From Solea solea (Eukaryota > Chordata > Actinopteri > Pleuronectiformes > Soleidae), in contig NC_081141.1 of NCBI RefSeq assembly GCF_958295425.1, positions 15,037,204-15,101,203 on the forward strand: 64,000 bases of DNA, written 5' to 3'. A model generated the notes under the pieces. That model was not told the origin of the DNA, did not search any database, and was given only the letters and a program-made list of their open reading frames with translations. The translations under genes were made by a program, and so were the position numbers. This document shows, one piece after another, positions 1 through 64,000 of this stretch (within the stretch, counting starts at the first letter, position 1; each line of letters begins with the position of its first letter).

Positions 1-480
1 AGACAACGAAACTCTTATAACAACCAAACTTGCTATGATTGATGATGGGTCATTGCTGAAAATGGTACATTTTGAAAACAGCACCTCCTGGTGGAAGCAG
101 AAAACACTAAAATAACAAACTGTTACAACTTTGCAAATACTGGTCCAACGTGAACCAAACTTGTTAGGATTGATGATAGTCTGGCCCTGAAGACATCTAT
201 ATGAAAATTTTCAACTGCGCCCCCTGGTGACGGCAGACAGAATTACGCTTACAGTTTTAGATGCTGCGATAGATATGCGAGACCCCAGACCCATCCTGAA
301 CATGTCCGTAAAAGATTACCTCCCCACAGGAAGTAGAAGCACGAAACAGGAAGTAAAGTGTAACATTGTCCGATCTGCATGAAACTTGATATGCGAGTCA
401 AGGGACCTTCCCTGAACACGTTTACGGACACGCCTTCCACCCAACAGGAAGTAACATTGCGCAGGGATGCCACTGAAAAT
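1..480. repeat. Dispersed repeat, copy A
   Basis: This stretch is repeated in the same orientation at 14520-14900. Both copies share the blocks AACCAAACTT, GATGATGGGT, the CTCCTGGTGG/CCCCCTGGTGA motifs and GAGACCCCAGACCC, with scattered substitutions and small indels. No coding frame runs through it. It is a diverged interspersed repeat of a family I cannot name, probably truncated by the window edge. Confidence 0.75.
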
Positions 481-1517
481 AACTAGTACCGCAAGCGGTG
501 AATGAACGGGAGATGAGCTAGAGGCTATATGGCTAATTTTTAAATTACTTTGTTCTATATAATACAAATAATTAAAACCAACTGACATTTGAGAACATCA
601 TTTCCAGGTTTGAGAAACAATGATCAACATTTTTCAACATTTTCTGGTCCAAGGAATTGAAAAAATAAAAAATAAAAAATCAGCCCCCTTCTCCACAAAA
701 GCATCATCAAACAACCAAAATGTCAGTCGTCTCTTCTTCCTGTCAAATTCATGATGCACTGGATGCTGATACTGGAAGAATCGTCTCCTCACCCCTCTCT
801 CCACCTTGGGACACCAGTGTTTGCAGCTTGCAACAAGCCACTGACTTCTTTGTCTACCTCTCAGTTGTCCCAAGTCTGATCTTTACTTTGGGAAACATCT
901 TGTACATCTGTGCCTCACACTTTGGTGTTTTATTTAACTGCTGAATATTTTCCTGCACTAATGTGTGGAGCATTATCTGGCTGTGATTCATCACATCACC
1001 TACCTGAGGCTGAGACAGTCAGAAATATAAGCATTGCATGTGTGGCTGCTCATATTGCTGCTGGTGTTAATGGTACTGCAACACTGTTCAAATAACTATT
1101 TGAATAGCACTTTTCAAAACAACTCTACAAAGTGCTTTCCATAGTCGAAAAATAAAACCTTTAAGCGTAAAATGGTAAAGACAGAATTAAAAGATAAAAC
1201 GAAAAGCCAGATGAAATAAAATAGTAAAAATACATCTGTAGTTAAAAGAAGGCATTTTAAAGCAAGTAGTCTAAAGAATTCCACATCTTTAAGTTCAAAG
1301 CACTAACTTGTCAAAATAACACTCATCACAGAAAAAATACAAGTCAACCATAAAGTTAAGAAAAAAGTTTTACTTGATATAAAGAAGGCAATAAATACAA
1401 GTTTTCAATGTCTAATATTACAAGCTGAAAGTAGCAGTGTCTGTATCTTAGTGTGGTGATGCATCACATGTACAGTGTTTTGTCATGTGTGGTTGTGGGT
1501 CAGTAGGGACGGGGGGG
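481..1517. other. Unassigned, AT-rich
   Basis: I see no gene here. Short open frames at 720-1095 lack splice sites or family resemblance. The stretch lies downstream of the tentative minus-strand gene that ends at 1518 and could hold its 3' UTR. Confidence 0.4.
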
Positions 1518-4357
1518 TTAAAGTCCATTTAAAAAAAATCTAAAAAATCTCTGTGACCATGTCCTGTTGGGCAGAGTGACGTAGCAGCCATTGAGGCATG
1601 TATACAGTTTGGCAGGGTCCAACATCTAACAAAAAATAAAATAAATAAGAGTCAGCACACTTTAGTATTAGGTAAATATGGATTAAACATATTGATTACC
1701 ATCTGAAAGAACGTACCTGAAGACATCCCGTGGGAAAGGTTGGTTCATCTTGGGCGAAGTCCTAGTCGTAGAAGGGTCGGTTCATCTTGGGCTAGGTTAT
1801 CACTGCAGGCATCCACAACGGGACTTCTCCAGGTCGTGGTGTCCAACATGGAGTCCTCTGATCCAGGAATGTGCTGCAGCCTTCATCTCTTCAAAACATG
1901 GAAGAATTTGATCAGTCACAAGAAAAAAAAAAAATAAGTAAACAAATGACAAATCTTCAGGTAGCTCACCTGGTCCAGTGTGACAGGTTCTCACATCCAG
2001 TCAGAGCTTACCGATGGATGCCCTCCCTCACCTATACCTGCCTTTCCTGTCCTACACTGACAGTTACAAGCAATCTTTGGCAGCCATTTGGGATGATGCT
2101 AACCCCAACGTCTTGGTTGGGCTGCATGAAAAACTGTAAATCTCCCAGTTGCCCAGACAAACGTTCCTTTCTAAATTCCGTAGCCTCGCCACAAAAAGGT
2201 CCTCTGCTGAAACCCTCATTTTGCTAAGCATGAAATCAATTCCACTTTCCTGTCCTCAGATCTCCTTTTCTCTCCCTGCAGCCTTTCAACAGCCATTGCT
2301 GTTGTAACATCTGCAAGAGGCAGCAGTTTCACAATTCAGAGCTTCTTGTGTGTTTAGCAAGATGTGGCACCAGAGTATTGACAAAGCAGACACCTGAAAA
2401 TGCTTGACCCCAATTTAAACAAATGCTTCACCATCTACAAGTGATGTGATGTGATTTACACTACAAACCTGCCGATTCCAATCCTTTGTTTCGGAGGAAG
2501 TTAAATGCATATCACGACAGGCTGAGTCACAAAATCAGATGGATCCTTGTCTGATTTTGGAAACGGCACAGCCATGGTATGCCACTCAGTCAGGATCCGT
2601 GGCCAGATTTCCTCACACACAGAGAAGAAGGGGAAGGACGAAATGCCTTACCATGTTACGAGTCGACTCAATTTACCTTGTTCTCTGTTGTGTGAAGAAG
2701 ACCCAGCTCATAAAATCTTGACTGATTTAAAAATTGAGCAATTAAATAACTCAAACATCGATGCTGTTGGGTCATGCAGAGAGCTTGCGATCTTTTGCAT
2801 GGTTTCCCAAACATTTAGAGGTCAGGTTACTGACCCCAAGAATGTCAAATTCAATGATTTTTTTTCTTTGTCCTAAACTGATGAACCATTTGGGTAAATT
2901 AGATCAAGCATTTAAAAGGTGTTTACATTGTTAGTACTCTAATGAGACTTCTTACCCAACACATGAAGACGCAGTGAATCAGGATACGGCTACCTTTAGC
3001 AGATGCAACAGCAACAGTGGGTGGTGGAAGGCTGCAGGGAGAAAAAAGTTTGATATGGAGACAAGTTGGAGGAATCATTTAATGCATAACTCAACAAGAG
3101 TTAAAGCGGAGAGAAACTTTAGGGTAAGTATACAAAAATCAGGAGGAACTTCGCCAACACATCTAAGAGATAGCAGTTTCTCATGCAACCAACCGAGACA
3201 TTGGGATTAAGCATCTATGACACTACAAGCTGCCTAAATTGTGAAATTTTAAAGAAAGTCATGGGTAATAACGGACTACAGACACTTGTTCGCTGAAATA
3301 GCTAGTGTATGATGAGACGTTAACCCTATGCTCTATCAAAAATCCCACTAAGTCATAAAGTCCTATCATTTCAACCAGCTGCCAGCTTTGCAAATAAGAG
3401 GCAAAAGACCACTTGTGTTTACACGTTTACATGATCACTGTTAACCACAAAGCTCCAGACACCAAGTCAATCCAAAAAACAAATCAAATAACGAAAAATA
3501 AATTAAAAAGCTGCAGCTGCTCACTCCTGCTACAAGAGGGTACTTGAACAGTCTTTAACATTAAGCCAAATTCTGTCTGATTTCTGTCTGAATTCAGCCC
3601 ACAGAATAAAAGTTTTATTTCACGTCATCGTAGCGAAAGATAAAAAGTAATAATAATAATAATAGATTTTATTTGTATTTCACTTAAATAATCCGAGTTG
3701 TCTCTCTGCCAGGTTTGTGTCCTCCTAAAGAAAAGAAACGCGCTCTAATCCTGCAACCTACAATCTGATTTTTGAAAGAAACTATGCAGGATAGCCCTGT
3801 ATCCCTAAGGCGAGTAACGCATAGTTTTGCAGGGGAAGATAAAAATCCCCTGCTGGGAGGCCTCCCAACATGACGCGCAAAAAGACTATGAACACAAAAA
3901 GGTTCAACTCCTTTAGAGGGAAATAAACTTGGCAAAGTGAGACAAGTCAGCATTAATATTGAATTTGATTTCAGTTAGCGACTACAAAGGCTGATGGCAG
4001 TGCGTAAAGTTTAAGACTTAAACAGATATCAAAAGTGTGCCAACAAATGCCAGATTTAAAGTATATCATAACATTATCCATGGGCTGAATAACACCTACA
4101 ATCTAATGTGACTACACTTGCATATAAATCAAAAGTTTAGCTTCATAATCAAAAAATCAGGAACCAGTTATCTTATCAAAGCAATTACCAGTTGAGAATA
4201 AAAGACCTGGTATAGCTCATCATAATCAATAACTACATTTTTACAGCACTTTGAAAGAACTTAAGACAACTTTAGACAAGCTACAGTAAACTTTGATGCA
4301 TTTACTTCGGGATTCATCAGCTTCCACATTTGGCAACAGTCCAAGTTGCAACTATGA

Positions 4358-4402
<45 letters not shown>

Positions 4403-4579
4403 CATAATTTCCTGCAGAAATCAGACACCTCAAGACTAATCAACTTTAAAATCATCCATATAAGACTAAAAAAGTGACTAAATCCGACACACAGGACAGA
4501 CAGATACCATACACACAAGACAGACGGATACCACACACACAAGACAGACGGATACCGCACACACACGCGCGCACACACG

Positions 4580-4644
<65 letters not shown>

Positions 4645-7600
4645 CAGAGCAGGTATAGTAATGGCACAGCGGCCAAGCAAGAAAGAAAAACTGCACTTAA
4701 CATTTGAAATTTTAAACTAAAACGCAATCTAATTAAGATGGACATGCAGGGATGTCGGTGCTCCTCTTGACTGATGCTAGAAGAAAAGTACAGGTTAGTT
4801 CACTTACTGTGCATGGACGCGGAAGGCACCCATGTTTGTCTATGTAAAATGACTATACGCGCAAGGCCACACGTACAATGACACAAGTAGGTCATGAAGG
4901 CGCGGGCACAGTTAGCGATCATGGCCTACTTGCATTAAGGGACGTATGGCAATACAAAGGCAATGGCATGGCTGCCATCCAAAGCCAGGTACTGTGTTTG
5001 TAGATCACCAGGATCTATGTTAACGTTCTAGGGCTAACAGTAGATTAATGGCCACGATGGAAAAGAGAGAGGAAAAAAAAAAAAAGGCACAACGGCCAAG
5101 AAGTCTAAGCCTTGTGACAGAGCGTACAAGGCACAACATTAATTGTATTCCTACCATCTAACTTTAACTGTACACCAACATCCATTTAAACCTCATTTAA
5201 GATCTGGTCCTCCAACATCACTATTTTATTGCTAAAGAAAACAGTTCTAGTTGATATATATTTTTTTACTTTTAGAAGTAAGGAAAGGCAAGAGAGCCAG
5301 GACAGATCGACACGGCGGCCGGAGGAGCGATGGCCCGCGGCCTGCGTATCAGTTGGAAAGAAAAAGTGTTTAAGGGCACAGAGACAAGGCAAGAAAACGC
5401 CTCCATTGAGAGGCGTGTTTTTACCTTTGCATGTAAGTTAGTTAGCTGTGGGCAGCTAGACTAGCAAGTCAGTTGCCGACACCTAAGTACCTTCACTTTC
5501 AAAAATACACAACACACAAGTTTTTTTTTGTTTATTCCCCTACTCTGCAAACCCTACTACACATGGAGGCCAAGACAGTAGCCCCCAGAGAAGAAATAAA
5601 AAAAATATGGACTCACCCTTTGTAGACGGACCTAAAAAGAAAATGTTAGTGCATTATAACTTATCAAGCATCTAAGCCCTTCAAGACACCATATCTACTT
5701 TAATGTGAACTGCTGAACATAATCATATTCTCAGACCATCTTAACTTACCAGGCATCTCAATCCCATTCATTCAGAGAGAGAATTTCAAACACTCCATCA
5801 GTAACCTCATTCTTTCAAATCACTCGCTCAGCAGTTCCACAAAAATATAACTAACGAGGACCAGATTTACATCTTACAAATTCAGACCACCCAATAAAGT
5901 GGACAGGAACATACAAAACCAACCTGTGGCAAATGCTCCATGTAAAACCCTCAGCTATTTGACAGATGGAAAGCAGGAGAATAAAAAGAACGTGGCCATG
6001 ATGCACAATGCAGAGAGATGTAGGCACAGCGGCCAAGAAAGAGTGGGGACACAGCGGCCACCCAGAATTAAAGCATGACACCTACTATTTGACGATCTTC
6101 ATGAAGATCAATCTGGGGGGAAAAAACAAACAAATAACAAAAAAATGTTTGAGTCCAGTCTCCAGCCTTGACAATGTTCAAGTTCATACTGGTGTAAAAT
6201 AACTAGGTAAGGTTTTCTAGAATGTGGTTGTATGAGGTACAGACATGGTTCACCCAGCCTGAGATATAAAGACTCACTTTCAGTGAAAACATTTCTGCCA
6301 GCACAAATTCTATTCTAAGGCCCCGTTGACACGAGGGCACTTGCTGGTAAAAACTACAAAATATTTTATCGGAAGTGCCTTTCATTTAGACGGTAACAGC
6401 GTTTTGGGGGCTTAAAAACACAAAAATCTGAAACCACCCTCCAGAGTGGAACACTTGAATACGCTCCGCCGTATCGTCTCCGTCTACACTGGCAAGATGC
6501 AAAACACTGCTCAGATCTGCTCACGTCGCGTATGCGTTTACATCACATACATGCGCCAGTACAGGGAAATAAACAAACATGTCGGATTATTTCCATGGGA
6601 CGGACCTTCAAGCTGCTCTGGCAGCTCTAATAAACGTACAGGAGTCTTTGCACGAAATGTAGAGGATATGTATAGATAATATTGCCATGATTTGCTTTTC
6701 GTGGAGAGGAAGGAAGATTCTGCACATGCGCTGATACATGGTGGTGTTGTGTGATAGTGTATCACAGCGCTACCTAGCCGCCTGGCATAGCATCACCGTA
6801 TGCATGCAGATTTCCTCCCAAAAACGCTTGTCTAAACGCGGAATAGAAAAGTGAAGACGCGACGCCACTTTAGTGTCTTCTGTTCAGACCGTCATCATGT
6901 AAAACGTAGCCTAACAGTGAAACAAAGAAATTAACATAATCACAAGTGATGTAGAATAAAGTTGATTAAGATTTAAGGAATGCCTTTTAAGTTCAAGTAA
7001 AGAAATGTCAGTAGCCACACTCTTTAAAAACACAAAAAAACTTATATTATACAAGTGTGATTAAATTAATATGATATATTGCCATCAGTTAAATACATTA
7101 TGAAAATGAGCCATAACATTTTCAATGACGTAGTAAATTATCTCTAAAGGTGTTACTCACCTTTTTTTGACAGCCTCAGGCTTTTGTACATGGCGGGTCC
7201 GACCAGGTCTCCGTGAGCAGGAAGCAGGTTGTTCCTTAAGAATAAAAAAAATAAAAAGGTTTGTATTTTAATGACTACATTAAAAGTTTAGAATTATAAG
7301 AGACATGTATAACCCTGAATCTGTTTTTAAACATTTATGATAATGGATTGGTTTTAGTGTTTGAGTTTCAGATTTTTTTTATTTTGTTAAATGTGAATAT
7401 TTCCTAATTGCTTTGCTCTATTTAAACAATCATTGAAAACAAATAATTTAAGAATATAACTGAATTTAGAAAAAGTGAACAACATTTAACATTTTATAGA
7501 CCAAACATGAAAATAAATCAAAGGTTAATAAAAACAGAAATTAGTTGCAGCCCCATTCAAACCAATGATTTAACTGCTGTAACCAGACAAAACGGCTGCC

Positions 7601-9710
7601 AATTTAGATAACAGCTGACAATGAGGCACAGCTTGAATATTGAGCTAAGGCTAATATTGAGCAAATAAATTAAGCTTATATAAGTTAAGCATAAAATGAA
7701 GCACAGCTCGCAACAAGTGTGGTCTCTTCCCAATCAAAATTGTGTACTTAATGAGCTAGAGTAACATTTTCATCCAAGTGACCTGAATTCCGCGCTGGAA
7801 GAATAACATGTGTCTATGTGCAGCGGCAGCGAGACAGGTGTGAGGTGAATGCCCAAGGACCGTCTGCAAAGTGCGTCTCTGAAAACACAAGCTTGACCAA
7901 AAAAATCAATAGGTTCACTGCTCTTAACTGTAGTGCTACAGAAACCACCTCGGACAAAGATGTACTTCCCCCCCCCACACTACACCTCTTATTTTGGACA
8001 ATAAATGATTTAAAACAATTTTGGTGAATTTGTATTTCAAATAATTTTCAATAGCTTTTCTACTGTACATTGTACAGTCACCAAAATCACCTCATACAAA
8101 GATGACCTTCCCATGGTCATACTACAGCTCTTATTTTGGACAAAAAATGCTTTTAAACAATTTTGGTGAATTTTTATTGCAAATAATTTAATAACTTTGC
8201 TACTGTACATTGTACAATCACCAAAATCACCCCATGCAAAGATGACCTTCCCATGGTCATACTAACACTCTTATTTTGGACAAAAAATGCTTTTAAACAA
8301 TTATATGGAAATTTTATTTCAAATAATTTTCAATAACTTTTCTATTGTACATTGTACAATCACCAAAATCACCTCATATAAAGATCACCTTCACATGGTC
8401 ATACTACACAATGGAGCCCTAGGAGAAATTTATTTTTTATATATAAAAAAAGAAATATACATGACTAGACATGAAAAACTATTGAATTACAGTTCAAGGA
8501 AAAGTAGAAATAAAGAAAATGGCTCCCAGTTACAAAGTCTCTATGTTTCGGTAGTTGAAGGGCAAGGCCAATAAAGAAAATGTCTATGCATTGCTTGAAA
8601 CAACCAACTTCTCTCAAGGGAAACACATTTCTCTGTTACCTGCATATGACTGTGTTAATTATATAATTTATAATTATAAAATTATAATTTGTCTTTATTA
8701 ATCCCCCTTAGGGGAAATTATTCTCTGCATTTGACCCATCCTAGAATTAGGAGCAGTACACCAACAACCAGAGGGTAGAGAATGTTCTTGTGCATATGGC
8801 CCAAGAAGGCCTCGGTCTGGGCAGCACATGGGTCCTGCTGAAATTATACAGTGAAGAGATGGCAGAGGCCTGGTGGCCCAATCCATTACAGCTTTTACTA
8901 CAGGACTTGCATTCCCATTCATTAAAAATCATGCTGTAAGGTTACCTGTAACTACTGACCTGTTACCTAGAATTTTGCTATTATCAAATACACATTATCA
9001 AAACCATTATCAGTTTACTGATACTATAAAAGTATTTTTGTCTCTATCCAGTTCAGTTGGGTTGTTGGTGTAATATACTGTAAGTACATTTATCATCTAT
9101 AAACACAGAAGTGTATTTGGCTCCCTTTCTTTTTTTAAATTAATTTACACATTGAAATTACTACAGCCACTGTTAATTTTGAAGCTGGATAAGCTGACTG
9201 TCAATCAGTTAGCACTCATTTTTACCAACAGCTGGTAATTTGTAAAGGTACTCTTTTAACAACTTGAATATTGACCACCCCAACCCTAAAAAGGCATTCA
9301 CAGTTTTTCTGATGTTATATGATGACTGCACCTTTAATGTAATTTGGTAAAATAAGTTCATCCTTAAAAATCTGATTTGAAATAAAAATTCATCAAAATT
9401 GCTTTTATGCTTTTCTCCAAAATGAGAGTTGTAGTATGACCATGGGAAGGTCATCTTTGTATGAGGTGATGTTGGTGACTGTACAATGCACAGTAGCAAA
9501 GTTATTGAACATAATTTGAAATAAGAATTCCGTAAAATTGTTCAAAAGCATTTTTTTTTTTGTCAAAATAAGAGTTGTAGTACAACCATGGGAAGGTTAT
9601 CTTTGTGTGAGGTGATTGTGGGGGCTACTGGGAACTTGACAAAAGTCACTCACCATTCTGGACGGGCCACCAATCTGGACCAGGTCGAACACGCCATCCT
9701 GGAGCGCCAT
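1518..9710 (-). CDS. Tentative small multi-exon gene, product unknown
   Basis: The model is built from splice signals. Exon 1 is 9654-9710 (57 nt, starts MALQDGVFDL, donor GTGAGT). Exon 2 is 7161-7234 (74 nt, donor GTGAGT). A 15-nt microexon lies at 5617-5631 (acceptor TTTTTAG, donor GTGAGT). Exon 4 is 2956-3031 (76 nt, acceptor CTCCCTGCAG, donor GTAAGA). The terminal segment is 1518-1625 (acceptor TTTGTTAG, ends TAA). Phases agree across all joins, giving 330 nt or 109 residues. Residues 20-50 are Arg/Lys-rich; no domain is recognised. A perfect CRE lies about 50 bp upstream of the ATG, supporting a real promoter. The long introns hold repeats, and further exons may be missing: a possible one at 1974-2010 has a good donor but a weak acceptor. 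It could equally be a non-coding transcript whose first exon happens to be open. Exon 1 is the strongest part; the 3' end is the weakest. Confidence 0.35.
4363..4640. repeat. Microsatellites (TA)n and (CA)n
   Basis: A pure TA run occupies 4363-4398. A CA-rich tract with CG interruptions follows at about 4545-4640, preceded by a short tandem of a 21-bp unit containing ACAAGACAGACGGATACC (about 4485-4560). The open frames across it are low-complexity His/Thr or Cys/Val artefacts. Confidence 0.95.
6318..6910. repeat. Probable non-autonomous DNA transposon
   Basis: The block starts with GGCCCCGTTGACACGAG and ends with TTCAGACCGTCATCATG. It is richer in CpG than its surroundings, with several AAAACGC/CGTTTT motifs. 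Blocks beginning GGCCCCGTTNACACGA are common in fish genomes as short elements without a gene. No transposase is present here. The ends are approximate. Confidence 0.4.
7236..7925. other. Unassigned, AT-rich
   Basis: This is AT-rich intronic sequence of the tentative minus-strand gene. No exon, repeat or RNA gene is recognised. Confidence 0.5.
7925..9630. mobile_element. Foldback-type element with tandem-repeat arms
   Basis: The left arm (about 7925-8410) holds nearly four copies of a ~125-bp unit containing CATTGTACAATCACCAAAATC, GATGACCTTCCCATGGTCAT and CTTATTTTGGACAAAAAATG. The right arm (about 9390-9630) holds nearly two copies of the same unit in inverse orientation, with ATGACCATGGGAAGGTCATC. 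About 1 kb of unrelated DNA separates them. Inverted arms made of tandem units are typical of foldback elements. There is no transposase gene, so it would be non-autonomous. It lies in intron 1 of the tentative minus-strand gene. Confidence 0.7.
8690..8935. repeat. Common fish interspersed repeat inside the foldback spacer
   Basis: It starts with a small palindrome, AATCCCCCTTAGGGGAAATT, followed by CTCTGCATTTGACCCATCCTA and a GGAGCAGT block. This signature is familiar from many teleost intergenic regions. It has no coding capacity. The right end is uncertain. Confidence 0.5.
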
Positions 9711-9775
9711 GCTAATTTTTTATACAGGAGCTGATGCAGCGACCACCTTTTCGGCGTCTGACGTCACGCCGCGGT
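9711..9775 (-). promoter_or_regulatory. CRE-containing promoter of the minus-strand gene
   Basis: A perfect palindromic CRE, TGACGTCA, sits at 9759-9766 in a short CpG-rich patch (CGCCGCGG). It lies about 50 bp upstream of the ATG at 9710. CREB/ATF sites this close to start sites are typical of vertebrate promoters. A TATAAAA on the minus strand at about 9716-9722 is probably too near the ATG to act as the TATA box. Confidence 0.5.
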
Positions 9776-9818
9776 AGTTTACTTTTTTTCTTCTCTTTTT
9801 TAAAGTTCCCTCTTTCTT

Positions 9819-9860
9819 TTTTGAGGTTTTATGGCGGTTGGTGCATTACCGCCACAAGTT
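9819..9860 (-). repeat. LINE 3' fragment (left copy)
   Basis: The block GAGGTTTTATGGCGGTTGG plus GTGCATTACCGCCAC matches the block at 13731-13785 (GAGGTTTCATGGCGGTTGG, GTGCATTAGCGCCACC), apart from a missing stretch of about 17 nt. The right copy continues into LINE coding sequence, so this is a short relic of the same 3' UTR, read on the minus strand. Confidence 0.55.
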
Positions 9861-10024
9861 CTCACCTCCCCAAGTAGTTAAGCAGCAGACACCTTCTTCG
9901 CGTCTTTTTTTTTTACGTTCCACAACTGGTGCAGCTTCTCTTCAAAGTAACATCACGGAACTGTTGGCTGATTGAAAAACACCTGCGCGAAGACGAGCAG
10001 GTGTGTTCAATCTCCTCTTTATGC

Positions 10025-10217
10025 GAGAAGGGTCTAGCTGCAGACCCGCAGACCACTCAACGAAACGCCCCTTTACTCAACGAAACGCCCCTTCACTCAA
10101 CGAAACGCCCCTTTACTCAACGAAACGCCTCCTCACACTCAACGAAACACCCCCTCACACTACCCGACACTCTGATTGGCTCTCAAGAGACTGCGTCTGA
10201 AACGTGATGAAGTTTAC
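10025..10217 (+). repeat. Left terminal inverted repeat
   Basis: The order from outside is a near-palindrome (GGGTCTAGCTGCAGACCC), five tandem copies of a ~20-bp unit (ACTCAACGAAACGCCCCTTT with C/T variants), then CTCTGATTGGCTCTCAAGAG and a GTGATGA..GTTTAC block. The ATTGG is an inverted CCAAT box. It ends 11 bp before the ATG of the internal gene, so it probably holds the promoter and 5' UTR. Confidence 0.8.
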
Positions 10218-10228
10218 GTTGACCGAGT

Positions 10229-12420
10229 ATGAAGAGAGAACCCGAAAAAGTAACACGGTTAAAACACGGGAAAATAACGGAGGAAAAGGTAAGAATAGAT
10301 AAAAAACACATTTAGATATTGAACACTGGATGAATAGTCATTATTTGTATCCATTATATCAATTAAGTGCGGTTTATTAACCAGTTATGTCTGCATGCTG
10401 TAACGATAGCGATTGTAACAGCAAGCAAGACAGCGATTTTCTCCCTTTTTTTCTTTTTTTTCCTTTTTTTCTTTTATTTATATGTACAGGTTATAGCATT
10501 GACAATATAACATTGTCTCATTTTCAACCAAGAAACGTATAAGATAAACTATATGATCTCTATATATTAGTATTTATCTGTTTTTTAATCTTTAAATGAC
10601 TCTGATAAGTTGCACACAGCTTTGCTCATTTGAAAACGTGTGACCTCAGTTGTACAATTGTTAAGATAAAAGATTTGATGATGAATAATATTTTTCATGT
10701 TTAGAAATGAGAAGTTCTGTTGAATCACAGTCAACAGTGTCATTTGATTTGATTTATTTCAGTTAGCCTGCATATATTTTAGAACAGGGAAAGTCTTAAA
10801 GGCAAATGCAGTCCAGTTCATTACTACTTGATTCTGGATTAAAAATGTTCCCATGTTAAAAATACAAAATACAATTTTAATTTACATTTTCTCTTATAGA
10901 GCAACACTACGTTCAGTGAAGGAGCAGACCCTGAGCTGAGGAGATGCGACTCGGACACTTATCAGTGTCCGATCTGCACAAAAAAGGGGAGCTATGCAAA
11001 GCTTGTGTCCCATCTGCAGGGACACCAAAGGTCAATGGTGGAGTACGGTGGTAAGTCCTAAATTATCAAATATTTTTTCATTCCAACGCTGAAAGGCTTT
11101 AATTTCCCCATGAGCCTTATGTATTATTAAATGTGATGTTATTTCTGTTTGTCCTGACCATGGATAACTGTGACCATCAAACTATTCAACTCATCCATTT
11201 GAGTATCAGAAACTCAAAATAAGTAAAGTAAAGTAAACTAATGCTGGAGCCATTTCATCTATGTGTACTGTACTTCATGTGTGTAGAATCTTAAGTCAAT
11301 GTGTATTTTATTTTCACTCTTGTTGAGAATTTAGATATTGAGAAAAAGTTTCAAGATTCCTGCATTTTTATAGATGCCCCTGATAATAATGATTGTTCTC
11401 AGAAGTAATGTAACAATTTGCCTCTCAGACAGGCTTATCTGTATATCCATTTAGGGCAGTGATGTTACTGTGGCCAAACAAGTTGCCAGCCAGGATGACA
11501 CCTCTTATCAGAGGAAGTGCAAATAATCAGGGAAAGAAAATGTCTTATTCAAAGTTCTTAATCACATGTATTCAGTGTTGCATATTATGTGTAATTTAAT
11601 TTTAGGAAAGGGCCCAACAAGCCCAACAGAAGCGACGCGAGGCACGTTGTCTGTTAACCAGTGTAATCACAGAGGATCAGGGCATGCTGCAACACCTTAA
11701 AGTGAGTGACAATGGCATTTAGTGTGGTGTTTGTGTATTTGTATATGAATACCCAAACTAAAATCCTATACAATTTTTATAGAACATCATCACAGGCAAC
11801 ACGGTGTCTCCTTGGGCCAAGAAACAGGACAGGGTCATCCTTCTTTTTGAAGATGATGAACAAGTGGACAAAGTCATGCACTTCTTGTCTGAAGTACTCG
11901 AACGTACTGAGACAGACAAGAGGTTTGCAGATCCAGTGGCATTCGTAATGGATGTACTTTTGCCAGAGGTGAGATCTCAGACACTGACACTGATTTGTAG
12001 ACTACATGTTTTATGTGACTGCATATGTCTGTCTCCTTTTAACACATGGTCACTGTCTAACACAATCTTAAATCTTAATCTTCATGCCACAGGCAACAGT
12101 ATACGCCCTCGGAGCTGTTCACTCCATCTCCCTGGACAAAGCCAAGGAGATGTACATGCGTGGCACAGAGTTTGACTCAAGGTAAGCCGGATAGTTTAGG
12201 AAACTGTTAATCCAATTTTCAGTTTATATCTTATTATGTATTTGAGTGTCTTTAACGACTTCATTATTTTGCTATATCATTTTGTCTTGTCAGCGAGATA
12301 ACCCAGCTTGGGGAACAGCTTCAGAGCCACATTTCCTCAAAAGCGAGGCAGAAACTGGATAGCTTCCTGAGCAATTACAAGAAAGCCTTGGAGTCTGAGG
12401 AATTCCTCAGGCGCCTGTAA
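10229..12420 (+). CDS. C2H2 zinc finger plus MUM1/PWWP3-like C-terminal protein
   Basis: Exons: 10229-10288 (starts MKREPEKVTR), 10900-11050, 11606-11701, 11783-11968, 12093-12181 and 12294-12420, all with GT-AG junctions; AATAAA lies at 12466. Exon 2 encodes one C2H2 finger (CPIC, 12 residues, HLQGH). Exons 3-5 encode a helical region ending in FEDDEQVDKVMHFL, FVMDVLLPE and KAKEMYMRGTEF. This order and wording (acidic FEDEDQ motif, LLPEA, Y-[LM]-RG) is the C-terminal region of the MUM1/PWWP3 chromatin/DNA-repair family. No PWWP domain is seen, and at about 235 residues it is far shorter than PWWP3A. One oddity: exon 2 ends in phase 1 but the family-like frame of exon 3 needs phase 0, so an extra exon or a 1-nt lesion must exist. 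The gene starts just inside the left inverted repeat. DNA or chromatin binding is inferred only. Confidence 0.6.
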
Positions 12421-12959
12421 TCCCTGGGTAGTGAATGTGTCTGCTGGATAGTCTGTTGTGTATAAAATAAAGAAAATATATCATTCATCACTTGTATTCA
12501 TTACATGGATTTGAAAGTTATACAACTTTCTGTGCAGAATCAAGGGTTTCAGTGCATTTGTTTTACTTTCATCAAAAGACCTACTGATGTCCAACTGGCT
12601 GGGTTTGATTCAGATACCAATGTTTCACATATCTTCCTGGAAATAGGTAACATCTCCTTAATGACATACTCAGCAGATCTTGTCTACTTAACTTCTGTCT
12701 ACCACCACCACCTGGACCACACCAGCACAGAATTTTAGGAGGGTTTCTTTCAGGTTAAAAACCTGATCAAGTAGACTTTTATTAGTTCTAATTGTTGTTC
12801 TGTCCAGTTGAACAACATGTCAAACTACAGACTAATAAGACATTCAATAAATGTAGGCCTATATTAAACACACCTTTTTGTAACATACAGGTTGCCATGA
12901 TGTTGGAAGTTTGCAAAAACAAATGAAATTATTCAAAGTGTGTGTTCAAAGTGGAATTT

Positions 12960-13253
12960 GTGATATTATATTGTATAAACGTGATATTATATTGTATAAA
13001 CGTGATATTATATTGTATAAACATTGTATAAACGTGATATTATATTGTATAAACGTGATAATTATATTGTATAAACGTGATAATTATATTGTATAAACGT
13101 GATATTATATTGTATAAACGTGATAATTATATTGTATAAACGTGATATTATATTGTATAAACGTGATAATTATATTGTATAAACGTGATAATTATATCAC
13201 ATAAACGTGATAATTATATCACAAAAACGTGATACTATATTGTGTAAACGTGA
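12960..13253. repeat. 21/22-bp AT-rich minisatellite
   Basis: About 13 units of GTGATATTATATTGTATAAAC or its 22-bp variant GTGATAATTATATTG... run almost without interruption, with one 10-bp partial. It lies between the gene's poly(A) signal and the right inverted repeat. A smaller tandem (TTAGTAAACGTCATCACG) at 13500-13540 links it to the repeat arm. Confidence 0.95.
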
Positions 13254-13523
13254 TGTTCAAAGAACTTTTCCAATCGGCATTTATATATTTTAGCAGTTTG
13301 GCTATAACATTTCATACTTTACAAAGTGACATTAATTATTCACAAATTTCACAGAAAGTACATTTCTGTGTTCATAAAAGTCAACACGAGTTTTTATTCT
13401 TCTCTATTCCTGTCGCACACCGGGATAAAAGTCTCTTGTCAACAAGTGTCTGTGAAATACGCGTGTGTAAATAAAGTTTCAATAAAAGAAGACGTTATCA
13501 CGTTAGTAAACGTCATCACGTTA

Positions 13524-13694
13524 GTAAACGTCATCACGTTTCAGACGCAGTCTCTTGAGAGCCAATCAGAGTGTCGTGTAGTGTGAAGGGGCGTTTCGTT
13601 GAGTAAAGGGGCGTTTCGTTGAGTGAAGGGGCGTTTCGTTGAGTAAAGGGGCGTTTCGTTGAGTGGTCTGCGGGTCTGCAGCTGGACCTACTTG
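13524..13694 (-). repeat. Right terminal inverted repeat
   Basis: This is the inverse complement of 10025-10217 with four instead of five ~20-bp units. It shares the CTGCAGACCCGCAG end, the CTCTGATTGG CCAAT block and the GTGATGACGTTTAC inner edge. Identity is high by eye over most of its length. Confidence 0.8.
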
Positions 13695-13699
13695 CTTTA

Positions 13700-13857
13700 T
13701 GCTGCTGCTGCTGCTTCTTCTTCTTCTTTTCTGAGGTTTCATGGCGGTTGGCAAACAACGATTTGGTGCATTAGCGCCACCATCTGGTATGGAGTGTGGA
13801 TCGAAACGTTGATCTAACTGAACTATTACTTAAAAGTAAAAATAATAAAATAAATAA

Positions 13858-13915
<58 letters not shown>

Positions 13916-14190
13916 TATCCATACTACAAAACACAAAAGAACAACAACCTATATATGCATAACATGATGAATGGATTCCTCCTGCCCACAGTGGTCACAT
14001 CTGTCTGTATTGTGTTTATTGATGAGATATAATGTCTTGTTCAATCCTGTATGGCCAAATCTGATCCTCGATATTATATTTTCCTCTTTCCTGCTTCTGT
14101 CCTTGTGCCTAGCTGCTGGCACTTTTCTTTGGATACTGTAAAACCATCTTCCTTTCCTCTCTCCTTCCATTGTTTTTGCCATCTCTCCTT
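13700..14190 (-). mobile_element. 3' end of an I/Nimb-type LINE
   Basis: On the minus strand a frame at about 13950-14180 reads SRIRFGHTGLNKTLY, then CDHCGQEESIHHV. This is the motif order (R-x-R-x-GH, then C-x2-C-x2-E-x2-HH/H) at the C-terminus of RNase H-bearing I/Nimb LINEs. It is followed by a TA repeat (13862-13911), the 3' UTR block with GGTGGCGCTAATGCACC, and a GAA/GCA-rich tail (13700-13730). The copy is 5'-truncated and non-functional. Confidence 0.6.
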
Positions 14191-14209
14191 TAGTTTTTGT
14201 TTAATGATG

Positions 14210-14335
14210 CTGTTGACGCATTATGACTAACGCCGTTACGTAACGTCGTTACTTTATTCAGTAACTAATAATGTAACGCGTTGTTTTTTAAAATTCAGTA
14301 ACTCCGTTTCCGTTACCAAACGCTGAGTTCCTTTT
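14210..14335. repeat. GTAACG-rich interspersed repeat
   Basis: The block repeats GTTACGTAACG, GTAACGCGTTG and CAGTAACT motifs. It resembles the ends of short DNA elements common in fish genomes. No gene is present and the class is not certain. Confidence 0.5.
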
Positions 14336-14519
14336 GGTGAGGTTTTACAACGGCACACAGTTCTCATAACATTTTAGCAATCAATAAAGTTTAATTCAAT
14401 TGAAAAACAAGCACTTGTCGCCCTCTAGTGTCCCACATGTAATCAAACACGCGTCATGAGGAGGACTGGACAGGTCAGGGCACGGCATGATGGCGAGCGA
14501 GAGGGGAAGATAAGTTTCT

Positions 14520-14900
14520 GTCCATTTCCCAACCAAACTTCCTATGATGGATGATGGGTAGCTGCTGAAGACGACCATGTTGCAGAAAACGGTACATTTT
14601 TACAACAGTGCCTCCTGGTGGTGGCAGAAAATACTAAAACAAAAAAAAACTGTTCCAACTTTGCCAATCCCGGTCTGATTTGAACCAAACCTGCTAGGAA
14701 TGATGATAGTCCGTCCCTGAAGCCGCCTATTATGTGAAAATATTCAATTTTAAAACAGCGCCCCCTGGTGACAGTAGACAGAATTACACTTACAGTTTTT
14801 GATGCTGCTCTAACAGGGATCGTTGTATCCACCTGAAACTTGATATGTGAGACCCCAGACCCGTCCTGAACATGTCTGTAAAACATGACCTCCCCTCTAT
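14520..14900. repeat. Dispersed repeat, copy B
   Basis: This is the second copy of the family at 1-480, in the same orientation, sharing CTATGATGGATGATGGGT-like, CGCCCCCTGGTGACAG and GAGACCCCAGACCCGTC blocks. It is longer than copy A in the middle. No coding function. Confidence 0.75.
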
Positions 14901-16918
14901 TTGCTGCGCAGTCATCAGTGCAGTGCCAGGTACCGGGTTAATCAGTGACACCAGCTTAGTCTCTGCATCCTCATTAGTGCTTCAATCAGGGTTAATGAGG
15001 TTTTACTAACACCAGATTGAAGTATTGTTACATGCTCTCTGTAATGAACACACATAACTTTACTGCTCTATTTAACACACACACACACACCCACAAACTC
15101 ACGCGCGCACACACACACACACTGGTTTCTGTGACTGCATTGGTTTACATTAATTTCTTACTTCATTCCTATGGTTAAGGTTAGACTTACTCTAACCACA
15201 ATCATAATTACTACTGGCTTAATCCTAACCCCTAAAAAGATGTCTTCACCTTAAAATGTAGTAATTGATGTTACGGGGGCTTGATTTTTGTCCCCATAAG
15301 GAAAACATGTCCCCATACTGTGACTGTGTAAACAGATTTGGGTCCCCACAACATAAGGAATACCTGCTACACACACACACACACTCACACACACACCATG
15401 TGAACCTGTGAATAAACATGTCAGAAGTTCAGGATATTCTGCTATAATCTCTTCCATGTGCTAATCTTAGGTAAGGTTAAACATCTACCTATATTGCAAA
15501 AGTACTACAAGGTTACTCATGCAGTGAGTAATGTGGTTCTGGGACTATAAGCTGAATCCTTGCGTGTCCTTTATCAAAACAAAATAACCACGTGGACCAT
15601 GCATACATTTGTTTTGCAGCTCTAAACAGGCAGCCACATTCTCTGTTTTATTTTTTGTTTTTTTTTGTTTTTTTTTTAATTATAGGCATGCTACAAGCAT
15701 AACTGTAGGGGTGGCAAAATGTATTGGATGGATTAGCTTAAAATCTGTAACTTGTGTAATTACATTAAATGTAATAATATTGTCAAGGTGTACTAACTTT
15801 ACTATGAACAGTGCCCTGGGTTAATGTACTGTATGTTGTGATTTGGCGCCATACAAATAAAGCTTGTGTGTAAACATTTGATCCAAATAGAAACGTGTAT
15901 CGCACTTGCCACACATTCACATGACATATCCTCAATGCCATGACACATAATACGAGCAATATACGTAATTCTACGCCTGTTATAAACAAAATGTGGTGGA
16001 ATGGGATGGAAAAGTTCCTAACATTCTTGGCAGGCTTCTGCCGGATTCCAGCGGCGCACGGATGATGGGACAACCTCTGTCTGCAGACATAACAACATAA
16101 GCAACACACCCTTCTGTGCCGCTTCCCCACCCATATCACACGCAGGCTCCTCTGAGTTACAGTGGACCAAAATAGTAACCTTTTTAATTAAACAACACGC
16201 GCGTAATTAGACAACCTGTTGTACAATGCAAAGCATACACTTAGCACAACGTACAACAACAGATTCGGTGTGTTTTTCATCTATAAGCGGATGATACTAA
16301 TTATCAATCACAACAATGAGACGCACTGTGTGTGTTACTGTTGTCACTGTCGTGCCATGCCGGTGTAAATTGCAGCGGGCTGCAGCGAAATTCACGTTAT
16401 CAAGGTCGCCACGTGAAAAATGTGTGATTCACTGTTAACAATATTCTCCAAGTTCTCTGGTTTCCTCCCACAGTCCAAAAAATTTGATTGGAAGTGTCTC
16501 TACGTTTGACCCTGTGATGGACCGGCAAACTCTGTGAAAAGCCTGTTTGACAGTTAAGACTTAGAATGAGGTCTAGTTTAGTGTCTGAGTTGGAAATGAA
16601 ACAGTCGTGATAAAGTTGTAAGGACCGGGGCATAGATTATGCCAATGTGTGTCCTGTGTGTCACAATGGACTTGAGGTGTAATTATGGCCTTATTCATGA
16701 CCACAGAGGAAGCAATAACAATTAAAGAAGCAGGGACGAATGTCTCTGTGTGTTTGAATGTGGATGAGGAACAGGGCAGAATACATTACACTGCTTTAAC
16801 AGCAGAAGTGTCGTCATGTTGGAGAACATGGGTGCAAAATGTGTTGCCTGGGGCAGATTAATCACTGCGCACGCACACACGCACACACACCCTTTTTTCT
16901 TTGAGAGGCAGGCGTTGG
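14901..16918. other. Repeat-bearing intergenic DNA upstream of areg
   Basis: It contains short CA microsatellites (15081-15121, 15371-15397), a common fish block with GTCCCCATAAGGAAAACATG and AACATAAGGAATACC (15285-15365, partly repeated at 23268-23312), and a LINE-like 3' end (TTTGGCGCCATACAAATAAA, about 15841-15860). No exon is recognised. Confidence 0.5.
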
Positions 16919-16930
16919 TCTATAAAAGCT
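16919..16930 (+). promoter_or_regulatory. areg: TATA box of the areg-type gene
   Basis: CTATAAAAG lies about 125 bp upstream of the ATG at 17046. This gives room for a start site near 16950 and a ~95-nt 5' UTR. The motif is perfect and correctly placed. A (TG)n tract follows in intron 1 (17109-17134). Confidence 0.65.
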
Positions 16931-17045
16931 ACACCCAGTAGAGGTAGAGGGCAAAGCACAAAGTCACACTCACACTCACACTCAGACACGGACATACACA
17001 AACAGATCAGCGCAGGACTGTCAGAAATAAAACACTTCCTGGGAT

Positions 17046-19853
17046 ATGAACGCTCTCGTCCTTACCTGTCTCCTGTGCTCTGGTGAGTCTGGACTTGTAC
17101 TAATATTCTGTGTGTGTGTGTGTGTGTGTGTGTGCAATCAGTGAAAAGGAACAAAGTTAAATGTAAAGTGATATGAGGATGGGGCTGCAAGGAAGACATG
17201 GCTCCGCAAGTGAGGACATGTCAGGCGGGAAAGAGCTAAGGACTTGTTTCAGTGCAGCGTAATTCATTTCCACTGTACTGTACAATAACACCAGAGGTCA
17301 AAATAGTTCTAATGCCTCACAAATGTCAGTATTCACTATTGTTCTCGTCCTGTGTGATGATGCTTTTACAGGTTGTCTTGTTCTGAATGTGGACTGGTTG
17401 TACTGGTTTTATTGTTAATACATGTATCCAATTTTGAAGCTCAAATTGCTGTCCATAATTGATGAGTCACATATAATGGGTTATGACGTTTGAATGTTAA
17501 CAGCCAAAATAAGTAACTAAGCAACCATCGGCACCTGGTACAAGAAGAATGAATGTAATAAATTGCAATATCTGTGGCCTGAAGTGAAACTCCATACCTC
17601 CTTCTAAACCGCTCCTTACTTTTATATATAGTCTTTCTTTGATCTGATTTCACTCATTAATCCGATTCCGTGTCCTATTGGTTTACAGTTGTCTGCAGTG
17701 CTGTCGGTGTTCAGGGATCTGAGACCACATACTCCAGTGAATTAGCCAGAGTGACGGGGGGTCCGGCCTCTGGGGAGGGCCTCCACAGTTTGCGAAGCGA
17801 CGATGATGAGCTGGAGATAGATGAAGAATTGTCAGGAGGGGACAGTGAAAATTTCAGCAATTATGGTAAGACATTTGAACCAAAATGCTGAATAACCTCA
17901 AGCTAAGATACTCAAAACATTCAATTTGAGATTAGTATAGAGCCGATGAAATAAACTGTGGTTTTTATTCACATAAACCTTTATGAACCTATAAAAACCA
18001 TCATAAACTTAAGTCGCAGTTTCACTTGCCATTTACAGAGCTACGTCCCAGTAAAGATGAGAAGAAGAAAAAGAGGAGCAAAGACAAGAGGAGGAACAGG
18101 CACAGGAGCAAAACTACTTCTCTCAACCCCGAACACACCGTCTTAACAAGTGGACACACGCCGACTTTCGGCTCCACGCAGGATCCCTGCACCTCCACCC
18201 ACCTGGACTTCTGTATTCATGGCTACTGCAAACACATAGAGGGTCTGCTGGAGCCCGTGTGCATGTGAGTGTAGCATCAGTTTATTTTGGATGATTCAAT
18301 GTGGGTGAATGTGGGTTTTTAAAAAAAAACAAAAAAAAACTTAAGATTGTTCTGATAAATCCAAAAAACCCAGCTACATTTGAATATGTAATGAGTGATT
18401 ATAAGAGATACTGTTTTCTGTCTTTGATTGACACATGAACTGCATTTTTATGCACATTTTGTGTGAGTAAACCTCCACATATCAGACGCCTGGTTCTCCA
18501 TGGTGACGTTGCTCTCTTGCTCTGCAGATGTATGAAGGGTTATGATGGGGAGCGCTGTGGGATCCAAACTCTGGAGACAATTAAAAACAAGTCCACTCCG
18601 AGCACTGACACTGAGTTGGTGCAGATGGTCTTGGTCATCATTGCCGTGGTCCTGTCAGTCATCAGCTGCACCGCCATCCTGCTCATGACTTGTGCACAGT
18701 GAGTACCCTAACCCTAACCCTCATCTTAAAATGGAATGTAACAGAGAGGAACGCAAACAGGCAATGAACCAACTCTCATAGACGTTGTTTCGCCTGTATT
18801 TGTTTTTTGTTGGCTCAGTTGGTACATGGGTTGCTCACCACCTACACAACACTTTACCATACTGATTATGAGCTTGCTCTCTTTTGCTTCATTGTCACCT
18901 TTTTAAATGAGATAAGAGCTGATGTGAAGCATGTGGAGCTAAAGTCATTTCTTTTGGATTGTTTGATCAACTTAGTGAGCACACATGTGGGCAAATACCC
19001 ACGCAGAAACACCTTCTGGCACCCAGACATACTGACACATCAAAGGGCACATAACACACCCAAACACACCTGGAACTATTGCTCACTACCTTCAAAGGTC
19101 TCAACATTCCCTAGAAAATTGAAATCCCACTAAGGATGTGTGATTTGGGTCACCTCCCTCTGTGAAGATCATTTCATATCCAAGTATCATTACTCCATAT
19201 TGGTTACTCATGTGTATTATAGACCACGTAAATCTGCCATGTCATTGCAGATGTTTGTTATTAACTGAAGCTGTTACTAGCTTTGTAATTTGGGCTTGTT
19301 TTTGCAAAACTACAACAGGAAAAAATACAAAAACCTAAATGAAATATAAAATGGTCATTCCACAATACATTATGTTGTACCGATAAGTTTCACTATTAAT
19401 GTTATCGCTGACGCATCGTGATTTATCACTGGAAAATGCGTCACGTACAGAAAACAAGGTTTGATCATACTCTTCTAGTGCCACATCACTGAAGTTACTG
19501 GAATGTGGGACAAAGTCAATAGTCCAAGAGACTGCAAGTACATACGTCAGCAGTAGTGCAATTAAAATTCAGTCCGAGCCATAAATACTGAGGTAGTGAG
19601 AAAGTACGAGAGCGAAACTACAACAACAACAACTTCGTCAGAAATGATTGCACAACAAACACTTAAATCTGTATATACTGTATGTTCTCTTGCTGTTTAT
19701 CAACTTGACTATGGTCATCAGATAATCTCAAAATGTGTTGTTTTTTGTTTTTTTTTTAGTTACAGGTCACATAAGAACTACCTGGCATCCTACCTGGGAA
19801 CTGGAGCGGAGCAGGAGAAGCTACAGAAACCTGCTGCTGATGTCGTTGTGTGA
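17046..19853 (+). CDS. areg: Amphiregulin-type EGF-family growth factor precursor
   Basis: Exons: 17046-17082, 17689-17865, 18039-18264, 18528-18698 and 19760-19853; the total is 705 nt, frame-exact, 234 residues. Order: signal peptide (MNALVLTCLLCS...), acidic propeptide (about residues 50-70, DDDELEIDEEL), Lys/Arg-rich heparin-binding stretch (about 77-96), one EGF domain with six cysteines (C122, C130, C135, C146, C148, C157; FCIHGYCKHIE, GYDGERCG), juxtamembrane region, TM helix (about 180-200) and a 30-residue tail ending DVVV. Members of this family are shed by ADAM17-type proteases and activate EGFR. The FCIHGxCK signature is shared by AREG and HBEGF; the tail (KNYLASYLGTGAEQEKL) and 3' UTR in a separate exon fit AREG best. 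An hbegf-like paralogue is the main alternative. The EGF domain is split between exons 3 and 4, as usual. An alternative tail exon lies at 21239. Confidence 0.8.
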
Positions 19854-21238
19854 GGCTGTCGAGTCACGATCAGGTACATATGTCAGGACTTTAAACTTTT
19901 GATTGACTTCATAAAGAAACATAATCAACACTTATGTGTACAACTACAGTGCAGGGGCAGGCGAGGGCAACATGCATTTATGCTGTTTTAGCTAAAATAG
20001 AGTCAGGAAGTTTTTGGGTTTCTGGTATGGATAGTATATATATATATATATATAATTATGGATGAATGTCTTATTATTTCTGTTATAAAAACATTGCTAA
20101 CAAACCTATTTAGTATTATATTCCATATCACCTCGCTGGCAGCTGTGCCTCAGCTACACAAAGTGTTTAAAAGAAGGTGAGGTCGTGGGCCATGTTTTAA
20201 TTATAACATGATATGAAGTGGTGGGCTGCATGTGGCCAGTTTGACCCCTCTGCCTTGGGCGGTCAATCTAGCCTTAAGGCTTAAATGTTCCCCTAAAATA
20301 AGATGGTCTATGCCAGTGATGTAGTCTTTCTTAACTCCTTAGAGGGCGGTGTCTGTCCGTGTGTAAATGTTAATGCAAACAGGAAAGAGTGGGCTCAGAG
20401 AGTAACAGTTGATCCTGCGTGGCTGTTGTTGTTATTATTGAATGCTGGGATTTGCATCACGCAAAGCGGAATCCTCAGCAGGAGAATTAGCAAGGATTAA
20501 GCAGAGGTGTCTCGGCCTTGCCCATCTCTGCATTCCAGCGTAAAGAAAAACCACACGCTCGACATGTTCATGTCCAGACAATAACAATACTCACACGTGA
20601 TGACTTCATTTTTTAAAACTCCAATTATCCTATTTACATGTGGTCAAATCTCACTCAGCGACACACGCGTGCAGATTTCTCGTGTTTAGCGCACGCACAC
20701 ACAGGAAGAAAAACAATGCGGCAGCACAGCATGCTCATCATGGCTGACTCACATACACAGGCCACAGTTATGATGGTATCTCTGCTCTTATTATATTTCT
20801 GGTGTTTCTTTTTTATCGATTGTAATTTAAAATGTCTGTTGATATATCGGATAAAGCTGTTGGATTAGTTTTTTCGCTTAAAAATAAAATGGAACAAAAT
20901 GTTGCTAATACTTACAGGGGCACTCAGTCTTCCCTAGAAGACATTCATTGTGTCACATTTGTTTCACAAACAATAATGTCATAAAGATTTCAAATAAAAG
21001 GATAGACACTGTCTAACCATCAAACATTATTGCATTATTCTTGATCGTGCTCTAAAACCAAAATCCATGGACTTCTCATTTAAGCCACCACAATATATCA
21101 GATTTGAATCAGTAAAGTGATGACAATTATTAATAGTTATAGTGGTCACTTGATGCACTCGATGAAACTTGTTTTCTTTAAAAAAATGTGTGTGTTTATG
21201 TGTAAGCTGACCTTTGACCTCTATGTCTTTTTCTTCAG

Positions 21239-21570
21239 CCTGGTGCCTGACTCAAAGAAGAGGAAGAAGAAACAAACCAGCGGGGTCTTAGAACCTGACA
21301 AAGAAGAAGAACTCATAGAGAGTGCTTCAATAGATGCTGTGTAAATAGACATGACTTTGTTAGAATGTAATTTATTTAGTGTGATTATTTATTGCTATGT
21401 ATGAGTGTTGTTATGCTATTGGTATCATGATGTGTATTCTATGCGAATGCTGCGCATTCGGTCCTTTGTTGATCTGTAGGTTTGGTTTTTATTTATTGCA
21501 ACTCCATTGTTTTAGGTCAGAGAAATACTTTCCATCTCAGTCAAGGAAAGTGGAATGGACTGCCAATAAA
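21239..21570 (+). other. areg: areg last exon: 3' UTR or alternative tail
   Basis: A good acceptor (TTTTTCTTCAG) precedes 21239, and AATAAA lies at 21565-21570. Spliced after exon 5 (donor CAG|GTACAT at 19873) it is 3' UTR. Spliced directly after exon 4 it stays in frame for 35 more codons: a Lys/Arg cluster (SKKRKKKQ), an acidic patch (DKEEELIE), the end SIDAV and a TAA at 21342. Both routes share phase 2. Confidence 0.65.
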
Positions 21571-23329
21571 GTGCCATTGTGCTCTATGAAGGTGTTTTTT
21601 GTTCAAGTATCTGAGTGTTTACACTCCCATCTCTGGAGGCATCTCGTACATCAGCAGCTCGCTCTCACAACAAACACATACAGATAAGAATAACACTGAT
21701 CATGACAGCAACACAAACACACAAGAGACAAAAAAGTCTTTTATGGTGTATTTGTGACAGGCTGGAATTTAGGTCAAGCCCCACCCCCCCCTCGCCTCCA
21801 TGTGTTGAGGAGCAGCAGTGAGGCCTGGTTGTGTGCAGCTTCCTAACACGAGGATTCTTGTCTCATAGATCAGCAGCAGGTTTCACAGTAGCTAGGCAAG
21901 ACAATGGAGGTGCTGGGTGCCACTTTTTTGGTTTTCTCAGTCCAGGCTGCAGCAGGATTGATCCACTCGATGAACCTACTTGTGAGTGGACTTCTTTTGC
22001 CACAGTCATATTTAGGGGCCTTAAATGCCAAGTTCACACTTCACAACTTTCAGAGTGGGAGGATGACATGATGTCTCGTGACGGCGGGTCTCTGCAGTCG
22101 CTGTGAGTTCACACTGCGAGTTCTACACATACTACACAATCTTTTACAAGGAGGAGCCACTGATTGATCTGTCACATCACAAAAACAAACGTCCTGCATG
22201 AGACGAGGCTTAAAATAGGTTCCATTACAGTCCTGTTTGTGATCTCTGTCACTTCCTAAAAGAAGTCTTATGTTTTTGTTTTTTTGTGGTGTTTATCATT
22301 TGAGAGGGGGCATTAATGACAGGGGGGCATTAGAGAAACAGAAAAGGACCCAAGCTGGACTCAAATCCAGATCACAGTAGAGGGCCTCCACAACGTCAGT
22401 GAGCTACCAGGTGAGCTGTACAGATGCAGCCCTTTTGTGTTCTTGTTAGGGTTTGAGACACTGTCACCTTGTCCTGCTCACTGATTGGCTGGAGTGGCTG
22501 GAGTCATTGCAGACTGGGACTACATTTTCAGCAAGATGGAAGTGAATTTAATTTATAATTTCATTGTGATCACATTATCAGGTGGAAAATCATGGAGTGC
22601 CAAACAAGAGGGACCTCAATGACACCCTTAAATGTATCTTTGTTCTTTTATTAGACTCTCTACAGCAGGTTGTGGTCAGTTAAAATTTCCTCAATCAAAG
22701 ATCCAGAATGTCATAACAAGTTAAATTAAGCTTAAAAGGTTAAATATATTATTATATTTGAATATGTGCATCAGTGTCTGTGTCAACACCTAACTTTCAA
22801 ACTAAGGACAATTACATTATTTTTAGGAGTGGGTTTTTTACTCACTGTTGTTTGCACAGGGATGAAGCTGCATGCCAATAAAAGTCTCATTGAAAAGGAA
22901 TTTGGGGAACTGAAACAGAGGAGTGCTTTTACTTTGAAACAGGGACAGTTGTGTCCCTATGAAACTGTGGTGAAAGTTTAGTCTCTCTGTCTAATTTAAT
23001 TTTTTTTGCATGATTGTCTCACTCATTTGCTTGAGACTCATCTGAAATGCATGCTGCAAATTACCGACCTATATTCAATCTTGCCTTCCTTTTCTAAAAT
23101 CCTAGAAAATGTAGTAAATGGTTTGTTACAAAATGGGTGGAATAGTAAAGGGCAGGCAGGTAAGTGGCTATGGTAGGAGTTGAAGTTGACTGGGTGGCTG
23201 GATGTCTGTGATGACACAGACTGAGGAGATGGAGAAAAAAGTATCAGCAGTATCAGTTCCCATAATGCGACCATGTAAACAGATTTAGGTCCCAACAACA
23301 TAAGGAATACCAGGTACAGTTACAGCAGA
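21571..23329. other. Intergenic DNA, largely unassigned
   Basis: No exon with convincing splice sites is visible. It contains the SINE-like piece at 22355-22435 and otherwise ordinary AT-rich sequence. Open frames at 21831-22106 and 22766-22981 lack family resemblance. Confidence 0.45.
22355..22435 (-). repeat. tRNA-derived SINE fragment
   Basis: On the minus strand the sequence reads GGTAGCTCACTGAC (A-box-like) followed by GGATTTGAGTCC (B-box-like) at tRNA-type spacing. It has no intact cloverleaf, so it is a SINE head rather than a tRNA gene. Confidence 0.5.
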
Positions 23330-23617
23330 AACGACAGTTGCCTCAGCACTATGGGGGGGCAGAGCCTTCAGCCGCTCTGCTCCCCAGCTCTGGAACACAC
23401 TACCACCTGACCTCCGTAACTGTGACTCTCTCCACCCCTTCAAATCAAGACTCAAAACTCAAAACGCCTACTCCCTCTAACCTCCCTGCTTTTACCGTCA
23501 CTTCCCTATTTTATTGTGTTGATTTTATGTGTTTTTTGGTTTTATCTAATTGTGTAATTTTAATTCATTCTGTTTGTAAAGTGTCCTTGAGTGACCTGAA
23601 AGGCGCTTTTAAATTAA

Positions 23618-23657
<40 letters not shown>

Positions 23658-23660
23658 ATC
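23330..23660 (+). mobile_element. LINE 3' end with (TTA)n tail
   Basis: The block has the typical end of fish L2/CR1-group LINEs: a frame remnant (LWNTLPP-like, SSGTHYHLTS in another frame), the 3' motif CTTGAGTGACCTGAAAGGCGC and an ATTATT tail (23622-23655). It is 5'-truncated and non-functional. Confidence 0.6.
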
Positions 23661-23689
23661 ATATATCATTAGTCATCATTAGTTAAAGT

Positions 23690-24135
23690 TACCACCAACC
23701 TTCTCTTGGCCTCAGATAAATGTCTAGTCTCTATACTTGCCCTGTTAGATCTTGGTGCTGCATTTCACACCATTGATTGTAATGTTCTATTATGGGGAAT
23801 CTTGGGATTTTAGTGCCCTCTGCTGGTTTGATTCATACCTATCTCATAGATTCCAGTTTGTTCATGTCAGTGATAATGCCTCGTTGTACACAAAAGTTAA
23901 TTATGGAGTTCCACAGGACTCAGTGTCTCAGGGCCTATACATCCTTCTATAGGATATTAGAAAGCACAACATATACTCAGGGGAACATGAACAACCTGCT
24001 AGTTATGCTGCTGTAGACCTAGACTGAACTGCTGTGGTGCACTCCCACTCACTCCCTCACACTCAGGATATAAATATGACTTTATTACATGTCATTAACC
24101 TTCTTTCTCTCCATAGCTTGTGTATTTCCTTCCTC

Positions 24136-24169
<34 letters not shown>

Positions 24170-24620
24170 GTCCTCATCTTGCAGGTGACCCCTGGGCTGC
24201 AGGATCCAGTTGCAGGACTATTATTATTATTATTATCATTAGCAGTTGTAGTAGTAGTGTTATCATGATTATGCTATGATTAAAACTGATATCAGTATAA
24301 TTTATTTTCAACTATCTAGCTGTGCCGCTGCGTGGGTTAATTATATTGTAGTACCATAAACATGTCATAACTGATTCAGGACTGTCCTGTCTAAACCTAT
24401 AACTTAGTGCAACTGTTATACAGTATATGCTCCTGGTCTCTCTCTTCACCTCCCTCTTTCCTCCATCTCTCCTCTGTCCCCCATTTTTCCTTTCACCCCA
24501 AACGGTCGAAACATCTTTGAGTCTGGTTCTGTCAGAGATTTCCTCTTGTTAAAAGGTTTTTTTTCTCTCCACTGATGCTTAGTGTCAGCTGTTGAGATTT
24601 TGAGGTCTTAATGACCTTTA
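23690..24620 (+). mobile_element. Decayed reverse-transcriptase LINE remnant
   Basis: A broken frame reads ALLDLGAAFHTID, WFDSYLSHRFQFVHV and YGVPQDSV. This is the order of RT motifs in CR1/Rex1/L2-type LINEs (LLDLSAAFDT, WF.SYLS.R, GVPQGSVLGP). Frameshifts and missing segments make it inactive. The 3' part (24130-24620) holds a (CT)n tract and the block CTGTCAGAGATTTCCTCTTG, known from fish LINE tails. Confidence 0.65.
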
Positions 24621-25015
24621 CAGTGAAGGTGTCTCCCTGAGTTCACTCTTTGTGCTTTGCCAACATAAACACCAATTCAAAGTGTGAACCATTCCTTTGT
24701 GTCTTCCTCTGAGAACACATTTACACAATGAATATTTGTCCTATAACCTTATATTTGGGACAATGTGATACAATGGCCTCTTGTCCCACAAAGACAGTGA
24801 CTCACCTGCCACAGGAAACAACAGTTTCCTGTTACATTCACAAATCTGGGAGTCACTGTGTGTGTTGCGTCACTTCTGAGTAAAAGGTGAGGCAAGGTGG
24901 GCAACACATCCAACAAATACAGGTGATGCAAGTGTAGGTAAACATTTACTTTTGCGAGCATGTGAGCTCTTGTAGTTGTTACCACTTCAGGAAATTTTCT
25001 GGCACAAACACTGAC
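24621..25015. other. Unassigned intergenic DNA
   Basis: I see no gene or clear repeat family here. Confidence 0.4.
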
Positions 25016-25230
25016 CTTGTCAGGACCCGTAGTCCTCAAGGGGACCAAAACCTGGTCCTACTGAGGCAGAAGCTAATTTCTTTTGATTTGATAATTAAGG
25101 TTGGGTATTAACATGTTATAGTTAAGGTAAGGGATAACGCTTTGTTAAGGCTGTGCAGGTGAATGGAAGTCAATGCAGTGTGTGCACACCTGTGTGCATA
25201 TGTGTGTGTGTATGATCACCATGGTAGAGA
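25016..25230. repeat. Fish interspersed repeat with TG tail, copy 1
   Basis: The block has CTCAAGGGGACCAAAACCTGG, then GGTTGGGTATTAACATG, AATGGAAGTCAATGCAGTGTG and a short TG run. A related block lies at 27240-27416 (GTGGAAGTCCATGCAGTGTCC followed by TG25), and a third start at 63935-64000. Confidence 0.55.
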
Positions 25231-25870
25231 CGGCTATTTAAACACAAGACAGAACCCTCATAAACACTTTCTCATTCACCTCTTTGAAAAAAGAAGAGGA
25301 AGTTAATAAGGGCGTGGTGACACGTGATAGTTTCGGTGGGCCTGTGAGCTTTAGTGAGTGACCATGGAAACAGAGTAAACACATGGGCAGATTGTTGGTC
25401 AGCAATAATTCATTTAGCGCTCTAATGAAAGACATGCTGGAATTTCTTGGGTGTGGTAACATTTTTTTCCTTCACCTTTACAGAGGAGCAGGTCCACTGC
25501 CAAGCAAATGGTTTTTTTCCTCTTAATTTCTCACGCCCAACTTCTGTTTCTGACACAGGTTGTCAAGCAAACACTTTTATTATTATAAAGGACAAACTTT
25601 CCTAGAAGTATCAGGGAATCAGGAATTTCCTGAATTCTCTTTCGAGAAAAAAAGCTGTAATATTATGAGATCATTATTTAATTAAATGTATTATTATTAT
25701 TATTATTACTAAATAGCAACAGAGCGTAGATGTAACCAGCAGTAGCCTTGCAGTCGAGCAGTACCAGTCAAGTCTGTGTGATTCTTTCTTGCCAACAGAC
25801 GGTGTGGACTTTGGTGAAACCTTGAACTTTTCTTCAGCATTATAACATTATGCACTTGGTGATTTCCAGT
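25231..25870. other. Unassigned intergenic DNA
   Basis: No gene is seen. An ATT microsatellite lies at 25690-25708. Confidence 0.4.
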
Positions 25871-25879
25871 GCCACATTC

Positions 25880-26065
25880 AAACATCCATCCATCTATTTT
25901 CTACCACTTTATCCTCCACAGGAGGGTCGTGGGGGGAGCCGTGCCAATCTCAGCTGACATAGGTCAATAGGCGGGGTACACACTGGACACAAGGCCATAT
26001 AGGGACAAACAGCCATTCAACCATCCACTCTCACTCTCACACCTATTGTCAATTAAGAGTGTCCA
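25880..26065. repeat. Common fish repeat (CATCCATC...GCGGGGTACAC), copy 1
   Basis: The sequence runs ATCCATCCATCTATTTTCTACC, GGGTCGTGGGGGGAGCCGTGCC, GGCGGGGTACACACTGGACAC and ends with a LINE-type GTCCAATTTACCTAATCCCC. The same family lies inside ptgs1 intron 6 at 48831-49060. It is widespread in teleosts. Confidence 0.7.
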
Positions 26066-26164
26066 ATTTACCTAATCCCCATATTGCATGTTTGAGAAAA
26101 AATATTGCTGCAAGGCAAGAATACTAACCACTCACTACAATGGGCCCCACATTCACCAGTACTT

Positions 26165-26920
26165 TTATCATCAACTCAAGTTAAAGTAAAAAAAAAAGTA
26201 GCTTGTTTAAATAAAATGTACTCTACTTTAATAACAAAGTTGGGGTTCTTTCTTGTGCAGTGCAACAAGGAAATTCTAACAAAATTGTTTTTAATTAAAG
26301 GCGACATAGAATGCTTGTATCACACATATATGTTAGTTATGGAGGTCTACTTACATATATTAACTTGTTTTCATGGTTAAAATCCTACTAATCGCTGCAA
26401 ACGAGCCAATCAAAATATCTCCTCACTGACGCTCTCGTCAGCCGCGCTGTTTCAGACCAAAACCACACCCCCAGAACGTGGACTGTGTTGTGATTGGCCA
26501 GCCAACGAGAGCTTTCCTACTGTCCTGTGATTGTACAATTTGTTACTATTTGTACAATACAACACTATTTTCTCAGCAGTGGCTGAACTGTTGTTCTGAA
26601 ACGTTAGGGTTTCATAAACGAGGTAATGACGCAGATACACACACACAAACGCAGCGTTAATTGGAGCTTCCGGTCTATGTGGGCTTTAAAGGAAAACCTT
26701 TACAAATTAAAGTGCTGACAAAGTCAAACATGTAAACACATAATGTATTAGTCAAAATGGGTCAAAGGTCACAAATGATTTAACTTTCTCTTGACTTTTT
26801 CAGGTCAACATTTTTTACTCAGTATCGGATGCGAAGTACAGTGACTCCAAAAAAATATATACTTTAGGAAAAAGTAAAAGTCAAATTTCAAATTTACAAA
26901 GTACACAAAAAAAATCAACC
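26165..26920. repeat. AAGTAAAAGTA-type repeat split by a nested insertion
   Basis: The flanks (26165-26265 and 26745-26920) match one continuous repeat at 55215-55790: AACTCAAGTTAAAGTA, GTTGGGGTTCTTTCTTGTGCAGTGCAA, GGGTCAAAGGTCACAAATG, GTATCGGATGCGAAGTA. The middle (about 26270-26740) is a separate CpG-rich insert with GAGCCAATCAAAATATCTCC and GTGATTGGCCAGCC blocks, absent from the other copy, so it inserted later. Confidence 0.6.
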
Positions 26921-27239
26921 GAATTAATTCATTTCTTTCCAACTCTGCCAGGTAGATACTTTCTCACAGAGCAGTCATTTTGTCCATCGTTCCTCCTGAT
27001 ACATCACCAGAATGTTGGGAAAATCAAATCACTTTTTGGCTTTTGCAACATTGTGTCACGCACGTTTCTGCACGTTTTGTTACTCAAGCTATAGTGAAGT
27101 GAATGACGCAATATTTGTGTGGGACTTGCTCTGCCTCAATTGCATCAGTCAGTGTTTTGACTCTGTGATTTATTTGTATAACTTAATGCTTCATTTATTT
27201 GGTAACCTAGGTAACCAACTAACCTAGTTCACTTAAATG

Positions 27240-27361
27240 GTGCTTAGGTGAAGGTCAGGGTTAGATATTGACTGGTTGAATGGTTAAGGATATGGGTGAT
27301 ACTTTGTTTAGGCTCTCCAAATGAGTGGAAGTCCATGCAGTGTCCAAAGAAGACTGCACAA

Positions 27362-27417
<56 letters not shown>

Positions 27418-27440
27418 ATGTGTTTGTTGGGGGCAGTTCA
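27240..27440. repeat. Interspersed repeat copy 2 and (TG)25 microsatellite
   Basis: The block shared with 25016-25230 ends in an uninterrupted TG run at about 27366-27416. The Cys/Val or His/Thr frames across it are artefacts. Confidence 0.8.
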
Positions 27441-27590
27441 TATAAGTGGCTGCTGCTCGTTGTTCTCTGTTTCCTTGCATCCAGCTCAGCAAATACATCA
27501 GAGAAGCAGCTTCTGTCGAGGCGACAGCTGGGAAACAGAGACCGACTCCACGCGATCGCAAACCTGCACAGAAACCAACCTTGAAATAAA
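27441..27590 (+). other. Probable non-coding first exon of the Ig receptor gene
   Basis: A TATA-like CATATAAG at about 27438 is followed by 150 nt without a conserved frame, ending at a near-consensus donor (AAATAAA|GTAAGTAT). The next good acceptor on the plus strand that leads into a signal peptide is at 30537 (GTTTCCTATAG), so this could be the 5' UTR exon of the receptor. The link is inferred. Confidence 0.4.
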
Positions 27591-30536
27591 GTAAGTATCA
27601 ATATTGTCAGCGGTGTTTTGATATATAAGCGTTTTATGGTTTGCTCCTGACGAGACCTGGATCCATTTTGCATTGTATGTTTCTTTTAAAACACATGTAT
27701 GTGTGTTGTGTTCTTTGTAGCTGTTCACGTTTTGTTTTTTTTCCCCCCATTTTCAATCAAATGCAAATTCAGCCCTCACTCAGCCAAACCACACAGTGTG
27801 CTGCAGAGCAACCACTGAAAATGAACTGAATTTGCATTTATCTCATGAACGTCTGTTGAAATCAAACACAAAGTTCATAGAAGTAAATACAGTGTTTTTG
27901 AATCTGTGCTGTTGTGTGGATGTTCACCAGGATAAGCAGACACAGAGAGAGAGAGAGAGAGTATTTAAAAATATTTTGAGAACGTACATTAGTGCCACAT
28001 GATGAGAGGCACTGACTCACCGCTGAATTTAATTAGAGACAAAGTATTAAAAGTGTGGGTGCCCAACAATATTAATGACATGCTAACCAGTGTAAACGGT
28101 CCGGTGTGAGTCAAACAAATACACCCACATGCTCTTACTATTATGTTGGTATGACGAGCCATTAACTCTCCTCAAATGATCAAGCAATTCATTGATGCTC
28201 TTAGTTCATGACTAATGTGTTAACATCTTCAGGTTTTCTTTCAGTTCAGTTCTCTTCAAACGTTGTGTATTAATCTGATTTAATCCCTACCTAATTTAGT
28301 AGTGCACGGGATTTTCAAAGACCTAAGTATTTATACATTGTTCCCTCTTTCATATAAAACAGGCTGTATTCAAGCCTTTAAAACGTACTTAATACAGTGT
28401 AATGACCAAGTTGTTACACCCTGTGCTAGTGCGATAATAAATATTTGAAAACAAATTAAAGAGGCAGAGAGGAACATTAGAAGAAAGACATTTTTTCTTA
28501 CATCCAAATAAATAAAAAAAGTTTTCCTTTTTTTGTTTAGCTCATCACAACTCATCAGACAGCGACTCCACCCGTTTCCTCTTTTTTTCCTTAAATTTCT
28601 ATCATTTATTTGCATAATTGTGTTGCTCTCGGTGTAAATATAGAGGGCGAATGTAAATGAATGTTTTAATATTTTGCATCGGCTCGTCGTTTATTCAGCG
28701 TCAATCAGTAAAAGCCTTAAAGCTCAAGAAAAAGAAAACAACAAGGTCTGTTAAAGCAGTGGGTCAGTACATGGCTCATCCAAGCATGTCATTTCCCGTG
28801 TGTGTGACCAGAACGTCCTTCAAGATTGGAGACATGTCTGTTTTGTTTTTTTTTAGTAGTTGTATATTTGATTTCTCCCACACTGACACTATAACTTTAA
28901 TCATGTCAGAAGTTTATTGGCAGAAGAGCAGTTACATGGAGAACTAGCACCACACGTCACACGCTGTGCTCCAACACTGTAGCAGTGGATGGAAATGTGC
29001 ATTTAACTAAAGTTTCTTTTGCAATATTTTGGCGCTAAATGTGCTTTACAACTTCATCCTTACAACAACCTTATATTCAAATTCCACATTTCACCCTATA
29101 TTTACAAATCATATCTTTGCCATGTTTCCGATCATCGTCCTCTCACACATTCACTCCTTTACTCGTGCAAATGCAACAGTGTACACACTAAATGTGTGGC
29201 ACATGCAAACAACAGAGGATCAGTCCTTAAATGGCCATACTGAGGGGATCATGAAAGCCCATATAATCAGACGGGTAGCCGTCCATGCAGGGACCGATAA
29301 CTGATCTTCACAGTACAAAGCTCCGCAGCCTCTTTTCATGTCACTTCCATTGAGTGGAGGGTCACAGTGTGAGCTTTATAAAGTGGATCAGTTAGTTATT
29401 CAAGGATTCAAGGGACTAAAGAGGACAAAGCTGAGCTCGCTGCAGTGCCACAGACTCACGACCAAAAAAAAAGAAGCAAAGGGAGGTGTCATTTAGAGCT
29501 AGAGAGACACAGAGAGAATAATAAATAAATAATAAATTCATCTGCTGAATACATTTGCAGGACATGGATGAAACGTGAACGTATGCAAAGGGGACAGTAT
29601 GAGAAAAAAATCTTCTCATCACACGTATCTGTTCTCATCAACATTTCAACATCTTTTCCCATCGTGTACATGAAAAGTCAGTGGAATGTAATGTATACAT
29701 TAAACACAATAAAATAGTTAGTTGCCAATCTATTTCCATGTATATATCACCAAAAACATTATAACATTATTAGTTTTGTTTTGTTGCACATGCAGCTCTC
29801 ACATTATTATCTCAGACACAGAAGTGAGGAAATTAAAACTGAAAAACTGTAAAGTCAAGATCCTGCATGACTGGAGCACAGACTCCGTCTGACACACAGT
29901 CACTGAACTGAAATATGGCAGAAATCTGTCACTAAATACACCAGACTCCTCTTAAATGTTATGATTTTAGACATTTCCTTGGTAAATGATGGAGATTTAC
30001 CAAGGGATTTCAGGATTGTAAAAGTCTTTTTAACTGATCTGCACTTCGGCATGGCTCGGTCCGATTTCTGTGTCTGACGTCGCGCTCATGGCTCTTCCAG
30101 TTCCGCCACGCTGACCAATCAGTGGCCGGCAGTCTGTCGACGGCACGTTTAGTATCGGCTCAGCTCGCTTGGAACGCCGCCAGAGCAAAAACAAAATGTC
30201 AGGTTAGCAGGTACTATCGCTAATGGAAAAGCACAAACAACCAAAACGTGCCGAGTCGAGACGTGCTGGAACTGTGTCGTGAAAAAAGCGCCAATAGTGT
30301 TGCATGACGGATGCAGCATACAAATAATGTTACAACTCTGTTCAAACAGAGGCAGAATACTAACACAAAATCAGCAAAAGTCACATACTGCAGCTTTAAA
30401 TCAACCACATGGAGCTCAATACTTACTACTGTAACTTCGGCGCACACAACAACACTTCTCTTTCCCTCACTAAACCCTGTTTTTGTGACCGCGCTCTCTG
30501 AGTCGACAGCATGAATGAAGCTTGTGTTTCCTATAG
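27591..30536. other. Intron or intergenic DNA before the Ig receptor
   Basis: No coding exon is recognised. A GA run lies at 27947-27961. A foldback-like block occurs at about 29990-30320 (see separate entry). The rest is unassigned AT-rich DNA. Confidence 0.4.
29990..30320. repeat. MITE-like repeat
   Basis: It has GCTCGGTCCGATTTCTGTG, a GACCAATCAGTGGCCGGC block, GGCTCAGCTCGC, GGTACTATCGCTAATGG and CGTGCCGAGTCGAGACGTG. These words occur in short palindromic elements common in teleosts. No gene is present and the ends are approximate. Confidence 0.4.
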
Positions 30537-30580
30537 GGAGCGTTGAAGTAGGATGCACGTGTTTCTGTGTCTCCATCTGG

Positions 30581-33500
30581 ATGCTCCCACAGATGACTTC
30601 CCACCTCTGCCTTCTCATCCTGTCCAGCTTGGCAGTTTCATCCCAACTGGGTGAGTCCATGGTCTTCAGACTGCGAGTTAGTCCAGCCACGATATGGTCT
30701 ACTCTCAGGTTTACTAAAGGCCACTTAACCGCACACTTACCTGATCCGTGTCTGTCTGTGTGTTCCAGGTATGGACAATGTTTTCTTTAGTCCCCAGGAC
30801 CAAACAGTCAGGGAAGGAGAAGGAGTTTCCTTCCAGTGTGTGTCTGGGGAAAGTTCACCTCCTGCGAGCATCTCATGGCTCAAAGATGGAGAGGAGGTCA
30901 CAAGAGGTCGACAGATTCAGGTGCGCAGGGACGGACATTTGACATTGGGGTTCTGTGGCGTTTATTTCATACGTGTCTCATGATGTCACCGGTTAAACAA
31001 ACCTGTGCAAAATGAATATTCATATTCGTTTTTTTTATTGTAATGTTCCGTTGTGTTCACTGGTTTAGGGTGAGTTTGGAGGTGGAAACCAGAAGAAAAC
31101 GTCCGGTACTTTGCGTCTTTTCAATGTCACATTAGAGGACGACGGCATATACATTTGTGTCACTCACAATCCTTTACTGAACATCAGCACCAAGAGCAAA
31201 CCAGCTACACTAACGGTGCAAGGTGAGCACATATACATAAATCATTTGTTCATGCTTTCTTCCACTCATACACCTGCCATTTCACATATTATTCAATATG
31301 TATATACTGTAAAAAACTTTATTTGCAACCAACATTTTGGCAAAGGCAATGCCAACAAAACCCAAAAATATACTATATTTATTATCCAAATAGTGTATGA
31401 TTGACTTTCTGTCATTTGAGTCTTTGCTAGAACATTTGCTATAACCGAGTCTATAAAACTTAAAATCTTAAAAACTTAAAAAAGATTACTGATGCTTTAT
31501 ATCATAAAAATGACTCTCTCATTTTACACACTAACGTATCGATCCTCTGATTGTCCATTTGTCCTGCAGGCATTCCCAGACGACTGCAGATCATCCAGGG
31601 CCCTGACAACATCACCGTCGCCATGGGAACAGAGGTCTCCATGCACTGTACTGCTCATGGCTTCCCCGTTCCCATGGTGCACTGGTTCAAAAACGGCTGC
31701 CACCTGACAGACTGTTCAGCCCTGTTCAGCCTGCAGAACAATGGACAGCTGCTCACATTCAGGTCTGACACTGCACCAGACAAGACGAATATTAATCACT
31801 TAGCAAATTTGAATTGTTATAATAACGATGAATCGAGATGCGCTGAGTTTATGGTTCATATGGACAGAGCACATGTCAGAGTGAAACTGCAACATTGGAC
31901 ATGCTGTTGTATGTACACCTCAAATATATCTTTATGTACTTTTATGTTTTTTTTCAGGTTAGAACGCATTGAATATGTCGTCAGTTTATTTAATATCTTG
32001 GCATGTGACTCAAGAGGTGAACGTCAGAGTAAAGCATTTTCTCATGCGACCTGGGGCGACCACTGAGCAGGAGGGGGCCGGTTAAGTAAAAAATCCCAAA
32101 AAAATACAACATGATGATGGGAAAAAAACAACATAACAATGCTGTATCATGGCATTGTAATAACTATCTCTGTGACGATATATTTGCCCGAATTTCAAAA
32201 TTAAAGTGTGTTGCTTTACAATAAAAACATATTCATGACGCAGTGTGAATCTAATGATTAAACACGAAACGTACAGAAATACTTCATTATGACTTGATAT
32301 TGGAGGCAGGCCGCGAGTTTGGGACCTGTGTTGTAAATTCTTCTGCAAGATAAAGCTATAGTTTGGTCTCACAAATCGAATCAAATTGAGGGTAATTATT
32401 GCAATTTTGCTGAATGCAAAGATGGTATTTGTTGCTATCAGTTCATTAGGTAAAGCTGAATACGAGCAGTTTTTCTCAGCTTTTGTATTTTTTAATTGAT
32501 CTATGTGTAAATATATCACCACAGTTAAAAATTAATAAGTCACTACAGAATATTTTAAATAAAAATTTACATTACATCTGGGATCGGTTAAACAAGTGCT
32601 AACCCATCCCAGATCACCGTCACGTGTGGCAGTTCCGGTTGCATGTACTTTAACCTGTATCTGTTTTTACCACCATAACTCAGAAGCTGTTTTGATCCGT
32701 TCAAAAAAGTTTTTTATGATTCATACTGATATTATTCTTCAGGCATGTGGCCAAAGAGGACGAGGGCTTGTATCACTGCGAAGCATCGAACCAGAAAGAA
32801 ACAATCAAGTCCCAACCAGCCTTTCTACTAGTGGCTGGTAATGTGTTTGACATCAACCACAGATTTCATTGCAGGATTATGTGTGTTTTTTTTTCCCCGA
32901 AATAAGTTAGAAATTTAGGAAATGTATAGTTTCAGCTTTGGACAATGCCATTTACAACAACTTAAAATCAAGTACTTTTTTTTTTTGCCCTATTAAAAAA
33001 CACTTTATTCACAATTATTTAATCAAATACATTTGTAAATATTAACATTTTGACTAACATTTGAATTATTTTATAAACTGCTTTAATAATTTAATCTATT
33101 ACTGATTTATACATCTCTATGTGACCATTTCAATATCAAAAAAGCATTCATCTGTCTCTGGCTCAGAGACAGATGGAAGAGGAAATAAGACAAACTAAAG
33201 TCCAATTAATAAGGAAACATTTTTGAGAGCTGCTACACTGTATACACACACACACACACACACACAGTATGACACATATTGTGTTTCCAGAAATGGACTG
33301 GAGTTTTGCACAGCAGCCCATGAACCTGACAGTAAAGAGAGGTGAGAATGTGACAGTCACATGCAGACCTCCATACAGCAAACCAGCAGCCCAGGTCACC
33401 TGGTTCAAAAACAACCAGCCTCTCACATCTACAGCTCATGTAACTCCACTGCCGAGTGGAGACCTCTACTTCTTCAGGTGCGTGTGCATCGTATGTATTG

Positions 33501-36500
33501 TTTGTATGTATGTTTCCCCATTGATGTCGTTGTTCTCTCTGCAGTATCCAAGAGTTTGACAGTGGGAGCTACTTCTGCAGAGCCTCCAACATCCACCTGA
33601 AGAGGTTTCTCACCTCTAGACGAGCAACAGTAACAGTCCTGGGTACGACCTTCTTAGATAATAAGGATTTCTTGTGGCCACTGAGGGAATTTTCTTCAAT
33701 ATTTTCTTCAATTCAGCCCCTCCATCAGTGAAGGTGTGGCCCCAGCTGCTGACGGTGCCTGTGGGTGCTCGGGTGATGCTGGAGTGTCAGGTGTCTGCAG
33801 GTCATCCTTTACCCTCCATGAGCTGGATCAAGAGAGGCCACTCCAAGCAGACTGGAGGCAAGGTTGCTCTGGGGTAAGTTCATGTGCAACAGGGGCATTT
33901 ACTAGTTTAGTGTCCTTGGCAGAATTAGCTTTACATTTTTCTGTACAGACTGAGAAATACCACTCTTCACATCCAGTCGGCCAGGAGCTATGATGAGGGC
34001 GTGTACGTGTGCGCGGCCTCAAACCCGCTGGGTCAAAGTCATGACAAAGCTACGCTAAGAGTCACTGGTAACGTTTTTTCACCGCTATTAAAACAAAGCA
34101 CAGTTTAATTCACCACCAATTTCCTCAATCCTCAACAAAAGTACACTTTTCTAACAAATACAAATATTAAAAAAGATAACTTTGTGTTGTAAAATGACAC
34201 CTGAACATCCTAAAATGCAGAATATGACAGCAAAAATGTTTCTCTTGTGCTTTTTTTTCCCAGTGAGCCCCATCATAGTGACCTTCATGGGTCAGGTGAG
34301 CTGCCGGATCGGGACATCGGTGGTCCTACCGTGCACAGCTGTGGGGATTCTTCCCATCACATACACCTGGAGCAGAGACAAAGCAGAGACACAGTCTCCT
34401 GTCGGTGTCAACAGGCGCGTTGATGGTGAGCGGCTGTAGTGGCGCCGTTAGGAATTATTTTCATCAGCAAATACAAATAGTTGAAAAAGCTTAAAGCGTT
34501 TCTGTTTCACTGTTGTGCAGAAAATGGAGCTCTACATATACTGAGTGTACAGTGGGCTGATGCAGGAGAATATTACTGCACCGCTGAGAACCGAGCAGGA
34601 CGACATCAGAGACTCGCCGTCCTCGCGGTCACAGGTATTCTGACAATAATTCACGGTTCATTCGTGAATTAGAAAGGGTTCAACTCCTTCTGGCTGCTGT
34701 AGACAGAACATTACATTCTTAATGTCTCAATCTCCTATTAAAATATGGATATTTTGATGTGCACTACCATGTACATGTACACATGGCAAATTAGGTTAGT
34801 TAAAGTTGATAAAAAAATCACATTTTATCACATGTATATTCAATGTGTTCTGAGGAAAATAGGTTTGTAAACAGACAATTAGTTGTGCAACTGTTCTACA
34901 GGTGATCACTTCATTTTTTTATTTCTTTTGGATTGTCTTTCATTTTGTCTTTTGCCCTAAGATGAAAATCATCCAGCTGATAGAGGAAAGCAGATAAGCC
35001 TGGTTTTGACTGCTGTGAGTTAACATGTTGTTTTCACTGTGGCTCGTGTGGTGACGTCAGTGATGGAGAGACACTATATATTAACCCAAATACCTCAGTG
35101 CCGATACTATTCTATACTAAGTACTACTTAGAAGCACTTCTGAGAGATAATGTTCTACTTTAAGACATTCAGAGAGAAATGCTGTACTTTGTAAACTCAT
35201 TTTGTTATGTGGAAAAAACGTACACATACAGTAAGCTCATCGACTATGGTGCATTGTGATTCTAAGATCTGTGTTTCTGTCTTTGTAAACATTAAAAAAA
35301 ACATTAATTCACACATCCAAATTACAAAAATGAAAAAATAATATTGCCATCACCTGCATCAGCCTGTAGGTGCATCCTGGACTGAATAATTGTATTAAAA
35401 GTAGTTGAAATTAGCTGCAACAGCATTTTTACACATTTGTACATTACAACCTAATAATGTCTTACATGATTATCAATCATTAGGACAATATTCTGCATCC
35501 TTCAGCCTAGTGCAAAACATTGTTTTGCTAATAATATTGGTACAGTTAAAAAATAAATAAATCTGCACTTGCTCCAAAATCCGTACATTTTGTGTTTCAG
35601 AAGCTGTGAATGTTTCTTGTATGTGTGTGATGTTTAAAGTCAGTTGTTCTGGTAGTAATGGTCTGTAACATGCTCATGTATAACACTGCTTCAAGGTAGT
35701 TCATTTATGTTAATGCCAAATGTTTCCATTTTGTATCTAAGATGTTTTTTTTTTTCCTAGATCACCGACACTGACGGAGACACACCAGTTTCCAGTGATT
35801 CCTTTGCTGAGCAACATCATGTGCAGTCACAGCACAAGGAAGCCACATGTATGTACTTTTCAACAAGTCCTGAAATGTAATAACTTAAATAATAATATTT
35901 GTAATAACTAACAAATTCATTTTGAAGAGGGAACAAAGTTAAACTGTAAAAATGCAACTGATTCAGCTTAACAAACATACGACCACGTCTACTGGTGTGA
36001 GATGTTACAATATGATGTTTTAGATTTTATTTGACAAACCACTTGTAAGTCTTTTATTACTACTTCAGGCACATCATCAGCCTGTGATGGAGCTTCCACA
36101 ATCCCTACATTTTCAAGAGGAGCAGTTTCTGAGATGTCACCAGAATCAACCAGCAGTCCAACTCAGCCGCTACTCACACAGATCGCTCACCCTATTTTGC
36201 CACCGCAGTTACTCCCAGACACAGACCCAGACTCAGTAGACCCCCACACCGCACAGCTACGGCGGATTGGTGCACCGCGTTTCATTTCACATCGTGGACC
36301 ACCAGCCATCACAGATCCTGTCACTGAAAGTCAATTTTACCAGTCCGACCACAAGCCAACCTCAACACTCATTTCTCAAACCAAGATGGAAAACCCACAC
36401 CATCCACAGCCTTCACCGACCCAATCGAAAGATCTTCACACTCATTCTCAAGAATCGTTTATTTCAAGGTTTTTACCCAAGTTCCGTCTCGAGCCGCCAA

Positions 36501-39449
36501 CAACCCAGCCTCTGCTGCCTTCCCAACAACGTCCAGCTTCAGTCGCCGCGTCTCAGCCGTCCCATGTTCACAGTCGGCCCTTCACAACCAAACCCACTTC
36601 CTCACAACCTCAGCTATCTTCAGTGCAACCACTACAGCCCTCAATCTCAACCATCGACACACATGGCGAGATCTCCAATCTGATGACACCGGCCCCTGAG
36701 TTCCATGTCGTCCCACAGTTGAACCAGTCTGAGCCGGAACAACTAAATGAGACCCAGCAGGGTGACCCAGCTCAATCAGCCAAATCAACCAATGACACTG
36801 AGCTTTCAGAGTGGCTGAAGAGGAACACATCCCAGTCACCGATGACCAGTAATGATCCCAGGTAGGTCATATTAAAGTAAACGGAACAATGGCTATTTCA
36901 TGCTACTAATGCATTTAAAAATGTTTGGTGTGTGCAATTTAGGAAGCAGACATTAAACTTACAGAAGCATGAATAGCCTTGCATTTCCGATTTGTATGTG
37001 TAATGTGGGAAATTATTATTATAATTATTCAATTAAATTATATACTAGTGGTGCCTGCCCCACTGGTGCCCTTTTAATTTTCGCCCCTGCCCTCCCAAAT
37101 GTCTGTGCGCACCACTGAGTTTCACCATTGGACGTCACTAACCCTCACTGTGTCTTTCAGCATGCAGGTACACACCTCTTATCGTAAGTGTGGGTCATTG
37201 GAAAAACTTTGCCTTTGTAAGATAGTGTAAGGTGATTAAAACTTCCGCTGTTGATCAAAAACATTTACATTGTCTTTTATTAGTTAGCCCTGAGTGATTC
37301 AACGTGGCCTTCAATGAAAGAGGGATTAGAGCATTGCTGTGTGATGTATGGTTTGTCTTTGCAACTTTCTCTCTGCATCTTTTGCTGACAGCTTACAGGA
37401 AATAGTCGGGGTTGGTTTATTGAAAAACAGGAAGTCAATCGGACTGTAAAGTGTTGTGCTACAGGGACAATGTGCAGCTGTTGCATCAGGAATCAAACTC
37501 GTGGTGTGCTCACGGTCGTCCATTTTGGGTCTGCACGCAGAAATTAATGCCATTTACATTTGCGATAAGTACATAACGCTGACCCTAATTGATGTCTGCA
37601 GACCTGCAGATGCAGAAAGTATGAACTGGCCCTTTATGCACCATTAATGTAAAAAACGTGTAGCGAGATGTCACTTCTGCTTGTCCTGTACACTCCAGAG
37701 TGACCCAGCCGTCATGGCTGCCCATGGTGGAGAAACATGACATCCCTATTGTTGTGGGGGTGGGTGTATCCTTGGCCTTCATCTTCATCACTGTTATGTT
37801 CTATTCTGTGGTCCAGAAAAATCCACCTGTACCCACAAACCGAGCAGGTCAGAAAACCAAATATCAAATATCATGACACTAAATTCTGAGCATATTCAGA
37901 GCAAACCAGTTCGTAACAATTTCTTCAAAGCCTAATTACGTGTCCCCCAACAGCTCAGAGAAATCTGGGTGTACCTGCACGAAACCCTGACCGCCGTGCT
38001 GCAGGACGTACGTATGAAAACAGGTGAATTCACTGTTACTAGGCAGTAACACGCTGACCGCGCAATTGATCATTTCAGCTCTATATGTAAACGAGACATT
38101 AAATCCGAGCATCGTGTTCCTTGCACAGAGCTTTTGAAGATGACGACTGCGTGGCTGTGATCGAGCAGAGTCCTTACACGTCAGACACCCGAGCCCGACC
38201 TCCAGGGCCCAGTCTGGTCACAGTGCAGATGGAGCCCTCAGCTGAGGATCTTCACGAGGATACACAACTGACTCTGGACAACCACTCAGTCTCTGTGGAG
38301 ACTTATCATGAGGCCATTCTAGACACAAAGGTTTGATGACAAACACACACATGTTGAAACATCTGCAGGTTGCAGAAACTGGGGAAGAAAATCTATAAGA
38401 GAGTGAGGAAAGAATATGTTTTCCCCTCAATCAATTAAAGTACTGGTCAGCTTTTGTTTTCATGCCAAACTAAGAGTCATTTTATACAACTTAAGGTTTG
38501 TTGTCCTTGCAATTCTTAAATTATTGCCAAAAACAGATGATACAGATGTAGTATTATTACATGTTACATTACATGTCATTTAGCAGACGCTTTTATCCAA
38601 AGCGACTTACAATGGAATTGAGTACAATCAGCCAGGGGTGGAGTCGAACTTGCGACCATGATGTCTTTCACACACAGGGTACCGGTCTTAACCACTGAGC
38701 CACTCCACCCTAGTATAAGTGTTGCTTATGTGCTAATAGTTATAGATGAGTTCAGCTGAGGCCACATGTGCTTTTAATTGATGTCATACTTCTTTCTGCT
38801 TTAGTCCATTTGTGCTGGTGGAATTCATGCGCTCATCATTGCCCAGTTCAGATCACATCCATCAGTCTTGATCCTTCTAATCCACGCCAACCATCATTAT
38901 CACCACCACCAGTGTCTGGAATCTAAGGGGATTAACCTAGTTGCTGCACAATCCTAATCTCAAATTTTCCTCCAACAGAATGTTCAATGCACTATGAATA
39001 TAGATATATAAGAAGTGTATTCTTAAATATTTCAGATTGATCCTTCCCTGGAGGAGGAGAAGGGCTGCACTATGTCCCAGCCCAACATCCAGCTGCAGTG
39101 TGCCGAGGACTGGACCAGTAACAGAGGGGACAACCACAGCCTGTGTCAGGATCCTTTGCCTCCTCCGTTGTCCTTACCTTCCTGTTCCCCTTCCCCCTCT
39201 CCTCCATCGAGGCGTGAAGAGGGCCTGCACACCTCGTTGACCCTACAAAGTCCAGAGCAGTGTGCAGCACCGCTCCACCACAGCCTCAGCATCTCACATG
39301 GCAACCCTCCCCTGCTCCTGTCTCACCACCTCTCCTTGGGTCTCACTACGGTTGCTGTTGATGTCCATTTTTACCCACCAGCCACTGCTTCAGCGGCAGC
39401 CGGCACCAGCACCGGCACCCAAGTCAATTCAGTCCCTCACTCCACCTGA
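30581..39449 (+). CDS. Five-Ig single-pass receptor with S/T/P-rich stalk, unassigned IgSF member
   Basis: Coding exons: 30581-30650, 30769-30920, 31069-31222, 31570-31762, 32743-32837, 33291-33477, 33545-33642, 33717-33873, 33949-34067, 34264-34425, 34521-34634, 34962-35014, 35761-35848, 36069-36861, 37161-37183, 37701-37847, 37954-38023, 38129-38330 and 39036-39449. The sum is 3291 nt, frame-exact, 1096 residues. Order: signal peptide (LCLLILSSLAVSS), five Ig domains of I-set type each split over two exons (about residues 26-123, 127-220, 223-315, 318-407, 410-500; motifs ISWLKDG, DGIYIC, VHWFKN, GLYHC, VTWFKNN, GSYFC, MSWIKRG, GVYVC, GEYYC), a linker, a Ser/Thr/Pro/Gln-rich stalk encoded mainly by one 793-nt exon (about 548-812), a TM helix (about 835-857, IPIVVGVGVSLAFIF) and a ~240-residue tail with acidic and Pro-rich parts. 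It is a type I cell-surface adhesion or signalling receptor by architecture. No FNIII repeats or kinase domain are present, which excludes DCC-, classical Robo- and RTK-type proteins. I do not recognise the family. Confidence 0.8.
38550..38712 (-). repeat. tRNA-derived SINE in receptor intron 18
   Basis: On the minus strand it begins GTGGCTCAGTGGTTAAGAC (A box) and has CGCAAGTTCGACTCC (B box), as in a Ser-type tRNA-derived head. It is followed by the common teleost core containing AAGCGTCTGCTAAATGACATG, whose complement is at 38576-38596. It is not a functional tRNA gene. Confidence 0.75.
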
Positions 39450-40600
39450 AAACATCTCTTCAGTCCTCCATCAGTGAACAATCAGCGACCAGATTTCACC
39501 AGTGTAAGCCTCTGCATACTGTATGACCAACTACTGTATTTCCAACTCTAATTAACTCTACCAACAACTCTAACTATAAATCCCCCTCTTGATGAGAAAT
39601 AAATAATAATTTCTGGAGAATCCAGATTTTTCCATCAATCAATGTCCACAGAAGAAAATGGAAAGGTGCTGATGTTAGTGTCTGTTGCTATTTGATACAT
39701 AACAACATGCCAGGAGCACTGAGGTCCCTGCAAACCAGTTTTATATCACTGATTGTGTGCAGATTAAATCAGTGATTTAATCTGTATTTCTAATCTTTAC
39801 ATAGAACCAGGTTATTTTTGTACCAGTGTGCAACATTTACAAGGAAATATACAGTAATGCCTATGTTTGTATACTTCTTATACGTGCTTTAAAATAAATA
39901 AATAAAATCAACAGTTTTTAGTAGCCTTAGAATAAGCCTTCTTCTATATGTACTGCAGTTCCCTTGCACACTTGTGAAAGGGATGGTTGAGCAGAGGAGA
40001 CCTCGATTTGTGACAGTCTGCAGTCTCCCCATCAGATGCCATATCATTTTTACACACTGGACACACTTTAACCAGCAACCACAGCTTCAGCTTCTCTACT
40101 TAATGCACAAACACTATATGGTTATTTAAAAAAATAATATTTTTGTTAATATGTGTTTTATCATAGTATTACTTTGTGTGTTGGTTATTAACAGCTTTAC
40201 CACAAATAGTCTTGTTTTTTTTATTGTTTATATCTTAATTACTACTCTATTAATGAAGAAAATGTAAATGTGTTGTTTTGAATTTATTATTTATGTAGAG
40301 GACAAGTCACAATTTCACATTATATAATTTATATGTCAAATGTGTGGTACAGTAGCATGTAACAGCCAAGGATACATTTTATATTGCAATAATTGTAAAA
40401 CAATCTGTTTCAACGATCCTCTCGTTTCCATATAAGCTACTTGACTGTTAAACCTTGTTTGAAACCAAAGGAGGGTAATACTGTAAGTGTTGGATGAATA
40501 TACACTGTAATGACAATACAGCCAAAAGCCCTTGGTGACAATTCTGTATGTAAACATTTCTCTGTGAGCTTTTATTTTCAAAATAAAACATGATTACGTT
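39450..40600 (+). other. 3' UTR of the Ig receptor gene
   Basis: AATAAA signals lie at about 39892-39905 (overlapping AATAAATAAATAAA) and at about 40579. The sequence is AT-rich without a conserved frame. Either signal could define the end. Confidence 0.55.
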
Positions 40601-41530
40601 AACTAAACATGTGCTTTATGATAAAAATAATATTAACTGTTGCACCTTAAAACTCACGAGGACAGAATGTGGATGAGACAAACGATATTAATGAAACTTG
40701 GTTTCTTTGTTAAACGGCTTCATAGTTTATCGTTTACCATCTTATCACTCAACATTTGTAATAGAGGAATATCAAGAGCATGTGTGTTGATTATTCAGTC
40801 ATCTTGATGAGAATGAATGAATGAATGAATGCAGTCTTTCGAATGTCATGCTACTCAGGCGACCTCTAGTGGCCATGAATAGTTCTTCAAATATCCTTAA
40901 TAACTAACCAACAGAGGTCAGTAGAACCACACATTCTGTCAGTCTTCATATGGACAAGCACACAAATAAATGACCTTAACCAAAATATGTTTTATGTGTC
41001 TTTGCAAAAGGGATATAAAATAAAAACACAACTAATTAAATGGGAGAATGACAATGTATGTAATTATTACTATTTACTTTTATGCATATTTCACTTAATA
41101 ACCCTAACCCCATTTTAAAATAAAATTTCAGAAAATTACACATTTCTCAAAGCCCAAACTCAGATCTATTTCCGTCAGTCAGTTGTATGGCCATCATGTT
41201 TTTTGAATGTTTTTTCAAACACTGTAATAAAACAGCGTTAAAATCAGTGGCCTTACAAAGATACACCATTCAATACAAAGCAAAACCAATTATAATATAA
41301 TCATGGTGTCTTTAAGTAAAAATGCCAAAATTGACACTTGGTGCTTGGTCATTATGACATTAAATTCAAAGAAAAGAAAAAAGCAAGCAGATAACTCTAA
41401 GGACAGACCTTTGGCACACATAAGGCAGAAAACAAGGCAGGCATTGCTGGTACAGAACAATATTATCGATACAATTATTTAGAAAACAGTCACATACAGC
41501 TGCTGTAATCACACCATGCGAATCAAAAAG
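40601..41530. other. Unassigned intergenic DNA
   Basis: No gene is seen. A short (GAAT)n tract occurs at 40814-40831. Confidence 0.4.
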
Positions 41531-41564
41531 CAGCGAACATCACAGACCTTACCTTGTGCAGTAA

Positions 41565-41871
41565 AGTTACTCGTGCAGACCTACACCTATGCAGACATTC
41601 TGTTTCCATGCAAATCCAGCTATACTTTTTGGACAAACTCAAAATTGTATCATAGGTCTTTTGGATAAGTTAGATTTAAGCTGTAGATCAGGCCAAACAG
41701 GAGTGCACACACCCATTCACAAAATTACCTGAGACCCTGAAGCACTTCAACGCCCTCTATAACGGTACCGACATCCTCAGGTGGATCAGTGTCCACTGCT
41801 CCCTCATGCCGAATGACGTAGACTCCTATCATCATATCCTCCATTTCTCTCTTTGCACAAGGATCAAGATC
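41565..41871 (-). pseudogene. Relic of a multicopy fish gene family (SAMD3-like C-terminus)
   Basis: A single minus-strand frame starts after an acceptor (CCACATTTAG, exon edge 41871). It reads DLDPCAKREMEDMMIGVYVI, RHEGAVDTDPPEDVGTVIEG and VEVLQGL, then LFGLIYSLNLTYPKDL and NFEFVQKV. This matches the conserved C-terminal region of uncharacterised fish proteins often labelled SAMD3-like (MxxGIYVxRxEG..P.D.G.VIEGVEVL, LFGLIYALNLxYPKEL). In-frame stops (TAA after GL, TGA after KDL, TAG after QKV) break it, with spacing otherwise kept. The intact first ~48 codons suggest recent decay. The family label is from memory of annotations; the homology statement is firmer than the name. Confidence 0.6.
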
Positions 41872-42656
41872 CTAAATGTGGAAGAATGATAAAAAGAAAA
41901 ATGTTGAAGTTTCGAATGCATAACTATATTAAATGTCACATCAAAATGTTTATATAAACCCCAAAGTGTCGTCTTGATGTTTTGTCTACCATTCCAAACC
42001 CGAGGCAGACAAAATGTCAAAATACCATTAAAAAATATAGGAATATTTATTATTTAACCATCCTCATCTCCACAGGTAAATTTGGACCCAGAATTTTGTA
42101 TCATTTCACTCTCTTGTCAGCGAGATAATTTGTTTTAATAATTTGGAAATGTTTGCTATTTTCCACTGGAAGGGAAGTGGAAGTGCAAAAATATTTTTCT
42201 ACCCCGAAATAGAAATACATGTGCATTGAATGTTTTAATTTGTAATGCTTCAGTAATTGGTTTCAGAGTTTCAGTTTCCACATTTATAACCCAAAGAAAA
42301 ACAGACATGAAAGGAGATTATTGGTCATTCATCAACCAACACGCTCTGCAAATCTGAAATTCACAGTTGTGCACAGCTTTCAAGTTCCTTCCTTTTTAAG
42401 AATGTACAAAACCTACACAAATGCAAATGACAGTAAGGTAAAAAAGTTAATGATTAAAAGTAAATAGGCTAAACAACACAATAATGGTTAACTAGGTCAC
42501 TCATTTTAGATGAGCAAAAGTGGAAAGCTAGCAAAATATTGATGTTTTTCATCTTACCATAGCCTATACCATCAGTCCAAAGTCAAAAATACCCATCAAC
42601 TGGTATAAAACAAGCATATTTTAGTTTGTCATTTTTGATTTAGTCATTAACTTACC

Positions 42657-42780
42657 TGGATATTGATGGATGGCCGTGGATTATGAAGAAATCCGAGACA
42701 TCAGAGTAAAAGTCCAGAACATGCTGCCTTCAGCCTTGTTCTTACTGAGCATGTGCAAGTACCTGTGGGAAACGCCCTCC
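42657..42780 (-). other. Possible 5' exon of the SAMD3-like relic
   Basis: A good minus-strand donor (ATATCCAG|GTAAGTTAATG) ends a G/C-richer stretch at 42657. It lies 0.8 kb upstream of the relic in the same orientation. It has no clear frame. The assignment is inferred from position. Confidence 0.3.
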
Positions 42781-44030
42781 TAGGCCTGATGTACATCTTA
42801 ATTAACTTGCTTACATAAATTATGCTCATTATTGTTTCTTGATTACAACAAACGATAAAGTTAAGTACATGCTTCATTTGAATCCAAAACACAGAATTAT
42901 TCAATCATTTCAGTTGAAATAACTATTTAATGCAAACAACACCTGAGTTTCATTTCTTTGAGTGTGGTCATTTCTAATGTTAGCTTTTGCCCACAGTTTG
43001 AACCTGAAATCAAAAGGAGGAGTAGGAAACGTCAGACTTTTGTCAGGTGTTTATGTGACTGTGAAATGATGTGGCAGTGCTGCCTTGATCTGTCAAGGTG
43101 CTTTAGAGGCATTGTTTATTGTTGAACTTCCACTGCAGACCTGGGCCTCTTCAACTTTCCAGACCCTTCACATACACAAAAACCTACGTACATGTCTCTC
43201 AAACTGTGGCTTGTGAGGCCAATTTTAGTGAGTCGCAGATGTGTCTACTGTACTGTTTATACTGGTGAAGTTTGATTTTTGCATTCAACAGCACCTCTCT
43301 GCTCTCCATGGACAGTGTGCTGCCAGACACACAACCACAACCGACATAAGCTCAAAAATGTGGGTTGCAACCTAAGGATTCAGCATAAATGCACGGGTCC
43401 CCCAGCTGGATTGTTTGTCAGGTTTCCATTAACATGTATCCCTGAATATAACCATAAGTTTTGGCTAAAAAGAAAATGTGCATTTTGATGATGTAAATAA
43501 AGAGCAGCAATAGCTGTTAACATCTGGTAGAGAAATGCTGTAATTTCCACCTCAGTCCACTCAAACCTCCTTTCTTCTACTGTATCTGCCATCTCCACTT
43601 CCTTTCTAATCGCCCTCTTTATTCACTTTATTTATTCATTACACTTATTTGTACCTACTTTTTATTTTGGGTGTTTCTATGCACAAATCTTAAATGTACA
43701 TTCAAACAGACTGATGGAGAAGAATCCACTGCTAACGATATATAAAAGGAATGTAAAAAGTATGTCTTCCTTGAATGTAGTCCGTTTATTGTTGGATCTG
43801 TTTTAGTCACATGATATATTTTGACCCTCATGACCCACTGTACCTTTCTTACAGTAGCTCGATGTGCATCATCTCTAAATTTGGCAGCCAGAGAATTTAG
43901 ATATTGAAGCCATTTTACCTTTTGGGACATTATATCATGACCCTTGGATTATCCAGTCACTTTCTATTGAACATTTATTCAATTTGGACTTTTTGTTCGG
44001 TCATAAAATGTAAAAAACAACAACGGAGGA
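42781..44030. other. Unassigned intergenic DNA
   Basis: A minus-strand frame at 43380-43598 reads EERRFEWTEVEITAFL, faintly like the start of MADF/Myb-type transposon proteins, but it is too short to call. Nothing else is recognised. Confidence 0.35.
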
Positions 44031-44034
44031 CCCA

Positions 44035-44375
44035 AGTAGTAGTTTTAAAAAATAAATTAAATGAGTCAAATTAATCAAAAAGGCAAACTCAAAGTGAAAG
44101 AAAAACAACATGGAACAGAAATGAATAGTAGAGCAACAGAAAGCACTGAACATCATGACACAAACAAAAACAACCAACAAGGATACATGAGGGAGTCAGG
44201 GGCAATCAAACACAGGTGAGACAAACGAGGCACAGGTGCAACACATTGAGGCGGGTCACACAATCAACAAGGAAGACAGCACAGGAAGTCAAACTAAACA
44301 AGGTACACGCAAGGAAAAACTTCAAAATAAAACAGGAAGCAAAGGAAAAAAGACCTGGATAATCCAGAGGTTATG
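44035..44375 (-). repeat. Probable fish interspersed repeat
   Basis: The minus strand reads GTCATAACCTCTGGATTATC at its start, then a series of CCTGTGCC, CACCTGTGTTTGATTGCCCC and GTGTTGCACCTGTGCCTC blocks. This is typical of a dispersed fish repeat that starts near a stop-like GTCATAAC end. No coding potential is seen. Confidence 0.4.
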
Positions 44376-46005
44376 ACACATCAAGTTAACCACAGTGAGT
44401 GTGGTCACCTTTGGCTCACCTTCAGATTCTTGTGCATAAACTCAAACAACAGCTGAAAATGATGTAACATGACAGTTCACAGCCATGATCAAGGTCCTAT
44501 GAGGCTGCACATAGACAAAATGTAGGTCTACTTTTAATGTCATGCAAAACTGCTACAATGTTAACATGCTGCTGCTAGGCAAATAATGTAATATTTGTTG
44601 TTACCATAGTAACATGATAAAGATCACTTTCTGTGAAAGACAACATGGAAATCAGTGTTTTAATGTCAAGAAATAGGATATAGTAGTCACAGTGGAACAA
44701 CGAATGAATCTCCAAATAAATGAAAACTCAAGCTCAAGGAGAAAACTTAGTGGATCAATACTAGTGTTTCATTTGTCTGCATTATTCAAACGTTGCGACA
44801 TACCACACTATCAATGACCTTAAGTTATTTTAAGGTGGAATTTAAGAAGATAATAAACAAAAAAACAAAATAATCATGCTCATATGCAACTGACATTTTA
44901 TTTTAACTGCTCCAGACAGTTTCCTGCTCTATGGTCAAAAAACGTTGTGCCTCTTTCACAAACTGTATGTACACAAAAACCTCAGCTTAAACCACGTGTA
45001 CACATGTGCTCTATCTCTTCAAACTAATTCAGAACTTCCTTAGACCATGTGTACGCACAAATGTTTCCCAAAAAGGACACTAACTTAGTTAATTAATGCA
45101 TTTAACACAATCTTCAACTATATTATTGAGATAGTTTGCTTAGTTTACATATTAAAGTATTAAAATTACTCGTCCATCATTCTGGCCTACAATTTATATT
45201 GTTATTCATTATTACAATTGTTTGCAAATGCGGCTTCAATTTAAACCTTTTGTTCTGGTTGCATTATGCTCATTAATTACAAAATACACAAGGATTTACA
45301 GATACCATCTTGGCAATAATTATGAAATAAATGACCTGATGGTTCTTTGTGAATATCATCACTTTTCCCCCTCATTGCTTGAACAAATTCTACCTCATAA
45401 CGACTGTTTAATAACTGCTCCAGCCTCACCCTGAGCTGTGAGATGTGCTGTTCCCCTGTCTCCCTCATGTTATCCTTTTTTTTTTCTTATTTCTGGTCTG
45501 CAATGTCAAACTATTCTTATTTTAACTTGCACCACTGTGCCTTTTTTTAACGTCCACCTCTGACAAAGTCTTTTTTTTGATTTCACAAGACATCTGCTGT
45601 TGTGCAATTGGTCTGTTTTTCACCTTTTCAGAGCCATCTCTTAAAACTGCTGCTTATGTCTTCTTCTATGTTCAGTGTAATGCTCTCTAGTGAGTTAAAT
45701 AGGAATGGCAGCTTGCAGATTTTAAAGTCTGTCAATTTCACAGGATTCGGATTCACAAACAAGGCAGTAGGGACAACATTGGAGAGCAAGAACATTTCTG
45801 AGCACATATTAGTGAATGAGACCCATTGATTTCACCAGTTCTTACAAGTACTTTACTGCAAGTAAACTTTGAAGCCAATTAATACTACAGATGCCGTAGT
45901 CTTAAGATCACCGGTTCTTTTGTCTAAATTGGATTATGTATTATGTCATCAATTAAAAAAAAATGTTGTGACTGATTAAGCCATAAATCATCTACTGAAT
46001 ATTCA
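44376..46005. other. Downstream flank and 3' UTR of ptgs1
   Basis: No exon is visible on either strand. The part next to 46006 must contain the ptgs1 3' UTR (minus strand); a minus-strand AATAAA lies at about 44895. The frames at 45222-45829 have no family resemblance. Confidence 0.4.
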
Positions 46006-49000
46006 TTAAAGTTCAGTTGACGGTTTCCTTGGTTTTGCCTCGTCCTCATTTCGCGGAACATGGAAGCCCACGTATGGACACCACTTGGTGTTGAGACACA
46101 CCAGCTTCTTCAAAGTGGCAGTTTTCACTATGTCGAAGCCTGTTTCTCCTCCAAATGTGCTCGGTTTCCAGTACTGAGGGGAGCAGAGTGGGTTTCCCAT
46201 CAGGCCTTTCAGGGAAAAGGGGGCACCCATCTCCACCATACTCTCACCAAATATACCATCGGGACGAGTTTTCTCCAACAGGACTCCTGTGTAGAACTCT
46301 AAAGCATCAATGTCCCCGTAGAGTTCCTCTAAACCTCTGGCCATGTCTTTGTCATCTGTGGAAAAGAGGAACATGTTGGCAATACATTGATAAAAAAAGA
46401 TGACACCACAAAATGACTCTTTCTCACCAGTGAACTCGTCAAAGGAGGTGTAAGGCTTTAGGTTAAACTTCTTCCTGTATTCATTGAAGGGCTGAACACG
46501 TGCTGCTCTGGACTCTTTGATCACCATTCCTGTCACTTTGAGCACAGCTTCATGCGTGTTGTGACCTCCACCAATCTGACAAAGAGGGAAAAAAGTGTTA
46601 TTTCAATGAAACGTAATGTCCTTAAGGTAACAATACTCACTAGTCAATGTTACTGCAAATTTTCCCATCATGGGACTTGTGAAGATTATCTTATCTTTTT
46701 ATGAAAAGGAAGTAGACTCCGCTTTAATATAGATGAGTAAAAAAAAAAACCCCAGAGGTTTAGGTTATTTTAAATATCCGTTGTGTCTTTTCACTGGAAG
46801 CACAAAGGCCTCTTTCTCTGCAATAGTTTAGTGGACTCATAATAGGAAATACATCCACCTATTTGTTTAATGGAGGACAGGGAAATGCATGATATTTGCC
46901 TATGCCATAACAATGATGTCATACTATGGCATGGCAGAGTTATTAGTTTGGATACTGGGACACCAGGAAATTAACGATTTTAGCCACCTAACAAACTGCA
47001 AAAATCTACACCAGATCGAAGTGGTAGAAGTATACACTATCTGAAGAATATGTCTGCTGCTTTATCCTTTCCCACTTTATCCCTTGGACAGATTCTGGAT
47101 TAAAAACTTTTTAAAAATGTGTTTTGTACATGGCATTGCTTTGTAAAATGCTTGCACACAAGTCCATGGAGAAAATTAACTCAGCTGTATTTAAAGACCC
47201 CCACGGAGTGGGGGAGAAGTGTTGTTTTTAGTGGCTCTGTGTGTCTGTCTGCCTGTCTGTTTGTGTTTCTGCACTTTCACTTGCCAATATGACCAGAGGC
47301 CGACAGACGCTTGTTGTGTGAATGGGGTGAAGTTTGCCATTTCTGATTGCCTTGTTTATGCACTGTTTTGCCATAATTTTTCAGACTCTTTTGTTCCTCT
47401 TGATTTCTGTTTGTGCATTATCAGTTCTGCCTCATGTTGTTCTTTCTTTGTTTGCTTAATGCCATTTACGTGTGCTACGTATATTGCACTTTGTTTGAAA
47501 AGTGCAATATAAATAAAGTCTGATTGATTGATTGATTGATAGATAATCAGCCAATAAAGCTATCAAACTAAAAATACTATGGCTGTATTTGTCCTCAGGT
47601 TAACAGTCTCACCTGTCCTGCAGGTTGACGAGAGAAACCATCCACCAGTTTCTCCACACCATAATGCATGAGAAGCGAGGTGTTGTAAAGAAACTGGGAG
47701 TACGGGATTTCATCCCCGTCGATGAGGAAGCTGTCGGGCATCAGCGGATGCCAGTGGTAGAGGTGGCAGAACTCCAGGGCAATTCGGTTGCTGTACTGAA
47801 AACGCACGTTGAAGAGCAGGGAGGGATCAAACTTAAGCTTCAGGTGGTAGCCGCTCAGCTGCTGCACATACTCTTCGATGATGATGTTGATGATCTCCCC
47901 TGGGTGGCAAAAAAATTATCACTTGATATTACATGCTCATTCCATGTTTGGATGTATCATTGAATGGTTTAATACTGAAGAATCCAAAGACGTTCAGCTA
48001 CAAACACATGTGACAAAATAAACCAACCAATATTTGACATATTTGGCAAAGCACACATTAGCTGCCAAACATCACTTCATGTTCATACTCGTGGGGCCCT
48101 CACCAATGATGATGAGTCTGCTGGTCTGGAAAAGCTGTTCATCGTCCCAGGTGGGATGCTCTGCCTTAAGGATGTCACACACCCTGTTGTGCTCCCTCAG
48201 CCATATGGTTGCATACACAGTGAGACCCGGCAGGAGGCCAAATATCTCGTGACCAATGACCAGACGTTGCTGTGCAGGCAAACCCTCGGGGTACACCATG
48301 TGCACGGGGACCTCAGTTACTGACGGGGGATACATCTCACCATTCACTAACTGAGACAAAACAAACACATCATCTGTTAATAGTGTTGTTTGGGGTGTGT
48401 TAAGCTGTAATAGCAGAACTGAAGTCACTCAGAAACAAGATAGAGCGTGCTAAGAGGAAGTTGCCTCTGAAACCCTGATTACAAGTCTAAGAAAGGAAAG
48501 CTAATGTTGTATATGCTGTCAGATAGCCTATGCAAAGTAGGTCTCTCAGTTAGTTCTCAGAAACAAATAGGAAGTGAAGACTTTAAGCATTCACGTTATT
48601 TAAGGATAGCATAAAAATAGCATAATATCAGTGTGAATAAAGGAGATATAAGCTGCTTATTATTATTTTTTCATCCATCTATCTGTATAAAAAAAACACA
48701 TGTACATTTTATTACCTGATATTTCAGTTTTCCATCTTCATGAAGCCGTAGTTGAAGCTGCCGCATGAGGTTTTCTCCATAAATTTGACTTGCATCTACC
48801 TGAGTGAGTTAGAGAGAAACACATTTCCTACATCCATCCATTTTCTATCTTTCACGTGAGAGTTGTGGGGGGGTGGGTGGAGCCAATCACAGCTTGCGTG
48901 AGGCAAAAGGTGGGATACACCCTGCACAAGTCGCTAGTGCATTGCAGGGCCAACATATAGAGACGATAAAGTGGTCAATTTAGTGTGTCAAATTAACCTA

Positions 49001-52000
49001 ATCCCCAAGGGTTAGGAGCCAAACTGATGACCTTCTTGTCATGAGGCAACAATGCTAGCCACTGCATATAACCAACTGTCATAGCATATTTCTCCACAGG
49101 TTATATAGTAAATTGTTAAATTATTGTAGAAATGATGGTTGTGCCTGCCTGCTGAGCACTCATAGTTAGTCTGTGACTTACCCCATGTCCTAAACCCTTG
49201 GTGAAGCCAACATGAACTCCATGGTCAGTCTTGAAAAACTGGTGGGTAAAGTGCTGGGCCATAAAGGCAAACATCAGATTGGTTCCCTGGGGGTCGGGCC
49301 TGAATTTGGTTCTTTTGAAGAAACGTTCCATCAACACTTTCGGATCGGGAAGAACAGGTTTACCTGTCAACAAAAATGAACGCTGTGTGAACTCGCAGTG
49401 AGTAGCAGGGGAACAGGCCTTTATTTTGGTGAAGCTTATGGTTAGAGTGAGGGCTCTGCTCCCTATTTATGACGAGAGTTATGTCCTCAAGTTTCCATTA
49501 GGTCATACGTTGCACTTACCTTTCACTTTGTATATTGTTACATCTACAGTACATTAATCACATCACATCACATCACAAACACATTTTGGTTGGAAACCCC
49601 AAGAACAGCCACGAGTCCTCTTTATGTGGGGTCTACAAAGTCCCCATTGAATGATAGTGGATGATATACTGAATTTAAGCTCTCATCGTTGCTTTGCTGT
49701 AACATTTTAAAAGTGAGTGACTATATAATGTCCTATAAAATATGCAATTTACAGTTTAGGTCTCACCTTTAGTTCCCATGGGCAAAGGGCAGTCTTCAGG
49801 TACAGGAGGGAGAAGCCGGGTGTAATAGGAGATGTTGTTGTAAGACTCCCAGTTGAGGTATCCATATTTGGTATTGTAGGTGGGAGGACTTGGAATGAGG
49901 TCACTTCTAACTTTAAGAGAGGATGAAAAATATTTTTTCAGTATTTTCTGAGCCTTTATTAGAGAATTAGAGCATGACCGCCATGACTGGACATCTGATT
50001 AATATAATAAGAACAAATGGGTCTAAGTGAGACAGTAAATAACAATAATAATAATAATAATAATAATTTAACTACACTTGAAAAATCAACATTTTACTGT
50101 AAACTCATTGGGTTTTCTTGTCAACCACAGTGAGTCAAAGTGTGAACGTACTATAGAGACAACATCTAGCATTACTTTATAACAAAACACTTCCTCTTGT
50201 GGGCTCCATGTGTGATCTTTCAGAATCATTTCTCTTCCATTTTGAATGACTGCTGTGCACCACACATTAACATTAACTCATCATGTCTGCTCTAAAATAA
50301 GACAAATAAAATATACAGCATCACATCAAATTCCAACGCGACTGATATGAGGAAATAGACTTTAAAAATAATAATTATTATTATTATTATAACAACAATA
50401 ATAAAATAATAATAATAACTATTATTACGCCTTTCATGAGACTTACTTGTCAGTACTATTCGCATGATGGTATCTTGCAGGAAAGAGTTGTTGACCATGT
50501 ACCAGAGCCACTGAAAGTGGGTGAGTAGGTAATGAACTGCCGCGGGACTGGGCTTGAGCATGAGATAAACCCTGGTCCAGAGTGAAGCTACACATACGAG
50601 TAGAGACCATATGAAAAGAGAGGGTTAATAATAACAAGACACATGGACACGTCTTCATTATTTGTTTAAGGTACTGTATATGTAGGGAATGTAAGTCATC
50701 AGTATATTATATTATACCATAATGTAATTTATGGCCTGAAAAATTCTATGTTTTGTGCCCGTTGTGGCAAAAAACTGCCACAAACCCAATAATGATAGAA
50801 TAGTTATATTTGTGAATTTCTGTTTGACTCTAGGGTTCTGATGGCCCTAGGGAAGAAGTAGCTCCATTTGTGCGAGTCTTGATGATTCCATACCACTTTC
50901 CAAAAGATGATGGCTACGATTGGAAGGGTTAGATCAGGGAGCAGCCAATGATCCTCTCAGCTATATATATGTGACCCTCTGCAGAGTTACACTATGATGT
51001 CCAGTATTGACACTTACAGTGGGACACAGAGGATCTTATAGACACAGCTGGGTGTAAAAGGACCCACAATTACACACTGATGCAAACACAATGATATAGT
51101 TTCACTCACGGACAGTGCAGTTTTCTCCATAGAAGCCAGTGCGAGTGCAGTCACATTGGTAGCCGCCTGTACCAAATCTCACACACACCCCTGAGTTCTG
51201 GCATGGGTAGTAACAACAAGGATTTACTGCAAAAAAAAAAGATGAAGACATCTTGCTGTGAATTGATTGAATAATTGGCATATTGGCAAACCAGGAGGAG
51301 CCACCAGACAACCAGCAACCAGCCTGGCACAAGTCTTACAAACATAGAAAAATCTATTTTCTTTCAGAAAAAGTTGTGGCACACAAACCATTTAAGTTGA
51401 AGTCACAGAGAAATCAATCCATGCTTCAAATAACAGTATTTGAAGATCTAAAGCTAAATACAATGAAGGAACTGTAAAAAGCTGTGGCCTAAAAGGTCCA
51501 TTTACAATTCATGTGCCTACATGAACAAGGAGCATTGGACCTGTCCCACTAGCCCAAATCAAACTGCTTGTACCAGGAACCAATGTGAAAATTAGTAAAA
51601 CTGAAAAAATAAAATAATGGTTAAACTTTGGTTTCTTTTAACTTGTTTGAGACAGAGGAAGAGTTTATTCACAGGAACTGGCAACTCAGATACTGCTTCC
51701 CACACACCATGCTAACCACCACCAGCCTATATAGACCAAGTTCATTTGTCTCTGCAGCTGAAATATGGCTTCCTGTCCCCTGCTCACACTTGCAGACGCA
51801 GAATTAGATAATGTGACTTTTTCCTTCCCCATTAGGTTTGGACAAGATATGACCGCCAAACTGTCCCAACCATATGTATCTGTTTCCAGGCAAGCCCAGG
51901 AAGTACATGCATTTATATACAGTAGATTACACGTACAGACAACTTGGAACCAATCCAAGTAAAAAAAATATAAAAATAAATAATTGAGTCACTTAGGGAA

Positions 52001-52663
52001 GAATACAGACGTTTTACCCTTGTTTGCCTATGATTTTGGTAGCTCTACACTTTTAAAGCTGCACCAAAGCATTTATAAGTCCAAAGTCAGAAAAGGTATA
52101 GTTTTTTTTTATATATTGTTGCATATACCTTTACTTGAAAAAGTGTTTATGTCTTCCTTCACTGTTTAGGATAGAGATATCATACCTATAAGGACATTAA
52201 CATGAGTTTAAGCAGAGTTTAAATACACTTAAACCTCCTAATCTACCTCCCATCTTTGCATGTCCCTGCTCTAATTTACATTAGATTTCTAATGGTAATA
52301 TTTTTTTTTTATAAATTACTAATGATAATGGAACATTTTAAGTGTGTGTGTATATATATGTACACACACACACATACATACACACACAAATTTTAGACTG
52401 ACTCTCCCCATATAATTATTAAGAACAACCTAAAGCATCTGAACTTTACTTAACACACTTGCTAAACTGTGCTTTATCTGCTTACCAACATTTGCGTCAC
52501 CAGCACATGACGAGATCTCCGTCAGCAACAGGATGATAGGAATCCAGATGGAGAAGATGCTAAACTCTATTCCACAAATACATAAAGGGTTGAACATCAT
52601 CACAGCAGGTGTAAGAAATCATACTCATTGAAAAACAAAATCAAATGTGATATCACCTCTCAT
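46006..52663 (-). CDS. ptgs1: Prostaglandin G/H synthase (cyclooxygenase-1 type)
   Basis: Eleven exons (minus strand): 52657-52663, 52486-52566, 51110-51226, 50447-50587, 49767-49910, 49182-49363, 48716-48799, 48104-48350, 47613-47899, 46428-46575 and 46006-46355. The sum is 1788 nt, frame-exact, 595 residues. Order: signal peptide ([18 protein letters not shown]), EGF-like domain ([12 protein letters not shown]...[13 protein letters not shown]), membrane-binding helices, then the peroxidase/cyclooxygenase domain. Seen: distal His in [18 protein letters not shown] (catalytic Tyr and proximal haem His), the Arg of IMRIVLTVRS, the aspirin-target Ser in GAPFSLKG (S527) and the ER-retention-like C-terminus STEL. 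It makes PGH2 from arachidonate at the ER/nuclear envelope. The separate tiny first exon (MR), 11-exon layout and absence of the ~18-residue insert before STEL identify COX-1 rather than COX-2. Two pocket residues are COX-2-like (R510, V520; see findings). Confidence 0.95.
47505..47545 (+). repeat. ptgs1: LINE 3' end with (GATT)n tail in ptgs1 intron
   Basis: AAAGTGCAATATAAATAAAG followed by GATTGATTGATTGATTGAT is the usual 3' terminus and tail of a fish LINE. It lies in the intron between ptgs1 exons 9 and 10, opposite to the gene. The body of the element may extend back to about 47170. Confidence 0.6.
48831..49060 (+). repeat. Common fish repeat (CATCCATC...GGGATACACCCTG), copy 2
   Basis: The sequence CATCCATCCATTTTCTATC, GGGATACACCCTGCACAAG, GCAGGGCCAACATATAGAGAC and AACCTAATCCCC repeats the family at 25880-26065. 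It lies in ptgs1 intron 6. Confidence 0.75.
51227..52485. other. ptgs1: ptgs1 intron 2
   Basis: This is the longest ptgs1 intron. It has a short TA/CA microsatellite at about 52344-52389 and no other feature I can name. Confidence 0.6.
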
Positions 52664-53794
52664 GATCTCCACACGTGGCGCACACACAACGGCGGATGAA
52701 TTTAAAAAAGATCAAATGAATTAATCAATGAAAAGAAAAAGAGAAAAATGTGCATCTCAAAGAGGACTCTCTTCTTAATAACAGTAACTGACAGGGTCTA
52801 ACTGGCTTTATCAGCTTTTGTGAATGGGTGGAAACAGTTTCCTTTGCTTCCTCTACGCTGTCATCTATAGATTTGAATATTTAGCCCAACACCAAATATT
52901 TTTGATTTGAACTCCTCATGATTTTTCTCGTCTTTAACCTATGTAGTGTCTTTGAAATGTAGATTTGATTAAATGTTTTTTTTTTTTTATGTGCCAATCA
53001 TATCATTAGAGTACTAAAGTAAAAGATACAGTAGTGATGCTCAAGAAATGCTCCGCAGTGCTTTATCGCCACCTGCTGGCAAATTGAAATATCACAAATG
53101 CTGATAAATACTATATAAAACAAACCATACCATTTCAAATTAAATACAATTTTATTTACAGACAATAATCTTAATGAATCAAGAATAACTATATCTGAAC
53201 ATCTCTTTCATCAGCACATATTTTTGATTATTCAAGATATGTGGATGCAAATTAAATGCCGCAAAACTGGATTGTATTAATGTGTATGACTCTTCTTTGT
53301 CCTATATGTAGAATAGAATAGACCTTTATTGTCATTTCTGCTGTCTGTTCATATGATGATGTAGAATAGAAAATTACCTGCAGAGGTCAGCAGACTATCA
53401 CAAAAAATAACAAAGACACAGAAACACTGACACACCTGGCAGTTGAATATGATGTGGCAGAGCATGACAGAATTAACAAGAAAACTGTTTGTTTGCATCT
53501 CAAAGGGGAATACATTATTTTTAAACCATTGATTAATTATATTAATCAGTGAGGTCATAGTGTATCAAACCTTTAGGATTCAGTTCAGTAGATTGCTTCT
53601 GCCTGCACCTGCAAAATGGTTATCCTCCTAAAATGCCCATAAAATGAAATTACAAAAGTGACATTCATGAATGTAACAGATGTCTATTGCACATGAGCTG
53701 TGGTGAATGTCATGTACTTTCGGTTTAGGCTAGATCAGAAGATATAGTTTCGCTCATGGAGGATATAATTGACATGGACAACAGTTAGGAAAGA
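52664..53794. other. Upstream flank of ptgs1
   Basis: The ptgs1 promoter should lie just above 52663, but no clear TATA box or CpG island is seen. A block with AATAGAATAGACCTTTATTGTC (53310-53331) is a common fish repeat fragment. Nothing else is recognised. Confidence 0.4.
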
Positions 53795-55100
53795 AGTAAC
53801 ACAAATATTTATTGGCAGGAAGCCACTCTTCAATTTAACAAAAATAGTTCAGCTATGACTGAATTTACATTTTTTTCATACAACAACAGAATTTATCAAT
53901 AACAATCTCAGTTGTAAACAACAGCAAAACAAATGTAAACAGGGAATGCTGTTCAAAGTGCAAATGAAATTTAAAAAAAAGGCCAAAAGTAATAAACAAA
54001 GTCCAATAGAGTCCAAAAATTAAGTCAACCGTCCAGATAAGTCAGTGTCCACAGTTTGTCCGAAATCAGTGTGTGTATTAATCCTTTAATGTAATTGTTC
54101 ATCTAACCGGGTAGTGTGATTTTGTTTCTTATCTGTATGATGTGATAGATGTGCTTTCTCCAGATGCTCGAAGAAGCTGTTTCGGAGGTCACACTCTCCA
54201 AGCATGTAAGCCGGTGCTCTCCTCCACGTTCTAGCTCGCCATCAGAATCCATTCATATACAGAAAAAAAAAAAACCTGCATACAGCAGGTGTTTTCCTTA
54301 AGGTCTATTATTTATCTCTTTTTTTTTAACATTAATCTATATCAACTGTACAGTATATCTTTCTAACTTAAATCAATGAACGTAAACCATTCACATTGAC
54401 AATGTATTATATATGGCTATAAAATAAATGTTTACCCACACACAAAATGGTGTGTATATGAAACATTTTTAAATGTTCTTAACTTAACCACCGCATAGTG
54501 CACACAAATCATAAATTAATCATGTTCAAGAATGATTCATTGAATTACTGTCTCTAAATAACCCAAATGCACACAACTGCATGTGTTTTAGCTCACAAAA
54601 CCAACTCGTTTAGCTTTGTAAAATTAACTAGCATATAGCAATAGGTCATCAGTACACGGTGTATAGCAAGGTTGAACTAGGTTAATTGCTAACACATAGC
54701 ACTAGTTCGATTAGCAGAGATAATTATCCACACAGAAATACAAAATTAACCACATTCTCAAATCCAACACACTCATATATACCTCCGGTTGGTTTTAAAC
54801 ATTTTCTCAGAAGTGTAACAGCACATAAGATTGATATATCAATGAAATAAGTGAGTAATTAGCCGAGGTCGGCAGCCGTTAGCATGCTATGCTAAGCGCT
54901 AATGATTACTACTCACTGGAGTTTTCCCTCGACAAAACACGATAAAATGACCCAAAACACCTTCTCCTAGGTGCGGATACCTTTCAGAATCAATAACTCG
55001 AAACAAAATAATGTTATCCACTCTTTATCTAATTATCAGCATTAACTTGCTCTCGGTCTTGAAAAAAACTGACAAGCCCGGGAAAAAAAAACAAAGGAAG
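53795..55100 (-). ncRNA. Probable two-exon minus-strand transcript, small ORF
   Basis: Exon 1 (about 54917-55095) starts near an ETS-type CACTTCCTTT and ends at a strong donor (AACTCCA|GTGAGTAG). Exon 2 starts near 54230-54238, after a T-rich tract, and ends past an AATAAA at 53812-53817. In exon 2 a 39-residue frame (54086-54205) reads MLGECDLRNSFFEHLEKAHL then a polar tail ending LDEQLH; the C-x2-L...H spacing is vaguely finger-like. It could be a long non-coding RNA, a micropeptide gene or the remains of a transposon-derived gene. The exon 2 acceptor is the weakest point. Confidence 0.35.
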
Positions 55101-55214
55101 TGCAACCGTGACTAGCGCTTGTGTGTAACTAATGTGCACCCTGCTGGTAAAAATGAGAAACTACATCAAAATACAACTCATTCAAACTGTATAGCTCAAC
55201 ATTGTTAAACTCTT

Positions 55215-55790
55215 GGTCACCAGCAGAGGTGGAAAGAATACTGAAATATTCTACTCAAGTAAAAGTACCAACATAGTAAAAGTACTGGTCTAAAAATGTA
55301 CTCAAGTTAAAGTAAAGTAAAATAGTAGAGTAAAAGTTACCTAGTTACTTTTTTTTTAAACACAAGGTTGGTCTTTCTTGTGCCATGCAAAAAGGACAAA
55401 AAGGGACACAAATCTCACATTGGGTCAAAGGTCACAAATGCTTTAACTTTCTTATTCCCTCAGGGATTAATAAATGCCAATTCACCTGTCCTCACCATTC
55501 ACCTGTCCTCATCAGTCACCTGTCTGTCCTCAACATTCACTTGTCCTCATCATTCACCTGTCTGTCCTCACCAATCACTTGTCCCTATCATTCACCTGTC
55601 TGTCCTTACCATTCACCTGGCCTCTTCATTCACCTGTCCTCATCATTCATTAATTAAGGCAACATTTTTTTTTTACTTAGTAGCGGATGTGATTTAAAAC
55701 GTAGCGAAGTAAAGTACCTCCAAAAAAACATACCTAAGTAAAAGTTAAATTACAGATATACACAAGTAACCAATGAAGAGAACAGGTGTT
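55215..55790. repeat. AAGTAAAAGTA-type repeat with internal minisatellite
   Basis: This is a continuous copy of the repeat that is interrupted at 26165-26920. Inside it, at about 55484-55650, the unit TTCACCTGTCCTCACCA and its longer form with CTGTCTGTCCTC is repeated roughly ten times. The other copy lacks this expansion. The Ser/His/Leu-rich frames across it are repeat artefacts. Confidence 0.7.
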
Positions 55791-58700
55791 CACCCTGTCT
55801 CTATTATATTTGCTCAGAGTGAAAGTGCTGGTATCATGATCCTGCTGCATCTTTATATCTTTAGTTGTCAGGTTCTGATATCGTTCCATAAAAGCAGTAC
55901 TTGAGCCAGACCTTGAGCCAGGATTTTTGCCTGTTGATGTAACTCCTGAGTAATTTCATACATGCTGTAGCAATTTTAAGTCTATAGCTTGTCTGTAAAT
56001 GTCCACGTGAAGATAAGTGATATCTTAACCGAAACATGCTCAGCCAATTCTTTTAAACTTTACAGATGTCTCAAATTGTTGCACTCTCTTTGAAGGTTCC
56101 CTATTAAGTTACTGGATATGTTGTTGGAAGTTAGAAAGTCATTGAAAGTAATTTGTAACAATGCAATGCCGTCCACGGGGTTTGCCCATCACATTTGTTT
56201 TAGTCTGGTACTTCAAATCTCCTAATTTCTCAGTCATTTCTCCTCCATCGCTTTAACATCATCATCTCTGTGCAGTACAGTATCTTTCCATATTTAAATT
56301 GTATGATCTCAGCTGCTCCCTGACCAGACTGTGTTGTCTTTTAAGTTTTGTCAGAATGTTTACTGTCCAAACAAAGAGACAATATAACCAGTACTGACTG
56401 TATGACATTAAATCCTTTTACCACCATGGCCACAGATATATTATTTTTCTGAATACATTTTAAAACATTCTCACAGACGTCACACTCTTTTTTTTTTCTT
56501 GCGTTGTTTATTTTCCAAGTTTCACGACTGTATATGCAGTCGATTACTCTTTACTGGACGTTCACTGTGATATTAATGACCCATGTGAACTGCAACTTCA
56601 AACTGTTTTTGGAATTACATTCGGTTTCCTATACATGATTGATATGAAAAAGAATGGGACACATCAGGAACTAATTATCAAATCATCATTTCCTGCCTCA
56701 CAAGTGCTTGAAAAGGACTGCTATGGGTTCATAGATGTACTGCTGGCTGCCATGGTCTGCCATGCAGGCTGAGGCTCAATGCTTCCTATAGCATTCCTGG
56801 TAATTGAGATCAGATGCGCCTCTGAGTGGAACCTGGACGGGGAGTAACCTGGAAGCATTTATTTTATGGAGAATATGTTTAGTTAAGCCGTGCTCCCGCT
56901 CCAAATGAGCCCCGGTTTGGGTCTGGTGATGAATGCGATTGGTGAAAGCACTGAAGGCTGGTTTCTGACTTCTTCCTTCCCCTGGATCAGGTTTCAGATT
57001 AGCAGACTTCCTTTCCAGTTGTGCAACAAGACAATCCAACTGTTGGAGAGGCAATGGGTGTACAGGCAAGGGTGTCATGTGTTATCTCAGATGGGTTTTC
57101 TGACAGAGCCACACAGCAGTGGGTCCTCAAACAGCAGGTACATGAGTTAAACCTGTTAGAGGAAGCAGCTGAGTGTGGAGGAGGACCGATCTCCTCAGGA
57201 GTCACCTGGTGGTCCATGCACTCTGGCAGTTTAGGAAGTACACTAAGACAGTCTACTAATAAATCCTTTGTTTTTATGACACTACTTTAACTGAACTAAT
57301 AGGGTGGATAAAATGATATCTCCAGGTACATTGCAAAATTCAATTTTATGAAGGTAGAATCAGGATTAGATGTTTTTAGGTATAGATGTACCTAATAAAC
57401 TGCAAACGGAGTGTAGAGCAGTGGTTCTAAATAATTTTCTGTCATGCCCCCCCTAGAGGGGAGACATTTTTTCACGCCCCCCCCTAAATTGAAATACTAT
57501 TGAGAACCTGATAATATTTATTTATTTATCTATCTGTATAAACCACTGTATGAGTTGTCCCACCCTGCCTCTCACGCAACAATTGCTTTGTTTTTGAAGG
57601 CCTGCACCTTTAGAATAAAAGAGGTGAAGTGTGTATAATTCCTTATGTACAGAGACATAATTAATAAAAATGAGTAAAATCAACTTTACAGCATCATTAA
57701 ATGTAGCTTACCTGTAATATAAATGAATATTATGAAAATATGACAGAGTCCACTTTGCATGCCCTTAATTATAACTTTTAGTTCAACACAAATTTTATTT
57801 CTGCTCCTCACTTACATCATTGCAGTGAAGTATCAATCACCATTCTCCTAATTCTCTCATATACGGGACATTAAATGTCCCACACACTGGACTGTTGAAC
57901 TCCTCCATCAGTTGTCAAAAACCCCAGCACAGATCACTGTAAAAAAAAACACAGTCTCCCACACTGTAATGTACTCACTCTCCACACAGACCACATTTCT
58001 ACAGTGTTAAGTGTGCAGTGTCCAGGCTCCTGGACCTCAAAACTCAAGAGTGCATGAAACACAAACACAGGTTCCATTCACTGCTGACCATCCATCAGTG
58101 TATGACAAACAAACTGGCCAGGGGCAAACCACGAGGTCGAGTGCGTAAGAATTAGTGACATCTCATGGTGAGACTGAAGATTGTAACATAGGACTTCACC
58201 AAGCCTGTCAGGAAACATAATCTTCACATACCAGAAAGGATGTTGTCCTTACAGGCAGCAGCAGAAACAAAGCAAGGCATAAAGTATAAAGTACATATCA
58301 ATTCTTAAACACATATTTCTGAATAGAATATTCAATTTCCACTTAAAAATAAATAAATTCAGAGTTTCGCTGTCCACAGTATCTCACCATGTTGCACTTT
58401 TACCACACACTCTTGCACAACATGTGCAGCAACCAGAGGTGCTCTTTTCAAAATAAACACAGAGGTAGCCCTGCTCGTTCTCCAGGTTATAGATCCTTTC
58501 CAGCACTCGTTCCTAAATCACCTCTCTGTTTTCCTGTCCCATCTTCCACACTTCCCTTGGCTGACTGCAGTATGAGCATGCCCGGCACCAGCCACGTCTC
58601 CTTGACACGCTGCTGCTCTACACCCCAGAGCAGCTAGGATCAACAGGAGGACAGGATATTGCAGTCGGCATCAAAGTAAACACACAACGTGTCCTGCACA

Positions 58701-58995
58701 ACTAATATCCAAGCTGATCCGATTTGATGTGACAGTTTAAACCCTTGAACTCAGAGCTGGCCTACTGGAGGAAGGTGGCTTTGGAGGAGGTTGGGTGGGC
58801 CACGTTGCCGACCTGAAGGGTTTTCCATGATTTGGAGCTCCATTCACCTCTGATTGCTCGGGGTCACTGCAGGTGAGTGCAAGTGGTCGGAAGGAAGTCA
58901 TTTTCCCTCTGGAGGTTGTTACCTGATTGGGTAAGTAGCTGATCTCTGACACTGACCTGAGTCCACGAGCACATTGAGCCGAGCAGTGAGGCAAA
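55791..58995. other. Unassigned intergenic DNA
   Basis: Frames at 56776-57290 (both strands) and 58389-58994 are open for 80-100 codons but have no splice context or recognised family. A fragment with CAGTGGTTCTAAATAATTTTC and runs of C (57418-57490) resembles a common short DNA element. Confidence 0.35.
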
Positions 58996-59022
58996 GAGCT
59001 GGGCCTGGAGACGGAGGGTTGA

Positions 59023-59264
59023 ATGACATCACACAGAGGTATAACCGTTTCTTCTGCTCGTGAAACTGAACCCTGCGTGTTGGGATTTATTTACTTGCTG
59101 ATTATATGTATTTTCTTTTTCCTCGTCGTCCTGTCATCGTCTCGTCCACAACTACAGAGGCAGCACAGAGACACAAGGACACACTGTACAGAACACAGTG
59201 AAACTGAGAACTTTCCTCATCAGTAACACAACGTCATTGTCATCACGAATGTTCTTTTAATAAA
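59023..59264 (+). other. Short TM-containing ORF before a poly(A) signal
   Basis: A 67-codon frame (59023-59226) encodes a single hydrophobic segment (LGFIYLLIICIFFFLVVL) and a polar, His/Arg-rich tail. AATAAA follows at 59259-59264, only ~33 nt after the stop. It could be a micropeptide or the end of a spliced gene; chance is also plausible. No family is recognised. Confidence 0.2.
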
Positions 59265-60666
59265 ATGTTATTCATTTTAGCCAAATCAATGTATATGTTG
59301 TTGTTTTTAATGGTGCTGACACTGGTTTTACTTCGTACCAATTCATGAATTCATGAAATCCGTCGCTGCTAAATGTCAGTACTTGAAGGTGCATCTAAAT
59401 AAAGATAGTGACCTGAATTCTGCGTGAGAGAAATCAGTGCAGCTGTCACGTCCGAGCTAAACCAGACAGGCTTTTTGTTTTTTATGAAGCGCTCAACATA
59501 CATAAGCTTGTATGTGTATGGTTTTTTTTTCGAAGTAGCAAAAAAAGGGAACCATTTTAACTCCAGTACACAATTCAAACTAGTATTAACATAACTGTAT
59601 TGATTAAAAATGTAATGTAACAGTATCCAACTCTTTCTCCCATCTGGCATTCTGCAAAGATTATTTATTTTAGCTACTCTGTGCTGGAGGATTTATTTAT
59701 TTATTTTCTGTTCTTTTTCTCCTGCTTTCTGTGTTCTTTAAAAAATAATAATGGATTCCCTTAAGCAAATGTCATAAATATTAATGAAATTAAATAAATT
59801 AACGAATTAGTTTTCATTATTTGTATTGTTTTATTTGGATTCATTCTCCCTTTTTCTCTTTCGTGAACAAGGTTGTGTTCTTTCTTTTGTTTGACATAAG
59901 ACCAAATTAGCATTAATAACAATAACAGTATCACCCATGCTAAAGAGAAAACAGCCCTTTAGGCATGTGGGTAAATATTTATGTTTCCATGTACTAAACG
60001 AATGCACATGGAAATAAATTAAATGAAAGGGTTCAGAGAAGCTGCCGTTTGTGTGCTTTGCTAAGTGACAATACTGTTTGTCATTTGTGTTAACAATAAC
60101 CATCGTTAAAGCAGAAAAGCGATACTTACATCTGTGTATCTGTGTGTTGTTTCTGGATGTAGTCAAATCAGATGCGTGTAATTTAACCGTGCTCTCACTG
60201 GCCACTTGAGAGGTTTGTACTTTCACCTAGCAGAGGAAAAACATTAGCTCTCTTCCTCCCTCCTTCAGTGGAATCGATCAGCTGCTTCCTGGCTGTAAAT
60301 AAAGAGGCATACTGTAATCCACTTGATAGATATCAAGCAGAATACAGCAATCAGCTGAAAGCAATTTGCATGTCTGTGCTCGAGCCAGCGGTTCGTGATT
60401 TTCTCTCCTGTCATCTATCATAGACCACACGTTTGGGCCAAAATACACAATACCCCCAAATTGCTGTCATATGGAGTGCAAGCCCTGAAAAAGCCCTTCA
60501 TTTTTCTTTGTCTGCACTTCAAATAAACTTGTATTTGTTAAATAACTGAAGAGGGTTTTTTCTTTTTTGTCTTTCTCTCCAGTGCAACTTTTTTTCAGAG
60601 AGAGGGATAGCGTAATGTGCCATTTCCTTTGTTTGTTGAAAGCTTGGCTGCAGGACTGTAATTTAG
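59265..60666. other. Unassigned intergenic DNA
   Basis: AT-rich sequence with no exon, RNA gene or named repeat that I can support. Confidence 0.4.
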
Positions 60667-60721
60667 ATGGGTTTGATCTCAGAGCCTATGCAGCCTGTTG
60701 ATTACTGGATGGTGCTGAACG
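60667..60721 (+). other. Candidate first coding exon
   Basis: An ATG in good context (TTAGATGG) opens a frame reading MGLISEPMQPVDYWMVLN, ending in phase 1 at a clean donor (AACG|GTGAGTC). The short length with strong donor looks like the alternative first exon of a gene extending beyond the window's right edge. The product is unknown and no second exon is found in the window. Confidence 0.25.
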
Positions 60722-63700
60722 GTGAGTCTACAAACAACAATCTGCTTCGGCATCAAGGTCCCGTACAGAACACTTACAGCTTTTCTGTAAAATACTGTAA
60801 CCTATGTTCATGCATACAGCACGAGGAATATAAATAAACATATCGGTGGACACTTCTGCAGCTATTAGGAAATGGCATGTCATTGTTGTCGCAACGATTT
60901 TCTCATACAGTTATCACTGGTTGTGATTTGTCTTTTTGTGAATTTCAAGACCAGTTTTGAACCTATTTCACGCTAAAATGAATGGGTAAACCTGGGATTT
61001 GTGAACACAAGTGAACCTGCCAAAAGAAACAAAAACAAAACACCATTCCCACAGCAATTGGTTGGTCTGTGCGGTGGTTACTATTTTGTATCTTTCACCT
61101 CTGGTCCCACTTGAAATTGACTGATGATTTACCTGTAGGCAACTGGACTTGCTTGAGCTCTGCAGAGTATAGTTTCACGCAGTATTTATTGTTTCGTATT
61201 TTCACACAACAGCGACTCTGAGAAAAAGTGTTCTTCTTTCCTCTGCTGCATTCTTACAACAGTGACAAAACAGGAGCTGCTACGTCGTTTGTTTTCTGTT
61301 TTTTTTCTCTGCTTCCATTTTGGTTTCAATTTTCAGACATGGTGTTACATGCAATTTTTTTTCTGTAACTCACTCGCTCATGAGTTAAGCTGTTTATTTT
61401 GAACAATATCAGTGATGTAGTATCCTTGTCCACAAAATTAAAACTGTGATGTTTACTTGACAACAATCACTGTCAACAGATCAGAACAGATCATACTTGA
61501 TCGACATGATCCTGTTAACTGTCAAGTGACAGAATAACCAGAGGTAAACAGTCCAATTCTGGTTCATGATCTTTGTGTATAGCTTAACTATATACTTTAC
61601 TGCTTATTTTCAAATGAAAACAAGATATTTTTTCTTGTTGAATTTTGCTTGAATACAAAGTTAGTGCTTCAACAATGACCAACCCTCAGGTGCGCCTCCC
61701 GTGTCATTGATTACGAATTGGTAGGGAATACAACGTCACACAATGGGCAAACTACAGTTTCAGTCATTATTTTCAAGCTGTAGCTCTTAAAGAGACTGAC
61801 CTCAAACTCAACTTATGTCAAACATGGAACAATGTTCACACGGTCTGCCATGTCGCAGGTTCTACAGAAACAAGATAAGGCCCTCCTGTTACGTTTAGTT
61901 ACTCGCTCCATCCTTCTATAAACAATTTCTTCCAGCCAACATGCCAAGCCGTGCCAATCAGTCATCATTGTTTAGCTTGGTGCTGCGTCTCTGAAAAAGA
62001 AATAAAAAATGCTACCAGTAAAAGAAAGATGTATAAATCAAGCCCTGGTCTCCACCTCAGCCTGAAGATATGCAAGAGTTGGGTGAAAAACATGAGGTGA
62101 CGATCTCTATTGTTCGTGTTTGATCTCACAATCGTAAAGGTAGGAATGTAATTAATGAGCTGGAGCTAATGCTGTAACAATCAAACAAAAAAGCAAAGAT
62201 CGTAGATTAAAACATACTACAAAAACAGATTATCATTATGTAAGGCCACAGCTGGTGCACAAATCCATTTAAGACTCTTTCAACCTAATCTTTGTCACCA
62301 CTTCACCTCCTAAAATCATGATCACCTCATTATTTTATTGTTCTTTTTAAATTGTTGCTTCTATAATTGAGAATGTTTTACAGTTAACTGTTAATGTTGT
62401 ATTTGGCCAGCAACTTGTGTGATTACAGTTTAAAGTAACACAATGTAGGATTTGCTCTCAAGGTCCCCCTACAGCTGGGAGACGGTACTGTCTATTACAA
62501 GTGTTGACAAGCCAATGTCACAGGGAACTCTGAAGCAGAACTTCTAAAGTACAAACAACCATGTCTTCAGATGTCAACAATGTAATATGATTACATTGTT
62601 TTATTTTAAGTAACTCTGATAAGCTCTGACGTAAAGCATAATTTTGTAGTTCTTTTTGTGTCATCATGGTGCGGCGTGGAAACCCAAAGTTCCATAGTGC
62701 CAATGTAGGTAATGTACTATGAAAATGATCTTTGAGACGTTATTTGAAGGTCAAAATCCTAGATTGTGCTGTTTTAACGAGCTGTTTTTGACCACCTCTT
62801 ATAGTGGAATAGATAGAAAAAAAATGTGGTAGACTAATACCATAAACTAAGTTTCTATACCAATATAATGGCTTTATAAAAAAACAAATCATCATGTATG
62901 TCTGGACAGCAAGGTCCTCTCAGATCTGAAATCTTTTCTAACCTCTGAAGCAACAAGCAAAAGAAACATTTAGAGGGCATGGTGTTCATTAAGGATTTAA
63001 TACCCAATAATAAGCCAATGTGGGTGTGGCTTCATTGGATTTCATTGGATATCATGGACACTTATTGGCAGCATAAATGAAGCGTCAGTGTGGAGCACAG
63101 AACTCATGAGTCACATCCACCACAACAGTGAAACTAATTTTCCTCTGGTGAAATGACATCACGAGAAAGTAAGAGGAGAAAAATATAAAAAAAAAAATAA
63201 TAAAAAAATAGGGCTATTGTAGGATTTTTAATGATGAGAGAATGAGTCTGGTCTCAGGATGAGGAGATAATTACTGTGTGATTTCAAGAGACATTTGTAA
63301 AAAACACTACACAGCAACTCTTGGCTGTTACATTCCTCCTCAAAGAAGACAATGCAGTGAAATAACTGAGAGCCAGTAGATTAAAAGACCACAAAAAAGT
63401 GGAATTAGACAAATTCAAACTTAAATCTAAAGAAACTAAGAAAAGTAATTTTAAAAAAGAGACAGAAAGAGAAGAGGCAATTCTAAGCTTGGGGAAAAAA
63501 GTCTTAACACCGACAAACATCTGTACCTAACATATAACTGTATTAAAACCAGGTCCTGATTATAACTCATTAACTTCATGAGTGTGTTACACAAGCATTG
63601 TTATTCCATTATGACAATAGGACTCCACCTTAATGTCGGCCGTTTTCCGACTCTAAATAAGATGCTGCCCTCCCGTGAACCCTGTGTGCACCTCCACAGC

Positions 63701-63934
63701 AAGTGGACAATTCACGTCACACATTGTTGACATACCTGTCATCAAACTGCCCACTGGGGCTCATTGTTGGATGCGTCTAATCGCTTTAGCATGTGCTGCA
63801 GTTTGTTGTTATTGTGGCAGTGCGTTGGTCGCTGTTTGAATGGCTCGCAGACAGCTGTGCATGAAAAGGGCTGCAGGCCAAGAGCGGTCACTTGAAGTTT
63901 TAAGTATATATTTTGGTGGAACTGGTTAGGTTAC
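60722..63934. other. Unassigned intergenic or intronic DNA
   Basis: No exon with supported splice sites, RNA gene or named repeat is visible. If the exon at 60667 is real, this is its intron. Confidence 0.4.
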
Positions 63935-64000
63935 GAGCTAAGATTTGAATTGGGCTTAGGTTGAAGTTTGGGATAATAATCTGTTTAGGCTGTCCACATG
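63935..64000. repeat. Interspersed repeat copy 3 (truncated by window end)
   Basis: GGGCTTAGGTTGAAGTTTGGG and TGTTTAGGCTGTCCACATG match the start of the family at 27240-27416 (GGTCAGGGTTAG, TGTTTAGGCTCTCCAAATG). The copy runs off the window. Confidence 0.4.

Follow-up and report, generated by a model that had tools for sequence, protein, structure and literature searches.

Among the described elements that we found, the nearest to the one reported here are the multicopy animal Pack-TIRs, chiefly Ssk-FB4 from Drosophila. According to PMC8277862, Ssk-FB4 is a non-autonomous element bounded by terminal inverted repeats (TIRs), with long repetitive inverted repeats and intron-bearing gene exons inside, found at several sites with different duplications and with no transposase identified, and the sole element resembles it in all of these respects. 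The same paper gives four multicopy Pack-TIR cases in reference genomes, in frog and alligator. Ssk-FB4 differs from the sole element in its 9-10-bp duplications, its repeats of ~700 bp and its known parent gene (PMC8277862), and also in that the cargo of the sole element appears to be old and resident, not freshly captured.

Chromatin-related cellular domains are likewise carried by the fungal TET/JBP transposons (KDZ, hAT7 and others), families in which, according to PMC12730594, the transposase lies beside the cargo and the cargo domain is a different one. The same paper reports 8-bp duplications in hAT and Zisupton elements, and the sole element is like Zisupton in this feature. Turmoil-1 of C. 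elegans also holds host protein-coding pieces in a TIR element, although they lie inside its inverted repeats and those of the sole element between them (PMC2572040). The protein of the sole element shares its C-terminal domain, PF20886, with PWWP3A/PWWP3B (MUM1), but it is short, lacks the PWWP domain and has zinc-finger exons beside it. No paper describing the element was found in a literature search, outside which the repeat databases lay.

The element lies in a 64-kb stretch of the Solea solea genome (C27:15037204-15101203, hereafter the window), where it spans positions 10025-13694. It belongs to the non-autonomous DNA transposons of this fish, the common sole. Its features are as follows, with TSD for target-site duplication, ZnF2 for zinc finger 2 and PWP3A-B_C for PF20886.

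10017..10024, no strand: left TSD, 8 bp, CTTTATGC (octamer comparison and copies)
10025..10217, + strand: left terminal inverted repeat, 193 nt, with 20-bp ACTCAACGAAACGCCCCTT subrepeats (arm alignment and genome matches)
10229..10288, + strand: exon 1, coding part (MKREPEK...); exons 1-2 match P0004 at 69 of 71 residues
10900..11050, + strand: exon 2, with C2H2-like zinc finger 1 in the frame that ATG 10229 opens; finger called by eye, below Pfam cut-offs
11051..11605, + strand: intron 2; the ZnF2/Ser-Thr block of other copies sits here, with the junction near 11436/11437
11606..11701, + strand: exon 3 of the PWP3A-B_C protein (splice model)
11783..11968, + strand: exon 4 of the PWP3A-B_C protein (splice model)
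12093..12181, + strand: exon 5 of the PWP3A-B_C protein (splice model)
12294..12420, + strand: exon 6, stop codon included (splice model)
12466..12471, + strand: AATAAA poly(A) signal (sequence)
12853..13694, no strand: 3' block common to copies without PWWP3 exons; L032, L036, L038 and L039 resume at 12853
12960..13254, no strand: AT-rich minisatellite, 21/22 bp, rich in AACGTGAT (repeat analysis)
13524..13694, - strand: right terminal inverted repeat, 171 nt (arm alignment and copies)
13695..13702, no strand: right TSD, 8 bp, CTTTATGC (octamer comparison and copies)

The arms, of 193 and 171 nt as in the initial annotation, align with 4 mismatches (161 of 165 aligned positions identical), the left being longer by one extra 22-nt subrepeat. 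Each holds four exact ACTCAACGAAACG motifs, and these eight are all the occurrences in the window. The octamer abuts both ends, as had been claimed; it is the sole common stretch of at least 6 in the flanks (60 and 68 bases compared), and in 200,000 random placements an 8-mer was repeated at an equal offset (0-20) 209 times. The outermost 6 nt are unlike between the two ends (left GAGAAG, right CAAGTA), which raised the suspicion that the octamer was not at the boundary; this was ruled out, as the same ends recur elsewhere. All 20 fetched loci flanked by perfect duplications have CAAGTA at the right, and 19 of them have GAGAAG at the left (L040 has CAGAAG); these are therefore true, asymmetric termini.

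Copies were sought in a genome of 642,106,991 bases in 211 contigs. The left-arm query (201 nt) gave at least 44 matches, the window's own included, and at least 19 of these cover all 201 nt with an identity of 99% or more; these counts are lower bounds, as 40 of 197 candidates were scored. Besides the window, 34 loci around such matches were fetched (labelled L0xx), of which 30 have two ends and four have one. Perfect 8-bp duplications flank 20 of the 30 two-ended loci, with 14 different octamers, the window's being a fifteenth, and in the other ten the flanks are mismatched; several of these ten have ends that are truncated or doubled, or have a further insertion nested inside. Exact matches to the 20-base terminus number 80 + 87 = 167 in the genome (control pattern, 0 + 0). 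Among the 100 of 167 termini listed there are at least 33 inward pairs less than 15 kb apart, and 20 of these 33 have lengths of 3,359-3,738 bp. Over the 5' 2.8 kb, mean divergence is 1.2% (n = 15 copies with perfect duplications, window included, a duplicated locus being taken once), and the burst is therefore young. An exact match to the terminal repeat was not found in a viral sequence collection.

That duplicated locus is represented by seven fetched loci, which have the octamer TCGGGAAG and identical 200-bp flanks and are therefore one locus, duplicated. Its joined flanks match an uninterrupted, element-free repeat in L060 over 313 nt at 88.8%; this repeat has the octamer region once (2 mismatches), and by this alignment L060 is a paralogous empty site for the TCGGGAAG insertion. 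For the other 14 of 15 distinct insertion sites, joined flanks compared with the fetched sequence, as distinct from the genome, found no empty site. Shared TIRs, 8-bp duplications that differ between sites and one empty site are the marks of a Class II TIR DNA transposon; the initial annotation had named copies with the same ends, differing 8-bp flanks and empty orthologous sites as support for a mobile element, and such copies and flanks were found, with 15 octamers, as was one empty site, a paralogous one.

Between the ends, the window copy holds a gene of six exons with GT-AG introns in the spliced model. PF20886, the PWWP3A/B C-terminal domain, is found in this model (E 4.9e-23, 82.1 bits against a cut-off of 27) and in P0001 (E 4.4e-23, 82.2 bits), a protein identical to the window's at 181 of 184 residues. 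The proposal of the initial annotation that a mobile element moves a chromatin-factor-like gene is supported. A PWWP domain is not: Pfam profiles found none in the spliced model or P0001, and the C-terminal domain alone was found. The six exons, the introns and the poly(A) signal at 12466 stand as the initial annotation described them, but a zinc finger and a PWWP3-like part in one frame do not. In the window copy, exons 1-2, with the zinc finger, end in phase 1 and are followed by an exon 3 in phase 0; the zinc-finger and PWWP3-like exons are therefore not one protein. Read from ATG 10229, the spliced zinc-finger frame meets a stop at 11698, and the PWWP3-like protein of 184 aa is read from an internal ATG at 10994, inside exon 2. 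A mechanical scan of intron 2 gave nine frame-restoring AG..GT intervals, none of them with a GTAAG/GTGAG-like donor.

P0001, from Solea solea, represents a cluster with 46 members that goes by the name "PWWP domain-containing DNA repair factor 3A-like", the members being taken here as a group under their named representative; the proposal that the element's protein had been annotated as PWWP3-like in fish is thereby supported. In P0004, also from Solea solea, the part corresponding to exons 1-2 is followed by a second cysteine/histidine-rich stretch and then Ser/Thr repeats; the stretch was called ZnF2 by eye, and Pfam names no finger there. Relatives outside Solea, among the matches listed, are from Trematomus and Dissostichus only, and absence from other taxa means little because the search needs shared exact words. 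The predicted structure of P0001 is weak (mean pLDDT 60.2), a fold search with it against the PDB gave 0 matches at E <= 0.001, and no relative of P0001 was found in the viral collection.

A search of the predicted protein and of 10 of the 33 listed frames of the window copy found no transposase, and these same frames held neither a hAT nor a KDZ (PF18758) transposase. An autonomous partner was not seen in the 8.6-kb interval of L041 (whole) or the 12.3-kb interval of L042 (part); by eye, both intervals hold nested retroelement-like open frames. The 8-bp duplication fits hAT and KDZ/Zisupton alike. Typical hAT elements have CA-type termini and an nTnnnnAn target. Neither GAGAAG (CAGAAG in L040) at the left nor CAAGTA at the right fits this pattern, and T is at position 2 of the octamer in 3 of 15 and A at position 7 in 3 of 15. 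The hAT-type assignment in the initial annotation, drawn from duplication length alone, is thus not upheld by termini, octamers or scanned frames.

Comparison of copies showed that they are built of blocks. L038 shares window positions 10025-11436 and 12853-13694, and L039 shares 10031-11436 and the block from 12853 to the end of its fetched stretch; instead of 11437-12852, both have the ZnF2/Ser-Thr block, with a third finger recognised by eye. The diverged copy L073, 80% identical to the window DNA over 516 nt, has ZnF2, Ser/Thr repeats, pre-exon-3 sequence and exons 3-4 within 1,101 bases; it is the one copy, without its ends, by which the diverged lineage is known at the DNA level. Upstream of exon 3, L073 has weak exon homology to P0005, with 9 of 300 shuffles equally good. 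Fifteen diverged loci were listed, with 51-65% protein identity: seven have a ZnF2-like match 0.54-0.91 kb upstream of a PWWP3 exon on the same strand, and four have an exact element terminus 0.9-1.4 kb away, among the 100 of 167 termini listed. At two further loci (C24:7914581-7917967, at 7.9 Mb, and C25:26917446-26923418, at 26.9 Mb, with a copy of 6.0 kb), two termini enclose listed matches to ZnF1, ZnF2 and exon 6, in that order. Given L073, with both blocks, and the listed order on C24 and C25, the PWWP3 block seems older than the young burst.

The simplest reading of these block patterns is that an older element had all blocks, and that the middle block would have been lost from the window form, and the PWWP3 block from the P0004 form. 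We consider it likely, with good confidence, that the unit belongs to a young multi-copy non-autonomous TIR family moved in trans, which carries an older ZnF-PWP3A-B_C gene, the window copy being an internal-deletion derivative. A transposase encoded elsewhere would bind the long arms with their 20-bp subrepeats and move the element in trans, and its insertion would create the 8-bp duplication. The family has its own multi-exon gene, the element's protein would travel along, and the older form would encode zinc finger 1, zinc finger 2, a Ser/Thr-rich tract and then the PWWP3A/B C-terminal domain. The window copy and its close kin would have lost the middle zinc-finger block by an internal deletion; this loss would have broken the frame between exons 2 and 3 and left the 184-aa PWP3A-B_C protein readable only from its internal start.

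Removal of identical or contained sequences reduced 58 young copies to 33 distinct ones. Among these 33, codon positions 1, 2 and 3 have diversities of 0.0104, 0.0153 and 0.0120 and introns one of 0.0164, and exons 3-6 are intact in 19 copies and not in the other 14. The young copies give no sign of protein-level constraint. Between the window and L073, pN is 0.157, pS 0.361 and dN/dS 0.36 (87 codons used, 7 skipped), and the introns, at 86% identity, are conserved to about the same degree as replacement sites. The ZnF/PWP3A-B_C protein might work for the transposon as an accessory factor, guiding insertion or repair at chromatin, for instance, and be maintained by selection on the element lineage. 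The presence of the gene in two sub-lineages, the four listed diverged loci near the same termini and the dN/dS ratio favour this reading, but we think it improbable: codon positions and introns vary alike in the young copies, many of which are not intact in exons 3-6, window-L073 introns diverge no more than replacement sites, and the multiplied form is without the fusion frame.

Slightly less probable again is a recent gene capture of the Pack-TIR kind, by which the middle zinc-finger block was replaced by host PWWP3-like exons 3-6, introns included, and the product then multiplied. Window-type and P0004-type copies do share both outer blocks and differ in the middle only, exons of a non-transposon gene do lie between the TIRs, and chimeric fragment-carrying elements are known in animals (PMC8277862). 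Two observations speak against a recent capture: L073 has the two blocks next to each other, and ZnF1, ZnF2 and exon 6 are listed in order for the copies on C24 and C25; the PWWP3 block is already in diverged copies. There is also a small probability that two different blocks were gained independently at one place. That the copies are a host gene family spread by segmental duplication, with inverted repeats flanking it by chance, is hardly credible: the TCGGGAAG locus is indeed present seven times with identical flanks, but 15 different perfect octamers (14 fetched and the window's) and an empty site contradict it.

Deletion from an older element, moved in trans, is the reading that we prefer. 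The sole element gives a clean vertebrate case of a transposon with a chromatin-factor domain, with deleted and fuller forms in one genome. At least in part, the sole gene models called DNA repair factor 3A-like are mobile-element copies, and gene-family counts would therefore be distorted. It is possible, though doubtful, that in a vertebrate DNA transposon lineage DNA-binding zinc fingers were fused long ago to a chromatin/DNA-repair factor's C-terminal domain, and that the lineage retained the fused gene across diverging sub-lineages as an accessory protein of its own, perhaps for steering insertion or repair; the recent burst in sole would then consist of parasites of this system without the fusion. 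With both forms at hand, the question of whether such cargo serves the element becomes testable.

Copies of the element elsewhere in the Solea solea genome differed by small deletions in the first zinc finger (exon 2): an 11-nt deletion at three loci (L009, L013 and L029) and a 17-nt deletion at L011. The extended start of P0002, one of the Solea solea proteins matching the element's gene, looks by eye like the product of such an exon-2 deletion. Two further copies were split by foreign DNA with long open frames (L041, 4085–8943; L042, 1254–5701), and these frames appear retroelement-like on inspection of the sequence. Two of the listed termini (exact matches to the 20-base element-end pattern) lie ~0.5 kb apart at G000:C1:22733714–22734231, and this pair probably marks a short, MITE-type member of the element family.

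The motif AACGTGAT occurs 17 times in the 64-kb window, with all 17 copies inside the element and 16 of them within 12978–13533, close to its right end; it is possibly a binding motif. At L039, the 22-bp array was much longer than in the window copy. A 28-nt sequence is also present on each side of the element (9814–9841 and 13724–13751), in the same orientation and 93% alike, and this pair resembles the tails of a non-LTR element. Motif-bearing stretches and other window features are:

12960–13254 and 13492–13540, stretches bearing AACGTGAT
31551–32066, frame like an Ig-domain gene (by eye, candidate only)
38570–38623, minus strand, UnaL2 LINE 3' element
46006–46602, frame like a prostaglandin synthase C-terminus (by eye, candidate only)

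Seven loci (L016, L017, L018, L020, L021, L022 and L023) represent the same single element insertion, with identical 200-bp flanks. Five contigs carry them (three on C39 and one each on C21, C19, C17 and C4), with every locus on a small contig or at most about 1.1 Mb from a contig end, and they reflect either segmental duplication in the recent past or duplicated sequence in the assembly.
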